Translations under genes and position numbers: made by a program
DNA from: Geobacter sp. FeAm09
GTDB lineage: Bacteria; Desulfobacterota; Desulfuromonadia; Geobacterales; Pseudopelobacteraceae
Assembly (NCBI RefSeq): GCF_008330225.1
Contig: NZ_CP042466.1
Coordinates: 620,001-684,000, forward strand
Length of the DNA stretch: 64,000 nucleotides
Direction of reading: 5' to 3'
Shown: one piece after another, positions 1 through 64,000 of the stretch
Layout of the letters: each line of letters starts with the position of its first letter
Numbering within the stretch: position 1 is the first letter of the stretch
The notes under the pieces: generated by a model
What the model was told of the DNA's origin: nothing
Databases searched by the model: none
Seen by the model: the letters and a program-made list of their open reading frames with translations, nothing else

Positions 1-1
1 C

Positions 2-418
2 TTTCTTTCCTACGTTCGTGAGGGATTTTACGACGGGTTGATCTTTCACCGGGTCATCAGGGATTTCATGGTCCAGGGTGGCGGCATGAGTGAAAACCTG
101 GAACAGAAGAAGCCCAAGTTCGCCATCAAGAACGAGGCCGACAACGGCCTTTCCAACGAGCGCGGCACCTTGGCCATGGCCCGTACTTCCGTGGTGGACT
201 CGGCCACCTCCCAGTTCTTCATCAATGTGGTGGACAACTCCTTTCTCGACCACCGGGGCAAGCAACCGGACCTCTACGGTTACTGTGTCTTTGGCAAGGT
301 CCTGGAGGGGATGGAGACGGTTGACGAGATTCGCGCCGTCAAGACCGGCATGAGCAGGGGCCATTCCGACGTCCCCGTGGAGCCGGTTTTCATCGTGTCG
401 GCCAAGGTCATCGAATAA
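2..418 (+). CDS. Cyclophilin-type peptidyl-prolyl cis-trans isomerase (5' end missing)
   Basis: The gene runs in from the left edge; the frame is open from base 2 and ends at TAA 416-418. It catalyses cis-trans isomerisation of Xaa-Pro bonds during protein folding. About 138 C-terminal residues are present. They carry the cyclophilin landmarks [14 protein letters not shown] (with the active-site Arg), [34 protein letters not shown] and [11 protein letters not shown]. The pattern closely resembles the E. coli PpiA/PpiB pair. The missing N-terminus would show whether there is a signal peptide, so cytoplasmic and periplasmic forms cannot be told apart. A 12-bp hairpin follows the stop. Confidence 0.93.
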
Positions 419-450
419 CGCCTGTTTCTGTACGCCCTCCCCGGCATCGT

Positions 451-488
451 CGCCCCGTTTCCCTCCCGGAAACGGGGCGTTGTTGTTC
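451..488 (+). terminator. Rho-independent-like terminator after the cyclophilin gene
   Basis: A perfect 12-bp stem (arms 451-462 and 468-479) with a 5-nt loop is followed by a T-rich but interrupted tail (TTGTTGTT). It sits 33 bases after the cyclophilin stop. Confidence 0.7.
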
Positions 489-519
489 ATGGGCTGTGGG
501 GCGGAATTGCATCCTTGAA

Positions 520-531
520 ACTGTATACAAT
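520..531 (+). promoter_or_regulatory. CTGTATACAA motif upstream of ferritin-like gene
   Basis: CTGTATACAA at 521-530 also occurs exactly upstream of the second ferritin-like gene (38081-38090). It contains the palindrome GTATAC. It may be part of a promoter or an operator. No well-spaced -35/-10 pair is evident here, so its role is a guess. Confidence 0.3.
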
Positions 532-605
532 ATGAGCTACAGTATGGCTCCCGCTAACGCCGACGCAGGTAACGCCCACATCAGATAGAGGAGGGGAGTA
601 CAGTC

Positions 606-1079
606 ATGAGCAACGATCAGGTCTGCTATACCTTTGATGCGGCCGTGGAGATGGCCATCGAAATGGAGAACGAAGGCTTTCGCAACTATCTCGCCGCCAT
701 CCGCAGGGTGACGAACAAGGGGGCGCGGGAACTCCTGCGCGATAACGCCCTGGATGAACTGGACCATAAGCACCAGTTGGAAAAGGCGCTGCTGGAAGGG
801 CGCATGGATGGGGGCGAGGCCCTGGACCAACCGATCCCCACCATGCACCTGGATTATGTCTTCAAAAAGCAGGAACTCGGCCCCGAATCGGGGGTGCGGG
901 AGGCCCTGGTCTACGCCATTCACCTGGAAAAGGGGGCCGTGGATTTTTACGGCAAGGTTGCGTCGGGATGCAGCGGCGCCCCCATGGGGCAGCTCTTTCA
1001 ACAGCTTTTCAAGGAAGAGAGCCGCCATTTGCAGGCGCTGGAAGACCTTTACGAACAGCACTTCATGACGGAGAACTGA
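606..1079 (+). CDS. Ferritin-like / rubrerythrin-type diiron protein
   Basis: A 157-residue all-helical protein with the four-helix pattern of the rubrerythrin/ferritin-like fold. Helix 1 has AIEMENEGF, helix 2 DELDHKHQL (ExxH), helix 3 IHLEKGAVDFY, and helix 4 KEESRHLQALE (ExxxH). These Glu/His positions are the expected diiron ligands. There is no rubredoxin-type Cys4 domain, so it is not a complete rubrerythrin. The family is linked to peroxide or oxygen detoxification and iron handling in anaerobes. The start has a good ribosome site (GAGGAGGGG around 590-598). A related protein lies at 38113-38610 and shares an upstream 10-mer. The specific substrate is unknown. Confidence 0.85.
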   Translation: MSNDQVCYTFDAAVEMAIEMENEGFRNYLAAIRRVTNKGARELLRDNALDELDHKHQLEKALLEGRMDGGEALDQPIPTMHLDYVFKKQELGPESGVREALVYAIHLEKGAVDFYGKVASGCSGAPMGQLFQQLFKEESRHLQALEDLYEQHFMTEN

Positions 1080-1226
1080 TGGCCGGCGGGCATGATGACG
1101 CCCGCATCCATATCGGTGTCCCGTGCGGCAAGTCGTGGGAAGTACGAGTACGAACCGAGCGCACGGGCCTGGTCCTGTCAAGGGGCGCCAGGCGGCAGCC
1201 AATTTCCGCCAGGTGTCCCTTTTTCT

Positions 1227-1254
1227 TTGCTTTCGGTGCTGGAATCTATATAAT
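1227..1254 (+). promoter_or_regulatory. Putative sigma-70 promoter of the RNase E/G gene
   Basis: A perfect TATAAT (1249-1254) lies 16 bases after TTGCTT (1227-1232), a weak -35. The predicted start of transcription is about 45-50 bases before the ATG at 1309. Confidence 0.5.
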
Positions 1255-1308
1255 AACTCATTTAAATGTTGTCACGTGGGCACGTCTCACTTGAAAGGAA
1301 TAGAGGCA

Positions 1309-3765
1309 ATGAGTGATACCGTAAGCAAGAAAATGCTGATCAACGTCATGCACCCCGAAGAGGCGCGGGTGGCCATCGTGCACGACGGTCGCCTGATGGA
1401 ACTCAACATCGAGATCAGCGGCAAGGAGCAGACCAAGGGCAATATCTACAAAGGGGTCGTGTTGAGGGTCGAGCCGGGCCTCCAGGCCGCTTTCGTCGAT
1501 ATTGGGCGGGCCAAGCCGGGTTTTCTCCAGATGGGGGAGCTGCACCCCGACTTCTGGCGGTGGCGCGACGATGTGCCGGAGGACCAGCACAAGCGCCGTC
1601 CCCGCATTCAGGAGGTGCTGCGTCGGGGGCAGGAACTGGTGGTGCAGGTGGAGAAGGACGAGCGGGACACCAAGGGCTCTGCCCTGACCAGCTATCTTTC
1701 CCTGCCGGGGCGCTACATGGTGATCATGCCGGGCAGCGATTCCACCGGCATTTCCCGCAAGGTCGAGCAGGAAGGGGCGCGCAAGAAGCTGAAGGAGATC
1801 GTGGCCGGCCTGAACGTTCCCGAGGGGATCGGCTATATCATCCGCACCGAGGCGGTCGGGCGCACGCCGGAGGAGTTGCAGAAGGATCTGGAAAACCTGC
1901 TGGAGTTGTACGACGATATCAAGACGCGGGCGGCCGAGGCCAGCGGGGCGGGCGAAATCTACCGCGACAGCGGACTGATCATCCGCTCCATCCGCGATTA
2001 CTTTTCCGACGATATCGATGAGGTGCTCGTCGATAGCAAGGACGCCTACCGGGAGGCCAAGGAGTTTTTCCGCGAGACCATGCCCAAGTGCGAGAAACGG
2101 GTCAAGCTGCACAAGGAAAAGCGTCCCATCTTTTCCCGTTTTCAGCTGGAAGAGCAGATCGACCAGATCTACGAGAAACGGGTGGCACTCCCCTCGGGCG
2201 GCTCGTTGATCATCGAACCGACCGAGGCCCTGGTCAGCATTGATGTCAACTCCGGGAAATCCAGCGGCGAGCGGGGGATCGAGGATACCGCCTACAAGAC
2301 CAATCTGGAGGCCGCCGAAGAGGTGGCGCGCCAACTCCGGTTGCGCGACCTGGGCGGCCTGATCGTGATCGACTTCATCGACATGCGCGAGCGGAAGCAC
2401 AATATCGAGGTGGAGAAGACCCTCAAGCAGGCCCTCAAGATGGACAAGGCCAGGGTCAACCTGGGGCGGATCTCCGAATTCGGCATGTTGGAGATGTCGC
2501 GTCAGCGCATCGCCAAGACGCTCAACGACGCCATTCACCTGGCATGCCCCCATTGCGAGGGACGCGGCAAGGTCAAGTCGGTGGAGGCCATGGCCGTCTC
2601 GTTCCTGCGCAAGGTGCACGCCGCCGCCGCCAAGGGGACCGTGGCCGGGGTGCTCGGCTCCCTGCCGCTGGAGGTCGCCTACTACCTGCTCAATCGTAAG
2701 AAACGGGAATTGACCCAGATCGAGAACGATTACGAGATCGAGGTTACGGTCAAGGGGAAACCCTCGTTTACCATGAATCAGCTTGAACTGGAGACCGTCA
2801 AGCGGGAAAAACCGCGTATGGAGGATGTGCTGGCATCCGAGGCCGAAGCCGCCGAAGCGCCGAAGCAGTCGGAGGGGAAGGCGGAGCGCCCCGAGTCAGC
2901 ACAGCCGGAGGAAAAGGCGGTTGAGGGGGGCGTTGCCGAAGGTGGCAAGAAACGCAAACGTCGCCGCAAGAAGAAAAAGCCTGCCGGAGAAGGGGCACCC
3001 GAGGCCGCGGCCGCATCCGCCGAATCAGCGGCAACGGCAGAACACCCGGCCGAAGCGCAGCAGGAGGCCGAACCGGCCCACGAACAGGAAGAAGGGGGCA
3101 CACCGGAAACCCCGGCCAAGAAGAAGCGCAAGCGTCGCCGCCGCAAGGGGGGCAAGGGGCAGGACGGGGCAGCCGCAGAAACGGCGGTGCCCACGGTTGA
3201 GTTCGAGGCGGTCGTCCCGGCGGCTCCTGTGGAGCAGCCACCGGCGGCGGTTGAGCCCGAGGCGGCGGCACCCCCCAAGAAAACCCGGCGGGGCAAGACG
3301 TCCCGGACGGCCCCGGACACCGCTGCCGCACCGGCTGTCGAGGCCGCGGCGATTGCCGTCCCGCCCGCCGTCGCCGCGAGGGAGGAACCGGCGCCCGAAA
3401 AGCCTGCCAAGCCGCGCCGCAGCAGCCGCAAAGGCAAGCAGGAAGAGGCTGCCGCGGCCGCCCAGCCCGAGGTGGCCATTCCCGAACCGCCCGTTGCAGC
3501 CCCGTCCGAGGCGCCGTCGGCCGCGGAGAAGCCGAAGCCGGCCAAAGCCCCGCGTACCCGGAAAAAGAGCGAACCGGTACCGCCAGCGGCGGAGATTTCT
3601 CCGGCCGAAGCGGCCCCGGGTGCCGCGAAACCGGCAAAACCGCGCCGCGCACCGGCCAAAAAGGCCGCCACAGCCCCCGCCGAACCGGCGGCTGAAGAGG
3701 CTGCTGCCCCGAAGAAGCGCGCGAGCCGTTCCCGGAGCGTCAAAAAGGGCGAAGGGGATCAGTAG
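1309..3765 (+). CDS. rng: Ribonuclease E/G family endoribonuclease
   Basis: An 818-residue RNase E/G family enzyme that cleaves single-stranded RNA in rRNA/tRNA maturation and mRNA decay. The S1 RNA-binding region is at about residues 35-130. The two catalytic Mg-binding aspartates are D312 (SIDVNSG) and D355 (DFIDM), 43 residues apart as in E. coli RNase E (D303/D346). The Zn-link cysteines are C413 and C416 (CPHCEGRGK). After about residue 500 the protein is a low-complexity Ala/Pro/Glu tail with Arg/Lys blocks (KKRKRRRKKKK and KKKRKRRRRK). This may bind RNA or partner proteins, like the unrelated tail of RNase E. I chose ATG 1309 over upstream starts because AAAGGAATAGAGG precedes it and the family homology begins there. 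RNase E and RNase G cannot be separated with certainty. Confidence 0.93.
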   Translation: MSDTVSKKMLINVMHPEEARVAIVHDGRLMELNIEISGKEQTKGNIYKGVVLRVEPGLQAAFVDIGRAKPGFLQMGELHPDFWRWRDDVPEDQHKRRPRIQEVLRRGQELVVQVEKDERDTKGSALTSYLSLPGRYMVIMPGSDSTGISRKVEQEGARKKLKEIVAGLNVPEGIGYIIRTEAVGRTPEELQKDLENLLELYDDIKTRAAEASGAGEIYRDSGLIIRSIRDYFSDDIDEVLVDSKDAYREAKEFFRETMPKCEKRVKLHKEKRPIFSRFQLEEQIDQIYEKRVALPSGGSLIIEPTEALVSIDVNSGKSSGERGIEDTAYKTNLEAAEEVARQLRLRDLGGLIVIDFIDMRERKHNIEVEKTLKQALKMDKARVNLGRISEFGMLEMSRQRIAKTLNDAIHLACPHCEGRGKVKSVEAMAVSFLRKVHAAAAKGTVAGVLGSLPLEVAYYLLNRKKRELTQIENDYEIEVTVKGKPSFTMNQLELETVKREKPRMEDVLASEAEAAEAPKQSEGKAERPESAQPEEKAVEGGVAEGGKKRKRRRKKKKPAGEGAPEAAAASAESAATAEHPAEAQQEAEPAHEQEEGGTPETPAKKKRKRRRRKGGKGQDGAAAETAVPTVEFEAVVPAAPVEQPPAAVEPEAAAPPKKTRRGKTSRTAPDTAAAPAVEAAAIAVPPAVAAREEPAPEKPAKPRRSSRKGKQEEAAAAAQPEVAIPEPPVAAPSEAPSAAEKPKPAKAPRTRKKSEPVPPAAEISPAEAAPGAAKPAKPRRAPAKKAATAPAEPAAEEAAAPKKRASRSRSVKKGEGDQ

Positions 3766-3780
3766 TCTCCTGTGCGGTGA

Positions 3781-3840
3781 GCCGGTCACGAAGGGCACAA
3801 GGCCGTCCGTGACCGGCCGCTGCGGCCACCCCCTTTTTTT
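3781..3840 (+). terminator. Terminator after the RNase E/G gene
   Basis: Perfect 10-bp arms (3781-3790 and 3808-3817) are followed by a second small GGCCG/CGGCC hairpin and a run of seven T (3834-3840). The two hairpins share bases and are alternatives. Confidence 0.75.
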
Positions 3841-3841
3841 C

Positions 3842-3870
3842 TTGACCTGACAGGATGTTGGCGATATTTT
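3842..3870 (+). promoter_or_regulatory. Putative sigma-70 promoter of lysS
   Basis: TTGACC (3842-3847), a 17-base spacer and TATTTT (3865-3870), directly after the upstream terminator and about 60 bases before the lysS ATG. Confidence 0.6.
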
Positions 3871-3930
3871 TACCAGTCTTGCCCCACCGAAACCCGGATA
3901 CCGTTGCTCACGAAAGGCTGAAAAGATACC

Positions 3931-5409
3931 ATGGAAGAACTCAGCGAACTGCTGCTTCAGAGACGGCGCAAGGTCGATGCCCTCTGGGAGGCGGGCGTCA
4001 ATCCCTACCCCAATGATTATAAACCGCTGCACACCTCGGCCGATGTCGTTGCCGCCTACGGCAATACGGAACAGTTCGATGCCAGCGGCGAACAGTACAG
4101 TGTGGCCGGCCGCATTCTGGCCCGGCGTTCCTTTGGCAAGGCGGCCTTCATCCAGCTTCAGGACCGCAAGGGACGCATTCAGGTCTATGTGAAAAAGGAC
4201 GAGGTCGGCCCGGAGGCGTTCGAGGCCTTCGAGTCCTTTGATATCGGCGATATCGTCGGCGTCGAGGGGTTTCCCTTCCGCACCAAGACCGGCGAACTGT
4301 CGCTCCACGCGAAGCAGATCCGCCTCCTGGTCAAATCGCTGCACCCCCTGCCGGAGAAGTTCCACGGCCTCACCGACCTGGAAACCCGCTACCGCCAGCG
4401 ATACGTGGATCTCATCGTCAATCCCGAATCCCGCGATGTCTTCATCAAGCGCTCCCGGATCGTCAACCTGATCCGCGGCTTCATGGCCGGCCGCGACTTC
4501 CTGGAGGTCGAGACCCCCATGATGCAGCCGATCCCCGGCGGCGCCACGGCCCGGCCGTTCATTACCCATCATAACGCCCTGGACATGCAGCTCTTCCTGC
4601 GCATCGCCCCCGAACTCTATCTGAAACGCCTGGTGGTGGGCGGACTGGAAAGGGTCTTCGAGATCAACCGCAATTTCAGGAACGAAGGGATTTCGGTACG
4701 CCACAACCCCGAATTCACCATGATGGAGTTCTATCAGGCCTACGCCACCTATGAGGATCTGATGGACTTTACCGAAGAGCTCTTCTGCCATGTGGCCCGG
4801 GAGATTCTCGGCACGCTGGATTTTACCTGCCAGGGGAACGAGATCAGCTTCAAGCGCCCCTGGAAGCGTCTGACCGTTCGGGAGGCGATCCTGGAGTACG
4901 GGGATATCGACGCCAGGCAGTTGGACGACCGGGATCTGGCCTTGGCCTATGCCCGCGGCCTCGGCCTGGATATCCCCCAGGATATGGGATACGGCAAGCT
5001 GGTCATGGAGATTTTCGATGAGGTGGTCGAGCACAAACTGATTCAGCCGACCTTCATCACCGCCTATCCGACCGAGGTGTCGCCGCTGTCGCGCAAAAAT
5101 GATCACAACCCCGACATCGTCGATCGTTTCGAGCTGATCATCGGCGGCCGCGAGATCGCCAACGCTTTCTCGGAGCTGAATGATCCGGTTGACCAGAAGG
5201 AGCGTTTTCTCTCCCAGGTGGCGGAGAAGAATAAAGGGGACGAAGAGGCCCATTACATGGACGAGGATTATGTCCGGGCGCTGGAGTACGGCATGCCCCC
5301 CACGGCCGGCGAAGGCATCGGCATTGACCGTCTGGTGATGCTCCTGACGGATTCGGCCTCGATCCGTGACGTGATCCTGTTTCCCCAGCTGCGGAAGGAA
5401 ATGAAATAG
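3931..5409 (+). CDS. lysS: Lysyl-tRNA synthetase, class II
   Basis: A 492-residue enzyme that charges tRNA-Lys with lysine. An N-terminal OB-fold anticodon-binding domain (about residues 55-150, beginning VAGRILARRSFGKAAF) is followed by the class II catalytic core. Motif 1 is around FLEVETPMMQPIPGG, motif 2 FRNEGISVRHNPEFT, and motif 3 GEGIGIDRLVML near the C-terminus. Length and motif order match bacterial LysS. It has its own promoter after a terminator. The lipoprotein-sorting permease gene starts 3 bases after the stop, so lysS and lolC/E are probably co-transcribed. Confidence 0.97.
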   Translation: MEELSELLLQRRRKVDALWEAGVNPYPNDYKPLHTSADVVAAYGNTEQFDASGEQYSVAGRILARRSFGKAAFIQLQDRKGRIQVYVKKDEVGPEAFEAFESFDIGDIVGVEGFPFRTKTGELSLHAKQIRLLVKSLHPLPEKFHGLTDLETRYRQRYVDLIVNPESRDVFIKRSRIVNLIRGFMAGRDFLEVETPMMQPIPGGATARPFITHHNALDMQLFLRIAPELYLKRLVVGGLERVFEINRNFRNEGISVRHNPEFTMMEFYQAYATYEDLMDFTEELFCHVAREILGTLDFTCQGNEISFKRPWKRLTVREAILEYGDIDARQLDDRDLALAYARGLGLDIPQDMGYGKLVMEIFDEVVEHKLIQPTFITAYPTEVSPLSRKNDHNPDIVDRFELIIGGREIANAFSELNDPVDQKERFLSQVAEKNKGDEEAHYMDEDYVRALEYGMPPTAGEGIGIDRLVMLLTDSASIRDVILFPQLRKEMK

Positions 5410-5412
5410 GCG

Positions 5413-6675
5413 ATGCCTTTCGAGCTTTTTATCGGGTTGCGCTATCTGAAGGCCAAGCGCAAGTCAACATTCATTTCCATCATCACCTTCATCTCCACCG
5501 CCGGGGTTGCCCTGGGGGTCATGGCGCTGATTGTCGTGCTGGCGGTCATGACCGGTTTTGAAGAAGACCTGAAGGAGAAAATCCTCGGCACCAACGCCCA
5601 TGTGGTGGTCCTCCGCAACGGTGCCTCCATGGACAATTACCAACAGGTCATGACGAAGCTCAAAGGCTTCAAGGGGGTGCAGGCGGCCACGCCGTTCATC
5701 TATAACCAGGTCATGCTGTCGTCGGGCAGGAATGTCTCCGGCGTGGTGCTGCGGGGGATTGATGTTCAGTCGGACCGTCTGGTGACCAAGTTGAGCAGGT
5801 CGATCGTCGAAGGCTCCATCGATAAACTCGACCCGGTCATGGGGGCGGGTTCCGACGCCAAGCCGGGGCTGGTGGTGGGCAAGGAGTTGGCCAAGCACCT
5901 GAACCTGTTCGTGGGGGATACGATCAACGTCGTCTCTCCCATGGGAAACATCACGCCCCTGGGCATGATGCCCAAGATGAAACCGTTTCGCGTGGCGGGG
6001 ATCTTCAATACCGGCATGTACGAGTACGACTCGACCCTGGCCTACATCAGCCTGGCCCAGGCCCAGGCCTTCTTCGACCTGGGGGATACGGTCACCGGCA
6101 TCCAGCTCAAGGTTGCCGACGTCTACCACACCGGCGAACTGGCGCGCGCCATCAACCGGACCCTGGGGAGCGACTACTACGCCCGGGATTGGATGCAGAT
6201 GAACCGCAACATCCTCTTTGCCCTGAAGACGGAGAAGATGGTGATGTTCATCATCCTGACCCTCATCGTCCTCGTGGCGGCCTTCGGCATCGCCTCGACC
6301 CTGTTCATGGTGGTCATGGAGAAGACCAGGGATATCGCCATCCTCAAGTCCATGGGGGCCACCGGTCTCAGCATCATGAAGATATTCGTTCTGGAAGGGC
6401 TGATCATCGGCATCATCGGCACCATCCTGGGCGTTGCCTCGGGGCTCCTCATCGCCCTCAACCTTGAGCCGATCATCACCGTCATCGAGAAGGTCACCGG
6501 CCTGAATTTCTTCAGCAAGGATATCTACTACCTGGACCATTTCCCGTCGCTGGTGGTGCCGTCCGACGTGGTCCTGATATCGGTGACGGCGGTGCTGATC
6601 TCCTTCATCGCTACTCTGTACCCGTCGTGGCAGGCGTCCCGGATGCTGCCCGCCGAGGCATTGCGCTATGAGTAG
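5413..6675 (+). CDS. lolE: Lipoprotein-releasing ABC transporter permease (LolC/E family)
   Basis: A 420-residue inner-membrane permease that extracts outer-membrane lipoproteins and passes them to LolA. It has one N-terminal membrane segment (about residues 23-45), a large periplasmic MacB/LolC-type domain, and three C-terminal membrane segments in an FtsX-type domain (from about residue 275). Only one permease gene is present beside lolD. It may therefore act as a homodimer, or be the LolF-like single permease, rather than a LolC plus LolE pair; the symbol is approximate. It lies 3 bases after lysS and 51 bases before lolD. Confidence 0.9.
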   Translation: MPFELFIGLRYLKAKRKSTFISIITFISTAGVALGVMALIVVLAVMTGFEEDLKEKILGTNAHVVVLRNGASMDNYQQVMTKLKGFKGVQAATPFIYNQVMLSSGRNVSGVVLRGIDVQSDRLVTKLSRSIVEGSIDKLDPVMGAGSDAKPGLVVGKELAKHLNLFVGDTINVVSPMGNITPLGMMPKMKPFRVAGIFNTGMYEYDSTLAYISLAQAQAFFDLGDTVTGIQLKVADVYHTGELARAINRTLGSDYYARDWMQMNRNILFALKTEKMVMFIILTLIVLVAAFGIASTLFMVVMEKTRDIAILKSMGATGLSIMKIFVLEGLIIGIIGTILGVASGLLIALNLEPIITVIEKVTGLNFFSKDIYYLDHFPSLVVPSDVVLISVTAVLISFIATLYPSWQASRMLPAEALRYE

Positions 6676-6726
6676 GAAATGTGAATTTTTTTCAACCCGC
6701 TGCGTTTTTCGTCAAGAGGTGCTATT

Positions 6727-7407
6727 GTGAGTAACCTGCTTGAGGTGCGCGGCCTGTGCAAAACGTATGCTACCGGGCCGAACAGGGTCGAGGTGCTGAC
6801 CGGCATCGACCTCGAACTGGAGGCCGCAACCACCACCGCCCTGGTGGGGGCCTCGGGCGCCGGCAAGAGTACGCTGCTGCATCTGCTGGGGGCATTGGAC
6901 CGGCCGTCATCGGGCACCGTCAGCTTCCGCGGCGAGGACATCTTCCGGAAGAGCGATCGTGAACTGGCTTTTTTCCGCAACAAAAGCATCGGGTTCGTTT
7001 TCCAGTTTCACCACCTGCTCCCCGAGTTCACGGCCCTGGAGAACGTCATGATGCCGGCTCTGATCGCCCGCGTCGCCCGTGACAAGGCCCGGGCAGCGGC
7101 GGCGGAGCTGCTGGATGACGTGGGGCTCTCCCACCGCATGGGGCACCGTCCCGGCGAATTGTCCGGGGGGGAGCAGCAGCGGGTGGCCATTGCCCGTGCC
7201 CTGGCATTATCCCCGGAGTTGCTGCTGGCGGATGAACCGACCGGCAATCTGGATATGAAGACCAGCGAGGGGGTACATGCCCTGTTGGCCGAATTGCAGC
7301 AGAAAAAGGGGCTGACCCTGGTTGTCGTCACCCATAATGAACGTTTGGCCGCCGCCATGGGAAGAACCGTGCGGCTGGTTGACGGACGGCTTGAACAATT
7401 TACATGA
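6727..7407 (+). CDS. lolD: Lipoprotein-releasing ABC transporter ATP-binding protein LolD
   Basis: A 226-residue ABC ATPase that powers the LolC/E permease encoded just upstream. Walker A is GASGAGKS (residues 41-48), the Q-loop is [10 protein letters not shown], the signature [15 protein letters not shown], and Walker [13 protein letters not shown] with a later His switch (VVTHN). It starts with GTG, preceded by AAGAGG. Its stop overlaps the bamA start (ATGA at 7404-7407), indicating translational coupling of lipoprotein sorting with outer-membrane assembly. Confidence 0.95.
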
Positions 7408-9734
7408 GTCTCGGGGGAAGAGTGCCCATATTTCGTATGGCAGTGATGGTTGCATGCGCGTTTCAGTTCGCCGTTGCCGGTATGGCGTGGGCTGAAGGCG
7501 AAAAGATTTCAGAGGTACGGGTCAAGGGCAACCGGCGCATTGAATCGGCCGCCATCCTCAACGTCGTCTCAAGCAAGGCGGGCGACACCTTGTCCGGCGA
7601 CAAGACCGACGCCGACATCCGCGCCATTTACAAGCTGGGCCATTTTCAGGATATCCAGGCTGCCACGGAAGAGACCGACAAGGGCGTGGTCCTGGTCTAT
7701 ACGGTGCTGGAAAAACCGGTCGTCCGCGACATCAAGTTCGAGGGAAACAAGGAACTGGGCACCGACAAGCTCAAGGAAGCCCTGGAACTTCGGCAGAACG
7801 CCATATTCTCCGCCAAGGACCTTGCCAAGAGCGTTGCCAAGATGAAAAAACTCTACGGCGACGAAGGGTACTATCTGGCCGAAATCGAGCCGGCGATGGA
7901 AAAACGCACGCCCACGGACCTCGCAATTACCTTCAAGGTCACCGAAGGGAAGAAGATCCTCATCCGCGTCATCCGTTTCGACGGGAACAGGGCCTTCACC
8001 GACAGCCAGTTGCGCAAGGTCATGGAGACCAAGGAGAAGTGGTTTCTGTCGTGGCTGACCGGGGCCGGCACGTACAAGGAAGAGGTGCTGAAAAACGACG
8101 CCTTGCTGGTCGCCGACCATTACATGAATAACGGCTATATCAATGTCAAAGTGGGAGAGCCGGTCGTCAAGCTGACCGACGCCAAGGACGCCCTGGAGGT
8201 GTCCATCGGCATCACGGAAGGGCAGCAGTTCCGCATCGGTGAGCTCGATTTCAAGGGGGAACTGCTGGAGCCGGTGAGCGAGTTGCGCAGGAAGGTCAAG
8301 GTCGAGCCGGGGCAGGTCTTCAGCCGGAGCACCCTGCGCACCGATATCGCTACCCTGACCGATATCTATGCCGACAAGGGGTATGCCTTTGCCAACGTCA
8401 ATCCGCTGACAAAGGCCGACAGCGCAAAGCAGACCATTGACCTGACCTTTGATATGGAAAAAGGTGAACTGGTTTCCATCGAACGGATCAACATCGCCGG
8501 CAACCCCAAGACCCGCGACAAGGTGGTGCGCCGCGAACTGCGCATCACCGAGGGTGAACTCTACAGCGCCACCGGCATCAAGCGCAGCAAGCAGAATCTC
8601 ATGAACACGGGCTATTTTGAGGAAGCCAATATTGCGACGGCCAAGGGGAGCGCCGGCAACAAGCTCAACGTCAACGTGGACGTCAAGGAGAAGCCGACGG
8701 GATCGTTCAGCATCGGCGGCGGCTACAGCTCCCTGGACGGCATCATCGGCCAGGGCTCCGTCCAGCAGTCGAACTTCCTCGGCCTGGGGCTCAAGGCGAA
8801 CGTTTCCGGCTCCATCGGCGGGAAGTCCCAAACCTACTCCCTCGGCCTGACCGACCCCTACTTCCTGGACACCAAGTGGACCCTGGGCGCCGACGTCTAC
8901 CGGACGCAGCGCGACTACAACGACTACACCCGGCGCCTGACCGGCGGCGACATCAAGGGGGGGTACCCGATCAACGACTTTATCGGTACCTTCTTCATGT
9001 ACAAATACGAGATCAAGGATATCTACAATCCCCAGGATGCCTATTCGAGGCTCAATCATGACGACCCGGACAACTATCCGCTGGGGGTGACGACGACCAG
9101 TTCAGTCATGGCCAGCATCACCCACAACAATACCGACTACCGACTCGACCCCACCACCGGGTTCATCAATTCGGTGACGGCCGAATTTGCCGGCCTGGGG
9201 GGGAATAACAAGTTTGCCCGCTACACCCTGGAGAACACCTGGTTCCACCCGATCTACAAGAAGCTGATCTTCTCCACCAAACTGGCCCTGGGGTACGTCC
9301 AGGAGGTGGGTGGGACCCTGGTGCCGATCGATGAGAAGTTCTACCTGGGCGGCATCTCTTCGCTCCGCGGCTACAAGGCCCGCACGGTTTCCCCGGTAAA
9401 GCTTCTGGGAACCGCCGACCACGCGTCCCTTACCACGTCGGAGGAGAAGGTCTACCTGGGGGGCAACAAGGAATTTTACGGCAACGCGGAGTTCTCCTTC
9501 CCCCTCCTGTCCGATGTGGGGGTCAAGGGGGTCGTATTCTTCGATTACGGCAACGCCACCAGCGCCCCCTACAACAAGATGTTCGATTCGCTGCTGATGA
9601 GCTACGGCGGGGGGATCCGGTGGGCCTCGCCGCTTGGGCCGCTCCGCCTGGAGTATGGCATCCCCGTCAACCCGCGCGCCAACCTGGACAGCCCCAGCGG
9701 CAGGCTCGAGTTTTCGATCGGCAGCCTCTTTTAG
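7404..9734 (+). CDS. bamA: Outer membrane protein assembly factor BamA
   Basis: A 776-residue outer-membrane Omp85 protein that inserts beta-barrel proteins. A signal peptide is followed by [17 protein letters not shown], the start of the first of about five POTRA domains (roughly residues 30-440). The 16-strand barrel follows, with the Omp85 loop motif SLRGY (near residue 655). The protein ends in LEFSIGSLF, with the terminal Phe typical of outer-membrane barrels. The first ATG overlaps the lolD stop; a second in-frame ATG at 7437 gives a more typical signal peptide and is a plausible alternative start. The Skp chaperone and lipid A genes follow, the usual order in Gram-negative bacteria. 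Confidence 0.96.
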
Positions 9735-9767
9735 GCTGCATCATACAGAAAAAGGAGAACGTCAATC

Positions 9768-10286
9768 ATGAGAAGGTTTATACTGGCGGCAGTCATGGCT
9801 TTCGGTTTTGCAGCGGCATCGGCGTCTGCCGCCGATGTGAAGATCGGCTACGTCGATATGCAGCGGGCGCTCAACAACTCCGAGGCGGGTAAGGAGGCCA
9901 AGGAACAGTTGGCGGCACGCCTCAAGAAGTATCAGGACGAGATCAACGGCAAGCAGGAAGAGCTCAAGAAGCTGAAGGACGAGCTTGAGAAACAGGGCAT
10001 GCTCCTGTCCGAAACCGCCCGGGCCGCCAAGGAAAAGGACTACCAGCAGCGGTTGAAGGAGTTCCAGCGTTTCACCAAGGACGCCCAGGACGAGCTTCAG
10101 GGCAAGGATGAGGAGTTCACCCGCAAGATCCTCGAGGAGATGGAAAAGGTTATCAAGGAGTACGGCCGTACCAACGGCTATGCCTTTATCTTTGCCAAAA
10201 ACGACAGCATGATGCTGTATGTGGATGAAAAGTCCGATGTGACCGAAGAAGTGCTGAAACGCTTCAACGCCGCAAAAAAGAAATAG
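9768..10286 (+). CDS. skp: OmpH/Skp family periplasmic chaperone
   Basis: A 172-residue protein with a clear signal peptide (MRRFILAAVMAFGFAAASASA, cleaved before ADVKIGYVD). The mature part is a long charged coiled coil (about residues 40-120) followed by the DEKSDVTEEVLKRFN tail. This matches Skp, a trimeric chaperone that carries unfolded outer-membrane proteins to BamA. It starts 33 bases after bamA, with AAAAGGAG as ribosome site, and precedes lpxD. Confidence 0.92.
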   Translation: MRRFILAAVMAFGFAAASASAADVKIGYVDMQRALNNSEAGKEAKEQLAARLKKYQDEINGKQEELKKLKDELEKQGMLLSETARAAKEKDYQQRLKEFQRFTKDAQDELQGKDEEFTRKILEEMEKVIKEYGRTNGYAFIFAKNDSMMLYVDEKSDVTEEVLKRFNAAKKK

Positions 10287-10342
10287 CAGGCGCCGTATCG
10301 CTTGTGCGGCCTGAATTTTGACTATCGCTACGGGGCAGTGAC

Positions 10343-11380
10343 ATGCAACAAAGCAAAACATTGAAAGAGATAGCCGACTACCTGGGAGGCACGGTCAAGG
10401 GGGACGAAACGGTGCGCGTTGGCGGACTTGCCCCCCTGGAAACGGCCGGTCCCGACACCATCACGTTTCTGGCAAACCCCAAATACGCCGCCAAGGTGGC
10501 GGAGACCAGGGCCGGAGCGGTGCTGATGGTACCCGGGAGCGAGGCTTACGGCCGCAACGCGGTCGAGGTGGCCAATCCGTACCTGGGATTTGCCAAGCTT
10601 CTGACGCTCTTCTACACATCCCCCCATCCTACGCTGGGAATCCTGCCCGGGTCGAGCGTGGGTACCGGCGTGACCTTGGGGGAGGGGATCAGTATCTATC
10701 CCGGCGCCTGCATCGGGAACAACGTCACCGTCGGCGACCGGACCGTCATCCACAGCGGCGCTGTCATCTACGAGGGTGCCGTGATCGGCGCCGACTGCGT
10801 GGTGCATGCCAATGCGGTCATCCGCGAACGTTGCCGTCTCGGCAAGCGGGTGATCATCCAGCCCGGTGCGGTCATCGGGAGCGACGGCTTCGGGTATGCC
10901 CCGGACGGACGCGGTTATTACCGGATTCCTCAGATCGGCATCGTCGTGCTGGAGGACGATGTGGAGATCGGCGCCAATACGACCATCGACCGGGCGGCCC
11001 TGGAAGTTACCCTGATAAAGCAGGGCACCAAGCTCGACAACCTGGTGCAGGTCGCTCACAACTGCCAGATAGGGCGTGATTGCATGATCGTCTCCCAGGT
11101 GGGGATATCGGGCAGCACCAAGGTCGGCGACCACGTGACCCTGGCCGGCCAGGTCGGGGTTGCCGGCCATCTGACCATCGGCGACAACGTGATGGTGGGG
11201 GCCAAGTCGGGGATACCCAACTCCCTGGCCGCCAATGCCGGCTACAGCGGCTATCCGGCACAGCCCCACAAGGAGTGGCTCAAATCCATGGCGGTGGTCG
11301 CCAACCTGCCGACCCTGAAGAAAACGGTCGGCAGCCTGGAGAAGCGCATCGCCGAATTGGAAGAACAACTGAAAAAATAA
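10343..11380 (+). CDS. lpxD: UDP-3-O-(3-hydroxyacyl)glucosamine N-acyltransferase LpxD
   Basis: A 345-residue left-handed beta-helix acyltransferase that adds the second hydroxyacyl chain, to the 2-amino group, in lipid A synthesis. An N-terminal uridine-binding region (about 1-100, [20 protein letters not shown]) is followed by many hexapeptide repeats. The catalytic His is H239 in QVAHNCQIG, the same number as in E. coli LpxD. A C-terminal helix ([14 protein letters not shown]) follows. If the GnnA/GnnB pathway downstream operates, its substrate would be the 3-N-acylated sugar rather than the usual 3-O form. Confidence 0.95.
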
Positions 11381-11391
11381 CGGCTTGATTG

Positions 11392-11523
11392 GCCACGGAG
11401 CCACAGAGACACAGAGACACAGAGGAAAATCAGAGGCAGAGGAACAAGACGGTTTTATGTCCATCTGCTGTAACGTGAGCAGATTGTTTTTTGACGTTCT
11501 CAGTGCCTCTGTGGCTCCGTGGC
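11392..11523. repeat. Intergenic inverted-repeat element (CCACAGAG type), copy 1
   Basis: The gap between lpxD and fabZ is filled by an inverted repeat. The 25-nt arms 11392-11416 and 11499-11523 match at 23 of 25 positions. The left arm contains tandem CACAGAGA units. The 82-nt centre has no convincing ORF. A diverged second copy is at 61920-62056. It lies inside a co-transcribed lipid A operon, so the transcript would contain a long hairpin. Confidence 0.8.
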
Positions 11524-11568
11524 AGACTGTTTATTTGTGGCACCTATTTTATTTCAACGAGGTTTCCC

Positions 11569-12012
11569 ATGCTAATGGACGTCAATGAAATCATGAAGAT
11601 CCTTCCCCACCGCTACCCCTTCCTCATGGTCGATCGGATCGTTGAACTGGAGCACGGCAAGCGCTGCGTCGGAATCAAGAACGTTACCATCAACGAGCCC
11701 TTCTTCCAGGGGCACTTCCCCGGTCATCCGGTTATGCCCGGCGTGCTGATCGTCGAAGCCATGGCCCAGGTGGCCGGTATCATGGCCTATCTGGCGTCGG
11801 ACGATGAGACGAAGAAAAAGGTCAGCTACTTCATGTCCATCGACAGTGCGAAGTTCAGAAAACCGGTGTTCCCGGGCGACCAACTGCGCATCGAGATCGA
11901 AACGACCTTCAACCGCCGCGGTATCTGGGGGGTCGACGGCAAGGCCTTCGTGGGCGAAACCCTGGTCACCGAGGCCGCCCTCAAGGCGACCTTTGCCGAT
12001 AAAGCCGCATAA
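11569..12012 (+). CDS. fabZ: 3-hydroxyacyl-[acyl-carrier-protein] dehydratase FabZ
   Basis: A 147-residue hot-dog-fold dehydratase of fatty-acid synthesis. It consumes 3-hydroxyacyl-ACP, the same pool used by LpxA and LpxD. Conserved elements are [24 protein letters not shown] (catalytic His about residue 49) and VEAMAQ (Glu about 63). ATG 11569 has GAGG at 6 bases' spacing and is preferred over ATG 11575 and over starts inside the upstream inverted repeat. It sits between lpxD and lpxA, as in many Gram-negative bacteria. Confidence 0.95.
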
Positions 12013-12057
12013 CACAGGCATATGCCAATTTCTTAGGTAATACCGGGGAGAGTTTCA

Positions 12058-12837
12058 ATGATACACCCAAGCGCAATAATCGAACCGAGCGCACAGCTAG
12101 CGTCTGATGTCGAGGTAGGCCCCTATGCGATTATCGGCAAGCAGGTCACCATCGGCAAGGGCACCAAGATCGGCGCCCATACCGTGATCGGCGACTGGAC
12201 GGAGATCGGCGAGAACAACCAGATCTTCCATCAGGCCTCGGTCGGTGCCCCCCCCCAGGACCTGAAATACCGGGGCGAAGAGACCTGGACCCGCATCGGC
12301 GACAACAACATGATCAGGGAGTTCGCCACAATCCACCGCGGCACGGTTTCCGGCCACGGCGAGACGGTGGTGGGCAACGGCAACCTCTTCATGGCCTACT
12401 CCCACGTGGCCCACGACTGCCGCATCGGCAACAACGTGGTCATGGCCAACGTGGCGACCCTGGCCGGGCATGTCACGGTGGAGGACCACGTCATCCTGGG
12501 CGGCCTGGTGGCGATACACCAATTCGTCACGGTCGGCGCCCACGTCATGATCGGCGGCGGCACCCTGATCGGCCTGGACATCCCGCCGTACATGATCGCC
12601 ACCTCGGGCAAGCGCGATGCCAAACTGCGGGGGCTGAACCTGATCGGCCTGAAGCGGCGCGGGTTCTCGGACGAGGCGATCGGCAACCTGAAAAAGGCCT
12701 ACAAGACCCTGTTCATGGCCGGCCTGAAGCTCCCCGACGCCATCAGCCGCATCAGGGCCGAGGTCCAGGAATGCCCTGAAGTGGACTACCTGCTGGCCTT
12801 CATTGAACGCTCCGAACGGGGGATCTGCCGCGGATGA
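12058..12837 (+). CDS. lpxA: Acyl-ACP:UDP-GlcNAc (or UDP-GlcNAc3N) acyltransferase LpxA
   Basis: A 259-residue trimeric left-handed beta-helix enzyme catalysing the first step of lipid A synthesis. Residues H116, H119 and H154 correspond to E. coli H122, catalytic H125 and H160 (segments SHVAHD and AIHQF). G167 (HVMIGGG) aligns with E. coli G173, the chain-length ruler position; Gly there is associated with long (about C14) hydroxyacyl donors. The C-terminal helical domain (NLIGLKRRGFS onward) is intact. It is followed with a 4-base overlap by the gnnA-like gene, so its natural acceptor may be UDP-GlcNAc3N (amide product) rather than UDP-GlcNAc. Confidence 0.95.
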   Translation: MIHPSAIIEPSAQLASDVEVGPYAIIGKQVTIGKGTKIGAHTVIGDWTEIGENNQIFHQASVGAPPQDLKYRGEETWTRIGDNNMIREFATIHRGTVSGHGETVVGNGNLFMAYSHVAHDCRIGNNVVMANVATLAGHVTVEDHVILGGLVAIHQFVTVGAHVMIGGGTLIGLDIPPYMIATSGKRDAKLRGLNLIGLKRRGFSDEAIGNLKKAYKTLFMAGLKLPDAISRIRAEVQECPEVDYLLAFIERSERGICRG

Positions 12838-13778
12838 GCGCCATGAGGACGGCCGTCATAGGCGTTGGCTACCTGGGTAACTTCCATGCCCAGAAGTACG
12901 CCGCCATCCCCGATGTGGAACTGGTCGGCGTGGTGGACAGCGATCCGAAACGGGCCGCCGAGATTGCCGCGGCGCTGGGAACGACCGCCTACAGCGATCA
13001 CCAAACCCTGATCGGCAAGGTGGATGCGGTCAGCGTGGTGGTCCCAACCCAGTATCACCACGCCGTTGCCCGGGATTTCCTGGCGGCCGGCGTTCATGTG
13101 CTGATCGAGAAGCCGATCACCGTCACCACGGCCGAGGCCGACGAACTGATCGCCCTTGCCGAAGCGCGTAAACTGGTCTTCCAGGTCGGCCATCTGGAGC
13201 GCTTCAACCCGGTTCTGGTGGCACTTGGGGACATACTCCACGAACCGCTCTTCATCGAATCGGTGCGCATCGCCCCTTTCAAGCCGCGCGGTACGGACGT
13301 GAATGTGGTCCTGGACCTGATGATCCACGACATCGACATCATCCAGCACATCGTCGGCTCCCCGGTGGAGCGCATCGACGCCATCGGCGCACCGGTCTTC
13401 ACCGGGGAGGAGGACATCGCCAACGCCCGCATCGTCTTTGAGAACGGCTGCGTTGCCAACGTTACCGCCAGCCGCATCAGCCTGAAGAGCGAACGCAAGA
13501 TGCGAATCTTCCAGCGCGACGCCTACATAACCCTGGACTTCCAGAACCGCAAGCTGCTGGTGGCTCAGAAGGGGAGTGGCGAGTTGTTTCCGGGGGTCCC
13601 CAACGTGAGGGTCGATGAGCGGGAACTGGGGCAGGCCGATGCGCTCAAAAACGAGATCGAATCTTTCCTTGAGGCCATCAGGGAGGGAAAACAGCCCCAG
13701 GTGAGCGGCCGGGAAGGGAAGATGGCGCTGGAGACAGCCCTCAAAATCAACGTAAGCCTGAAAAGGACACACCCATGA
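12834..13778 (+). CDS. gnnA: Gfo/Idh/MocA oxidoreductase, probable UDP-GlcNAc 3-dehydrogenase GnnA
   Basis: A 314-residue NAD(P)-dependent oxidoreductase. It has the N-terminal Rossmann motif VIGVGYLGNFHAQ, the EKPITVT motif of the Gfo/Idh/MocA family (about residue 88) and a C-terminal alpha/beta domain. In Acidithiobacillus ferrooxidans, gnnA and gnnB lie between lpxA and lpxB and convert UDP-GlcNAc to UDP-GlcNAc3N (established knowledge); the same order is seen here. GnnA oxidises the 3-hydroxyl to a ketone. It overlaps both neighbours by 4 bases. The alternative is a WbpB-type dehydrogenase for another amino sugar, but the location between lpxA and lpxB favours lipid A. Confidence 0.85.
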   Translation: MSAMRTAVIGVGYLGNFHAQKYAAIPDVELVGVVDSDPKRAAEIAAALGTTAYSDHQTLIGKVDAVSVVVPTQYHHAVARDFLAAGVHVLIEKPITVTTAEADELIALAEARKLVFQVGHLERFNPVLVALGDILHEPLFIESVRIAPFKPRGTDVNVVLDLMIHDIDIIQHIVGSPVERIDAIGAPVFTGEEDIANARIVFENGCVANVTASRISLKSERKMRIFQRDAYITLDFQNRKLLVAQKGSGELFPGVPNVRVDERELGQADALKNEIESFLEAIREGKQPQVSGREGKMALETALKINVSLKRTHP

Positions 13779-14869
13779 TACCGATGGTAGACTTGAAGAC
13801 CCAATACCACACCCTGAAAGCTGAAATAGACACGGCCGTTCTCGCCGCCCTGGAGAGCAGCCAGTTTATCCTGGGCCCCAACGTGACCGCCCTGGAGCAG
13901 GAGGCGGCCGCATACCTGGGCGCGCCCCACGCCGTCACCTGCGCATCGGGCACCGACGCCCTGCACCTGGCGATCCTGGCGGCCGGCATCGGCCCGGGGG
14001 ATGAGGTCATCACCTCGCCGTTCACCTTCATCGCCACGGCCGAGGCCATCTGCTACGCCGGGGCCACGCCGGTCTTCGCGGACATCGACCCCCAAACCTT
14101 CAACCTGGACCCGGTCATGGTCGAAAAGGCCATCACCCCCCGGACCAAAGCGATCATCCCGGTGCATCTCTTCGGCCAGCCGGCCGACATGGCCGCGTTC
14201 AGCGCCATCTGCGAGAAGCACAACCTGCTTCTCATCGAGGATTGCGCCCAGTCCTTCGGTGCCGCGATCGATGGCCGCATGACCGGCACCATAGGCATGC
14301 TGGGCTGCTTCAGCTTCTTCCCCAGCAAGAACCTGGGATGCTACGGCGACGGCGGCATGGTCACCTGCGCCACGGCCGAGTTGGCCGAGCAGGTCAAGGT
14401 GCTGCGCAACCACGGCAGCCGGGTACGGTATCACCACAGCATGATCGGTTTCAACAGCCGTCTCGACGACATCCAGGCCGCCATCCTGCGGGTGAAGCTC
14501 AAGCGGATCGACGAATTCAACGCCGGCCGCCGCCGTGTGGCGCAGCTCTACTCGTCCCTGCTGGCCGACGTGGCCACCGTTCCCCATGAGGATGGCAAGG
14601 GACGGCACGTTTACCACCAGTACACGATCCTGACCGACCGGCGCGATGCCGTCATGGCAAAACTCTCCGAACAGCAGATCGCCTCGGCCGTCTACTACCC
14701 CATCCCGCTCCACAAACAGGATGTCTTTGCCCAGGCCTGCGCCGGCGTGAGCCTGCCGGTGGCCGAAAAAGTGGCCGGCAGCTGCATGTCGCTCCCCGTC
14801 TACCCGGAAATGCCCGACGCGTCGGTGCGCCTGGTGGCGGAAACCGTCAAAGAGGTACTGGTTGGCTAA
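13775..14869 (+). CDS. gnnB: DegT/DnrJ/EryC1/StrS aminotransferase, probable 3-keto-sugar transaminase GnnB
   Basis: A 364-residue PLP-dependent sugar aminotransferase. Motifs are the cofactor-loop segment CASGTDALHLA, IEDCAQSFGA (Asp pairing with the PLP pyridine), and the Schiff-base lysine K185 in FFPSKNLGCYGDGG. It would transaminate the 3-keto product of GnnA to give UDP-GlcNAc3N. The start overlaps the gnnA stop and lpxB follows about 45 bases later, so the whole set looks like one operon. Other DegT enzymes (WbpE, WecE, ArnB) are similar; the function call rests on position. Confidence 0.85.
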   Translation: MIPMVDLKTQYHTLKAEIDTAVLAALESSQFILGPNVTALEQEAAAYLGAPHAVTCASGTDALHLAILAAGIGPGDEVITSPFTFIATAEAICYAGATPVFADIDPQTFNLDPVMVEKAITPRTKAIIPVHLFGQPADMAAFSAICEKHNLLLIEDCAQSFGAAIDGRMTGTIGMLGCFSFFPSKNLGCYGDGGMVTCATAELAEQVKVLRNHGSRVRYHHSMIGFNSRLDDIQAAILRVKLKRIDEFNAGRRRVAQLYSSLLADVATVPHEDGKGRHVYHQYTILTDRRDAVMAKLSEQQIASAVYYPIPLHKQDVFAQACAGVSLPVAEKVAGSCMSLPVYPEMPDASVRLVAETVKEVLVG

Positions 14870-14914
14870 ACTGTATCCCTGTGTTCCCCCTGGTGTTGAA
14901 GGGATGTGCGCGTG

Positions 14915-16078
14915 ATGCCCGACATTGTTCCATCGACGGCACAGCGGAATATCATGATCGTGGCGGGTGAGGCCTCCGGCGACATCTACGGCGCCGACCT
15001 GGTCCGCGCGGCGCTCAAACTCGACCCGACACTGCGTTTTTTCGGCATCGGCGGAGCGCGCATGCGCGAGGCCGGGGTGGAGACGCTGGTGGATTCGGCC
15101 GATATGGCCGTGGTGGGGCTGGTGGAGGTGCTCAAGCATTTCGATGTCATCTCGGGCGCCTTCCTCACGCTGAAAAAGCTCCTGTCTACCGACCGGCCCG
15201 ACCTGCTGATCCTGATCGATTATCCCGGTTTCAACCTGCGCCTGGCCAAGGCGGCCCGAAGGGCCGGCGTCAAGGTGCTCTACTACATCAGTCCGCAGAT
15301 CTGGGCCTGGCGCCAGGGACGGGTCAGGAAGATCGCACGGCTGGTGGATCACATGGCGGTGATCCTCCCCTTCGAGGCCCCCTTTTACGAGCGGGCCGGG
15401 GTGCCGGTCTCCTTCGTGGGGCATCCCATGATCGACCTGGTCACGGTCACCCGGGAGCGGGACGAGGCGGCCGCAAGCTTCGGACTCGATCCCGGGCGCA
15501 GGATTGTCGGGCTCTTCCCCGGCAGCCGCCGCAACGAGATCGAGCGGCTCCTGCCGGTGATCATCGAAGCCGCCACCCTGCTGAAGCGGCGCTTTCCCGA
15601 CATCCAGTTTGCGCTTCCCCTGGCGTCCACGCTGCGCGATGAGGATATCGTTCCGCATCTTGCGGCGGCCGGCCTTGAGGTCACCATCACCCGGGAACGG
15701 ATTCATGACCTGATCCGGGCCTGCGACGCCGTCGTTTCCGTTTCCGGCACCGTCACCCTGGAAATCGCCTTGGTGGGCACCCCCATGGTGATCATCTACA
15801 AGCTCTCGCCCCTCACCTACCAACTGGCAAAACACCTGGTGAAGGTGAACAACATCGGCCTCTGCAACATCGTCGCCGGAGAAACCGTGGTCCGGGAACT
15901 CATCCAGCATGAGGCCAATCCGGCCATGATCGCGGACGAGATCGGTTCGATCCTGACGGATGCCGGCTACGCCGGGGCGATACGGGGAAAACTGGCGGCC
16001 ATACGGGAGAGGTTGGGCGGTGGCGGCGCATCCGCCAATGTGGCGCGACTGATACTGGCAACAATGGAAGATCAATGA
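14915..16078 (+). CDS. lpxB: Lipid-A-disaccharide synthase LpxB
   Basis: A GT19 glycosyltransferase of about 387 residues that joins UDP-2,3-diacylglucosamine to lipid X to form the lipid A disaccharide. Conserved motifs are IMIVAGEASGDIYGADL, LLILIDYPGFNLRLAK, YYISPQIWAWRQGR and LFPGSRRNEIERL. Possible starts are GTG 14906, GTG 14912 and ATG 14915. ATG 14915 is preferred because GAAGGG at 14898-14903 is too close to the first GTG. Its stop overlaps msbA (ATGA at 16075). Confidence 0.95.
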   Translation: MPDIVPSTAQRNIMIVAGEASGDIYGADLVRAALKLDPTLRFFGIGGARMREAGVETLVDSADMAVVGLVEVLKHFDVISGAFLTLKKLLSTDRPDLLILIDYPGFNLRLAKAARRAGVKVLYYISPQIWAWRQGRVRKIARLVDHMAVILPFEAPFYERAGVPVSFVGHPMIDLVTVTRERDEAAASFGLDPGRRIVGLFPGSRRNEIERLLPVIIEAATLLKRRFPDIQFALPLASTLRDEDIVPHLAAAGLEVTITRERIHDLIRACDAVVSVSGTVTLEIALVGTPMVIIYKLSPLTYQLAKHLVKVNNIGLCNIVAGETVVRELIQHEANPAMIADEIGSILTDAGYAGAIRGKLAAIRERLGGGGASANVARLILATMEDQ

Positions 16079-17826
16079 AACCAACCCTGTTACGCACCCT
16101 CGGATTTTTCAAACCCTACTGGGGCCTGCTGCTCCTTTCCGCACTCTGCTCGGCGGTCGTGGGCGGCATGGACGGCGCTTTCGCCTATCTGGTGGAACCG
16201 GTCCTGAAGAAGATCTTTGCCGGCAAGGATACCGGCATCTTTCTGCTCGTGCCGATCGGGATCATCGCCCTGTTCCTGGTCCGGGGGGTTGCCCGCTTTA
16301 CCTACGATACGGCCATAAAGCTGGCCGGCCAGAAGGCGATCCAGGATATCCGCAATACCCTGTATGCCAGCACGATTCGCCAGGATATGGCCTTTTTCAA
16401 CCGCCAGGCCACCGGCGAGCTCATGTCGCGCATGACCAACGATATCTCCCAGATGCAGGAGGGGATCGGCCAGGTCGTGAGCGGGCTGTTCCGCGACCTG
16501 ATCTCCGCCGTGTCGCTTCTGGGGGTCATCTTTTATCGCAACTGGACACTGGCCATCATCTCCTTCGTGGTGATCCCGGCCACGGCCTATCCCGCCCAGT
16601 TGATCGGCAAGAAGATCAAGAATGCCTCCGGGCGCAGCCTCAACGTCATGGGGGGGCTGACCGCCACCCTTCAGGAAACCTTTTCCGGCGTCAAGGTCAT
16701 CAAGGCTTTTGGTCTGGAAAACCAGATTATCAGCCGTTTCCACGCGACCAACCTGGAGTTTTTCCATCAGATCCGCCGCTTCATCAAATACGAATCCCTG
16801 GCCATGCCGGTTTCCGAGGCCATCATCTCCTTTGGGGTGGCCGGCGTGATCTATTTCGGCGGCAGCCAGGTCATGTCCGGGCACATGACCGCCTCGGAAT
16901 TCTTCTCGTTCATCGCCGCCATGGTCATGGTCTTCAACCCGATCAAGAAGCTGCAAAGCTCCTACAACGTCGTCCAGCGCTCTGCCGGTGCGGCGGAGCG
17001 CGTCTTCAACCTCCTGGACGAACACCGGGCCATCGTCGATCGCCCCGGCGCGCTTGACCTCGGCCGTTCCGCCGGCCGAGTGGAGTTTCGCAACGTATCC
17101 TTCAGTTACGGCGGCGAACCGGTCCTTCAGGACATCTCCCTGGTCGCCGAAAGCAACCGGATGATCGCCCTGGTGGGGCCCTCGGGCGGCGGTAAATCGA
17201 CCCTGGCGGCCCTGCTCCCCCGCTTCTATGACGTAAGCGAAGGCGCCATCCTCATCGACGGCCGCGACATTCGCGACGTGACCGTTGCCTCGCTCGTCTC
17301 CCAGATCGCCCTGGTGGACCAGGAAACGACCCTGTTCAACGAAAGCATCGCCGACAATATCCGCTACGGGAAGCCGGGAGCTCCCCTGGAAGAGGTGATG
17401 GCGGCAGCCAAGGCCGCCTTTGCCCATGACTTCATCCTGGAATTGCCCGACGGGTACGATACCAGCATCGGCGACCGGGGACTGCGCCTGTCCGGCGGGC
17501 AACGCCAGCGCATCTGCATCGCGCGGGCGCTTCTCAAGAATGCGCCGATCCTGATACTGGACGAGGCCACCAGCGCCCTGGACACGGAGAGCGAGCAGAT
17601 GGTGCAAAAGGCCCTGGATAACCTGATGGTCAACCGCACCACCTTCGTCATTGCCCACCGGCTCTCCACCATACTGCACGCCGATACCATCATCGTCCTG
17701 GAAAAGGGGCGGATTGTGGAACGCGGCTCCCACGAAGACCTGCTGAAAAACAGTAGTCTCTACAGCCGGCTGCACGCCCTGCAATTCAGCGACCGCACCA
17801 CCGGCGACCCCAGCGCCGAGTCATGA
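16075..17826 (+). CDS. msbA: Lipid A export ABC transporter MsbA
   Basis: A 583-residue half-transporter that flips lipid A-core across the inner membrane using ATP. An N-terminal six-helix exporter domain (about 15-320) includes the coupling region FFNRQATGELMSRMTNDI. The ATPase domain has Walker A GPSGGGKS, signature LSGGQRQRICIARAL, Walker B ILILDEATSALD and the H-loop IAHRLST. Overlaps of 4 bases on both sides tie it to lpxB and the acyltransferase gene. Confidence 0.94.
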   Translation: MKPTLLRTLGFFKPYWGLLLLSALCSAVVGGMDGAFAYLVEPVLKKIFAGKDTGIFLLVPIGIIALFLVRGVARFTYDTAIKLAGQKAIQDIRNTLYASTIRQDMAFFNRQATGELMSRMTNDISQMQEGIGQVVSGLFRDLISAVSLLGVIFYRNWTLAIISFVVIPATAYPAQLIGKKIKNASGRSLNVMGGLTATLQETFSGVKVIKAFGLENQIISRFHATNLEFFHQIRRFIKYESLAMPVSEAIISFGVAGVIYFGGSQVMSGHMTASEFFSFIAAMVMVFNPIKKLQSSYNVVQRSAGAAERVFNLLDEHRAIVDRPGALDLGRSAGRVEFRNVSFSYGGEPVLQDISLVAESNRMIALVGPSGGGKSTLAALLPRFYDVSEGAILIDGRDIRDVTVASLVSQIALVDQETTLFNESIADNIRYGKPGAPLEEVMAAAKAAFAHDFILELPDGYDTSIGDRGLRLSGGQRQRICIARALLKNAPILILDEATSALDTESEQMVQKALDNLMVNRTTFVIAHRLSTILHADTIIVLEKGRIVERGSHEDLLKNSSLYSRLHALQFSDRTTGDPSAES

Positions 17827-18740
17827 AACGCATCCTCTGGCCCGCTCAGACGGCCCTGTTCTACCTGCTCACCCTGGTTGGGGCGGTCCTCCCCGCGGGC
17901 CTCGTCTTCCCCGCCGGAACGGTGGTCGGCGCCGTCATGGCCCGGCTGCTGCCCAAACGGCGGCGCATCGCCATCGACAATATCCGCCAGGCCCTCCCTT
18001 TCATGAAGCGGCATCCCGACTGGACCTGCCCCCTGGAAACCCCTGAAGAGATTGCCCGCGAACTATTCCGGCATCTGGGAATTTCCCTGCTTGAAACCTG
18101 CCGGCTGTACCACGGCAGGGGGGACGCCATCATCGGCGGCGTCGAGATCAGGGGGCGCGAACATTACGAGCGGGCCCGGGAGCGCCACAAGGGGATCATC
18201 TTCGTCACCGGCCATTGCGGCAACTGGGAATTGCTGGCTCTGGCGTTCTCCCGCACGTTCGGCACCTCCATGTCGGTCGTGGCGCGCCGCCAGAACAACC
18301 CCTCCCTCAATGCCATGGTGGAAACCATGCGGCTGCATTACAACAACAAGGTCATCTACAAAGATGGCGGCCTGCGGCAGATGCTCGGCGTGCTGAAAAA
18401 GGACGGGATCATCGGTATTCTGGGGGACCAGGCGGTTTTTCCCGAGGACGGGACACTGATCGATGTCCTCGGCAGGAAGGCCTGGGCCACCAAGGCCCAG
18501 GTCATCATCGGCCGGAAAACCGGGGCACCGCTGGTCCCGGCCTTCATCCATCGTGAAGGCGCAAAGAGCGTCATCACCTTCTATCCTGAATACGAGCTGG
18601 GCAGCGACACGTCGGACGAGGGTATCCGGCGCGATGTCCAGGCCTTGTCGCGCTATGTGGAGAACTTTGCCGTTGCGCATCCGGCTGACTGGTATTGGGT
18701 GCATCGCCGCTGGAAACGGGCCGGGGAACCGTCATGCTGA
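17823..18740 (+). CDS. Lipid A late acyltransferase (LpxL/HtrB family)
   Basis: A 305-residue membrane-anchored acyltransferase that adds a secondary acyl chain to Kdo-lipid A. An N-terminal hydrophobic segment (about 8-35) is followed by the HX4E active-site motif GHCGNWELLAL (about residue 131) and the LGDQAVFPEDG block typical of LpxL/LpxM. It is the only late acyltransferase in the window; LpxL and LpxM cannot be told apart by reading. It overlaps msbA by 4 bases and the PAP2 gene by 7. Confidence 0.9.
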   Translation: MKRILWPAQTALFYLLTLVGAVLPAGLVFPAGTVVGAVMARLLPKRRRIAIDNIRQALPFMKRHPDWTCPLETPEEIARELFRHLGISLLETCRLYHGRGDAIIGGVEIRGREHYERARERHKGIIFVTGHCGNWELLALAFSRTFGTSMSVVARRQNNPSLNAMVETMRLHYNNKVIYKDGGLRQMLGVLKKDGIIGILGDQAVFPEDGTLIDVLGRKAWATKAQVIIGRKTGAPLVPAFIHREGAKSVITFYPEYELGSDTSDEGIRRDVQALSRYVENFAVAHPADWYWVHRRWKRAGEPSC

Positions 18741-19420
18741 ACACCAAGCTTCTTGATTTCGGAGTACCGCTTGTGGTGCTGGTGGCGGCAACGGCCCTTA
18801 TTGCCGTCACCGGGGCCGACCTGAAGGCCGCGACGTTTTTTTACATCAACGGCGCCTGGCCCGTGGGGGATGCCCAACCGTGGCACTTCCTGTACCTCTA
18901 CGGCCATTATCCCGCCTATATCCTGGGAGGGGCCGCGTTGGCGCTGTACGTGGCAGGCTTTGCCAAGTCGCACTTGGCGACTTTCAGGAAGGGCGCGGCT
19001 TTCATGGTGATCCTGCTGCTGTTGGGCCCCGGCCTGCTGGTCAACGCTGCCTTCAAGGATTGCTGGGGCCGCCCCCGGCCGCGGGAGGTCGCCCAGTTCG
19101 GCGGGAAACGTGCCTTCCACTCCCCCTGGGAAAGAGGCATTCCGGGCAACGGCAAGTCGTTTCCCTCCGGACACGGCGCCTCGGCCTTTTACCTGGCCAT
19201 GCCGTATTTTGCCCTGCGCCGCCGCTCCCCGCGGATCGCACGGCGGATATTCGTCCTCGGCATGCTGTACGGCATCGTGATGGGAGTGGCCCGCGTCAGT
19301 CAGGGCGGGCATTTCGTCAGCGACATCCTGTGGGCCTGGGGGGTCGTCCACCTCACGGCCGTGGCGCTCTACTACCTGATGGGGCTTGACCGGGAGACCG
19401 CTCCCGCCGGCAGGGGGTGA
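18734..19420 (+). CDS. PAP2-family membrane phosphatase, possible lipid A phosphatase (LpxE/LpxF-like)
   Basis: A 228-residue membrane protein with about six hydrophobic segments and the full acid-phosphatase signature: KDCWGRPRP (KX6RP), PSGHGAS, and RVSQGGHFVSDI (the SRX5HX3D-like third motif). The family includes LpxE and LpxF, which remove the 1- or 4'-phosphate of lipid A at the periplasmic face, but also undecaprenyl-PP phosphatases. Its place between the late acyltransferase and waaA, with ATGCTGA overlap upstream and GTGA overlap downstream, favours a lipid A role. Which phosphate is removed is unknown. The start chosen is ATG 18734. Confidence 0.85.
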   Translation: MLNTKLLDFGVPLVVLVAATALIAVTGADLKAATFFYINGAWPVGDAQPWHFLYLYGHYPAYILGGAALALYVAGFAKSHLATFRKGAAFMVILLLLGPGLLVNAAFKDCWGRPRPREVAQFGGKRAFHSPWERGIPGNGKSFPSGHGASAFYLAMPYFALRRRSPRIARRIFVLGMLYGIVMGVARVSQGGHFVSDILWAWGVVHLTAVALYYLMGLDRETAPAGRG

Positions 19421-20721
19421 CCCCTTCCATGTTCTACGCGGTCTACAACATACTCTCCCTGGTGCTGCTCGTGCCGGTACTCGTCTACCACCTGTACCGC
19501 TCCGTCAGCCGCGGCCGGCCGCCGGCCCTGGGGGAACGTTTCGGGCGTATCCCCCGGACGTTGCCCGACATCATTGCCAACCGGCCGGTGATCTGGCTGC
19601 ACGCCGTGTCGGTGGGGGAAGCCGTTGCCGCCCGGCCGTTGCTCAAGGCCTTGCGCCAGCGCTACCCCGGCCACGCCATCGTGGTTTCCACCACCACCGA
19701 GACCGGCCGCGGGGTGGCCTCCGGCTTCCCCGAAAAGGACCTGTGCATCTACTTCCCGTTCGATTTCCTGCCCGCCGTGCGCCGCACCCTGGACGCCGTC
19801 AAGCCGAAGTTGGTCATCATCATGGAAACCGAGATCTGGCCCAATTTCAACCGGGAGGCCGCCCGCCGCGGCATCCCGGTGATCCTGGCCAACGGCCGCA
19901 TCTCGGATCGCTCCTACGGCCGCTATCTGAAATTCGCCTGGTTCTTCCGCCATGCCCTGGAGTTTTGTTCCCGCCTCTGCATGCAGACCGCCACGGACCG
20001 GGAGCGGGTCATCGCCATCGGAGCTCCGGCGGAGCGGACCCTGGTGCCGGGCAACCTCAAGTACGATATCCCCTGCCGCCAGGTATCCCCGGCAGAGCGG
20101 GCGGCCCTGCGGCAACGCTACGCCATCCCCGGGGGGATGACGGTCATCACGGCCGCCAGTACCCATCCCGGCGAGGAGGAACCGGTCTTGGCCGCCTACC
20201 GGGAGCTCCTGGCGTCGTCCCATGGCCCGCTCATGCTGGTTCTGGTGCCGCGTCATCCCGAACGGGCCGCTCAGGTCGCCGGACTGCTGGAAGAGGCGGG
20301 CCTGCCGTTTCTGCGGCGCACGGCCCTGGCGGGTGACGCCTCCCCGGCGTTTTCCGGCGGATCGGTGCTGCTGGTGGATACGGTGGGGGAGTTGATGGAC
20401 ATGTACGCCCTGTCCGACCTGGCCTTCGTGGGAGGCAGCCTGGTGCCGACCGGCGGCCATAACCTCCTGGAGCCTGCTTCCCTGGGCATACCGTTCATCT
20501 TCGGCCCCCACATGACCAATTTCCGGGAGATCGCGGCACTGGTCCTGAACTGCCGGGCCGGAGTCCGGATCAATGGCCCGGACGAGCTGGCACCGGCCTG
20601 CCGCAGCCTCCTCGACGCCGCCTCCCTGCGCCGGGAACTGGGCGCGAACGGGCTGGCCATGGTGCGGGAAAACGGCGGTGCCACCGAGCGGCACCTGGCG
20701 GTGATCGCCGCATACGTCTGA
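19417..20721 (+). CDS. waaA: 3-deoxy-D-manno-octulosonic acid (Kdo) transferase WaaA
   Basis: A 434-residue GT30 enzyme that adds Kdo from CMP-Kdo to lipid IVA. It has an N-terminal membrane anchor, then RFGRIPRTLPD, the catalytic-base region LHAVSVGEAVAARPL, TTTTETGRGVAS, METEIWPNF and GGHNLLEPASLGIP. The start is either GTG 19417 (overlapping the PAP2 stop) or ATG 19429, four codons later. The number of Kdo residues added cannot be read from sequence. It closes the lipid A operon; a short CCGCC/GGCGG hairpin follows. Confidence 0.94.
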   Translation: MTPSMFYAVYNILSLVLLVPVLVYHLYRSVSRGRPPALGERFGRIPRTLPDIIANRPVIWLHAVSVGEAVAARPLLKALRQRYPGHAIVVSTTTETGRGVASGFPEKDLCIYFPFDFLPAVRRTLDAVKPKLVIIMETEIWPNFNREAARRGIPVILANGRISDRSYGRYLKFAWFFRHALEFCSRLCMQTATDRERVIAIGAPAERTLVPGNLKYDIPCRQVSPAERAALRQRYAIPGGMTVITAASTHPGEEEPVLAAYRELLASSHGPLMLVLVPRHPERAAQVAGLLEEAGLPFLRRTALAGDASPAFSGGSVLLVDTVGELMDMYALSDLAFVGGSLVPTGGHNLLEPASLGIPFIFGPHMTNFREIAALVLNCRAGVRINGPDELAPACRSLLDAASLRRELGANGLAMVRENGGATERHLAVIAAYV

Positions 20722-20819
20722 CGGCCTGTCCAACCGCCGTGAAGAAAGGCGGCAGCGCCCCATGATTATGATTTCTTTGTGGCCATCCCTTTTTGAGGTG
20801 AACCGGCGCTGTTTTTAGG

Positions 20820-20848
20820 TTAAATAATTGAGCCGGATGAAGTATAGT
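20820..20848 (+). promoter_or_regulatory. Putative promoter of the propeller lipoprotein gene
   Basis: TTAAAT (20820-20825), a 17-base spacer and TATAGT (20843-20848). The region 20740-20890 is clearly more AT-rich than the flanking lipid A genes. Confidence 0.4.
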
Positions 20849-20893
20849 AACAAACTTGCACGAACGACAAACAATCGGACGAGGTGTTTTTTT

Positions 20894-22486
20894 ATGCAGA
20901 AGGGCATCTGGCTGGCAGCAGCGTTATTCCTCTCACTGGTCGTTTCCGGGTGCGGCGGCGGGAGCACCGCCACGAGCATCATCGCGAGTCCTGTCGATAG
21001 GTTCACGGTTTCGGACATTTACAAGAAGACGCTTCACGTCACCTCTCCCCTGGGAGCACCCTATACCACGTTCCATACCTATTCGGGCGTCACGAAGTAT
21101 GATTGGAACAGCGATCCTTCGGACACGAGCACCAGGCTTGGGACGTGGTCCGTTTCCGCTACAGACGGTTCGGTCACATTTAGCGACCTTGCTTCGTCAA
21201 CAGTTATCAAAAAATTGACGGGTTTCCAGAAGGTATACGTGGATGCAGCCAAAACGGCCCCGAATTACTGGCTGGTCACCGATGCTGCCAGCCAAAAAAA
21301 TTGCAGGATGTATGTTGATTCGGCAACAACAACGTCAACGTTCAGCACCTATACATCGTCGAATGCCGCACGGTTCAACCTGATGGGAGGGACGATTCAG
21401 GGGACCGCGCTTGCCGCCCCCTTTGCCAATGTTTCAACGGTGGCCGGTGTCACCGGCTCGTCCGGCTTCAGCGACGTTACTCCTGTAAAATTTGGCAGGC
21501 CGGTCGCCATCACCACCACCGATGGGAAGGCCTTTTTTGTCCTGGACAATTATTACAACGACATCCGGATGCTTACGACTGATTCTGGTGGAGCAACGGC
21601 TGTCACGACGCTGAAAACCACGGGGACTACCACCGCGATCGCGCTTAATGCCCCAACCGATATCACCACGGACGGGACCAATCTGTACGTGACGGATACC
21701 AGCAATTACGTGATCCGGAAGATCGTGCTCGATTTCGACGGCAGCGGCAATCCGATCGGTACGGGAACCATGACGACGCTTGCCGGTACCGGCGTCTCCG
21801 GCGCGCTGGACGGCGCCGGCACGACGACGGCGCGTTTCGCATCTCCCACCGGCATCACCACGGACGGCACCAACCTGTATGTCACGGATGATCACGCGAT
21901 CCGCAAGATAGTCATTTCCACCGGCGAAGTTTCGAGCCTGGCCGGTTCCCTCGGCACGGCCGGCTGGACCGCAGACACGGCCACGGGAACATCCGCGCGC
22001 TTCAATTACCCCACGCGCCTTACCACGGACGGCACCAACCTGTATGTATCGGACGTCAATAATTACGTCATCCGCAAGGTCGTGATCGCCACGGGGGAGG
22101 TGACGACGATAGCCGGCAGCCACGGCACCTCCGGCCATGCCGACGGGAACGGGACCAGTGCGACCTTCAGCGGGCCCGAAGGTATCACCACGGATGGGAC
22201 CTATCTGTACGTAACCGACTGGGGACGGGTGATTTACGGCAATCAGGTCGAGGGGCAGACCATCCGCAGGATCGATCTTACCACCGGGAACTATACCGTG
22301 AACACCATAGCCGGCGTGTCGGGGCGTATCAACGTTAAGGATGCCAGTGGCAACCTTCCCGACTCGGGTGCCGACGAATCTTTGGAGAAAGTTTACTTCT
22401 ATTGTCCTGCCGGCATCATCACGGACGGCACCAGCCTTTTTGTGGCGGATGGCCTGAATTACACCATACGGCGGATCTACAACTAG
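20894..22486 (+). CDS. Lipoprotein with six NHL-like beta-propeller repeats
   Basis: A 530-residue protein. ATG 20894 is chosen because GAGGTG precedes it and it gives a lipoprotein signal (hydrophobic stretch then lipobox VVSGCGGG, acylated Cys about residue 20). A linker domain (about 30-190) precedes six imperfect repeats, each with the pattern I-TTDGTNLYVTD...IRKI (for example ITTDGTNLYVTDTSNYVIRK). Six units fit a six-bladed NHL-type propeller on the cell surface or periplasmic side. These domains bind ligands or proteins; no enzymatic motif is seen. It is Ser/Thr/Gly-rich, has its own promoter and a strong terminator, and interrupts the lipid A gene set between waaA and lpxK, so it looks like an insertion. 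Function unknown. Confidence 0.85.
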   Translation: MQKGIWLAAALFLSLVVSGCGGGSTATSIIASPVDRFTVSDIYKKTLHVTSPLGAPYTTFHTYSGVTKYDWNSDPSDTSTRLGTWSVSATDGSVTFSDLASSTVIKKLTGFQKVYVDAAKTAPNYWLVTDAASQKNCRMYVDSATTTSTFSTYTSSNAARFNLMGGTIQGTALAAPFANVSTVAGVTGSSGFSDVTPVKFGRPVAITTTDGKAFFVLDNYYNDIRMLTTDSGGATAVTTLKTTGTTTAIALNAPTDITTDGTNLYVTDTSNYVIRKIVLDFDGSGNPIGTGTMTTLAGTGVSGALDGAGTTTARFASPTGITTDGTNLYVTDDHAIRKIVISTGEVSSLAGSLGTAGWTADTATGTSARFNYPTRLTTDGTNLYVSDVNNYVIRKVVIATGEVTTIAGSHGTSGHADGNGTSATFSGPEGITTDGTYLYVTDWGRVIYGNQVEGQTIRRIDLTTGNYTVNTIAGVSGRINVKDASGNLPDSGADESLEKVYFYCPAGIITDGTSLFVADGLNYTIRRIYN

Positions 22487-22503
22487 GTAACCCGATTGCT
22501 GCT

Positions 22504-22552
22504 GCCTGGGGCCGCCGCCTTGCTTGCCGGCGGCCCCAGGCCTTCGTTTGTC
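22504..22552 (+). terminator. Strong stem-loop terminator after the propeller lipoprotein
   Basis: A perfect 14-bp GC-rich stem (22504-22517 with 22528-22541), a 10-nt loop and a partly T-rich tail (CTTCGTTTGT). It lies immediately before lpxK and places a limit on where lpxK can start. Confidence 0.75.
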
Positions 22553-23648
22553 AGGGTGGATTATTATCATCGGCTCTTTTTCCACATACTGGCGCAGCGT
22601 TGCCACGGGAACGCGAAAGGGGCTTCCCGGGCGCCTGCTGGTCCTTGCCCTGTCTCCCCTGGCCCTGGCGTATGCCTGCATTCAGGCCACCCGCAGCACT
22701 CTCTACCAAAAGCGTATCCTGAAGGCCAGGCGTCTGCCCCGGCCGGTGATCTCGGTGGGCAATATCACCGTGGGGGGCACCGGCAAAACACCCGCCACGG
22801 CGATGATTGCCCGGCTTCTCATCGCCCGCGGCATGAAGGTGGCGGTTCTGTCGCGCGGGTACGGCGGCGCCATGGAAGGGCAGACCGCCATTGTCGCCGA
22901 TGGGGCGGCCATCCGCCTGGATGCCGGGCAGTGCGGCGACGAGCCGTACCTGCTGGCCGCCACGGTGCCCGGCCTGATGGTGGTGATGGGGGCAGACCGG
23001 TACCGCGCCGGCATGCTGGCCATGGCAGAGCTCTCTCCCGATGTGTTCCTGCTGGATGACGGCTTCCAGCACCTCCGCCTCCAGCGCGACCTGAACGTCC
23101 TGCTGGTGGATTGCGCCCATCCCTTCGGCAACGGCCGGACCCTGCCGGCCGGACTGTTGCGGGAGCCAAGGAGGGCGGTGCAGCGGGCCGACCTGATTAT
23201 CCATACCCGCTGCCCCCAGGGTTTTTCTCCGGCACCCCTGGCGGGGAAACCGTCCTGTTCCGCCCGCCATCGGCTGGGCGCGGCCGTCCCCCTGGCGGGC
23301 GGACCTCTGCTCTCCTTCGCTGCCCTGCGGGGCAGAAAGGTCCTGGCTTTTGCCGGCATCGGGGAGCCGGAGCCGTTTTTTCGGGAATTAGACTCTCTGG
23401 GGCTGGACGTGGTACGTGCCATCCCGTTTCCCGATCATGCGGCCTATACCCCCGACCAAGTGGCCGGGCTGACGGCCGCTTTCCGGGCATGCGGCGCCGA
23501 GTACGCCGTGACGACGGAAAAGGACGGGGTGAAACTGCGCCGCATTGCCCCGGAGTTTGCCCGGCAGGTCCTGCTCGCCCGGCTTGAGTTTGTCCTTGAC
23601 GAACCCGCTGTCCTGACGGGGCTGTTGAGCAATTTGCTTCAAAAATAA
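22548..23648 (+). CDS. lpxK: Tetraacyldisaccharide 4'-kinase LpxK
   Basis: A membrane-bound P-loop kinase that phosphorylates the 4' position of the lipid A disaccharide to make lipid IVA. Walker A is VGGTGKTPATAM, then RGYGG, DDGFQH and ATTEKDGVKL-like segments (VTTEKDGVKLR). The start is uncertain. No ATG or GTG lies before the homology. TTG 22524 falls in the loop of a terminator hairpin and is unlikely. TTG 22548 is used here; an ATT at 22560 directly after AGGGTGG is also conceivable. The gene is separated from the other lpx genes by the lipoprotein gene. Confidence 0.9.
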   Translation: MSGWIIIIGSFSTYWRSVATGTRKGLPGRLLVLALSPLALAYACIQATRSTLYQKRILKARRLPRPVISVGNITVGGTGKTPATAMIARLLIARGMKVAVLSRGYGGAMEGQTAIVADGAAIRLDAGQCGDEPYLLAATVPGLMVVMGADRYRAGMLAMAELSPDVFLLDDGFQHLRLQRDLNVLLVDCAHPFGNGRTLPAGLLREPRRAVQRADLIIHTRCPQGFSPAPLAGKPSCSARHRLGAAVPLAGGPLLSFAALRGRKVLAFAGIGEPEPFFRELDSLGLDVVRAIPFPDHAAYTPDQVAGLTAAFRACGAEYAVTTEKDGVKLRRIAPEFARQVLLARLEFVLDEPAVLTGLLSNLLQK

Positions 23649-23694
23649 CCGTTCCTGTGTCAAAATAGATAAATTTATTACAGGATATACACCA

Positions 23695-23889
23695 ATGCTG
23701 CCCGAATACCTGCAATCCATACTTGCCTGTCCCATCTGCACGGGAGAACTCTCTCTCTTCGACGAAGGCCGCTCCATGCTGTGCCGTCCCTGCGGGGTGA
23801 CGTTTCCGATCCGCGAGGGAATCCCGGTGCTGCTGGCGGACGAGGCTGAAGCGCTGCCGCCTGGGGATGCCGGAGAGGATAGCCCATGA
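23695..23889 (+). CDS. Trm112-family small zinc-binding protein
   Basis: A 64-residue protein with two CxxC pairs (CPIC near residue 11 and CRPC near residue 30) and the family pattern LACPICTGEL...FPIREGIPVLL. In eukaryotes Trm112 activates methyltransferases. The bacterial form (E. coli YcaR) is often encoded next to lpxK, as here; its role there is not established. Its stop overlaps the waaF start (ATGA at 23886). Confidence 0.88.
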   Translation: MLPEYLQSILACPICTGELSLFDEGRSMLCRPCGVTFPIREGIPVLLADEAEALPPGDAGEDSP

Positions 23890-24938
23890 AACTTCCGGAA
23901 CGCCACAAGGTCCGCCGCATCCTCATCCGCGCGGTCAACTGGATCGGAGATGCGGTCATGGCGACACCGGCCCTCGGGATGATCCGGGAGTACTATCCCC
24001 AGGCCGAGATCACCGTGCTGGCGAACCCCGCCGTGGCGGAGGTCTTTTCGCCCCACGACTGGGTGGACAAGGTCATGGTCTTTGACCGTCATGGAGCCCA
24101 CCAGGGGGTGCGGGGCAGGTTCAGGCTGGCGTCCGAACTGCGCAAGCGTTCATTCGACATGGCGATCATCCTGCCGAACTCCTTCGATTCCGCCCTGGTG
24201 CCCTGGCTGGCAGGCATACCGGTCAGGCTGGGAAAAAGCAGTGACGGCCGCAGCTTGCTGCTGACCGGCCGCTATTCCCACGATGAAACGCCGCCCCATC
24301 GTCACGAGGTCCAGTACTACCGCAACCTGGTGCGCCACTTCGGCATTACGGGGGAGGATGTGCTGCCGCGCCTGTGCACCACACCGGCGGAGGACGCCGC
24401 CGTCGAGGCCCTGCTGGCCCGTGGGGGCATACCGGCGGGGGCGTGCGTGATCGCCGTCAATCCCGGCGCCACCTACGGATCGGCCAAACGATGGTACCCG
24501 GACCGGTTTGCCGAGGTGGCCCGCCGGCTCGCCGCGGAGTGGCAGGCGCGGATCGTGATCTTCGGCAGCGCCAATGAAGCCGGGATTGCCGCCGAAATAG
24601 AGCAGCGCCTCGAGGGGGGCTGCCTCAATCTGGCCGGCAGGACCACCCTGCGGGAACTGATGGCGCTCATCAAACGCTGTAATTTCATGGTGACCAACGA
24701 TTCCGGCCCGATGCATGTCGCCGCCGCTTTCGGCGTGCCCCTAGTGGCCATTTTCGGTTCCACCGACCATACCGGCACCGCCCCTTATACCGTCAAGGCG
24801 GCCATCGTGCGCAAGGGGGTGGCGTGCGCCCCGTGCAAGCTGCGGGAATGCCCCACCGACCATCGCTGCATGACGGAGGTTACGGCGGACGACGTGGTTG
24901 CAGCGGCGCTTTCCCTGCGGGAAAAACCGCATGGCTGA
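23886..24938 (+). CDS. waaF: Lipopolysaccharide heptosyltransferase II (GT9)
   Basis: A 350-residue GT9 enzyme that adds the second heptose to the LPS inner core from ADP-heptose at the cytoplasmic face. It starts ILIRAVNWIGDAVMATPAL, the WaaF-type N-terminal motif. It carries NPGATYGSAKRWYPDRFAEV in the middle and the sugar-nucleotide site TNDSGPMHVAAAFGVP with IFGSTDHTGTAPY, all typical of WaaF. It overlaps the next glycosyltransferase gene by 8 bases. Confidence 0.92.
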   Translation: MKLPERHKVRRILIRAVNWIGDAVMATPALGMIREYYPQAEITVLANPAVAEVFSPHDWVDKVMVFDRHGAHQGVRGRFRLASELRKRSFDMAIILPNSFDSALVPWLAGIPVRLGKSSDGRSLLLTGRYSHDETPPHRHEVQYYRNLVRHFGITGEDVLPRLCTTPAEDAAVEALLARGGIPAGACVIAVNPGATYGSAKRWYPDRFAEVARRLAAEWQARIVIFGSANEAGIAAEIEQRLEGGCLNLAGRTTLRELMALIKRCNFMVTNDSGPMHVAAAFGVPLVAIFGSTDHTGTAPYTVKAAIVRKGVACAPCKLRECPTDHRCMTEVTADDVVAAALSLREKPHG

Positions 24939-26007
24939 ACGGCTCCACATCATCGAGCCGACGCTGACCGGTGAGGCGGGGCATTGTTTCAGTTTCATAT
25001 CGAGCCTGATCAATGCCGCCGGGGACGAGCCCCTGACCGTATGGTGCGGCCGTTCGGCACAGGTGGCGTTTCCCGAAACGGTTCGGGTCAACCGGTTTTT
25101 CATGCGAAAAATCCGGCGGCTGCAGGCATTGTGGCTCTACCGCAAGCTGCTGAAGGGGCGTGAGCGCATCTTCGTCACGACCGCCGGCCGAACCGACCTC
25201 ATGCTGCTTGACCTGGCGGCCACAGGCCAGATCGCCCCCGGTAGGGTCTACGTCTATATCCACTGGTTCAGGCCGTCCCGGGACAAGCGCGCCCAGTTGG
25301 AAAAACTGGCGCGCCGCCAACCGGAGATCGTCGTGCTGGCGCCCACCGCTTCGGTCTGCGAAGAGCTCAGGGCCGTCGGTTTCAGCCATACCCGGCTTGC
25401 CCCCTATCCCATAACGCCGTGCGAGACCGGGGACCGACCCGGGGCGGACCAGCGGTTCAGCCACCTGCTGTTTGCCGGCGCAGCCCGCGAGGACAAGGGG
25501 TTTCCGGCGGTGGTGGACCTCGTGGAGATGCTTCAGGCCAGAGGGGCGGATATCCCCATTACCCTGCAGACCTCGGCGGAACACTACGACAAGTACGACG
25601 ACGCGACCCGGCAGGCCATCGGGCGGCTGGAAGGATGCGCGTATCCCCATGTCAGGCGTGTTGCCGAAACCCTCTCCCAGGCGGACTACCAGAGGTTGTT
25701 CGCGGGAGCGATCTGTCTCCAGCTGTACTCCCAAAAGGATTTTCGGGACCGCATCAGCGGCGTGACCCTGGATGCCCTGACGAACGGCAGCCCGGTCATC
25801 ACCCTGGCGGATACGTGGATGGCGCGGATTGTCGCCAGGTACGACGCGGGCCTGGTGATCGATGCCGGCACGCCCGAGCACGTGTACCGGGCGGTGATGC
25901 AGGTGCTGGAGAGCTACGGCAGGTATCGGGACAACGCCTTAAAGGCCGGACGGGAGTTGCAGATGAACAACGACGCCGCACATCTTTTGCGTGAATTGTC
26001 GGCCTGA
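24931..26007 (+). CDS. Glycosyltransferase, GT4-like
   Basis: A 358-residue soluble protein. ATG 24931 overlaps the waaF stop. The C-terminal half has a two-Rossmann glycosyltransferase look: LLFAGAAREDKGFPAVVDLV followed by SGVTLDALTNGSPVITLAD, the place of the usual EX7E sugar-nucleotide motif, here weak. No close family assignment was possible by eye. The position between waaF and a WaaE-like GT2 suggests core oligosaccharide assembly. Donor and acceptor unknown. Confidence 0.8.
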   Translation: MAERLHIIEPTLTGEAGHCFSFISSLINAAGDEPLTVWCGRSAQVAFPETVRVNRFFMRKIRRLQALWLYRKLLKGRERIFVTTAGRTDLMLLDLAATGQIAPGRVYVYIHWFRPSRDKRAQLEKLARRQPEIVVLAPTASVCEELRAVGFSHTRLAPYPITPCETGDRPGADQRFSHLLFAGAAREDKGFPAVVDLVEMLQARGADIPITLQTSAEHYDKYDDATRQAIGRLEGCAYPHVRRVAETLSQADYQRLFAGAICLQLYSQKDFRDRISGVTLDALTNGSPVITLADTWMARIVARYDAGLVIDAGTPEHVYRAVMQVLESYGRYRDNALKAGRELQMNNDAAHLLRELSA

Positions 26008-26009
26008 CG

Positions 26010-26795
26010 ATGGCGGAACGTGGCGTACATACCCCCCTGTCGGTCGTCATCATCGCCAAGAATGAGGCCGAACGGCTGGACGCCTGCCTGCAAAGCGCCG
26101 CCTGGGCCGACGAGATCGTGGTGGTGGATTCGGGCAGCAGCGATGCCACCCGCGAAATCGCCCGGCGCTATACGGACAAGGTGTTCGACATCCCCTGGCG
26201 CGGGTTCGGCCCGCAGAAACAGGCGGCCGTCGATCTGGCGACCAACGACTGGATCTTCAACATCGATTGCGACGAACGGCTGACGCCGGGACTGGCTGCC
26301 GAAATACGGGGCATCCTGGCCGCGGACTGCGCTGCCGGGGCCTATTCCGTACCGCGGCGGACCTTTCTCGGCAGCAAAGAGATCAGGCACTGCGGCTGGT
26401 ATCCCGACCGCACCATCCGGCTGTTCGACCGCCGCCGGGCGCGTTTTTCCGACAGCCTGGTGCATGAGCGGGTCGTTACGGAGGCGGAAACCGGCACCTG
26501 CAGGGAACACCTGCTCCACTACTCCTTTGCCGGGGTTGCGCCATTACTGACCAAGCTCAATCACTATACGGAGCTTTCCGCGCGGCAGATGTTCGAACGC
26601 GGAAGGGGGTGCTCGGTTCTGGATATCGTCTTCCGGCCGCTCTTCGCATTGTTCAAGACATACGTGCTGAGACTCGGTTTTCTCGATGGGGTTGAAGGAG
26701 TGGTGGTCTCCGTGTCGAATGCCGTGAGCGTTTTCTACAAGTATGTGAAATTGAGAGAACTGAGGTTGGCCGGCAAGGAGAAAAAGCCGCTATGA
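26010..26795 (+). CDS. Glycosyltransferase family 2 (WaaE/KdtX-like)
   Basis: A 261-residue GT2 enzyme with the N-terminal pattern LSVVIIAKNEAERLDACL, VVVDSGSSDAT and the DxD-like IDCDERLTP. This is the signature of the WaaE/KdtX beta-1,4-glucosyltransferases that modify inner-core heptose. A hydrophobic C-terminal region (about residues 205-235) may associate with the membrane. Two bases separate it from the previous gene and its stop overlaps the next start by 4. Confidence 0.87.
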   Translation: MAERGVHTPLSVVIIAKNEAERLDACLQSAAWADEIVVVDSGSSDATREIARRYTDKVFDIPWRGFGPQKQAAVDLATNDWIFNIDCDERLTPGLAAEIRGILAADCAAGAYSVPRRTFLGSKEIRHCGWYPDRTIRLFDRRRARFSDSLVHERVVTEAETGTCREHLLHYSFAGVAPLLTKLNHYTELSARQMFERGRGCSVLDIVFRPLFALFKTYVLRLGFLDGVEGVVVSVSNAVSVFYKYVKLRELRLAGKEKKPL

Positions 26796-27712
26796 AGCCT
26801 ACGATCCGCATCGATTTTTCGGACTTCAACGGGATAAACAAAAACGACAATTTTTTTACGCGGATTCTTTCGAAGCGGTATCATGTGGAGATCAGCGACC
26901 GGCCCGACCTGTTGATCTATTCGAAAGAAGGCCACCTGCACCGATTGTACAACTGCAAGAAACTTTTCTGGAGCGGGGAGACGATCCTTCCTGACTTTTC
27001 GAGCTGTGACTACGCGATCACCACGTTCAATTTGGCCGATCCGCGTCATCTCCGGGTTCCCTATTATGTAACGAATTGTGCGTGCCGGCCGGAAAATCTT
27101 TTCAAGACCCCTGAGGAAATAGATCGCATTGTCGATTCGGAAAGAAAGTTTTGCTCCTTCGTCGTCTCCAACGGCAACCCGAAGCGTGCCGGCCGGCGTA
27201 TTGATTTTTTCCACGCCCTGAGCCGGTACAAGCATGTTGATTCGGCCGGCAAGGCGCTTAACAATATGCAGTGGCTCCTGCCCGCCGGTGAACAGGCAAA
27301 ACACGCTTTTCTGCAAGGTTACAAATTTACCATCTGTTTTGAGAACAAGCAGGCGGAAGGGTACACCACCGAGAAGCTGGTGGATGCCATGTGGGCCCGC
27401 TGTATTCCCATCTATTGGGGGAACCCGCAGGTCGGCGAGGAGTTCAACACAAAAAGTTTTTTATCCCTCAACGACTTCTCCCGTGAAGAGGAACTGATTG
27501 AACGCATTATCGAAGTCGACTGTGATGACAGGCTTTACCGGGAAATGCTTGAAGAACCGTATTTCAACAACAACGCGGTGAACATCTGCTATGACGAAGA
27601 GCGGATAGGTGACTTTTTCGACAAGATCCTGGGCGATGCCACGCCGCCTATCAGCCGGCGGCGGAAATCATATATTTGGGGCCGCTGGACAGCCGCCAAA
27701 ATGATGAAGTAA
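26792..27712 (+). CDS. Glycosyltransferase family 10 (alpha-1,3-fucosyltransferase-like)
   Basis: A 306-residue protein whose centre carries the GT10 donor-binding signature KFTICFENKQAEGYTTEKLV then DAMWARCIPIYWGNPQVG (about residues 175-213). GT10 enzymes transfer fucose, or a similar deoxy sugar, from a GDP-sugar. The N-terminal half is divergent, as is usual for acceptor-binding domains. G+C is lower than in the neighbouring lipid A genes. No GDP-fucose synthesis genes are in the window, so the donor could differ. Confidence 0.85.
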   Translation: MKPTIRIDFSDFNGINKNDNFFTRILSKRYHVEISDRPDLLIYSKEGHLHRLYNCKKLFWSGETILPDFSSCDYAITTFNLADPRHLRVPYYVTNCACRPENLFKTPEEIDRIVDSERKFCSFVVSNGNPKRAGRRIDFFHALSRYKHVDSAGKALNNMQWLLPAGEQAKHAFLQGYKFTICFENKQAEGYTTEKLVDAMWARCIPIYWGNPQVGEEFNTKSFLSLNDFSREEELIERIIEVDCDDRLYREMLEEPYFNNNAVNICYDEERIGDFFDKILGDATPPISRRRKSYIWGRWTAAKMMK

Positions 27713-27727
27713 CAAGAGAACTGCCCC

Positions 27728-28828
27728 ATGTTATTGTCAACTCCAAATAAGGGTTCGGGCGGGATACTGAAAGGATGCCGCCATATCCTCGTCATTAAGC
27801 TGCGCTATGTGGGTGATGCGGTGTGGACGCTCCCCGTCATCGAGAACCTGAAACGAAATTATCCGGATGCCCGCATATCGGTGGCGATAAACGAAGGGAG
27901 CGAGTTCGTTTTCCGAAATCACCCCGATGTGGATACCATCCTTTCCTTCCCCTACCGGGAATCCCGCAAAGGGCTGAAAGGGCTGCTTACGTTTTTGGGG
28001 TTCGTGAAGCGCATGCGGGCTATCAGGCCGGATGCGGTTATTGACCTTACGGATAACGACCGGGGGGCGATACTTACCTTTCTGAGCGGCGCCTCGACAA
28101 GAATCGGCTACACCTGGCGGCGTCACTCGACAAATCTTCTGTTCAACAACCTGTTTCGCCCGAAAACATTTAGCCATATGGTGTCCTATCATCTGGATTT
28201 ATTGAAGGACATGGGGCTTGAGGTCGCGAACGATTCCATCAGGATTGCCGATGATCCTGTTGCATTGGCCTCGCTGGGTAAGAAGCATCCTGCCATCCTT
28301 CAGGATGATCAACTGCCCAGGATCGCCATCCATCCCGGGGCCCGGGTGCCGTTGCGGCAATGGGGGACGGAGAAATTTGCCCGTCTGGCGGACCTTCTTG
28401 CTCCCCACCATCGCATCTTTATTGTTTCTGGTCCCGATGAAAAGGATATTCTGGCGGAAGTGCTCCGTATGATGAAGACGAAACCGGAGTTTTCCTCATC
28501 GGATCTCACCCTTGCCGAGTTTACTGCCCTGTGCGGAACCATGGACATCTTTGTGGGCAACGACAGCGGGCCGATACATATCGCGGCAGCCAAGACCACG
28601 GCAGTCGGGGTCTATGGTCCGAACACTGCCGGTTGGGCGCGCCCCTGGAACCGGGACGCATTCGTCTTTGAAAATTCCGATCTGGCATGCCGTCCTTGTG
28701 GGCAGGCAAACTGCACAAGCCATATATACAAGGAATGTCTCGAAAGTATCGATCCGGAAATGGTGGCAGGGAAGGTTGTGGAAATGCTTGCCACAAAGGT
28801 GCTTCACCGTGGACACTTCGATGACTGA
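27728..28828 (+). CDS. Glycosyltransferase family 9 (heptosyltransferase-like)
   Basis: A 366-residue GT9 protein. ILVIKLRYVGDAVWTLPVIENL matches the N-terminal heptosyltransferase motif; HPGARVPLRQWGTEKFARLAD and VGNDSGPIHIAAAKTTAVGVYGP mark the C-terminal donor domain. It is more diverged than waaF and could transfer the third heptose of the core or another sugar. The stop overlaps the next gene (ATGACTGA at 28821-28828). Codon use is more AT-rich than in the flanks. Confidence 0.87.
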   Translation: MLLSTPNKGSGGILKGCRHILVIKLRYVGDAVWTLPVIENLKRNYPDARISVAINEGSEFVFRNHPDVDTILSFPYRESRKGLKGLLTFLGFVKRMRAIRPDAVIDLTDNDRGAILTFLSGASTRIGYTWRRHSTNLLFNNLFRPKTFSHMVSYHLDLLKDMGLEVANDSIRIADDPVALASLGKKHPAILQDDQLPRIAIHPGARVPLRQWGTEKFARLADLLAPHHRIFIVSGPDEKDILAEVLRMMKTKPEFSSSDLTLAEFTALCGTMDIFVGNDSGPIHIAAAKTTAVGVYGPNTAGWARPWNRDAFVFENSDLACRPCGQANCTSHIYKECLESIDPEMVAGKVVEMLATKVLHRGHFDD

Positions 28829-30091
28829 CCCCGGAATGACGTGCGGAAAACAACCGTGGCTGATCATGTCATACTTCTCGCGCATCGACGGGATGGCTTG
28901 CGCCCAACACATCGATGACCGGATCGAGCCGCTCCGTGTTCGAGGGGTCGAGCCGCTCATGCTTACCAGTGTCTGCGGTGAGCGCTGGGGTGAACTGGTT
29001 CACAAAAGGGTACTCTCCATCTCCCCATCCGGTTTCCGTTTCGAGCTGCGGCATTTGAAGAAGAGAGGGGGGGGATCAGGCGTTGGGCGGGATTGCTCAA
29101 CCTGCTGATCCTGCCGCTGTATCTGCTTGAGAAACTGGTCATCGATCTGGACAGCCAATGGTCGTGGTTTCCCCTGGCAATACTGCAGGGGGGGCAGATG
29201 TGCAGTCGCCATAACCCGCGCCTGATCTATTCTACCGGCGGTCCGGCCAGCGCCCACCTGGCGGCCGCCGTGATCGCCCGCCGGCACAATATCCCCTGGA
29301 TCGCGGAAGTTCAGGACCCCCTGGTGCATGGCGACTGGCTGCGCAGCAAGCGGGCTTTCAGGATATTTTCCTGGTTGGAGCGCTTTGTCTGCACTCGGGC
29401 CGATGCCGTCATCTTTCTGACTGACGAGGCGCGGAAACGGGCGGACAAAAGAACCGGGCTCGGCAAACGGGGATGGGCCATTTATCCGGGTTCAGACCCC
29501 GCCGCCATGCCGGCGGTGACCTACAAGCGAGGCCAATTCTGCTCTTTTGCCCACTTCGGCTCCCTGGGAGGATCACGCAACCTCAAGGTGTTTCTCGAAG
29601 CACTTGGGCAAGTACTCGTGGAATGTCCCGCATTGGCCGAGGTGATTCGCCTCGATCTGTATGGTAGCTGCGATTATCTCTCCCGCAACCTGATCAATGA
29701 CTTTCCGGAGCGCCGTGTTATCCGGGATATGGGACGTATTCCACGCCGCGAGTCGCTCGTGGCCATGAAGTGTTGCGACATCCTGCTTCTCATCCAAAAC
29801 ACGGAGGAGTTTTCAGCAGAAACGATCCCGTCCAAGACGTATGAGTATCTGCACGCTGGCAGGCCGATCCTGGGGCTTGTGCACGAAAACCCTGAATTGG
29901 GGCGGATGCTGGCGTCATTGGGACATACGGTGGTGGCTGCCGCTGACCCGGAAGCGGTAAAGAACGGGATCAAATGCCTCGTGGATGAATGGGCGAACAG
30001 ATGCAGTGAAATTCCTCATAAACCGTCGCCGTTTACAACGGTGGCTGCGATTTGCGACCTGCTGGAAGTGGCAGACAACATTGGAGGTTGA
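28821..30091 (+). pseudogene. GT4-like glycosyltransferase, split by a -1 frameshift in a G8 run
   Basis: The gene begins at ATG 28821, overlapping the previous stop, and reads WLIMSYFSRIDGMACAQHID through to LRHLKKRGGG. It then enters a run of eight G (29067-29074) and hits TGA at 29106-29108. The remaining protein (LLNLLILPLYLLEKLV ... IYSTGGPASAHLAAAV ... IPSKTYEYLHAGRPILGLVH, to TGA 30089-30091) is open in the -1 frame. Nine G would give one continuous protein of about 424 residues with a normal two-domain GT4 layout. The downstream part alone could start only at TTG 29093. Explanations are a phase-variable tract, a -1 ribosomal slip, a real mutation, or a missing base in the sequence. 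murA in the same window has the same kind of defect. Confidence 0.85.
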
Positions 30092-30092
30092 G

Positions 30093-31085
30093 ATGGGGCA
30101 GGCCAAATTATCAATATGTATTCCCACGTTTAATCGTGAACCGTTCCTACGCATAACGCTCGATAGTATCGCATGCCAGCTGACTGATGACCTTAAGGAA
30201 GCCATCCAGATTGTGGTCAGTGACAACGCTTCGCAGGATAATACGGAGGTTTTGGTCGAGAGCTATCGAGGTCTGTTCCCTCATCTTGTGTACTACCGTT
30301 GGCCCGAAAATATGGGCGCCGACAGGAACTATCTTAAAGTCGTCGAGCTCGCTTCAAGCGATTATTGCTGGCTTATGGGAAGCGACGATATTCTTTCCGA
30401 CGGTTCGATCAGAAAAGTAATGGAGACCATAGGCGACGGCACAACTGATATACTTCTTTTCGACCGTCTCTTATCGGATATGAAGCCGTCCAGCATTCCC
30501 CGGCGGGAATTTTTTGTGGCGACAGAGGGAGACCTCCTCGCCGATAGTCGAAAAGATTTTGAAGGCTATTTGCACTACATCCGGAAGAGTCAATCCTTGG
30601 GGGCCTATTTTTCGTTCATTTCATCACTGGTTTTCCGGAAGAACCGCTGGGATGATATTCCTGACAAGGATCGATTTGTCGGTACTGCATACGCCCATGT
30701 TTATATTCTGATGAAAATAATAGCCCAGGGGGCCCTCTTCAGATATTGTCAGACACCGGTAGTGACGGCAAGGTTAGGAAACGACGGTTTCTTGAAGAGT
30801 GACAGCCTTGATGATTTCTATCAACGGGTAAGATTGGATATTGATGGCTATTGTCAAATTGTTAATAAGGCATTCGGTAGTGACTCGTATGTCAGCTACA
30901 AGCTTCTGAACAAGATTGAAGATATAATTCCAAAAGGGACGCTATATACTATTTATGCCAGGCAAAGAAGAGCGAAGCAGGACCTTCCGACAAAAATGGA
31001 ATTATTGCTACTTAATAATGGTTTTTATAGAAAATATATTTCCATAAAGATTAAGGCTCTTGTGAAGAAGCTGAGTTTTAGATAG
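30093..31085 (+). CDS. Glycosyltransferase family 2 (abequosyltransferase-like)
   Basis: A 330-residue GT2 enzyme. KLSICIPTFNREPFLRITLD, VVSDNASQDNT and the WLMGSDDILSDGSI segment (DxD-type site) resemble the RfbV/abequosyltransferase-like group that attaches side sugars to O-antigen or core. ATG 30093 has GGAGG five bases upstream. This gene is markedly more AT-rich than its surroundings, especially its last 300 bases. A short AT-rich gap (31086-31125) follows. Donor sugar unknown. Confidence 0.87.
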   Translation: MGQAKLSICIPTFNREPFLRITLDSIACQLTDDLKEAIQIVVSDNASQDNTEVLVESYRGLFPHLVYYRWPENMGADRNYLKVVELASSDYCWLMGSDDILSDGSIRKVMETIGDGTTDILLFDRLLSDMKPSSIPRREFFVATEGDLLADSRKDFEGYLHYIRKSQSLGAYFSFISSLVFRKNRWDDIPDKDRFVGTAYAHVYILMKIIAQGALFRYCQTPVVTARLGNDGFLKSDSLDDFYQRVRLDIDGYCQIVNKAFGSDSYVSYKLLNKIEDIIPKGTLYTIYARQRRAKQDLPTKMELLLLNNGFYRKYISIKIKALVKKLSFR

Positions 31086-31125
31086 TCACATAAAATAATA
31101 TGGTATATTTCTGAAAGTTGATTGT

Positions 31126-32232
31126 ATGAGACTGTTTTTTGACGCCACAGTGCTGGAGATACCCTTCACCGGCATTGCCAAGACATCGCTGATGCTCTAC
31201 CGGGAATGTCTTGCCCAGCGACCGGAGACGACCATAACAGGCCTGCACCGCAAGCCACTGGCGGGCATCACCCCGCAAGGGGTGATGACGGAGCGTTGCG
31301 GCAGGTTTTTCTCCTCCGGCCACTGGCGGTCATCCGTCCTTCCCCGGTTGATGACGCGCCGGGGGGCGACGGCGGTGCATTTCCCCTGGAACGGCGGCGT
31401 GCCGGAGGGCCTGCGCGGCTGCACCATCGCCACGACCATACACGACGTGCTCCCCCTGGAAATACCGGGCAGCTTCAAAACCGACCAGGACGAATTGCGC
31501 TATCGCCACGATAAACAGCAGGATATCGAGCGGTCCCATATTCTTTTCACCGATTCGGAATATTCGAAACGGCAGCTTATGGCCCAGTTTGCGTTGCGAA
31601 GCGAGCCGATTGTCAACTATTTTGGCCCAACCCTTGACTGTAGCGACGCTGCGCCGGGTGCTGAAACCACCGCCGAGCGACCGTACCTGCTCTACCTCGG
31701 CGGTTACGACCGCCGCAAGGGGATCGTTGAACTGCTCAGGGTCTTCCTGGAATTGTACCGTCACCAAAAGCTCGCCTGCCGGCTGCTCCTGGCCGGAAAG
31801 GCCCATTATTTTTCCGACGAACTGAAGTCGTTGATCGCGGAAGGGACACACACCGGGGCGGTTCAGGAACTGGGGTACGTCCCCGATCCCGAATTGCCCC
31901 GGCTGCTCCGCAATGCCCTGGCGCTGGTGTATCCCTCTCGTTTCGAAGGCTTTGGCCTGCCGCCGTTGGAGGCGATGTCCGCCGGTTGCCCGGTGGTCAC
32001 CACGGCCTGTACCTCCATTCCGGAAGTCTGTGGAGCCGCCGCCTTATATATCGACCCATGTGACAGCAGGGGGTTCGGCGAGGCGCTGGTGGCGGTGCAG
32101 GATGATGAACCGCTCCGCCGCTCTCTGCGGCAGAAGGGGCTGCATCAGGCTGCGGGATTCTCCTGGCAGAATACCGCAGCGACGTTTCTCAGTGAAATCG
32201 AGAGATATGGGACACGGAAGGGGATGCCATGA
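31126..32232 (+). CDS. Glycosyltransferase family 4 (group 1)
   Basis: A 368-residue GT4 enzyme. The C-terminal half shows YLLYLGGYDRRKGIVELL, the nucleotide-sugar motif GFGLPPLEAMSAGCPVVTTA with the EX7E-type spacing, and SIPEVCGAAALYIDP. The N-terminal acceptor domain is about 180 residues. High G+C resumes in this gene. It overlaps the next gene by 4 bases. Likely a mannosyl- or glucosyltransferase of the LPS outer core; the sugar is not predictable. Confidence 0.9.
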   Translation: MRLFFDATVLEIPFTGIAKTSLMLYRECLAQRPETTITGLHRKPLAGITPQGVMTERCGRFFSSGHWRSSVLPRLMTRRGATAVHFPWNGGVPEGLRGCTIATTIHDVLPLEIPGSFKTDQDELRYRHDKQQDIERSHILFTDSEYSKRQLMAQFALRSEPIVNYFGPTLDCSDAAPGAETTAERPYLLYLGGYDRRKGIVELLRVFLELYRHQKLACRLLLAGKAHYFSDELKSLIAEGTHTGAVQELGYVPDPELPRLLRNALALVYPSRFEGFGLPPLEAMSAGCPVVTTACTSIPEVCGAAALYIDPCDSRGFGEALVAVQDDEPLRRSLRQKGLHQAAGFSWQNTAATFLSEIERYGTRKGMP

Positions 32233-33386
32233 TCATCGCCTGCGAACCGGTCTGCCACGGTTTCGAACACGCTCTCGTCAATGCTGCGGTGCTGTCGGTT
32301 GTGGCCGAGGCCTTTCCCGGCCAGGAACTCCTGTTTCTGGCCGACGAGGGGCACATCGGCTATGTCGCCTCAGACCCCATCATCAGCACCAGGGGGGGAG
32401 TCGCCTTTGAACCGTTGGCCCTGCCGGCGCGAAAATCTTCGGGATCCGAGCGTTTCAAACACGAATTCTCAATGGTCGCAGCCCTTTTTGCCATGGCTGA
32501 ACAACGGGGGGCGTCATTGGTGGTATTCACCTGCATCAGTGACGAAACGCTGCGCGCCATCAAACTGCTGGCCGCAAAGTTCCCAAAGCTCAAGTGCGTG
32601 GCGGTGCTGCACGGGGTCTTGGCGTCGGTACTGAAACGTCCCTCCCTGTTCCCCTGGAAAAACCGGAATACCTTTCGCACATGGTTTCTGAAGCAGAATT
32701 CACCACAGTTGACCTACATCCTGATGGGGGATTCCATTGAACGTGAACTGGTGGCGCGTTTCCCGGAGATGCGCCCCTATGTGGCGAGTATCGACCTGCC
32801 GTACCGGTTCGCCCCACCGTGCGAGCACGAGCCTTTCGGGGATCGGACCGTCACCTTCGGCTCCCTGGGGGTCATCCGCAAGGCAAAGGGCTCCGATGCC
32901 TTCCTGCGACTGGCCAATGAAGTCGCGGCATCCCGGCACTCCTGGCAGCCGCGGTTTGTCTGCGTGGGGCCGGTCGTTGACAAAAAACTGCGCAAGCTGC
33001 TCGGGCCGGCGGTAACGGTGCCGTCGCCGGATGCCCCCCTTTCGGCAGACGAATTTGCGCTCCACGCCCGGCAGCTTGACTATGCGGTATTTCTGCACGG
33101 TGCGGATGCCTACACCCTTACCGCAAGCGGGGCGCTTTTCGACGCATTTTCGTATCTCAAACCGCTTATTGCGCTCAGGAATCCCTTTTTTACCTCATAT
33201 TTCGAAAAGATGGGTAATATCGGCTATCTGTGCGACAGTTATGAAGATGTCAGGCGGACTGTCATGGAGATCCTTGACAACCCGCCCCTCGATGAGTATA
33301 TGCTCCAGCGGCAGGCCCTGCTGAAGGGGCGGGAACGGCTGCAGGTCGGCGCTCTTGCCGCCACCCTGCGCGCCAAGCTGGCATGA
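32229..33386 (+). CDS. Putative glycosyltransferase, family not recognised
   Basis: A 385-residue soluble protein. It starts [21 protein letters not shown] likely C-terminal Rossmann domain contains [20 protein letters not shown] and later [20 protein letters not shown], placed like the donor-binding part of a GT-B enzyme. No standard motif could be matched with confidence. It overlaps a GT4 gene upstream and wecB downstream by 4 bases each, so a role in the same glycan is likely. Confidence 0.75.
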
Positions 33387-34549
33387 AGATGGAACTTGGC
33401 CCTATGAAAAAGAAGATCATATCCATATTCGGCACCCGCCCCGAGGCGATCAAGATGGCGCCGGTGGTCAAGGAACTGGGACGCCACCCCGACCGGTTTC
33501 AGAGCCTGGTCTGCGTCACCGCCCAGCACCGCCAGATGCTCGACCAGGTGCTGAACCTGTTCCACATCCGCCCCGACTACGACCTGGATATCATGCGGCC
33601 GGGGCAGGACCTGTTCGACATCACCTGCAACGTGCTGCAGGGTCTGAAGCCGATCCTGGCCGGCGAACGCCCAGACATGGTGCTGGTCCACGGGGATACC
33701 ACCACGACCATGGCGGCGGCCCTGGCCGCCTATTATTGCCGCATCCCGGTCGGCCACGTGGAGGCCGGCCTGCGTACCCACAACAAATTCGCCCCCTTCC
33801 CTGAGGAAATCAATCGCCGGGTGAGCGGTGTCCTGGCCGATGTGCATTTCGCACCGACCGAGGCCTCCCGGCAGAATCTGTTGCGGGAAGGGGTGGCGGA
33901 TGAGGCGATCCACGTCACCGGCAACACGGTCGTGGATGCCCTGCTCGCCGTTGCGGCGCGTATCGACACCGATCGTGAGCTCCAGGGGACTTTTGCCGAA
34001 CGTTTTGACTTCCTCGACCCGGCCAAGCGCCTGATCCTGGTGACCGGCCATCGCCGGGAAAACTTTGGCGGCGGGTTCGAGAATATCTGCCGGGCGCTGG
34101 CGGATATCGCCACCACCTTCGATGATGTCCAGATCCTCTATCCGGTGCACCTGAACCCCCATGTCCAGGAGCCGGTCAGACGCCTGCTGGGCTCCGGGGC
34201 GCTGGGCAACGTCCACCTCATCGAACCGGTGGACTATCTCCCCTTCGTCTACCTCATGAACCGGTCCCATCTCATCATCACCGATTCCGGCGGCGTACAG
34301 GAGGAGGCCCCCTCCCTGGGCAAGCCGGTGCTGGTCATGCGGGACACCACCGAACGCCCCGAGGCGGTGGCCGCCGGGACGGTCGTGCTGGTCGGCACCG
34401 ACCGGCAGCGGATCGTGGCGGAGGCGGCGCGTCTCCTTAACAATGACCATGATTACCGCATGATGAGCCGTGCCCATAACCCGTACGGCGATGGCGCGGC
34501 AGCAGCCCGGATCGCGGAGATACTCCACGCCATGGGCGGAACGCGGTGA
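33383..34549 (+). CDS. wecB: UDP-N-acetylglucosamine 2-epimerase (non-hydrolysing)
   Basis: A 388-residue WecB/MnaA-type enzyme converting UDP-GlcNAc to UDP-ManNAc. Motifs are [55 protein letters not shown] and [16 protein letters not shown]. Starts at 33383, 33389 or 33404 are possible; the first overlaps the previous stop. It provides ManNAc-type sugars for outer-core or O-antigen synthesis. No wecC dehydrogenase is in the window, so ManNAc itself may be used. The stop overlaps the next start (GTGA). Confidence 0.94.
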
Positions 34550-35619
34550 ACGTCCTGATCATAAAGACATCCTCCCTGGGGGATATCATTCACGCCCTGG
34601 CGGTCATCGATTATCTGCACCGGGTGTCGCCCGGCATCGAGATCGACTGGGTGGCCGAAGAACAGTTTCTGCCGGTGCTGGAGCATAACCCCGGCCTGAG
34701 GCGCATCTTCCCGGTCAGGACCAAGAAATGGCGCAAGGCCCCCTTTTCCGCCGAGACCCGCAGTGACCTGAAGGCCCTGCGGCGGGGACTGCGGGAGTGC
34801 TCCTACGACATGGTCTTCGACATCCAGGGCAATCTGAAGAGCGGGCTGATCGCCTGGCTCACCGGCGCGCGCGAACGGGTCGGCTTCACCAGGGATGTAT
34901 TGCAGGAAAAGGCAAATGCTCTTTTCACCACCCGCCGCATCCCGTTCCGGGAGAACGACCGCAACGTCACCGACCGCTATCTGCGGGTGGTCAGTGCCCC
35001 CTTTGACCGCGATTATCAGGGTATGGAACCGACAGGCGCCATCTTCTCGGCCCCCGAGGACGAAGCGGCCGCGGAACGCTACCGCTCGGAGCTGCCGGAC
35101 GGCCTGGTCGCCGTCTTTCAGGTCGGTACCACCTGGAGCACCAAGCTGTGGTATCCCGAGGGGTGGGTGGAACTGGCGCGCCGGATCGTGGCCCGGTATC
35201 CTGGGGCGACCATACTGATAAACTGGGGGAGCCCCGACGAGAAGGCCCTCGGGGAGCGGATCGCCGGCGAGGTCGGCCCGGCGGTGCGGCTCCTCCCCTG
35301 GCTGCGTATCAGGGAACTCATCCCGCTGCTCAAGAGGGTGGACCTGGTTATCGGCGGCGACACCGGGCCGGTATACCTGGCTGCCGCCGTCGGCACGCCC
35401 ACGGTTTCCTATTACCGGGCCACCAGCGCCGCCACCTACGCCCCCCGGGGAGAGCGGCACCGCACCGTTCAGGCCGCCATGGAATGCGCCGCCTGCTACC
35501 GGACCTCCTGCGAGCGGGATGGGGAGTGCCGCCACAGCATCTCCGTGGACGCCCTCTTTGCCGCAGTAACAGATCTGATGGGACCGTACCCGAATGGAAG
35601 AAAGGATGTACCATGTTGA
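34546..35619 (+). CDS. waaC: Lipopolysaccharide heptosyltransferase I-like (GT9)
   Basis: A 357-residue GT9 enzyme starting with GTG that overlaps the wecB stop. The start [20 protein letters not shown] and [20 protein letters not shown] are typical of WaaC, which adds the first heptose to Kdo. The C-terminal site reads [21 protein letters not shown]-terminal cysteines ([16 protein letters not shown]) are a common feature in heptosyltransferases of this lineage. The symbol is by resemblance; another GT9 gene at 36221 is a competing candidate. Confidence 0.85.
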
Positions 35620-36224
35620 CCACGTTGAACCTCACCGGGCTCGAAGACGCCTTTGACCGCTATCTGAGCTATTGGCACACTGATCCCGCCACCTATGATG
35701 CGCTGGATATCGCCATCAGCCCCATCGCCCTGGAACTGGCCTACCGCAACTACCTGCTGTGGCACGAGGAGGACAAGGCGCGTCGCACCGATGTGGACGA
35801 CAGCGCCATTGCCGTCGTCAAGCGCGCCATCGACAAGCTCAACCAGCAGCGTAACGACCTGATCGAAAAACTGGACGAGGCGATCCTGGCGGAGGTGACG
35901 GCCGTCGCCCCCAAAGAGGCCGCGGACCGGATCAACTCCGAGACCCCCGGCAGCATCGTGGACCGTATCTCCATCATGTCGCTCAAGATCTACCACATGG
36001 ACGAAGACAGCCGCCGTGCCGATATCGACGATGACCACCGGCAGCGCTCGCTCCACCGTCTCTCCGTGCTGAAGCTCCAGCGCTACGACCTGTACGTGGC
36101 CCTCGAACAGTTGCTGGCCGATTACGTGACAGGCCACAAGCGCATGAAGCTCTACAAGCAGTTCAAGATGTACAACGACCCGACCCTGAACCCGGAGTTG
36201 TACCGGACGCGCAGCCAGGGATGA
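35613..36224 (+). CDS. DUF4254 domain protein
   Basis: A 203-residue helical, charged protein starting at ATG 35613, preceded by AAAGGATG. It contains LDIAISPIALELAYRNYLLW, TPGSIVDRISIMSLKIYHM and LADYVTGHKRMKLYKQFKMY, which I recognise as the DUF4254 pattern. No signal peptide or membrane segment is seen. It lies between two heptosyltransferase-type genes with overlaps on both sides (7 and 4 bases). A role in LPS core assembly is implied by context only; the biochemical function is unknown. Confidence 0.82.
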   Translation: MLTTLNLTGLEDAFDRYLSYWHTDPATYDALDIAISPIALELAYRNYLLWHEEDKARRTDVDDSAIAVVKRAIDKLNQQRNDLIEKLDEAILAEVTAVAPKEAADRINSETPGSIVDRISIMSLKIYHMDEDSRRADIDDDHRQRSLHRLSVLKLQRYDLYVALEQLLADYVTGHKRMKLYKQFKMYNDPTLNPELYRTRSQG

Positions 36225-37216
36225 AGATCGCTTTCGTCAGACTCACCTCGCTGGGGGATATCATCCTCGCCATGGCGGCGTTGCAGGTCGTGCGCCGCCG
36301 CCTGCCCGAATGCCACATCACCTGGGTTGCCGACAGCCGTTTTGCCGATATCCTGAACCACAACCCGGATATCCAGCAGATTATCCGGGTCGATCTGAAG
36401 GGGCTGAAAAGAAAAAAATCCCTGTCGGCTCTGGTTGCCGAATACCGTCGCCTCGCATCATGCGGCGGTTTCGATGCGGTCATCGACCTGCACGGCATGT
36501 TGAAGTCCGCCGGGGTGGCCGCTTCACTGGGGGGCGTCCGCCACGGTTTTGCCCGGCAGATGCTCAAGGAGCCGCTGGCCGGCCTGTTCTACCACCGCTC
36601 GGTTGCCGTGCCGCTGGAGTTGCCCGCCGCATGCCGCTATGCCTCCCTGGCCGCCCAAAGCCTCGGCCTGGACTTCGGGATGGAGGAGTTGTGCCCGCCA
36701 AAACCGTATCTGTTCTGGGGGGAGGGGGACGCCACGGCCACGGACGATTATTTCGCCACGGGCCGGCACAATATCCTGCTGGTGCCTGAAACCAGCGCAA
36801 GCTACAAAAACTATCCGCCGGAAAAGTTTGTCCGGGTCGCGAACCTGCTGCAGGGGAACATCATGATCTGCCACGGCAACCAGCAGGAGTTTCAGACCGC
36901 ATCCCTGATTGCCGAACATGCGCCCCATGTCCGGGTTCTGCCCCGTTTGAACCTGAACCAGCTCAAGGCCGCGGTCGGGCGTTGCGATCTCGTCATCGGC
37001 GGGGATTCGGGGCCGACCCATATCGCCTGGGCCAGCGGGGTCCCCTCCATTACCCTGTTCGGGGCTACGCCGGTCTGCATCTGCCCCACCGACAGGAACA
37101 GGGTCATCAAGACCCCCACACGGGTCAACCTTCGCAAACATGACGCCACCGACCGCTCGGTCTGCGACATCTCCGAGGATGTCATCGTCGGGCAGGCGCG
37201 GGAGCTCCTGGCATGA
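36221..37216 (+). CDS. Glycosyltransferase family 9 (heptosyltransferase-like)
   Basis: A 331-residue GT9 protein: KIAFVRLTSLGDIILAMAAL at the N-terminus, LLVPETSASYKNYPPEKFV in the middle, and VIGGDSGPTHIAWASGVPSI at the donor site. It is the fourth GT9 gene in a 14-kb stretch. It could be the true WaaC or add another heptose. The start overlaps the DUF4254 stop by 4 bases; tcdA begins 37 bases after its stop. Confidence 0.88.
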   Translation: MKIAFVRLTSLGDIILAMAALQVVRRRLPECHITWVADSRFADILNHNPDIQQIIRVDLKGLKRKKSLSALVAEYRRLASCGGFDAVIDLHGMLKSAGVAASLGGVRHGFARQMLKEPLAGLFYHRSVAVPLELPAACRYASLAAQSLGLDFGMEELCPPKPYLFWGEGDATATDDYFATGRHNILLVPETSASYKNYPPEKFVRVANLLQGNIMICHGNQQEFQTASLIAEHAPHVRVLPRLNLNQLKAAVGRCDLVIGGDSGPTHIAWASGVPSITLFGATPVCICPTDRNRVIKTPTRVNLRKHDATDRSVCDISEDVIVGQARELLA

Positions 37217-37253
37217 TGCGGAGCAAACGTTTCGGCAGAAGGGTGGTGCCTGC

Positions 37254-38024
37254 ATGACACTCCATCGTTTTTCCCGCACCGAGCTCCTGCTCGGCCACCA
37301 GGGGCTCCAGACGCTTTCTCGGAAGCGGGTCATGATCTGCGGCATCGGCGGGGTAGGGAGCTATGCGGCCGAGGCCCTGGGGCGGGCCGGGGTCGGCGCC
37401 ATCACCCTGGTGGACTTCGACGACATCTGCCTGACCAACGTCAACCGCCAGATCCACGCCCTCTCCAGCACGGTCGGCATGTCCAAGGTCGAGGTCATGG
37501 CCGGACGCCTTAGGGACATCAACCCGGCAGCCGAGGTCGTCCCGGTCAAGGCCTTCTTTTCCGCGGAGAATGCCGCGCAACTGCTGTCGCCGCGCCCGGA
37601 CTACGTCCTGGACGCCATCGACCATTTCACCGCCAAGACCGCCCTGATCACCATCTGCCGCGCCGAAGGGATTCCGGTCATCTCCAGCATGGGGGCGGCC
37701 AACAAGCTCGATCCCACCAAGATCCAGGTGGCCGACATCTCCGCCACCCGCAACTGCCGCATGGCCCGCAGCATGCGCAAGATACTCCGTCAGGCCGGCA
37801 TCCACGAAGGGGTGCAGGTCGTCTACTCCACCGAAGAACACCGCGAGCTCAATCCCCAGGCCGCCCACTGCGGCACGGAATGCATCTGCCCCAACCGGGG
37901 CGATCAGGTTTTCCGCTGCGAAAACCGCCGGGTGATCCTGGGCAGCATCTCCTTCATCCCCTCCATCTTCGGCCTGACCATGGCCGGCACCGTCGTCAAC
38001 GAACTGCTGAAACTGGACCGCTGA
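37254..38024 (+). CDS. tcdA: tRNA threonylcarbamoyladenosine dehydratase TcdA (ThiF/E1-like)
   Basis: A 256-residue E1-like ATP-dependent enzyme that cyclises t6A37 of tRNA to ct6A. The nucleotide site is ICGIGGVGSYAAEALGRAGV, followed by DFDDICLTNVNRQ (adenylation motif), DAIDHFTAKTALI and the C-terminal SIFGLTMAGTVVNELL. ATG 37254 begins at the family start MTLHRFSRTELLLG. It is probably not part of the LPS pathway despite being next to it. Confidence 0.9.
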   Translation: MTLHRFSRTELLLGHQGLQTLSRKRVMICGIGGVGSYAAEALGRAGVGAITLVDFDDICLTNVNRQIHALSSTVGMSKVEVMAGRLRDINPAAEVVPVKAFFSAENAAQLLSPRPDYVLDAIDHFTAKTALITICRAEGIPVISSMGAANKLDPTKIQVADISATRNCRMARSMRKILRQAGIHEGVQVVYSTEEHRELNPQAAHCGTECICPNRGDQVFRCENRRVILGSISFIPSIFGLTMAGTVVNELLKLDR

Positions 38025-38054
38025 CTCCGCCCCCGCGCCTTTTCTTTTTTGCAG

Positions 38055-38082
38055 TTGACCGTTTCAATTTCCCCGCTATACT
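38055..38082 (+). promoter_or_regulatory. Sigma-70 promoter of the second ferritin-like gene
   Basis: TTGACC (38055-38060), a 16-base spacer and TATACT (38077-38082). CTGTATACAA (38081-38090), shared with the other ferritin-like gene, overlaps the end of the -10 and would lie at the start of transcription. Confidence 0.6.
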
Positions 38083-38112
38083 GTATACAAAAATATGGCC
38101 ACGGGGGGGACT

Positions 38113-38610
38113 ATGGGGAGAGAGTTTTCGCTACAGGATGCTTTGAAGCTGGCGATCAAGGCTGAAAAGGATAGCATGGATTTCTACCGCAAGGCCGCCT
38201 CGGTGGCAAAGAACGAGCGGGCCAGGAAGGTGTTCGACCTGTTGGCCAACGAGGAGGTCGGCCATCTCAAGGCCTTCTTCGACCACTACAAGGGAGGGGA
38301 ATTCGGCGACCTGACCAGCTACATCAATTCGCCGGTGGACACGAAGAACCCCACCTACATGAAGCTGGAGAAGGCCATCAACGAAGAGATGGTCGAGCAG
38401 AAGGCCCTGGAATTGGCCCTGGCCGAGGAGAAGGAGTGCATCGGCCAGTATTCCCAGTTCGCCAGGGACGTGGTGGACCCCGGGGTCAGGAGCGTCTTCG
38501 AGCGGGTGGTCAAGGAAACCCAGGGACACTACGACCTGATCGAGTCCGAGTACGCCCACATCATGGCCATGGTGCATGAGAGCGACCAGGACATCTACGT
38601 CAGGGAGTAG
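38113..38610 (+). CDS. Ferritin-like / rubrerythrin-type diiron protein
   Basis: A 165-residue helical protein. Diiron ligand segments are AIKAEKDSMDFYRKAA, LANEEVGHLKAFF (ExxH), LALAEEKECIGQYSQF and VKETQGHYDLIESEY (ExxxH-like). ATG 38113 follows GGGGGGA closely; ATG 38095 is an alternative start. There is no rubredoxin domain. It is related in fold to the protein at 606-1079 and shares its upstream 10-mer, so the two may be co-regulated by iron or oxidative stress. A small cytochrome gene follows 90 bases later. Confidence 0.85.
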   Translation: MGREFSLQDALKLAIKAEKDSMDFYRKAASVAKNERARKVFDLLANEEVGHLKAFFDHYKGGEFGDLTSYINSPVDTKNPTYMKLEKAINEEMVEQKALELALAEEKECIGQYSQFARDVVDPGVRSVFERVVKETQGHYDLIESEYAHIMAMVHESDQDIYVRE

Positions 38611-38700
38611 GCGTACCCGCTTCATCATGCCATACATCAGGGGTCTGACGGCCGTGGATGGCGTCAGGCCCTTTCATCTTCCCCATGGAAAGGAACAGCA

Positions 38701-39015
38701 ATGAACATCAACCAGGCGCTTGTGCTTACGATTGCGGTCGTTGCCGCCGCGCCCCTGTGGGCCGCCCAGGACGGCCCCGCGACAGGGAAAAATCTGGGCA
38801 ATGTGGTCGGCGGCGACTTCAAGAAGGCCCATGCCGTCATTGAAAAGAAATGCACGGTCTGCCACAGCGACAAACGGATCGACGCCGCACTGTCATCAGG
38901 CAAGGACATGGCAAAGATCCAGCAGGAGATGGAGAGGCGGGGAGCCAAACTGAACGCCGGCGAGCGCGAGGTCCTGGGCATCTACTGGAAACAACAGAAC
39001 CCCTTGAAGAAATAG
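38701..39015 (+). CDS. Small periplasmic monohaem cytochrome c family protein
   Basis: A 104-residue protein with a signal peptide (cleaved near LWAAQDG) and one haem-c motif CTVCH (about residues 56-60). The Lys-rich C-terminus ends in ILGIYWKQQNPLKK-like sequence (VLGIYWKQQNPLKK). No clear distal Met ligand motif is present in the short remainder. The ferritin-like gene is upstream; whether they are one transcript is uncertain. Probable small electron carrier or haem sensor; partner unknown. Confidence 0.8.
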   Translation: MNINQALVLTIAVVAAAPLWAAQDGPATGKNLGNVVGGDFKKAHAVIEKKCTVCHSDKRIDAALSSGKDMAKIQQEMERRGAKLNAGEREVLGIYWKQQNPLKK

Positions 39016-39052
39016 GGGAGCTTCGGCAGGCATTCTGTCGGTGACGGGCATG

Positions 39053-39094
39053 AAAAAAGCGGCAGGGGATCGTTTCCCCTGCCGCTTCCGTTTT
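39053..39094. terminator. Bidirectional terminator between cytochrome gene and hppA
   Basis: A 13-bp stem (39057-39069 with 39075-39087) has six A on its left side, giving a T6 tail for the minus-strand hppA transcript, and TTTT three bases after its right side for the plus strand. Confidence 0.85.
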
Positions 39095-39115
39095 CCTGCT
39101 CGACAATCTGGCCGA

Positions 39116-41173
<2,058 letters not shown>

Positions 41174-41245
41174 TCTCTCAATTCCTCCTGTTGATATAAA
41201 TAGCCGATAATCAGGCGATTCTTTTTCACATGCAGAAACGAAAAA

Positions 41246-41274
41246 TTGTTAATGGAATAGCGGTTGATTGTCAA
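41246..41274 (-). promoter_or_regulatory. Sigma-70 promoter of hppA
   Basis: On the minus strand, consensus TTGACA (41274-41269), a 17-base spacer and TAACAA (41251-41246), about 75 bases before the hppA ATG. Confidence 0.7.
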
Positions 41275-41414
41275 GCGTTATTTCCCGCGTCCTGCCGCAG
41301 GTTTCCGCTCTTGAGGCCCGGCCCCGCTCCCACTTGTCATAGCGTGGGCGGCATGATATATAAGAAATCCGTAGCGTGGGGACACCATAACAACCATCAA
41401 AGGAGCATTCCCTG

Positions 41415-42248
41415 ATGAAATACGCATATTTTCTCCTCTTGGCCGCCGTGACCGGCTTGAGCGGTTGCGCCACCCAGAGTTCGCTCGACGTGGTCCGCAG
41501 CGATGTGGATGCCGTCAAAACCAGGCTGTTTTCCGTGGAGAAGGATCTGGGGGGGGTGAGGGACGAATCCAAGCAGGGGATCGGCTCCATCGAGAAGGAG
41601 TACAAATCCGACGTGACGGCGGTGCGCAAGCTCTCCGCCGATATCCAGGCCTCCATGGACAGCCTCAAGGCCGAGATCCAGGCACTGAACGGCAAGGCGG
41701 ACGACCTGGCCATCGCCACCAAAAAACCGACGGACGACCTGGCACGCTACCGGGAGGACGCGGACAAACGCATGCTCACCCTGGAAGATCGCGTCATGAA
41801 GCTGCAAGCGGCCATGGACGAACTGGGCAAGAAGCTGGGCGACCTCGCCTCCCAGCCGAAGAAGGAGGAGGTCGTCACCCCCGAATCGGCCTACACGAAG
41901 GGACTGGAACTCTTCAAGGCTGGGGATATGCCCGGCGCACGGGATGTTTTTACCAAGTTCCTGGACAAGTATCCCCAGCACGACCTGGCCGCCAACGCCC
42001 AGTACTGGATCGGCGAGACCTTCTACAGCGAAAAGGGGTACGAACCGGCCATCCTGGCGTATCAGGAGGTGATCAAACAGTATCCGACCAAGGACAAGGT
42101 CCCGGCCGCCATGCTCAAGCAGGCCATGTCCTTCAGGGCCATCAAGGACACCAAGAGCGCCCGGTACGTGCTGAAGAAGCTGGTGGAGGGATACCCCAAG
42201 AGCGACGAGGCGAAGAAGGCCAAGGAGCTGTTGAAGGAGATCAAGTAG
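41415..42248 (+). CDS. CpoB/YbgF-like TPR lipoprotein
   Basis: A 277-residue protein. The signal sequence ends in lipobox TGLSGCATQ (Cys about residue 17), so it is a lipoprotein. Residues 30-150 form a predicted coiled coil. Residues 160-275 hold TPR-like repeats (SAYTKGLELFKAGDMPGARD, AQYWIGETFYSEKGYEPAIL, AMLKQAMSFRAIKDTKSARY). This is the CpoB/YbgF layout; CpoB coordinates peptidoglycan synthesis with Tol-Pal constriction. E. coli CpoB is periplasmic rather than lipidated, and no tol/pal genes are adjacent here. AAAGGAGC precedes the ATG. Confidence 0.85.
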   Translation: MKYAYFLLLAAVTGLSGCATQSSLDVVRSDVDAVKTRLFSVEKDLGGVRDESKQGIGSIEKEYKSDVTAVRKLSADIQASMDSLKAEIQALNGKADDLAIATKKPTDDLARYREDADKRMLTLEDRVMKLQAAMDELGKKLGDLASQPKKEEVVTPESAYTKGLELFKAGDMPGARDVFTKFLDKYPQHDLAANAQYWIGETFYSEKGYEPAILAYQEVIKQYPTKDKVPAAMLKQAMSFRAIKDTKSARYVLKKLVEGYPKSDEAKKAKELLKEIK

Positions 42249-42276
42249 AGAAAAGGACTGGGAAACAGGGAAAAAC

Positions 42277-42312
42277 AGAAAGGGCGGCCCGTGGTGGGGG
42301 TCGCCCTTTCTT
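42277..42312. terminator. Bidirectional terminator between cpoB-like gene and hisB
   Basis: A stem of 10 bp extended by a G-T pair and three GC pairs (42277-42290 with 42298-42311), ending in TT; A-rich sequence on the left serves the minus strand. It separates two convergent genes. Confidence 0.7.
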
Positions 42313-42332
42313 CGTTGGATGGTGGGGGTGTG

Positions 42333-42920
42333 CTACAGGACCCCTTTGGTGGACATGACCCCCTGTACCCGGGGGTCGAGCTGGGTCGCCGTGTCCATGG
42401 CCCGGGCCACCGCCTTGAAACAGGCCTCCAGGATATGGTGCACGTTGTCGCCGTACATCACGTTGATGTGCAGGTTCAGGCCGCAGTGGTTGGCAAAGGC
42501 CTGGAAAAATTCCCGGGCCAGTTCCACGTCGAATTCGCCGATCTTCACCTTGGGGAGCCGCACGTTGTACACCAGATAGGGACGGCCGGAGATGTCCACC
42601 GCCACCGCCGCCAGGGTTTCGTCCATGGGGACCGTGGCCTGGCCGTAGCGCCGGATGCCCTTCTTGTCCCCCAGGGCCTGTTTGAACGCCTCGCCCAGCA
42701 CGATGCCGATATCCTCCACCGTGTGGTGGTAGTCGATGTCGATATCGCCGCAGGCCTCGATCTTGAGGTCGAAGAGGCCGTGCCGGGCAAACAGGTTCAG
42801 CATGTGATCGAAAAACGGGACCGAGGTGCAGATCGTGCCCTGGCCGCTGCCATCCACATCCAGTGACAGCTTGATCTTCGTTTCCTGGGTGATCCGTTCT
42901 ATCGCAGCGCATCGTGACAT
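42333..42920 (-). CDS. hisB: Imidazoleglycerol-phosphate dehydratase HisB
   Basis: A 195-residue Mn-dependent enzyme for the sixth step of histidine synthesis. Metal and catalytic segments include [13 protein letters not shown] and its later repeat [20 protein letters not shown]. It is monofunctional: no HisB-N phosphatase domain. ATG 42920 is chosen because GGGAGGTC lies just upstream; it drops four residues from the longest ORF. The hisH, hisA and hisF genes that usually follow are absent; a terminator comes next. An inverted-repeat element separates it from hisC. Confidence 0.95.
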
Positions 42921-42935
42921 ATGACCTCCCAAGAA

Positions 42936-43053
42936 GTTGTTGAAAAACAGCCATCAGGCCTTCATCCTCGAAAGCCCTTTCGTGTGGCGTAGCAAAGCTC
43001 ACGCCTCTTCAGGGCCTTCTCCGGGTGCGACGATCCGACTATTTTTGAACAAC
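42936..43053. repeat. Intergenic inverted-repeat element (GGCGTAGC type), copy A
   Basis: Terminal arms 42936-42950 and 43039-43053 match at 13 of 15 positions, ending in GTTGTT. The centre has the hairpin GGCGTAGC...GCTCACGCC. The element is about 118 bp, lies between hisC and the hisB ribosome site, and shares its central motif with elements at 52259 and 61318. Confidence 0.65.
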
Positions 43054-43121
43054 CTCAGTTTTTAATAGTCTTCTAAAGGCGGATTGACCGCGTTCATCCT
43101 GTTTATCCCTATTTTGGCTGC

Positions 43122-44174
43122 CTATCCGATCTCCTTCAGGGCCGCCAGGGTCAGCTCCATCTCCTCGCGGGTTCCGATGGAGATGCGCAGACCGTGGGCC
43201 AACAGCGGGTCGGACAACAGGCGCACCAGGATCTTGCGGCTGTACAGGGCCTCGTAGACCCGCTTGCCGTTCCGGTCGGGCGGGGTGGCGAAGACGAAAT
43301 TGCCCTGGGACGGGATCACGCCGTAGCCGATGCCGGTCAGCCCTTGGGTGAACCACTCCCGGGTCTCGCGGATGCGGGCGCAGCAGCTCCGGAAATAGGG
43401 CTGGTCCTGCAGCGCCGCCACGCAGGCTGCCTGGGCCAGGCGGTCCAGGTTGTAGTGGTCGCGGATCTTGTCCAGGGCGGCAATGATCTCGGGGCGGGCG
43501 ATGGCCAGACCAAGGCGCATACCGGCCAGGGCGTAGCTCTTGGAAAAGGTGCGGGTCACCACCACGTTGTCGTATTTCTTTACCAGTTCCAGGGCGTTGC
43601 CGTCGGCAAAGTCGGCATAGGCCTCGTCGATCACCAAAAGGCCGCTGCACCGCCGGGCCAGTTCCTCCACGTACTCCCGGGGAAACGCGAAGCCGAGCGG
43701 CGCATTGGGGGAGGTGAGGAAGAACAGTTTGCCCTCGTAGCGCTCGGGGAAGTCGGCGATGCGGAAGTCGTCGGTCAGGCCGAAGGTGCGCACCCTGGCT
43801 CCCTGGATCTCCCCCAGGGTGGCGTAATAGGAGTAGGAGGGGTGGACGAAGGCGATCTCCTCTCCCTCGCCGGCGCAGGCGCGGATCAGGTTGTTGAGCA
43901 CCTCGTCGGAGCCGTTGGCCATGATGATCCAGGAGGGATCGAAGCCGTACAGTTCTCCGGCCGCCTCGCGCAGCCTGGAGCTGGAGGCGCTGGGGTAGGT
44001 GCGCAGCAGGGCGCCGTCCACGCCCACCTCCTCGTAGATGGCCTCCACGACTCGGGGCGACGGCGGATAGGGGTTTTCGTTGGTGTTCAGCTTGATCCAC
44101 GAGGCCACGTCGTCCGGCTGGAAGCCGGGGACGTACCCCTTCATGTCGCGTATGTTGGGTCGGAGTAGATTCAT
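43122..44174 (-). CDS. hisC: Histidinol-phosphate aminotransferase HisC
   Basis: A 350-residue PLP aminotransferase converting imidazole-acetol phosphate to histidinol phosphate. Motifs are [33 protein letters not shown] (PLP-pairing Asp) and the Schiff-base lysine in [16 protein letters not shown]. No clear ribosome site precedes the ATG. A predicted promoter at 44184-44212 would give a leader of only a few bases. It is 6 kb away from hisD, although these genes are normally neighbours. Confidence 0.95.
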
Positions 44175-44183
44175 AATATCTGA

Positions 44184-44212
44184 GAAATATCACGCTTGCG
44201 GCTTCCGTTCAA
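44184..44212 (-). promoter_or_regulatory. Putative promoter of hisC-hisB
   Basis: Minus strand TTGAAC (44212-44207), 17-base spacer, TATTTC (44189-44184). Transcription would begin within a few bases of the hisC ATG, giving an almost leaderless mRNA. Confidence 0.45.
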
Positions 44213-44330
44213 GCCTGAAACGTGGAGGAGGGGATGAAACCTTGCTCACGCAACGACGCAACGAGATTCAAAAGAACGCTGCTCCCCATGGCTTCTTGAT
44301 GTGATGCACATTGTTTGCACAATTGATGCG

Positions 44331-44358
44331 TTGACAATATGAACCGATTAGTTACGAT
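44331..44358 (+). promoter_or_regulatory. Putative promoter in the hisC upstream gap
   Basis: Consensus TTGACA (44331-44336), 16-base spacer, TACGAT (44353-44358). The gap 44175-44589 also holds the small ORF at 44364 and the hisC promoter; nothing else was recognised in it. Confidence 0.4.
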
Positions 44359-44363
44359 TAATT

Positions 44364-44561
44364 ATGGTTGCTTACAACGAAAATCCCGCCCCTGAATTGT
44401 GCCGGACATGGCGAGACCCCAGAAGCATTGTCTTCCACTGCATCGCGGAACAGGGCCAAGGGGAAAACTGTATTTTTGCGGCGGGGTCCAACGGGAACCG
44501 TTACTGCGTCCATATCAACCGCGCAGAGTTCCTGACGTCGCAACCTGGCAGATTGATGTAA
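44364..44561 (+). CDS. Hypothetical small protein (doubtful)
   Basis: A 65-residue ORF with no recognised domain and no ribosome site. It begins only six bases after a fair promoter -10, so it would have to be read from a leaderless mRNA. The composition is plausible for a soluble protein (for example CVHINRAEFLTSQ). It is the only thing coding-like in a 415-base gap. It may be chance. Confidence 0.3.
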   Translation: MVAYNENPAPELCRTWRDPRSIVFHCIAEQGQGENCIFAAGSNGNRYCVHINRAEFLTSQPGRLM

Positions 44562-44589
44562 TCCTCCCGAAAACTTTTTCCCTACGCCA

Positions 44590-44853
44590 TCACTTCTCCC
44601 CCAGCTTTCGTTCGAGTCGCTCGATGACCTGGGCTACCGTGCCTTCCCGGTCGTCCCCGCGCACGGTAAAGTAGAAATACTGGCCCGTGTGGTTGGACCA
44701 GTCCAGATCTTCCACCGGCAACGGTTCCAGCAGGGATGCGATCTGTTCATAGGATATGAACGGGTCGCCGTCGGGCCACGTGCGGTCGAGCCGTGCCTGT
44801 TGGGCATCCGTCAGGGGGATCCGGTAGGTTATGGAATAGATCTCCGCTTTCAT
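44590..44853 (-). CDS. Conserved-looking hypothetical protein
   Basis: An 87-residue soluble protein (MKAEIYSITYRIPLTDAQQA ... VAQVIERLERKLGEK) preceded by a strong GGGGGGAGG ribosome site. It has a mixed alpha/beta composition and no motif I recognise. It lies between the hisC upstream gap and the LysR gene on the same strand; no functional clue from context. Confidence 0.65.
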   Translation of the reverse strand: MKAEIYSITYRIPLTDAQQARLDRTWPDGDPFISYEQIASLLEPLPVEDLDWSNHTGQYFYFTVRGDDREGTVAQVIERLERKLGEK

Positions 44854-44923
44854 GATGTCGCGCCTCCCCCCCTATTCGATTGATTTCGCCAGAGCCTCAC
44901 AACCATGACGAGGCGCGTTTCCT

Positions 44924-45832
44924 TCATCGTTCAAGCTCTTCCTGGATTGCCGCAACCCGTTCCCGGACGAGTTGCAAAAAAGCGTCGCGGGGTGGGGAAT
45001 CCGACCGGGCACGCCAGCACATGACGAGGGGCATGGGATCGAGAGCGGGTGAAATCGGCACATACGCCACCTGCCTGCTGCGCAGATTCCTGGCCCCTTC
45101 GGGAACGATGCCGACCCCCAATCCGGCGGCCACCATCGTCAGGACCGTTGCCATCAGGTCGGGGCTGTGAGCGACCGACGGTGAAAAACCTGCCGTTCGA
45201 CAGGCGGAAATGATGTGGTCGTACATGCCGACCGCCACCATTCGATCCAGAAGCACGAACGGCTCCTGGGCAAGCTCGGAAAGTTCCACTCGCTGGCGGG
45301 ATGCCAGCGGATGGGTTTCGGCCATCACCGCAAGCAGGTTCTCCCGAAACAGCACCTGGGCTGCCAGGTCGGGATGACCCGGCGGCAGCGGACGGGTGAA
45401 GCCGACATCGATCTCCTCCCGGGCAAAGGCGGCCAACTGCCGGTCCGGCGTCAACTCATGCATCCGTATCGTGACGTCTGGATACAGCGCCCGATAACAA
45501 CGAATCAGTTCCGGGAGAATGTGCATGGTCGGCGCCGCAAAAAAGCCGATGGACAGTTCGCCCACCTCGCCCCGTGACGTGCGCCTCGCCTTGTCTTTTG
45601 CCGCTTCCACCGACGCCAGAATCGATCGTGCGTCCTCCAGAAAGACCTTCCCGGCTGCCGTCAACTGGACGGTACGGGTATTGCGGAACAACAGCGGCGT
45701 GCCCATGTCCCGTTCCAGATCCGAGATCTGCGTGCTCAGTGCCGGTTGGGCCACCAGAAGTTTCTCGGCCGCCTTGGAGAAGTTCAACTCCGACGCCACG
45801 GCCACGAAATAACGGAGATGTCGTAGTTCCAT
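44924..45832 (-). CDS. LysR-family transcriptional regulator
   Basis: A 302-residue regulator. The N-terminal winged helix-turn-helix is MELRHLRYFVAVASELNFSK with AAEKLLVAQPALSTQISDLE. A periplasmic-binding-protein-like effector domain follows (about 90-295, GELSIGFFAAPTMHILPELI). It is divergent from an MFS transporter gene, the classic arrangement in which the regulator controls both. A perfect AT-rich palindrome lies 17 bases upstream of its start codon. Effector unknown. Confidence 0.93.
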   Translation of the reverse strand: MELRHLRYFVAVASELNFSKAAEKLLVAQPALSTQISDLERDMGTPLLFRNTRTVQLTAAGKVFLEDARSILASVEAAKDKARRTSRGEVGELSIGFFAAPTMHILPELIRCYRALYPDVTIRMHELTPDRQLAAFAREEIDVGFTRPLPPGHPDLAAQVLFRENLLAVMAETHPLASRQRVELSELAQEPFVLLDRMVAVGMYDHIISACRTAGFSPSVAHSPDLMATVLTMVAAGLGVGIVPEGARNLRSRQVAYVPISPALDPMPLVMCWRARSDSPPRDAFLQLVRERVAAIQEELER

Positions 45833-45848
45833 GATCTATTTATAGCAA

Positions 45849-45880
45849 AAATATATAATTGTTACAATAATTATATATTT
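45849..45880. promoter_or_regulatory. Palindromic operator between LysR and MFS genes
   Basis: A perfect 12-bp inverted repeat (45849-45860 with 45869-45880) surrounds an 8-base centre. Inside, ATTGT-T-ACAAT forms the T-N11-A pattern of LysR sites. TATAAT occurs once on each strand in the arms, so binding could block or arrange both divergent promoters. Confidence 0.7.
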
Positions 45881-45983
45881 CACAAATATATAAGGCTTCT
45901 TTAGGATGTGAGGTAGGGACGGCGAGCACCTCGCGTGCTCGGACGTTCGAACGAACAACCCCACAAACGAAGGAGATTATCGT

Positions 45984-47207
45984 ATGACTTCCCTTGAGAC
46001 AGTACAAACCATTGATGGCGCCGCAACAGCCGGCAAGCTGCCTGCGGCTCTGGTGCTCTTTCTGGCGGCGGGTGCCGGCTTTTCCGTCGCTTCGCTCTAT
46101 TACAGCCAACCGATGCTTGGCGTGCTGGGGGCGGACATCGGCGCTTCGGACCGCGCGGTGGGCTGGGTGCCGACCTTGACCCAATTGGGGTATGCCGTGG
46201 GCATCCTGCTCCTCGCCCCCCTGGGTGACCGATACGACCGGCGGCGCATTATCCTTGCCAAGGCGGCGGCGCTGGTCCTGGCGCTGTTCGTTGCCGCCGC
46301 CGCGCCGTCCATCGGGCTCCTGCTGGCGGCCAGTCTGGTGATCGGCCTCGCCGCCACGCTGGCTCAGGACATCGTGCCCTCCGCCGCCCACCTGGCACCG
46401 GCAGCGCAACGGGGCAAGGTGGTGGGCACGGTGATGACCGGGCTGCTGCTGGGCATCGTGCTGTCCCGCGTGGTGAGCGGCTACATGGCGGAACACTTCG
46501 GCTGGCGCGCCGTCTTTTACGGCGCGGCCGCCAGCATCGTCCTGGTCGGATTCGAGTCCTGGCGCAGCCTGCCGAGCTTCCGGCCGGCCATGCACGACTC
46601 CTACGGCGAGTTGCTGAAGTCGCTCGGCCACCTGTGGCGGCGTCACGGCGCCTTGCGCCGAGCGGCCCTGGCCCAAGGGCTGCTGTCGGTCGGTTTCAGC
46701 GCCTTCTGGTCCACTCTGGCTGTGATGCTGCATGCCGCACCGTTCCATCTGGGCAGTGCCGCAGCCGGCAGCTTTGGCCTGGCCGGGGCAGCGGGCGCCA
46801 TGGCCGCGCCCCTGGCGGGGCACCTGGCCGACCGGCGCGGGCCGGAGCAGGTCACGCGCCTGGGAGCGGGTCTCGTTGCCCTGTCGTTCGCGGCCATGTT
46901 CTTTTCGCCGCTGCTTTCGCCCCCTGCCCGGTTGTGGCTCTTCGCAGCCAGTGCCGTCGGCTTCGACCTGGGCGTGCAGGCCACATTGATCGCCCATCAG
47001 ACCATTATTTACGGCATCGACCCCGGCGCACGCAGCCGGCTCAATGCGATCATGTTCGTGGGCATGTTCACCGGCATGGCCACCGGTTCGGCATTGGGCA
47101 GCCTGTTGCAGGCGCAATGGGGCTGGATGGCGGTAACGGCCCTGGCTACGGCGACGGCAATCGGGGCGCTGGCGACGCGCCTGGGGCCTGCGGCTGCCAG
47201 CCGCTAG
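45984..47207 (+). CDS. Major facilitator superfamily transporter
   Basis: A 407-residue, about 12-helix transporter with the MFS loop motif GDRYDRRRI after helix 2 and a second, related motif GHLADRRGP between helices 8 and 9. The pattern resembles drug or sugar efflux carriers. A strong AAGGAG site precedes ATG 45984. Expression is likely controlled by the divergent LysR protein. Substrate unknown. A large G+C-rich hairpin follows. Confidence 0.92.
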   Translation: MTSLETVQTIDGAATAGKLPAALVLFLAAGAGFSVASLYYSQPMLGVLGADIGASDRAVGWVPTLTQLGYAVGILLLAPLGDRYDRRRIILAKAAALVLALFVAAAAPSIGLLLAASLVIGLAATLAQDIVPSAAHLAPAAQRGKVVGTVMTGLLLGIVLSRVVSGYMAEHFGWRAVFYGAAASIVLVGFESWRSLPSFRPAMHDSYGELLKSLGHLWRRHGALRRAALAQGLLSVGFSAFWSTLAVMLHAAPFHLGSAAAGSFGLAGAAGAMAAPLAGHLADRRGPEQVTRLGAGLVALSFAAMFFSPLLSPPARLWLFAASAVGFDLGVQATLIAHQTIIYGIDPGARSRLNAIMFVGMFTGMATGSALGSLLQAQWGWMAVTALATATAIGALATRLGPAAASR

Positions 47208-47240
47208 ATATCTGGCAGGAGGAGGCCTGCAAGGCGGAAC

Positions 47241-47286
47241 GGGGCGCGTCTGCATCCTGCATATGCGGGGAATGCGGACGCGCCCC
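47241..47286 (+). other. Long stem-loop after the MFS gene
   Basis: 15-base arms (47241-47255 with 47272-47286) pair throughout, with one T-G pair. There is no T tract, so it is not a standard intrinsic terminator, but it may block exonucleases or aid Rho-type termination. Confidence 0.5.
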
Positions 47287-47342
47287 CTCCGGCCATTCCA
47301 ACGGCCCCGGAATTTCGGGGCTGATGCCGAACCGTCAGGACA

Positions 47343-47351
47343 TGGTATAAT
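47343..47351 (+). promoter_or_regulatory. Extended -10 promoter of the small HTH gene
   Basis: TGGTATAAT: a perfect TATAAT (47346-47351) with the TGn extension, no recognisable -35; 34 bases before ATG 47385. Confidence 0.5.
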
Positions 47352-47384
47352 GATACAGGTCATCCCAGGTCAAAGGAGCGAGCC

Positions 47385-47567
47385 ATGTCATTGACGAAAA
47401 GCTGGTACACGATCGATGAGGCGGCTGACAAGTACGGGGTTTCCCACAAACAACTGCAAAAATGGGTTGAGAGCGGGGTGCTGCGCACTGAGGGGGGCAA
47501 GGGCACGGTGATCCTGCTGAATGGCGATGACATCGAGATGGAATTGAATCTTATGCCATCGGTGTAA
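47385..47567 (+). CDS. Small MerR/excisionase-type helix-turn-helix protein
   Basis: A 60-residue protein with the winged-helix start SWYTIDEAADKYGVSHKQLQ, followed by KWVESGVLRTEGGKGTVILL. This is the single-domain HTH-17/MerR-like fold used by excisionases and small regulators. AAAGGAG precedes the ATG. No integrase or phage genes are nearby, so an Xis role is not supported. The next gene starts 4 bases after its stop, suggesting a two-gene operon. Confidence 0.75.
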   Translation: MSLTKSWYTIDEAADKYGVSHKQLQKWVESGVLRTEGGKGTVILLNGDDIEMELNLMPSV

Positions 47568-47571
47568 TGCC

Positions 47572-47757
47572 ATGAAACTGCTCATAACGAAGATATGGAA
47601 CTGGTGGGACGTGTGGCTGCTGAAGTGGTGCGCGTTCCTGTTCGGCATTGCGGCGGGGGCGTATTTCCATGCGGCTGTCCTGCCGTATGTGGGGGTGATT
47701 CTTGTGGTTGCGGCCCTGCTGGCCATCAGGCCGGTTCTTGCCTATTGGAAAAAGTAG
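47572..47757 (+). CDS. Small membrane protein, unknown function
   Basis: A 61-residue protein with a Trp-rich N-terminus (IWNWWDVWLLKWCAFLFGIA) and two likely membrane helices (about 14-34 and 38-56). It follows the small HTH gene after 4 bases and is probably co-transcribed with it. No family recognised. Confidence 0.6.
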   Translation: MKLLITKIWNWWDVWLLKWCAFLFGIAAGAYFHAAVLPYVGVILVVAALLAIRPVLAYWKK

Positions 47758-47875
47758 CTATCCTGCCATACGACATGCTTTGGCGCGATTCCTGGGAAAC
47801 AGTGACCAGGCCGGCACGCCAAGGCATGCCGATAACTTGGAAACTGCCGATCTGATCCCCATGACATTTCTCCTG

Positions 47876-48085
47876 TCAACGACGGCCGCCGTCATCGCCG
47901 CCGCGGTCGCCGCCCCCACCGCGCTGCTCATCATGGAACAATCCGCCGCCCCTGCCGCCGCTTATGCTCCCGTTGCCCCCGCGCCCGCCCCCGCCGCCAC
48001 CTTCATACGGCCAGCCGAGACAGCCGGACAGCATCGAGATCGTTGCCAGCATAAGTGCCGTTTTTACCCAAGTATATGTGTTCAT
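47876..48085 (-). CDS. Small glycine-rich lipoprotein
   Basis: A 69-residue predicted lipoprotein: signal segment MNTYTWVKTALMLATISMLS, lipobox LSGC at residues 19-22, then WPYEGGGGGGRGGNG and further Gly/Arg/Asp repeats. GAGGA lies 8 bases before the ATG. The mature 48 residues are mostly Gly, Arg and Asp, so they are probably disordered. The opposite strand is also open (see rejected items), but the lipobox and ribosome site favour this strand. Confidence 0.6.
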   Translation of the reverse strand: MNTYTWVKTALMLATISMLSGCLGWPYEGGGGGGRGGNGSISGGRGGGLFHDEQRGGGGDRGGDDGGRR

Positions 48086-48253
48086 CGGTCGATCCTCATT
48101 TCCTTCGAGTGGATGGTTTGCGTTTGCTCATTCAGGTAATTATAGCGAGGAATTGGGGCAGGAAGTGAGGAAATACGGGGCAAATAAGGAAATCGGGCTG
48201 CGTTCTTTAAATCAAATTGTTGGTGCAATCCTTCAGCCCCCCGGGTATCAAAC

Positions 48254-48284
48254 AAAAAGGCACCCGGATCGCCTCCGGGTGCCT
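48254..48284 (-). terminator. Terminator of the chemoreceptor gene
   Basis: An 11-bp stem (48258-48268 with 48274-48284) and five A on the left give a T5 tail on the minus strand. It is nearly identical to the terminator at 50207-50235. Confidence 0.85.
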
Positions 48285-48340
48285 CTGATGGTTCGTTTTG
48301 CCGCAGCCTTAAACTTCCGGCCGCTGCCTTGTCTCTCCGC

Positions 48341-49978
48341 TTATGCCAGCCTGAACTGGTTGACCAGGGAACGGAGGTCGTCCGACAGCCGGGCCAGCTG
48401 CCCGGCGGCGTCGGCCGACTCCTGGGAACTCTGGGCCGTCTGTTGAACCACTTCGGAGATCTGGTGGATGTTGCTGGTGATCTCCGAGGTGGTGGCCGAC
48501 TGCTCTTCCGCCGCCGTGGCGATCTGGCTCACCTGCATGGTGACCGAGTTGATCTGGTCCAGGATCTCCTGGATGGACTGGCCCGATTTGGCCGCCTCTT
48601 CTGTACCCTGCCGGACTTCCCGGACCCCCTCCTGCATCACGGCCACCGCCCCCTTGGTCTCCGTCTGGATCGCCTTGATCATGGTGCCGATCTCCTTGGT
48701 CGCCGTGGTGGTGCGTTCGGCCAGGGCCCGCACCTCATCGGCGACAACCGCGAAACCGCGCCCCTGCTCCCCGGCCCGGGCTGCCTCGATGGCCGCATTC
48801 AGGGCCAGCAGGTTGGTCTGGTCGGCGATGTCCTCGATGGTCCCCACGATGGCGCCGATCTGGTCCGACCGGGCGCCGAGCCCTTCCACGCTCTGGGCCG
48901 TCGCGGTGACCCGCTCGGCGATGCGGGTCATGACGTTCACCGTCTGCGCCACCACCGCGGCACCGGTCTGGGCGGCGTCGGTCGCCTGGTGGGACCCGTC
49001 GGCCGCGGCGTGGCAGTTCTGGGCGATGTCGCCGGATGTGGCCGACAATTCCTCGCTGGCGGTCGCCACGGTCTGGGCCTGGCCCGCAACCTCCTCCGCC
49101 CCGGTGGCGATCTGTTCCGCTGTGGACTGGAGCTGGTTCGACGCGGTCGCCACCTGGACCGAGGTGTCGTTGACCTTCTGGAGGGTGTCGCGCAGGCTCT
49201 CGGCCATGGTGGCGAAGGAGGCGGCCAGCACGCCGATCTCGTCCCGGGATTCCTGCTGGATCTTCACCGTCAGGTCGCCGGCGGCGATCTTTTCCGCCTG
49301 TTTCGCCAGGGTCTGGACCGGCCCGGTTATGGAGCGGGTGATCAAGCTGCCGAAGACGGCGGCGATCACCAGCATGATCACCGCGCAGACGATGGACAGG
49401 ATCAGGGATGAATTCGTGATGGCGATGGCGGCCTCGGTGTTCTTATTGCCATGGGTGATTTTTGCGGCTGTGGACGCTTGAAGCCGTTCAGAACACTCCT
49501 TGACTAACTGGGCGGAACTGGGGGCGCGGAGAAGGGCCTCTGCCTCGTCAGCCTTGCCGGCTGCCCGCAGGGTGGCCATCCGGCCGTAAATGGCGTCCAC
49601 CTTGGTAATCAGGTCTCTCATCGCTTCAGCCGGGGCTTTGGACTTCTCGGAGCTGGCGGCAATGGCCGTCAGTGATTCGTTGGCTATCCTGAAGCTCTCT
49701 TTCCCTTCGGCGTTGGCCTTTGCCAAGGCTTCGGGCGTCTGCGCCAGTTCGATGTCACGGGCAGCCACCCGCATCTTCTCGAAGGCATCGACAAGATTCA
49801 CCATGTCCTTCATGGGTTTGATGTCCTGTGTGGCCAACTCCTGTTGCATTCTCTTGATTTCAGCCAGCCGTAGCGAGCTTATGCCATTCACAATGGCCGC
49901 AATAATGGCCAGAAACATAAAGCCGGTAAACAATTTCGTTCCTATCCGCAAATCAGACCAAGATTTCATCGAACGCAT
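48341..49978 (-). CDS. Methyl-accepting chemotaxis protein
   Basis: A receptor of about 545 residues. The N-terminal membrane helix ([18 protein letters not shown]) is followed by a periplasmic four-helix sensor, a second membrane helix ([20 protein letters not shown]), HAMP (about 210-265) and a long cytoplasmic coiled coil. The conserved signalling tip is [20 protein letters not shown] then [20 protein letters not shown]. No CheR-docking pentapeptide is at the C-terminus. ATG 49978 or 49969 is likely; a GAAAGG motif sits just before 49981. Ligand unknown. It is flanked by two near-identical terminators and lies inside the split his cluster. Confidence 0.93.
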
Positions 49979-50071
49979 CATCCTTTCGCTTTCAGAATTT
50001 GGGCAACATGAACTGCCGGGGAACGGTAACGGATCGACCGTGTCAACATGTTGCAATTATTTAAAAAAATT

Positions 50072-50100
50072 AATTTATTCCCCGATAATACAATAGTCAA
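50072..50100 (-). promoter_or_regulatory. Promoter of the chemoreceptor gene
   Basis: Minus strand TTGACT (50100-50095), 17-base spacer, TAAATT (50077-50072). The gap 49979-50206 is strikingly AT-rich (long A/T runs) compared with the surrounding genes and holds nothing else recognised. Confidence 0.6.
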
Positions 50101-50206
50101 GCGTATTTTTTGTATACATATAATATTGAAAAGGCGCAATCGCAAATATAATGCATACGAAAGAAATGCCGCCCAAAGTCATCCCCCGAGCCACCGTCAT
50201 CAAATA

Positions 50207-50235
50207 AAAAAGCACCCGGATCGCCTCCGGGTGCC
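50207..50235 (-). terminator. Terminator of the murA-hisG-hisD run
   Basis: A 9-bp stem (50213-50221 with 50227-50235) with six A on the left, giving T6 on the minus strand. It lies 45 bases after the hisD stop. Sequence and flanks nearly duplicate 48249-48293. Confidence 0.85.
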
Positions 50236-50279
50236 TCTTGATGGTACAGTATTTTGCCATATCCGCCGGTGCGGTCCGT

Positions 50280-51575
50280 CTACTCCAGCCCCAACCGCTT
50301 GCCGACCGACTTGGCGTGGGCTTCCAGCCCCTCCAGCCCGGCAATGCGCACGATGTCGCTCCCCAACCGCTTCAACCCTCCCTCGGAGAAATAGACGATG
50401 GAGGATTTCTTCACGAAATCGTCCACGGACAGGGGGGAGAAAAAGCGGGCCGTGCCGCCGGTGGGGAGGGTGTGGTTCGGCCCGGCCAGGTAGTCGCCTG
50501 CCGCTTCGGGGGTCCAGTGCCCCATGAAGATGGCCCCGGCATTGGTGATGCGGGAGAGGATGGCGAAAGGATCGGCGACGGCCAGTTCCAGGTGTTCCGG
50601 GGCGATACGGTTGGAGAAGGCGATGGCCTCGTCCAGGTCGGCGGCCACGATGACGGCGCCGTAGTTGTCCCACGAGGCGCGGGCGATGGTCTCCCGGGAG
50701 AGTTGGGCCAGTTGCCGCTCCACCTCGGCCGCCACCCGCTCGCCAAAGGCGCGGTCGGTGGTGATGAGGATGGACGAGGCGAGTTCGTCATGCTCGGCCT
50801 GGGAGAGGAGGTCTGCCGCGATGTGGGCGGCGTTGCCGCTGCCGTCGTTGATGACCAGGATCTCGCTCGGCCCGGCGATCATGTCGATCCCCACAGCGCC
50901 GAAGACCAGTTTCTTGGCCGTGGCCACGTAGATGTTGCCCGGTCCGGTGACCTTGTCCACCCTGGGGATGGTTGCGGTGCCGTAGGCCAGGGCCGCCACC
51001 GCCTGTGCCCCGCCCATGCGGAAGATGCGGTCCACCCCGGCCAGTTTGGCCGCCACCAGCACGTGGGGGTTGATCTGGCCGCCCGGCGTGGGGGCGACCA
51101 TGACGATCTCGCCGACGCCCGCTACCCGGGCCGGTACGGCGTTCATGATCACGCTGCTGGGGTAGCTTGCCTTGCCGCCCGGGACGTAGATGCCGACCCG
51201 CGCCAAGGGAGTGACCTTCTGTCCCAGCATGATGTCCGGCTCCTCGGTGGAGATCCAGGTCTGCTGTTTCTGCTTCTCGTGGAACCGGGCCACCCGCTCC
51301 ACGGCCAGCTTGAGTGCCGCCGTGTCCGCCTCGGCTACCTGGGCGAAGGCCGCCTCGATCTCGGCGGGGGTGACCTCCAGTTCGGCCACGGAGGCTGCCT
51401 CCAGGCGATCGAAGCGCCGGGTCAGCTCCAGCACGGCTGCGTCGCCCCGCTTGCGCACGTCGGCGATGATGCCGAGCACGGTCTGTTCCACCTCACGGCC
51501 GGTTTCTTCGCCCCGGGCGAGGATGGCGCCGAACTTCTCGGAAAAGTCGTTGTCGCGTATGTCGAGAAATAGCAT
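50280..51575 (-). CDS. hisD: Histidinol dehydrogenase HisD
   Basis: A 431-residue Zn-dependent, NAD-linked enzyme that oxidises histidinol to histidine. Motifs are YVPGGKASYPSSVIMN, VTGPGNIYVATAKKLVFG, DMIAGPSEILVI, LSQAEHDELASSILIT and IAPEHLEL, ending with HTLPTGGTARFFSPL. It starts 11 bases after hisG. A terminator follows, so hisC and hisB are not on this transcript. Confidence 0.96.
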   Translation of the reverse strand: MLFLDIRDNDFSEKFGAILARGEETGREVEQTVLGIIADVRKRGDAAVLELTRRFDRLEAASVAELEVTPAEIEAAFAQVAEADTAALKLAVERVARFHEKQKQQTWISTEEPDIMLGQKVTPLARVGIYVPGGKASYPSSVIMNAVPARVAGVGEIVMVAPTPGGQINPHVLVAAKLAGVDRIFRMGGAQAVAALAYGTATIPRVDKVTGPGNIYVATAKKLVFGAVGIDMIAGPSEILVINDGSGNAAHIAADLLSQAEHDELASSILITTDRAFGERVAAEVERQLAQLSRETIARASWDNYGAVIVAADLDEAIAFSNRIAPEHLELAVADPFAILSRITNAGAIFMGHWTPEAAGDYLAGPNHTLPTGGTARFFSPLSVDDFVKKSSIVYFSEGGLKRLGSDIVRIAGLEGLEAHAKSVGKRLGLE

Positions 51576-51586
51576 GGGAACTCTCT

Positions 51587-52234
51587 TTATGCGGGCTGAA
51601 GCTCTTTTTCCAGCCCCTGGATGATTTCGGTGATCTGCCGGTATTTGGTCTTGAGGCTGGCGCGGTTGACGATCAGCCGGGTGGTGATCTCGGCGATGGT
51701 CTCCACCTCCACCAGGCCGTTCTGGCGCAGGGTTTCGCCGGTGGACACCAGGTCCACGATCCGTTCGGAGAGCCCCACCAGGGGAGCCAGTTCGATGGAA
51801 CCGTACAGCTTGATGATCTCCACCTGAATCCCCTTGGAGGCGAAATAGGTTTCGGCCACGTGGGGGTACTTGGTGGCGATGCGGATATGGGACCAGCCCG
51901 AGGGGTCGTCGGTGCGGGCCAGGTTGGCCGGCTCGGCCACCATCATGCGGCAGTAGCCGAACTTCAGGTCCAGCGGCTCGTACAGGTCCTTGCCCTGCTC
52001 CATGAGCGTGTCCTTGCCCACGATGCCCAGGTCGGCGCTGCCGTACTCCACATAGGTGGGGACGTCGGTAGCGCGCACGATCATGTAGCGCATGCGCTGT
52101 TCGGCATTCTCGAAGATCAGCTTGCGGGAGTCGGAGAGCAGTTCCCGGCAGTCGATGCCGATCTTGCCGAACAGTTTCACCGATTCTTCCAGGATGCGCC
52201 CTTTGGGGATTGCAATTGTTATCCAGTCGTTCAC
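51587..52234 (-). CDS. hisG: ATP phosphoribosyltransferase, short form (HisG-S)
   Basis: A 215-residue enzyme for the first step of histidine synthesis. It contains IAIPKGRILEESVKLF, EYGSADLGIVGKDTL and the PRPP-binding site DLVSTGETLRQNGL. It lacks the C-terminal ACT-like regulatory domain (about 80 residues) of the long form. Short HisG normally needs HisZ for activity and feedback control; no hisZ is in the window. It is followed closely by hisD and separated from murA by a repeat element. Confidence 0.95.
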   Translation of the reverse strand: MNDWITIAIPKGRILEESVKLFGKIGIDCRELLSDSRKLIFENAEQRMRYMIVRATDVPTYVEYGSADLGIVGKDTLMEQGKDLYEPLDLKFGYCRMMVAEPANLARTDDPSGWSHIRIATKYPHVAETYFASKGIQVEIIKLYGSIELAPLVGLSERIVDLVSTGETLRQNGLVEVETIAEITTRLIVNRASLKTKYRQITEIIQGLEKELQPA

Positions 52235-52258
52235 CTAGTTTTATTCCTTTCGGATGTC

Positions 52259-52361
52259 GATTTTTCGCAAGGTCAAGGCGGAGGAGGAAGCCCGCGGGGG
52301 CGTAGCAGCGCTACGCCGCACCAGGAGATTCCGAACGACAACGCAGAGATTGCGGAAAAGC
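52259..52361. repeat. Intergenic inverted-repeat element (GGCGTAGC type), copy B
   Basis: Between murA and hisG. The ends TTTTTCGCAA and TTGCGGAAAA are imperfect inverted copies; the centre contains the palindrome GGCGTAGC-AGC-GCTACGCC. The element resembles copy C at 61318-61468 along most of its length. Confidence 0.7.
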
Positions 52362-52369
52362 GGCATTCG

Positions 52370-53622
52370 TCACTCCTGTACCCTTTTGATGTCCGCTCCC
52401 AGCCCTGCCAGCTTCTTCTCGATCGACTCATACCCCCGGTCCAGATGATAGATGCGGGAGATCTCGGTGATGTTGTCCGCGGCCAGGCCGGCCAGGATCA
52501 GGGACGCCGAGGCCCGCAGGTCGGTGGCCATGACCGGCGCGCCGGAGAGTTTCCTGACCCCCTTCACCGTGGCGCTGTTCCCCTCGATGGTGATGTCCGC
52601 TCCGAAGCGCTGGAGCTCGGAAACGTGCATGAAACGGTTCTCGAAGATGTTCTCGCTGATGACGCTTGCCCCGTCGGCCACGCACATGAGCGCCATGAAC
52701 TGGGCCTGCATGTCCGTGGGAAAGCCGGGGTAGGGGCGGGTCTTGATGTTGATGCTGCGGATTTTCCGGGGAGCCTTGACCCGCACCACGTTGTCGTGGC
52801 TCGTGATCTCCACCCCGGCATCCTGAAGCTTGAAGACCAGCGCGTCCAGGTGTTCCAGCTTCATGCCGTGGATCTTCACGTCCCCCCGGTGATGGCGGCG
52901 GCGATCATGAAGGTGCCTGCCTCGATGCGGTCCGGCATGACGGAGTAGGAAACCGGGGCGAGTTCGGTGACCCCCTGGATATGGATGGTATCGGTGCCGG
53001 CCCCCTCTATCCTGGCTCCCATGAGGTTGAGCATCTGGGCCAGATCGACGATCTCCGGCTCGCGGGCGGCGTTTTCCAGGACGGTTTCCCCCTTGGCCAG
53101 GGCAGCGGCCATCATCAGGTGCTCGGTCCCCCCCACGGTGGAGATGTCGAAGTTGACCCGCGCCCCCTTCAGGTGACGGGCCCTGGCCTCCACATAGCCG
53201 TGTTCCAGGCTGATCTCGGCCCCCAGTGCCTGGAGTCCCTTGAGGTGCAGGTTGATGGGACGGGCACCGATGGCGCAGCCGCCGGGCAGGGAGACCCGGG
53301 CCTTGCCGAAGCGGGCCAGAAGCGGCCCCAGCACCAGCACCGAGGCGCGCATGGTCTTGACCAGTTCGTAGGTCGCCTCGTGGTTGCGGATGCCGGCCGA
53401 GTCGATCCTGACGACGTTGCCGTTGCCTTCGATGGTGGCGCCCAGGGATTCCAGCACCTTGATGGTGGTGTTGATGTCGCGCAGGAAGGGTACGTTGCTG
53501 ATCTCGTTCATCCCGGAGTTCAGGATGGTGGCCACGAAGATCGGCAGGGAGGCGTTCTTGGAGCCGCTGACCCGCACTTCGCCCGCTAGTTTTTTCCCAC
53601 CCTTGATGACAAGCTTGTCCAC
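52370..53622 (-). pseudogene. murA: UDP-N-acetylglucosamine 1-carboxyvinyltransferase MurA, with a 1-base frameshift
   Basis: MurA carries out the first committed step of peptidoglycan synthesis. The N-terminal 248 residues (from ATG 53622) include the substrate Lys/Asn region GSKNASLP and the catalytic Cys C116 in [12 protein letters not shown], the site modified by fosfomycin. The frame ends after AAAITGGT at TGA near 52878. The remainder ([14 protein letters not shown] ... [18 protein letters not shown], to 52370) is in the other frame. At the junction there are six G (52882-52887); seven would restore the expected AITGGDVKIHG and a full protein of about 417 residues. Since murA is usually essential, a missing base in the sequence is the likeliest cause. 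Confidence 0.9.
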
Positions 53623-53779
53623 CCTTTTTCTCCTCGTTTGTTGATAGTTATTCGATGCATATTACTCGATGGGGTGCACCTTGTCCAAGAAAAAGTTGGC
53701 CGGAAGCCGGGCGGTGCCGGGACGGCCGGTGCGTCCCGCAGATGAGTGATTTTTTATTTTTTAGTTCTGCCCGGGACTA

Positions 53780-53788
53780 TGGTATGAT
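53780..53788 (+). promoter_or_regulatory. Extended -10 promoter of the hybrid histidine kinase gene
   Basis: TGGTATGAT: TATGAT (53783-53788) with a TGn extension, about 79 bases before ATG 53867; only a poor -35 (TTTAGT). Confidence 0.45.
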
Positions 53789-53866
53789 GCCGGACCTGTG
53801 CCTGCAGCAGCCGACCGGCCATGCGGCGCAGAGCGCGAAAACCTCACTGATTTCGGAAACGTTGCG

Positions 53867-56800
53867 ATGCGGACCCTTTCCCTCAAGACGAAAGTCAGCT
53901 TAGTGTACCCCATTCTCTCCATCTGTGTGCTGGCGGGGATTCTGGCACTGTCCCAAAAAATTCTCGAATCCCGCATCAGGGGGGGGATCGCCGAACAGCA
54001 GTATCAGATCGTCTCGATCCTGGCGGATGATATCGACCGACAGGTGGTGGCCACCAGCGAGTCGCTGGCCGCCATCGCCCGCATGGCCACGCCCGAAAGC
54101 GTCTCCACCCCTCAAAAGGCGCTGACGTTCCTGAGGGGGGAGAGCGAGCATCTCGCCACCTTCGATAACGGCTTCTTCCTCTTCGACCGCACCGGCCGCA
54201 TGGTGGCGGAGATGCCTCTGGGGCTGGAGCGCTCGGGCAAAGACTACTCCTACCGGGATTACCTGAAAAGGACCATTGCCACCCGGAAACCCTTTATCTC
54301 CGACCCCTACATATCTTCCCAGGAGCACCGTCACCCGGCCGTCATGTTCACGGCGCCGGTGTTCGACGAGAGCGGCGCCCTGATCGCGGTGCTGGGAGGG
54401 GGGATCGACCTGACCCGTTCCCCGTTCCTGGGCAAGCTTGCCGACGTGAGGATCGGCAAGAACGGCTACCTGTACGTCATCAGCACCGACCGGACCACCC
54501 TGTTTCATTCCGATGCCGACGTGGGCGCGAAGGGAACGCCTCCCCCGGGCGCCAATCCGCTCCTGGACCGTGCCATCTCAGGTTTCGACGGCACCGACGA
54601 GACGATGACCTCCCGCGGGGTGCGCACATTGGCATCGTTCAAGCACCTCAAGAGCAAGAACTGGATTATCGCGGCCAACTATCCCATCGCCCAGGCCTAT
54701 GGGCCGATCCACAAGGCGAATGCCCTCTTTCTGGGGATCGTTGTTCCGGTGGCGCTGCTCGCCGCCCTGCTGCTGCGGCGCGCCCTCTCCCAACTGACCT
54801 CGCCGATTCTGGCCCTCACCCGGCACGTGGAAACCCTCTCCGCCAAAAGGGGCGGCGAGCGCCTCTTTCCCGCCGCAGGCGACGACGAACCGGCCATACT
54901 CGCCCAGGCGTTCAACCGGCTGGTCACGGAGGTGGACCAGCAGCAGGAGGAGCTTGCCAAGCGGGAGGTGCTGTACCGCACGGTGGTGGATTTTTCCTCG
55001 GAGATGGTCTTCTGGGTCGCCCCGGACCGGGGGACCATGCACTATGTTTCCCCCAGCTGCAGCGATGTCACCGGGTACGGTCCCGAGGAGTTCTATGCAA
55101 CTCCCGGCCTGTTGAGTTCCCTCATCCACCCCGATGACCGGGGACATTGGGATGCGCAATACCGGGATGTGGCAACCGCCGATGCCGTCGAGCCGCAGGA
55201 ATTCAGGATCGTCACCAAGAACGGCCAGGTGCGCTGGGCGAACTACCTCTGCCGGCCGGTCTTCGGCCAGAACGGCGACTACGTGGGTCTGCGCGGCAGC
55301 TTCACCGATATCTCGCTCCTGAAACGGGCCGAGCTGGCCATCGTCGCCAGCGAGGAAAAATTCCGGCTTTTCTTCGAGCAGTCCAGCGACGCCATCTTCA
55401 TCATCCACAGGGACGGCGCGATCCTGGAGGTGAACAACGAGGCGTGCAGCCGCTATGGCTTCGCGCGCGAGGAGCTCATCGGCATGCGGGTGGGGGAGCT
55501 GGACACCCCCGAGTACTTCCCGCACAACCCCGAGCGGTTCAGCCGTGTCATGGAGCAGGGGCAGATCACCTTCGAAACCTGCCACCGCTGCAAGAACGGC
55601 CTCACCCTGCCGGTGGAGGTGAAGGCCCGCCTGATCGACTTCAACGGGGATAAGGCGATCCTGGCCGTGGCCAGGGATATGAGCGACCGCAAGCGCGCCG
55701 AGGAACTCCTGCGCCGCCAGAACGAATACCTCACCGCATTTCACGAGACCTCCCTGGGGCTCGTCAGGCGCCTGGACGTGCCCAGCCTCCTGCAGGCGAT
55801 CCTCGTGCGCGCCGGTAAACTGGTGGGGACCGAGCATTGCTACGTCCACCTGCTGAACGGGCAGGGAACCGCAATGGACATGGTCTACCGGAGCGGGGTA
55901 TTCAAACGCTTCGTCCATCGTCCCATCGGGCCCCATGACGGGGTTGCGGGCCAGGTCTGGACAACGGGGGAGCCGTTCCATGTGGACAATTACAGCCAGT
56001 GGGAACACCGGCTTCCCGACGCCGACCGTATCGTGCTGCGAGCCGTGGCCGGCGTCCCGCTGAAGTCGAACAACAGGGTGGTCGGCGTACTCGGGTTGGC
56101 GTTCCTCAAGGAGGGGCAGCTCTTCGATGACGAGCAGATGGCCATCCTGACGCAATTTGCCGAACTGGCCTCCGTGGCCCTGGACAACGCCCACCTCTAC
56201 GATGCGGTGCAGCGGGAGTTGTCGGAGCGCCGGAAAGCCGAGGCGAGCCTGCGAAAACTCTCGGTCGCCGTGGAGCAAAGCCCGGCCTCCATCATCATCA
56301 CGGACACGGGCGGCACCATCGAATACGTCAACCCCCGCTTCAGCGAGGTCACGGGATATTCCGCCGTCGAGGCGGTCGGCCAGAACACCCGCATGTTCAA
56401 ATCCGGCAACACCAGCCCGGAGGAGTACCGGCAGCTCTGGGAGACGGTCCTCGCCGGGCACGAGTGGCGCGGGGAGTTTCACAACCGCAAGAAGAGCGGC
56501 GAATTGTACTGGGAGCAGTCATTGATCGCTCCGATCAGGGATGAAGACGGTCTGATCACCCACTTCATCGCTATCAACGAGGATATTACCGAGCGCAAGC
56601 GGCTGGAAAGCGAACTGCACCACTCCCAGAAGATGGAGGCCATCGGGCAACTGGCCGGCGGCATCGCCCATGACTTCAACAATATCCTGACGGCGGTCAT
56701 TGGCTATGCCAGCATCATGCAGATCAAGCTGCCGCAGGAAAGCCCTTTCCGCAACGGGGTGGAGCAGATCCTGGCTACGGCCGAGCGCGGTTCCAGCCTG

Positions 56801-57757
56801 ACCAAGGGTCTTCTGGCATTCAGCCGCAAGCAGCACACGATCACCCGCCACATCAACCTCAACGAGATCGTCGAACGGGTGCAGAAACTGCTCCACCGGC
56901 TGATCAGCGAGGACATCCACCTCACCACCGACCTGGCTGCCGAAGAGTTGCCGGTTGTGGTGGACAGCGTCCAGATCGAGCAGGTGCTCATGAGCCTGGC
57001 CACCAACGCGCGGGATGCCATGCCGGGCGGGGGCGAGATCGTCATCGGCAGCATGCTGGTCGATCTGGACGGCACGTTCGCCGCGCTGAACGGGCTCGGC
57101 CAGTCCGGCCGTTTTGCGCTGCTGACGGTATCCGATACCGGCGAGGGCATGGATGAGGAGACGATCAGCCATATCTTCGAGCCGTTTTTCACCACCAAGG
57201 GGACCGGCAAGGGAACCGGGCTCGGCCTTTCCATCGCCTATGGCATCGTCAAAAAGCACAATGGGTGCATTGTGTGCAGCAGCGAGAAGGGGAGGGGGAC
57301 GACCTTCAGCATCTATCTCCCCTGTTCGGACCTGGAGTCCAAAGACGATGAACAGGCGCCGCCTCCGGTTCACCCCCAGGCCGGAAAAAAGGTGATCCTT
57401 CTGGCCGACGACAACGAGTCCACGCGCAACTTTTCCCGGGAGGTGCTGGAGGAGTTCGGCTATGGGGTTATCGAGGCCGCGGACGGCAGGCAGGCCCTGG
57501 ACAGGTTCAACGAAAACCGCGAACGGATCTGCCTGCTCCTCCTGGATGTCAACATGCCCGAGATGAAGGGGCGGGAGGTCTATGAAGTCATCCGTGCCGG
57601 CAGCCCGGGGGTAAAGGTACTCTTCACCAGCGGCCACACGGAGGAGATCGTCCGTTCCCAGGAAGTCCTGGATGAAAGCCTGCCTTTCATCCCCAAACCA
57701 TATATGCCCAAGGAGTTGCTCATGAAAATTCGCGAGGTGCTGGGCCATGGGGAGTGA
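53867..57757 (+). CDS. Hybrid sensor histidine kinase (Cache-HAMP-PAS-PAS-GAF-PAS-HisKA-HATPase-REC)
   Basis: A protein of about 1,296 residues. Order: membrane helix (about 10-28), periplasmic Cache-type sensor (about 35-270), membrane helix (about 285-305), HAMP (about 305-360), PAS (365-490), PAS (495-610), GAF (625-785) and PAS (795-915). HisKA follows with phospho-His H935 in GIAHDFNNILTAV. The ATPase domain has DTGEGMDEETISHIFEPFFT and GTGKGTGLGLSIAYGI. A C-terminal receiver has phospho-Asp D1227 in LLLDVNMPEMKG. ATG 53867 is chosen over the upstream GTG because the membrane helix begins there. The HD-GYP gene overlaps its stop, implying a phosphorelay to it. Signal unknown. Confidence 0.93.
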   Translation: MRTLSLKTKVSLVYPILSICVLAGILALSQKILESRIRGGIAEQQYQIVSILADDIDRQVVATSESLAAIARMATPESVSTPQKALTFLRGESEHLATFDNGFFLFDRTGRMVAEMPLGLERSGKDYSYRDYLKRTIATRKPFISDPYISSQEHRHPAVMFTAPVFDESGALIAVLGGGIDLTRSPFLGKLADVRIGKNGYLYVISTDRTTLFHSDADVGAKGTPPPGANPLLDRAISGFDGTDETMTSRGVRTLASFKHLKSKNWIIAANYPIAQAYGPIHKANALFLGIVVPVALLAALLLRRALSQLTSPILALTRHVETLSAKRGGERLFPAAGDDEPAILAQAFNRLVTEVDQQQEELAKREVLYRTVVDFSSEMVFWVAPDRGTMHYVSPSCSDVTGYGPEEFYATPGLLSSLIHPDDRGHWDAQYRDVATADAVEPQEFRIVTKNGQVRWANYLCRPVFGQNGDYVGLRGSFTDISLLKRAELAIVASEEKFRLFFEQSSDAIFIIHRDGAILEVNNEACSRYGFAREELIGMRVGELDTPEYFPHNPERFSRVMEQGQITFETCHRCKNGLTLPVEVKARLIDFNGDKAILAVARDMSDRKRAEELLRRQNEYLTAFHETSLGLVRRLDVPSLLQAILVRAGKLVGTEHCYVHLLNGQGTAMDMVYRSGVFKRFVHRPIGPHDGVAGQVWTTGEPFHVDNYSQWEHRLPDADRIVLRAVAGVPLKSNNRVVGVLGLAFLKEGQLFDDEQMAILTQFAELASVALDNAHLYDAVQRELSERRKAEASLRKLSVAVEQSPASIIITDTGGTIEYVNPRFSEVTGYSAVEAVGQNTRMFKSGNTSPEEYRQLWETVLAGHEWRGEFHNRKKSGELYWEQSLIAPIRDEDGLITHFIAINEDITERKRLESELHHSQKMEAIGQLAGGIAHDFNNILTAVIGYASIMQIKLPQESPFRNGVEQILATAERGSSLTKGLLAFSRKQHTITRHINLNEIVERVQKLLHRLISEDIHLTTDLAAEELPVVVDSVQIEQVLMSLATNARDAMPGGGEIVIGSMLVDLDGTFAALNGLGQSGRFALLTVSDTGEGMDEETISHIFEPFFTTKGTGKGTGLGLSIAYGIVKKHNGCIVCSSEKGRGTTFSIYLPCSDLESKDDEQAPPPVHPQAGKKVILLADDNESTRNFSREVLEEFGYGVIEAADGRQALDRFNENRERICLLLLDVNMPEMKGREVYEVIRAGSPGVKVLFTSGHTEEIVRSQEVLDESLPFIPKPYMPKELLMKIREVLGHGE

Positions 57758-58877
57758 AACAACCGGGAACATCTTCGTGGTTGACGACGACCGTTTCGTG
57801 CTGGAGAGCGTTTCAACACTGCTCGACGAATATGGTTTTACGGTCCAGGCCTTTGCCAATGGCCACGAGGCGGTCAAGCAGTTCGTGACCAGGCCGGTGG
57901 ACCTGGTCCTGACCGATATCAACATGCCCCATATGGACGGCATCGAACTTCTGGAGAAGATCCGCTTTCTGGACCGGGAGACGCCGGTGGTGCTCATGAC
58001 CGCTTACGCGGACCTGGATACGGCCGTCAAGGCCATCCAGAAAGGGGCTTTCGACTTCATCATCAAGCCGTACAGCCCCCCGTATCTGATCCACACGGTG
58101 GAGAAGGGGGTCCACTACAAGCATCTGACCCAGATCGAAAAGAACTACAAGCGGGAGTTGGAGATCACGGTGGAGAAGCGGACCTCGGAACTGGCCGAGG
58201 CGTTGCGCAGGTTGACCAAGATGAGCCGCGAGATCATCGAGCGGCTCACCGCGGCGGCCGAATTGCGGGACGAGGATACGGGGCTGCACATCCTGCGCAT
58301 CGGCCTGTATGCCAAAAAACTGGCGACCGCCCTGGACATGCCGGATAGTTTTGTCGAGCAAATCCATATCGCCAGCGCCATGCACGACGTTGGCAAGATC
58401 GGCATCCCCGATTCGATCCTGCTCAAACCGGGAACGCTCACGCCCGCCGAATTCGAGACCATCAAGCAGCATACGGTCATCGGCGAGAGGATTCTGAAAG
58501 GTTCGGCCCACAGCATGCTTCAGATGGGGGCGACCATCGCGGCCAGCCACCACGAGCGCTGGGACGGCGGCGGCTATCCCTACGGCCTGCGGGGCGAGGC
58601 CATCCCCATTGCCGGGCGGATCACCATGATGGCCGACCAGTATGACGCCTTGCGGAGCGAGCGGGTCTACAAGGGGGCCTTCGATCACGCCACGGCGTGC
58701 GACATCATCCTGAACGGCGACGGCAGGACCATGCCGGAGCATTTCGATCCCCGCATCCTGGCCACGTTCGACAGGATCAAGGATGAGTTCGCGGAGGTCT
58801 TCGAGGCGAGCCAATCCCAGGAAGCGGCATCCTGCGGAGAGGGGACGTGCCGGCCGGCCCTCACCCTCGACGTCTGA
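57747..58877 (+). CDS. Response regulator with HD-GYP domain (cyclic-di-GMP phosphodiesterase type)
   Basis: A 376-residue protein. A receiver domain (about 5-120) has phospho-Asp D57 in LVLTDINMPHMDG. A short coiled linker follows, then an HD-GYP domain (about 165-350): the HD pair at H213-D214 in MHDVGKIGIPD, HHERWDGGGYPYGLRGE (GYP region) and MADQYDALRSERVYKG. HD-GYP enzymes hydrolyse cyclic di-GMP (established for the family). Its start overlaps the kinase gene by 11 bases, so the two are surely translated together. It converges on nuoBCD with 28 bases between stops and no terminator visible. Confidence 0.93.
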   Translation: MGSETTGNIFVVDDDRFVLESVSTLLDEYGFTVQAFANGHEAVKQFVTRPVDLVLTDINMPHMDGIELLEKIRFLDRETPVVLMTAYADLDTAVKAIQKGAFDFIIKPYSPPYLIHTVEKGVHYKHLTQIEKNYKRELEITVEKRTSELAEALRRLTKMSREIIERLTAAAELRDEDTGLHILRIGLYAKKLATALDMPDSFVEQIHIASAMHDVGKIGIPDSILLKPGTLTPAEFETIKQHTVIGERILKGSAHSMLQMGATIAASHHERWDGGGYPYGLRGEAIPIAGRITMMADQYDALRSERVYKGAFDHATACDIILNGDGRTMPEHFDPRILATFDRIKDEFAEVFEASQSQEAASCGEGTCRPALTLDV

Positions 58878-58905
58878 GCGGCAGCCGGACGACCTTCAGG
58901 GGGCG

Positions 58906-61296
58906 TCAGCGGTCGAGATCGGCCAGGACGAAATCCACCGAGCCCAGGATCGCCAGGAAGTCGGCCACCAGCCAGCCGCGGCTCATGAGCGGCAACGCCT
59001 GGATGTGCGGGAAGCTGGGGGTGCGGATGCGCATCCGGTAGGGGATGTTCAGGCCGTCCGAGACGGCGAAATAGCCGTTTTCCCCCTTGGGTGCCTCGAT
59101 GGCGGCGTAGGCCTCTCCCTTGGGCGGCGTCATGCCCCGGGTGCTGTTGACGAAGTGGTGGATCAGAGATTCGATGTCCTTCAGGGCATCCTGCTTTTGG
59201 GGCAGCACATAGCGGTAATCGTCCACGATCCAGCGGCCGTCGGGCATCCCGTCCATGGCCTGTTCCACCAGGCCGAGCGACTGGCGGATCTCCTCCATGC
59301 GCACCAGGTAGCGCGCCCAGCAGTCCCCTCCCTCGGCCACGGCCACATCGAACGCGAACCGTTCGTACCCACCGTAGGGTATTTTCTTCCGCAGATCCCA
59401 CTCCACACCGCAGGCGCGCAGGTTGGGGCCGGAGAGCCCCCATTCCCGGGCCTCTTCTGCCGAGATGACGCCGACCCCCTCAAGGCGTGCCCGGAAGATC
59501 GGGTTGCCGTCGATGAGCTGCTCGTACTCCCGGAGCCGGGGGGGCAGCCAGCTCAGAAACCGCTTCACCGGAGCTTCCCATCCCTCGGGCAGGTCCTCGG
59601 CCACGCCGCCGATGCGGAACCAGGCCGGGTGCATCCGGCCCCCGGTGATCATCTCCACGATGTCGAAGATCATCTCCCGGTCGGTAAAGGTATAGAAGAC
59701 CGGCGTCATGGCGCCCACATCGGCGGCAAAGGTGCCCAGCCAGACCAGGTGGCTGGCGATGCGGAACAGTTCGGCGAGCATGACGCGAATATGCTGGGCC
59801 CGCTCGGGCACCTGGATACCGCACAGCCGTTCGACCGCGGTGGCGTAGGCCAGGTTGTTCTGCACCCCGGCCAGGTAGTCGATGCGGTCGGTGTAGGGGA
59901 TGAACTGGTTCCAGTGCTGGCGTTCGGCGATCTTCTCGGCTCCCCGGTGGTGATAGCCGATGTCGAAGTCGATGTCGCGGATCTCCTCCCCGTCCAGTTT
60001 GAGGATGCAGCGGATGATGCCGTGGGTGCCGGGGTGCTGTGGCCCCAGGTTGAGCACCATCTCCCCCTCATTGATCCGCTCGAAGAAGTCCGAAGCGGGC
60101 AACGGAGCGTGGCGGCGGGCGTCGTCCACGGTGTAGGGGGCCATTTCCGTGGCGCGGAAGGGGTGCCCCTTGCGCAGGGGGTGCCCCTGCCAGTCGTGGG
60201 GCATCAGGATCCGCCGCAGGTTGGGGTGACCGGCAAAGCGGATGCCGAACATATCGAACACCTCCCGCTCGTACCAGTCGGCCGCCGGGAAGACCGGGGT
60301 CACACTGGGCGCTTCCGGGGATTCCCCCGCCAGTTCGCATTTGACGCGCACATAGCCGGGCTGGTCGAAGGAGAGCAGGTGGTAGTTGAGGGTGAAGTCC
60401 CGGTGGTGCGACCGCTCCCGCCGCAGCGAGTCGTCTACGGCGGCGATGTCCTCCAGGCGCTTGAAGGCGGCGCCGGGGCGTCCTTTCAGATGGCGCAGCA
60501 GGTCGGGCACCAGTTCGGCCGGCGCCCGCAGGGTGAGCATGTCGGTGGCGGTCCCGTCGATGGCGACCCGGTCGCCGAACAGCGTACTGATCTCTCCGGG
60601 AAGCCCGAAATCCGGGTAGGGGTGGCGGGGTGCGGGAGGGCGCCACTGCTCGTCCGAGCGGGGCTGGAACATGGCTGGGTGCCCCACGGCGGCACCCCGG
60701 GCAGGGATGGCTGTCATGCCCGGTCCGCGGGGGTCGCGGGATTTGGTCTCCCCGTCCTTGAGGACCGGGACGGTGGTCCCCTGGCAGCCGCCGGCCAGGT
60801 GCAGGACCGGCCGTGCCGGGCGCTCCCCGGTTCTGATCTTTTCCTGTAGCAGCATCAAACCCTGGAGGAATGCCTCGGGGCGGGGGGGGCAGCCGGGCAC
60901 GTACACGTCCACCGGCAGGATCTGGTTGACCCCCTGCACTACGCTGTACACGTCGTACATGCCTCCCGAGTTGGAACAGCTCCCCATGGAGATGACCCAG
61001 CGCGGCTCGGCCATCTGCTCGTACAGGTGCAGGATCGAGGGGGCCATCTTCTTGAAGACCGTCCCGGCGATCACCATCACGTCCGCCTCACGAGGGGTGC
61101 CGCGCAGCACTTCGGCCCCGAAGCGGGAGATGTCGTGGCGCGACGTGAAGGAGGTCATCATCTCCACGAAGCAGCAGGAGAGGCCGAAGAACATGGGCCA
61201 GAGGGAGTTGGCCCGCCCCCAGTTGATCAGGTCGTCGAGGCGGGTCAGGATGATGTTGTCCGGGGGCGGGATGATGTTGTCCGGTTTATCGTACAA
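58906..61296 (-). CDS. nuoBCD: NADH-quinone oxidoreductase subunit B/C/D fusion (NuoBCD)
   Basis: A fusion of about 796 residues of three complex I subunits forming the quinone-reducing arm. The NuoB part (about 1-160) has the N2 cluster cysteines in [24 protein letters not shown] and [12 protein letters not shown] Pro-rich linker leads to NuoC (about 220-380, [20 protein letters not shown]). NuoD follows (about 405-796, [20 protein letters not shown]), ending at [10 protein letters not shown]. Fused NuoBCD is known in Geobacter relatives. The start is uncertain: TTG 61296 has AGAGG six bases before it; GTG 61305 and TTG 61335 are alternatives, the last lying in a repeat element. nuoE-N do not follow. 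Confidence 0.92.
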
Positions 61297-61317
61297 GGTT
61301 GGCACCTCTGAAGTGCA

Positions 61318-61468
61318 AAGTTTTTGCCAGATCAAGGCTGTCGAGGAAGAGCGCGGAGGCCTTCACCCAGCCTCTAGCCACCCTTTTCCCCCGCGGAGAG
61401 GTCGGATGAAGGGCGCTACGCCGGACAGGCTATTCCGAAGATTTACGCAGGCATTGCGAAAAATCTGC
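61318..61468. repeat. Intergenic inverted-repeat element (GGCGTAGC type), copy C
   Basis: Between nuoA and nuoBCD. It starts GTTTTTGCCAGATCAAGGC and ends GCATTGCGAAAAATCTG, matching copy B at both ends, with GGCGCTACGCCGG in the middle and about 50 extra bases (61361-61410) not in copy B. Its right part supplies the last codons of nuoA. Confidence 0.65.
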
Positions 61469-61843
61469 CTTTCTCCCCCGCGAAGGGCCCCACTCCAGGC
61501 CGCCCTTGAGCCATAGCCAGAGCAACCCGGCGGCTAAGATGACGATGAAGACCGTGATCTGGGTGAGGCCTGCCATGCCGAGCAGGTCCCAGGCCGAGGC
61601 CCAGGTGAAGATAAAGGCCGCCTCCACGTCGAAGACGATGAAGAAGATGGCCACCAGGTAGAAGGGGACCGGCCATGCCAGGCGCGCGCCGCCGGTGGGC
61701 AGAACCCCCGATTCATAGGGGGCCTCCTTGCCGGGCTGGGTGCGCCTGGCCCCGAGCCACCAGGCAGCCAGCAGCAAAACTCCGATCAGGGCAACAGTCA
61801 CCAGGGCGTACAGGGCGAGTTGATAGAGTGGGTCGGATACCAT
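61430..61843 (-). CDS. nuoA: NADH-quinone oxidoreductase subunit A (NuoA)
   Basis: A 137-residue, three-helix membrane subunit of complex I: LYQLALYALVTVALIGVLLL, then KEAPYESGVLPTGGARL (conserved loop), WPVPFYLVAIFFIVFDVEAA and LGMAGLTQITVFIVILAAGL. The last dozen residues (GRKADFSQCLRKSSE) are encoded by repeat element C and are not typical of NuoA. nuoBCD follows after about 130 bases. No upstream nuo genes. Confidence 0.93.
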   Translation of the reverse strand: MVSDPLYQLALYALVTVALIGVLLLAAWWLGARRTQPGKEAPYESGVLPTGGARLAWPVPFYLVAIFFIVFDVEAAFIFTWASAWDLLGMAGLTQITVFIVILAAGLLWLWLKGGLEWGPSRGRKADFSQCLRKSSE

Positions 61844-61919
61844 AGTGGGGAAACTATAGCAGATATTCGTACCGCTTCAAACGTGAAACGCGGGCTGCCG
61901 GGAAGAGAGGCTGACATCC

Positions 61920-62056
61920 GCCACGGAGGCACAGCGACACCGAGGGCCACAGAGAAAAATAAAAAACGATTTTTGTACTACCATCATCAGGAGTCATCAT
62001 TATTTTGCCCGCCTTACTCCTGACTTACTCTATGTCTTCGAGGCTCTGCGGCAGAC
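61920..62056. repeat. Intergenic inverted-repeat element (CCACAGAG type), copy 2
   Basis: Left arm begins GCCACGGAGGCACAGCGACA at 61920; right arm ends with GAGGCTCTGCGGCAGAC near 62056. Both resemble the arms of copy 1 at 11392-11523 but the two arms pair less well with each other. It fills most of the gap between nuoA and the haem sensor gene. Confidence 0.6.
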
Positions 62057-62072
62057 ACTTTTCCCGGAGTCA

Positions 62073-63284
62073 TTACTTAAGCGGCCGCAGTATGGCGCTA
62101 AAGATCGGATTCTGGTCCGCCTGGGAAACGGAAATGACCATGTCGACCTCAAAGGGGTTGCCGCACACGTCCCGTACCGTTTGCCGCGTTGTGGTCCCGA
62201 TCAGGTCGCTGCTGCCGGAGCTGAAATACCCTTCCACCGCGGCCCGCAGTTCATCGCCGTTTTCCATGAATTCGAAAATGCACTGGCCGAGCAGTTCCTG
62301 TTTGGTCAGGCCGAAGAGCTTTTCCGCCTTCTGGTTGGAGATGACGATCTTGCCGTCCCCGACGAAGGTGACGATGGGGGACTGGGCGATCTCGATGAAG
62401 TTGCGGTAGCGATCCTCCGATTCCTTCCGTTGCAGGGTCTTGCGGTCCAGTTCCGCCATCAGTTCGTTGAAGGATCCGATCAGTTCGCCCACCTCGTCGT
62501 TGCCCCGCTCCGTGAGTCGCTCGGAGAAATTGCCGGTGCGAGCCACTTCGGCGATGCTCCCGGCAACGCTCTTGACCGGTGTCAGGATCGTCCTGCGGAT
62601 AAGCCACCCGCTGATGAGGATGAAAGCCAGGAGGACCGCGCCGTCGTAGAGCAGGTCGAAAGCGAGGTTGGTGCCGACCTCCCGGTACAGCCCCTCCATG
62701 GGGACCGACACCGACACCGCACCGATCACCTCGCCCACCTTGTAGCCGTAAGAGTAATGCGCCCGCGGGAAGCGTTCCCGGACAAAACGGGGCGCGGTGT
62801 CATAGCTGCCATGGCAGGTCAGGCACGATTGGTCGGCTTTCATGGGCAGCAGGTAGCGCAGGGCCTTCTTCCCGCGTTCCCCGGTCACCTGCCAGACCTC
62901 CCGGACCTGCCCGTCCCGAAAGGCGGCCAAGTGGGCGGCCTCAAAACTGTCGGGGCGGTTGCCCGGATTGCGGTAGCGCAACGAAACCTGACGCACATAG
63001 TAGCGCGATCCGCTGGTGAGGCGCTTGGCGATCTGGGTGGCGGCCACCTGGGGAATGAGGTTGTAGTTGTGTTCCGGTTCGTTGGTGACGCTTTGGGAAA
63101 GGTAGTCCCGGGTCTCGATGATCTGGTGTGCGATGGCGCGGGCATTGTCCACGGCCGTGGTGAGAATGAGCGCCTGCTCCCGGCGATAGTTGCTGTAGGC
63201 CAGGGAGAGGAAAAGCGCCGCGAGGAGGAGGGCGGCGATGATGTTGAATTTGGTGTTGACGCTACGGTCAGAAAGCATTTTCAT
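62073..63284 (-). CDS. Haem-binding periplasmic sensor protein (DUF3365-HAMP-PAS), no output domain
   Basis: A 403-residue membrane sensor. The N-terminal helix (about 13-33) is followed by a periplasmic Tll0287/DUF3365-type domain (about 40-210). This carries a haem-c motif CLTCH at C154/C157/H158 in KADQSCLTCHGSYD. A second helix (about 212-235), HAMP (about 235-290) and one PAS domain (about 295-400) follow. The protein stops after the PAS domain, with no kinase, GGDEF or chemoreceptor module. Covalent haem sensors are typical of Geobacter and could report redox state, oxygen or NO. It must act through an unidentified partner. Confidence 0.88.
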   Translation of the reverse strand: MKMLSDRSVNTKFNIIAALLLAALFLSLAYSNYRREQALILTTAVDNARAIAHQIIETRDYLSQSVTNEPEHNYNLIPQVAATQIAKRLTSGSRYYVRQVSLRYRNPGNRPDSFEAAHLAAFRDGQVREVWQVTGERGKKALRYLLPMKADQSCLTCHGSYDTAPRFVRERFPRAHYSYGYKVGEVIGAVSVSVPMEGLYREVGTNLAFDLLYDGAVLLAFILISGWLIRRTILTPVKSVAGSIAEVARTGNFSERLTERGNDEVGELIGSFNELMAELDRKTLQRKESEDRYRNFIEIAQSPIVTFVGDGKIVISNQKAEKLFGLTKQELLGQCIFEFMENGDELRAAVEGYFSSGSSDLIGTTTRQTVRDVCGNPFEVDMVISVSQADQNPIFSAILRPLK

Positions 63285-63478
63285 GGCGGTTCCCCGGCCC
63301 TGCCGTTCCTGCTGCCCGGCGCTTCAAGTATCGCTTGCCGGGGTGCCTGAATCCGTGACGCCTCCCCGGCTCTCCTCACCGGCGTGCCTCCCGGTTTGCC
63401 GCGCAGGCCTCGCTGATTCAGACAGATTATAACCACTCTTCGAGGCTTGGCAAGGGCAATGTGGTCTCGTTATTATGC

Positions 63479-63508
63479 TTGAATTCTCGTGGTAATATGG
63501 GCTATCTT
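63479..63508 (+). promoter_or_regulatory. Possible promoter of the penicillin-binding protein gene
   Basis: TTGAAT (63479-63484), 18-base spacer, TATCTT (63503-63508), about 75 bases before the ATG. The rest of the 300-base gap 63285-63584 holds nothing else I could recognise. Confidence 0.35.
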
Positions 63509-63584
63509 TAAGAGATTGCACCAGAATTTTACACTGATGCATGCATCAATGAATCATCGCGGCGCACAGCCGGGGAGTAGGCAT

Positions 63585-64000
63585 ATGGACAGGAAGGCAC
63601 CCACATCCGCATCCGCCAAAGGCAGGGGGATTTTACCGGCCCTGGCGTTGTTTGCCGTTACGCTGGGCATTGTAGGACTGCTCGGAGCAACGGGGTATGT
63701 TTTTTATCTCATGGCGCGTCTGCCGCGGGTGGACCGTCTGGCGGACTATAAGCCGCCCATTGTTTCCCAGGTCTTTGGCGACGACGGCAGCCTGGTGGGG
63801 GAATTCTATCTGGAGCGGCGCATCGTGGTGCCGGTGGAGAAGATGCCGCGCAAGCTGATCCAGGCCTTCGTGGCGGCCGAAGACTCCAGTTTCTACCAGC
63901 ACAAGGGGATTGATTACCTGGGGATTGTACGGGCTGCCTTCAAAAACCTGCTCTCCATGCGCAAGAAGGAAGGGGCCTCGACCATCACCCAGCAGGTGAC
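63585..64000 (+). CDS. Class A penicillin-binding protein (PBP1A type), 3' end outside window
   Basis: The first 138 residues of a bifunctional peptidoglycan synthase. A cytoplasmic tail is followed by a membrane helix (about 16-45, LPALALFAVTLGIVGLLGAT). The glycosyltransferase-51 domain then begins: the catalytic Glu motif VAAEDSSFYQHKGID and GASTITQQVT at the window edge. GGGGAG precedes the ATG. The transpeptidase half lies beyond the window, so activity there cannot be judged. Confidence 0.92.
   Translation, partial: MDRKAPTSASAKGRGILPALALFAVTLGIVGLLGATGYVFYLMARLPRVDRLADYKPPIVSQVFGDDGSLVGEFYLERRIVVPVEKMPRKLIQAFVAAEDSSFYQHKGIDYLGIVRAAFKNLLSMRKKEGASTITQQV

Follow-up and report, generated by a model that had tools for sequence, protein, structure and literature searches.

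Why do two genes for a predicted UDP-GlcNAc 3-dehydrogenase (gnnA) and a predicted C3 aminotransferase (gnnB) sit between lpxA and lpxB, and do their products serve lipid A? We addressed this question in a window, meaning the whole stretch of 64,000 nucleotides that was analysed, taken from a Geobacter genome that forms one contig of 4,099,068 bases. The best reading of the locus is that gnnAB very probably provide UDP-GlcNAc3N for lipid A.

Gene order in the lpx operon

The operon lies on the + strand in the order bamA, ompH, lpxD, fabZ, lpxA, gnnA, gnnB, lpxB, msbA, lpxL, PAP2 phosphatase and waaA. LpxD, FabZ, LpxA, LpxB and LpxL around gnnAB were recognised by Pfam and NCBIfam models, and bamA, ompH, msbA and waaA were named from their translations. 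The gene of the first acyltransferase, lpxA (12058-12837, +; TIGR01852 above cut-off), is followed by gnnA of the Gfo/Idh/MocA family (12834-13778, +; PF01408 above cut-off), gnnB of the DegT family (13775-14869, +; PF01041, 432 bits), lpxB for the lipid A disaccharide synthase (14906-16078, +; TIGR00215 above cut-off) and msbA for the lipid A flippase (16075-17826, +). The upstream flank with ompH, lpxD and fabZ (9768-12012, +) and the downstream flank with lpxL, the PAP2 phosphatase gene and waaA (17823-20721, +) fall outside the block for which exchange is considered below. For the PAP2 phosphatase the best NCBIfam model was LpxF, at 86.9 bits (cut-off 400). The preliminary description had reported lpxA, gnnA, gnnB and lpxB joined by 4-base overlaps. 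Coordinates, order and the first two junctions stand, with ATGA overlaps at 12834-12837 (lpxA/gnnA) and at 13775-13778, where the DegT aminotransferase partner directly adjoins gnnA, but gnnB and lpxB are separated by a 36-base gap. The position of gnnAB between lpxA and lpxB links them genetically to lipid A synthesis.

Identity of the two enzymes and the predicted route

Following the alignment that the preliminary description had proposed, GnnA was aligned to the 7bvj chain of the PDB (45% identity, 307 residues); 7bvj and 7bvk are presumably GnnA of Acidithiobacillus ferrooxidans. Among the matches listed, 7bvj was the sole outstanding solved homologue, scoring 260.7 bits against 76 bits for the next solved chain, and GnnA was far nearer to it than to the other solved chains listed. 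The best NCBIfam model for GnnA was NF040723, the archaeal UDP-GlcNAc 3-dehydrogenase, matched over the full length with 230.9 bits, below its cut-off of 450. Residues E92-K93-P94 and D161/H165 were invariant in 28 homologues. Furthermore, GnnA was the sole PF01408 match in the whole genome, and the absence of any other Gfo/Idh/MocA match, together with the closeness to 7bvj and the co-inheritance described below, gives good support to the original assignment to the GnnA/GnnB pathway. The best solved relatives of GnnB include WbpE (345 bits), and K185 of GnnB was invariant in 11 homologues. Judged by these relatives, GnnB is a predicted C3-type sugar aminotransferase; the relatives alone cannot separate use in lipid A from use in O-antigen.

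From the gene order and the family resemblance we infer a route in which GnnA would oxidise C3 of UDP-GlcNAc with NAD+ to the 3-ketone and GnnB would transaminate the ketone to UDP-GlcNAc3N. The LpxA encoded next to gnnAB would prefer this substrate and acylate its C3 amino group with the first 3-hydroxyacyl chain, giving an amide link, and lipid A would be completed by LpxC, LpxD, LpxB, MsbA and later enzymes. A gnn-less lpxA-lpxB-msbA block would yield ordinary ester-linked 3-position chains. Gly173 of E. coli LpxA aligns with Gly167 of the window LpxA; under the hydrocarbon ruler, this match would point to chains near C14.

Distribution among relatives

Within the window's genus gnnA was found in all six genomes, and the gene order of the window was identical at five further loci. 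In the window's family, f1, gnnA (E<=1e-60) was present in 56 of 76 genomes and in 36 of the 53 good ones, and LpxA (E<=1e-40) in 73 and 53, respectively. The 17 good f1 genomes without gnnA belong to the genera g6 (14) and g7 (3), both of which also hold carriers; in all 17 lpxA is directly followed by lpxB, and a genome-wide search yielded neither gnnA at 1e-60 nor GnnB at 1e-115. Across the class, GnnB orthologues were called at E<=1e-115, with other matches reaching no further than about 1e-106; by this threshold 103 of the 226 genomes and 43 of the 75 genera have one. Since gnnA is found throughout the genus, the order is conserved and the GnnB orthologue is spread over the class, the arrangement is more than chance.

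We read 74 stretches in the family, including one paralogue, and 60 in the class outside it. Among 134 lpx loci including the window, gnnA was present in 88 and absent from 46. The paralogue (L105) was dropped, and L084 and L154 were relabelled as carriers since a contig end cuts gnnA. Speaking against the pathway reading, seven loci carried gnnA with no GnnB orthologue (four genomes in family f4, three in genus g2), and in six of the seven genomes the best gnnB-like match elsewhere had 46-49% identity. The four f4 genomes had no GnnB at 1e-115; the g2 genomes G082, G084 and G085 lay outside the 226 searched at that threshold and were tested by a gnnB search at 1e-40 instead, in which G084, a 1.5 Mb bin of 53% completeness, gave no match. 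These gnnA-only loci were counted as carriers in the trees, state-change counts, g6 identities and clade tests. Locus L155 is gnn-less at the lpx operon, yet GnnB is encoded at another place in that genome.

Co-inheritance of gnnAB with lpxA, lpxB and msbA

Gene trees were used to follow the gnn state along the operon. A tree of ompH+lpxD+fabZ for 131 loci (three of the 134 had too little flank) needs 18 changes of gnn state, 10 of them forced by well-supported branches. In f1 (74 loci, 18 without gnnA; 40 to 74 loci per gene) the fewest changes were 10 for ompH, 9 each for lpxD, fabZ and lpxL, 6 for PAP2 and 8 for waaA, against 2 for lpxA, 1 for lpxB and 2 for msbA. Both flanks reject a single clade of gnn-less f1 loci (ompH+lpxD+fabZ, p 5e-44; lpxL+waaA, p 8e-44); this clade is unrejected by LpxA (p 0.32) and MsbA (p 0.39), and in the LpxB tree these loci do form one clade with a support of 99.5. 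The test was repeated on good genomes only (53 loci) under a mixture model, and the clade was again rejected upstream (p 8e-7) and downstream by lpxL+waaA (p 1e-7), with p 0.22 for LpxA and one clade each for LpxB (99) and MsbA (100). Loci L052 and L057, which come from one bin with 9% contamination, were both kept in the trees, state changes, g6 identities and clade tests on all f1 loci; both were left out of the clade tests on good genomes, and L057 was left out of the nearest-neighbour count and of the pair test on the second LpxA.

Mean protein identities within g6 (38 loci, 23 with gnnA) point the same way. Given in the order within carriers, within others and across the two types, they were 80, 80 and 79% for lpxD, 87, 88 and 87% for fabZ, 71, 67 and 67% for lpxL and 68, 67 and 65% for waaA, whereas lpxA gave 83, 80 and 77%, lpxB 78, 75 and 66% and msbA 78, 75 and 59%. 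The cross-type drop is thus limited to lpxA, lpxB and msbA and is greatest for msbA, which belongs to the exchanged block where it is present at the locus; many g6 carriers have no msbA there. Cross-type difference in LpxA is greatest at residues 38-74 and 149-185, and the identity of LpxB is lower over its full length, mostly from residue 97 on. The DNA of the sister loci L064 and L073 aligns unbroken from ompH through roughly the first 470 bases of lpxA, and beyond this point only two short pieces align until about 100 bases into lpxL; in this pair one border may therefore fall inside lpxA.

Thus gnnAB come and go together with LpxA, LpxB and MsbA and not with LpxD, FabZ, LpxL and WaaA, which places them in steps of lipid A synthesis common to the first three and is the best argument for a role in lipid A. 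In f1 the segment lpxA-gnnA-gnnB-lpxB-msbA seems to have been traded as a unit for a counterpart without gnnAB, with homologous recombination at or close to the flanks as the probable mechanism, and gnnAB are tied to lipid A because the segment behaves as such a cassette. In the LpxB tree the gnn-less f1 clade falls among f1 carriers (deep forks are not starred), which would be compatible with a single loss of gnnAB and subsequent spread of the shorter block. In the upstream flank the nearest neighbour is of the other type for 2/17 gnn-less and 10/55 carrier loci, compared with 1/17 and 0/56 in LpxA and 1/17 and 0/49 in LpxB, modest counts that weigh against exchange. Over 40 loci of the sister families f2-f4 the signal is weaker: the upstream genes need three changes, and their tree rejects a single grouping of the full carriers (p 0.025); there, the full carriers form one clade in LpxB (85), LpxA leaves such a clade unrejected (p 0.23) and MsbA rejects it (p 5e-5).

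Residues of LpxA and LpxB and a second LpxA

The preliminary description held that LpxA would have to accept the amino substrate. Co-inheritance speaks for this, but in a column-wise comparison over three groups of families no LpxA residue separates the gnn types in all lineages, and the case for acceptance by LpxA is therefore a genetic one. LpxA position 100 and positions 64 and 65, ahead of the QD motif, separate the types in f1 and not elsewhere, and they were rejected as markers. At LpxB position 70, V occurs in 66 of 73 loci with both gnn genes and in 6 of 50 others, which amounts to three independent pairs and no significance, and the pattern at other LpxB positions fixed in f1 (131, 136 and 137 among these) is not repeated alike elsewhere. 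Outside the family, a second LpxA was found in 35 of 57 genomes with GnnB versus 1 of 105 without it; on the flank tree this corresponds to four independent pairs against none (p 0.125). If true, a second LpxA alongside GnnB could let one cell build both lipid forms. An lpxA duplication has been described in Geobacter sulfurreducens (PMC3087551).

Alternative readings

UDP-GlcNAc3N might instead go into a surface polysaccharide, in the manner of WbpB/WbpE or WlbA, with gnnAB located in the lpx operon by accident; the closeness of GnnB, taken alone, to WbpE would agree with this. We regard it as highly improbable, since GnnA is much nearer to 7bvj than to the other solved chains listed, no match named WbpB or WlbA occurs among the best 60 of 94 GnnA matches, gnnAB are inherited with LpxA, LpxB and MsbA, and no O-antigen genes lie between or next to gnnAB, which are surrounded by genes for lipid A and the outer membrane. 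A different objection concerns the exchange: both block types may once have stood side by side and been lost in turn, or selection may have made LpxA, LpxB and MsbA alike once gnnAB had been lost independently. Selection could also produce the two peaks of LpxA difference, other-type neighbours in the upstream flank are few, and the bin G052 does hold both types (L052 and L057), but with the contamination given above. In the LpxA search no other of the 76 family genomes has both, the other double (G001) being a 43% paralogue, and the lowered identity along the whole of LpxB and the drop in MsbA, the largest of all, speak against this account, which we consider rather unlikely. We put the chances a little above even that lipid A linkage in this lineage is an exchangeable allele, amide and ester segments having replaced each other many times across species by way of the flanks they have in common. 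LpxA, LpxB and MsbA would then travel because each suits one lipid form, and LpxD and the later enzymes would stay because they serve both.

The claim of four amide-linked chains in the preliminary description has to be softened. The window genome encodes a PagL-like protein (E 2e-21, motif HHISN; a second match is weak, E 6e-4), and because PagL belongs to a 3-O-deacylase family, it is less sure that all primary chains are amide-linked than that UDP-GlcNAc3N is made. An enzyme that removes 3-O-chains would be without substrate in all-amide lipid A, and a mixed lipid A or another role of PagL is thus possible. In the mixed case UDP-GlcNAc and UDP-GlcNAc3N would both be kept and LpxA would take both, giving ester and amide chains at the 3-position with PagL acting on the ester forms; a mixed ester/amide lipid A occurs in Campylobacter jejuni. 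The HHISN motif here, HxSN motifs in the carriers G016, G078 and G001 and an LpxA without a fixed signature are in keeping with it, and the single LpxA (E<=1e-40) and single GnnA of the window genome weigh against it, so that we hold a mixed lipid A to be a tentative option, somewhat on the doubtful side. PagL was also tried as a sign that amide lipid A is absent, and no anti-correlation was seen: it was present in 39 of 56 carriers and 10 of 17 others (Fisher p 0.56), with the gnn-less G041, G048 and G049, in which no lpxA was seen, left out and the weak or broken matches of G088, G075 and G076 counted as not strong.

Significance and comparison with known systems

The window system belongs to the known GnnA/GnnB kind; what is surprising is that, among relatives, a core part of the operon seems to come in two versions that can stand in for each other, this system being one of them. 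The chemistry of the lipid A backbone is usually regarded as constant within a lineage. Close relatives with different gnnAB, lpxA, lpxB and msbA and rather similar neighbouring genes offer a natural experiment on amide chains in the outer membrane; some bacteria of this group respire metals and have electron conduits that span this membrane. Moreover, the allelic reading predicts that LpxA, LpxB and MsbA discriminate between the two lipid forms and that LpxD and LpxL do not. A search of the open literature, with most subscription journals outside its scope, yielded no structural study of lipid A from this lineage, in agreement with the preliminary description, and no report of exchange of the lpxA-gnnA-gnnB-lpxB-msbA block.

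In A. ferrooxidans, gnnA and gnnB, reportedly the subject of work by Sweet, Ribeiro and Raetz in 2004, are two genes between lpxA and lpxB. The window shares this placement and the GnnA fold family; it differs in that the activity is a predicted one here and that the presence of the system varies between sister species, with lpxA, lpxB and msbA varying alongside. WbpB/WbpE and WlbA/WlbB belong to O-antigen sugar pathways with UDP-GlcNAcA as substrate, and they likewise combine C3 oxidation and transamination, WbpE being among the solved relatives of GnnB; unlike them, the window has a GnnA closest to 7bvj and a lipid A locus. The archaeal UDP-GlcNAc 3-dehydrogenases of NF040723 give the best full-length model for GnnA, which is bacterial, stands in an lpx operon and scores well below the model's cut-off. 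Finally, the same two steps are predicted for gnnA/gnnB of Phyllobacterium and Mesorhizobium, whose lipid A contains GlcN3N with amide-linked 3-hydroxy acids; there the two genes are found away from the lpxD-lpxA-lpxB cluster (PMC5644692), whereas in the window they lie within it.

Second LpxA copies and gnnA loci without gnnB

Across the class, outside the window's own family (f1), a second LpxA copy, counted at E<=1e-40, was found in 35 of the 57 genomes with a GnnB orthologue (E<=1e-115) and in 1 of the 105 genomes without one. When second LpxA was compared with gnnAB on the tree of the genes flanking the lpxA-gnnA-gnnB-lpxB-msbA block, the independent pairs stood at 4 to 0 (p 0.125). At the loci read (L302-L311, in genomes G125, G188, G176, G090, G202, G173, G226, G236, G165 and G029), the second copies lie away from the lpx operon. 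An additional lpxA-lpxB pair, with 43% and 29% identity to the window's, was identified in genome G001 (locus L105, about 7275-10630), adjoining an LpxL-like protein and glycosyltransferases that were named by eye; this gene set possibly represents a second lipid A-like pathway.

The gnnA gene was also found between lpxA and lpxB with gnnB absent, in sister family f4 (loci L136, L140, L143 and L145) and in genus g2 (L089, L098 and L102). No GnnB orthologue was seen in the genomes of these loci, the g2 bins being incomplete. Furthermore, among the 80 named loci numbered L166-L245, 19 carry a GnnA homologue between lpxA and lpxB and have no gnnB match within the locus, L185 (Desulfacinum infernum), L200, L209 and L216 being examples; in most of these 19 loci lpxA and gnnA are spaced by 0.8-1 kb of other sequence, probably lpxI. 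At locus L155 (genome G193), lpxA has no adjoining gnnA and no lpxB was detected beside it; the GnnB orthologue of this genome (63%) is on a different contig.

Putative lipid A modification genes

The window's own genome encodes a PagL-like outer membrane protein with the motif HHISN (locus L281, G000:C1:2068900-2070500), which is unexpected if its lipid A lacks a 3-O-linked chain, the substrate position of this deacylase family. The PAP2 phosphatase encoded between lpxL and waaA (18731-19420) may remove a lipid A phosphate, since the NCBIfam models that it matches best describe lipid A phosphatases; its score to LpxF is 86.9 bits, against a cut-off of 400.
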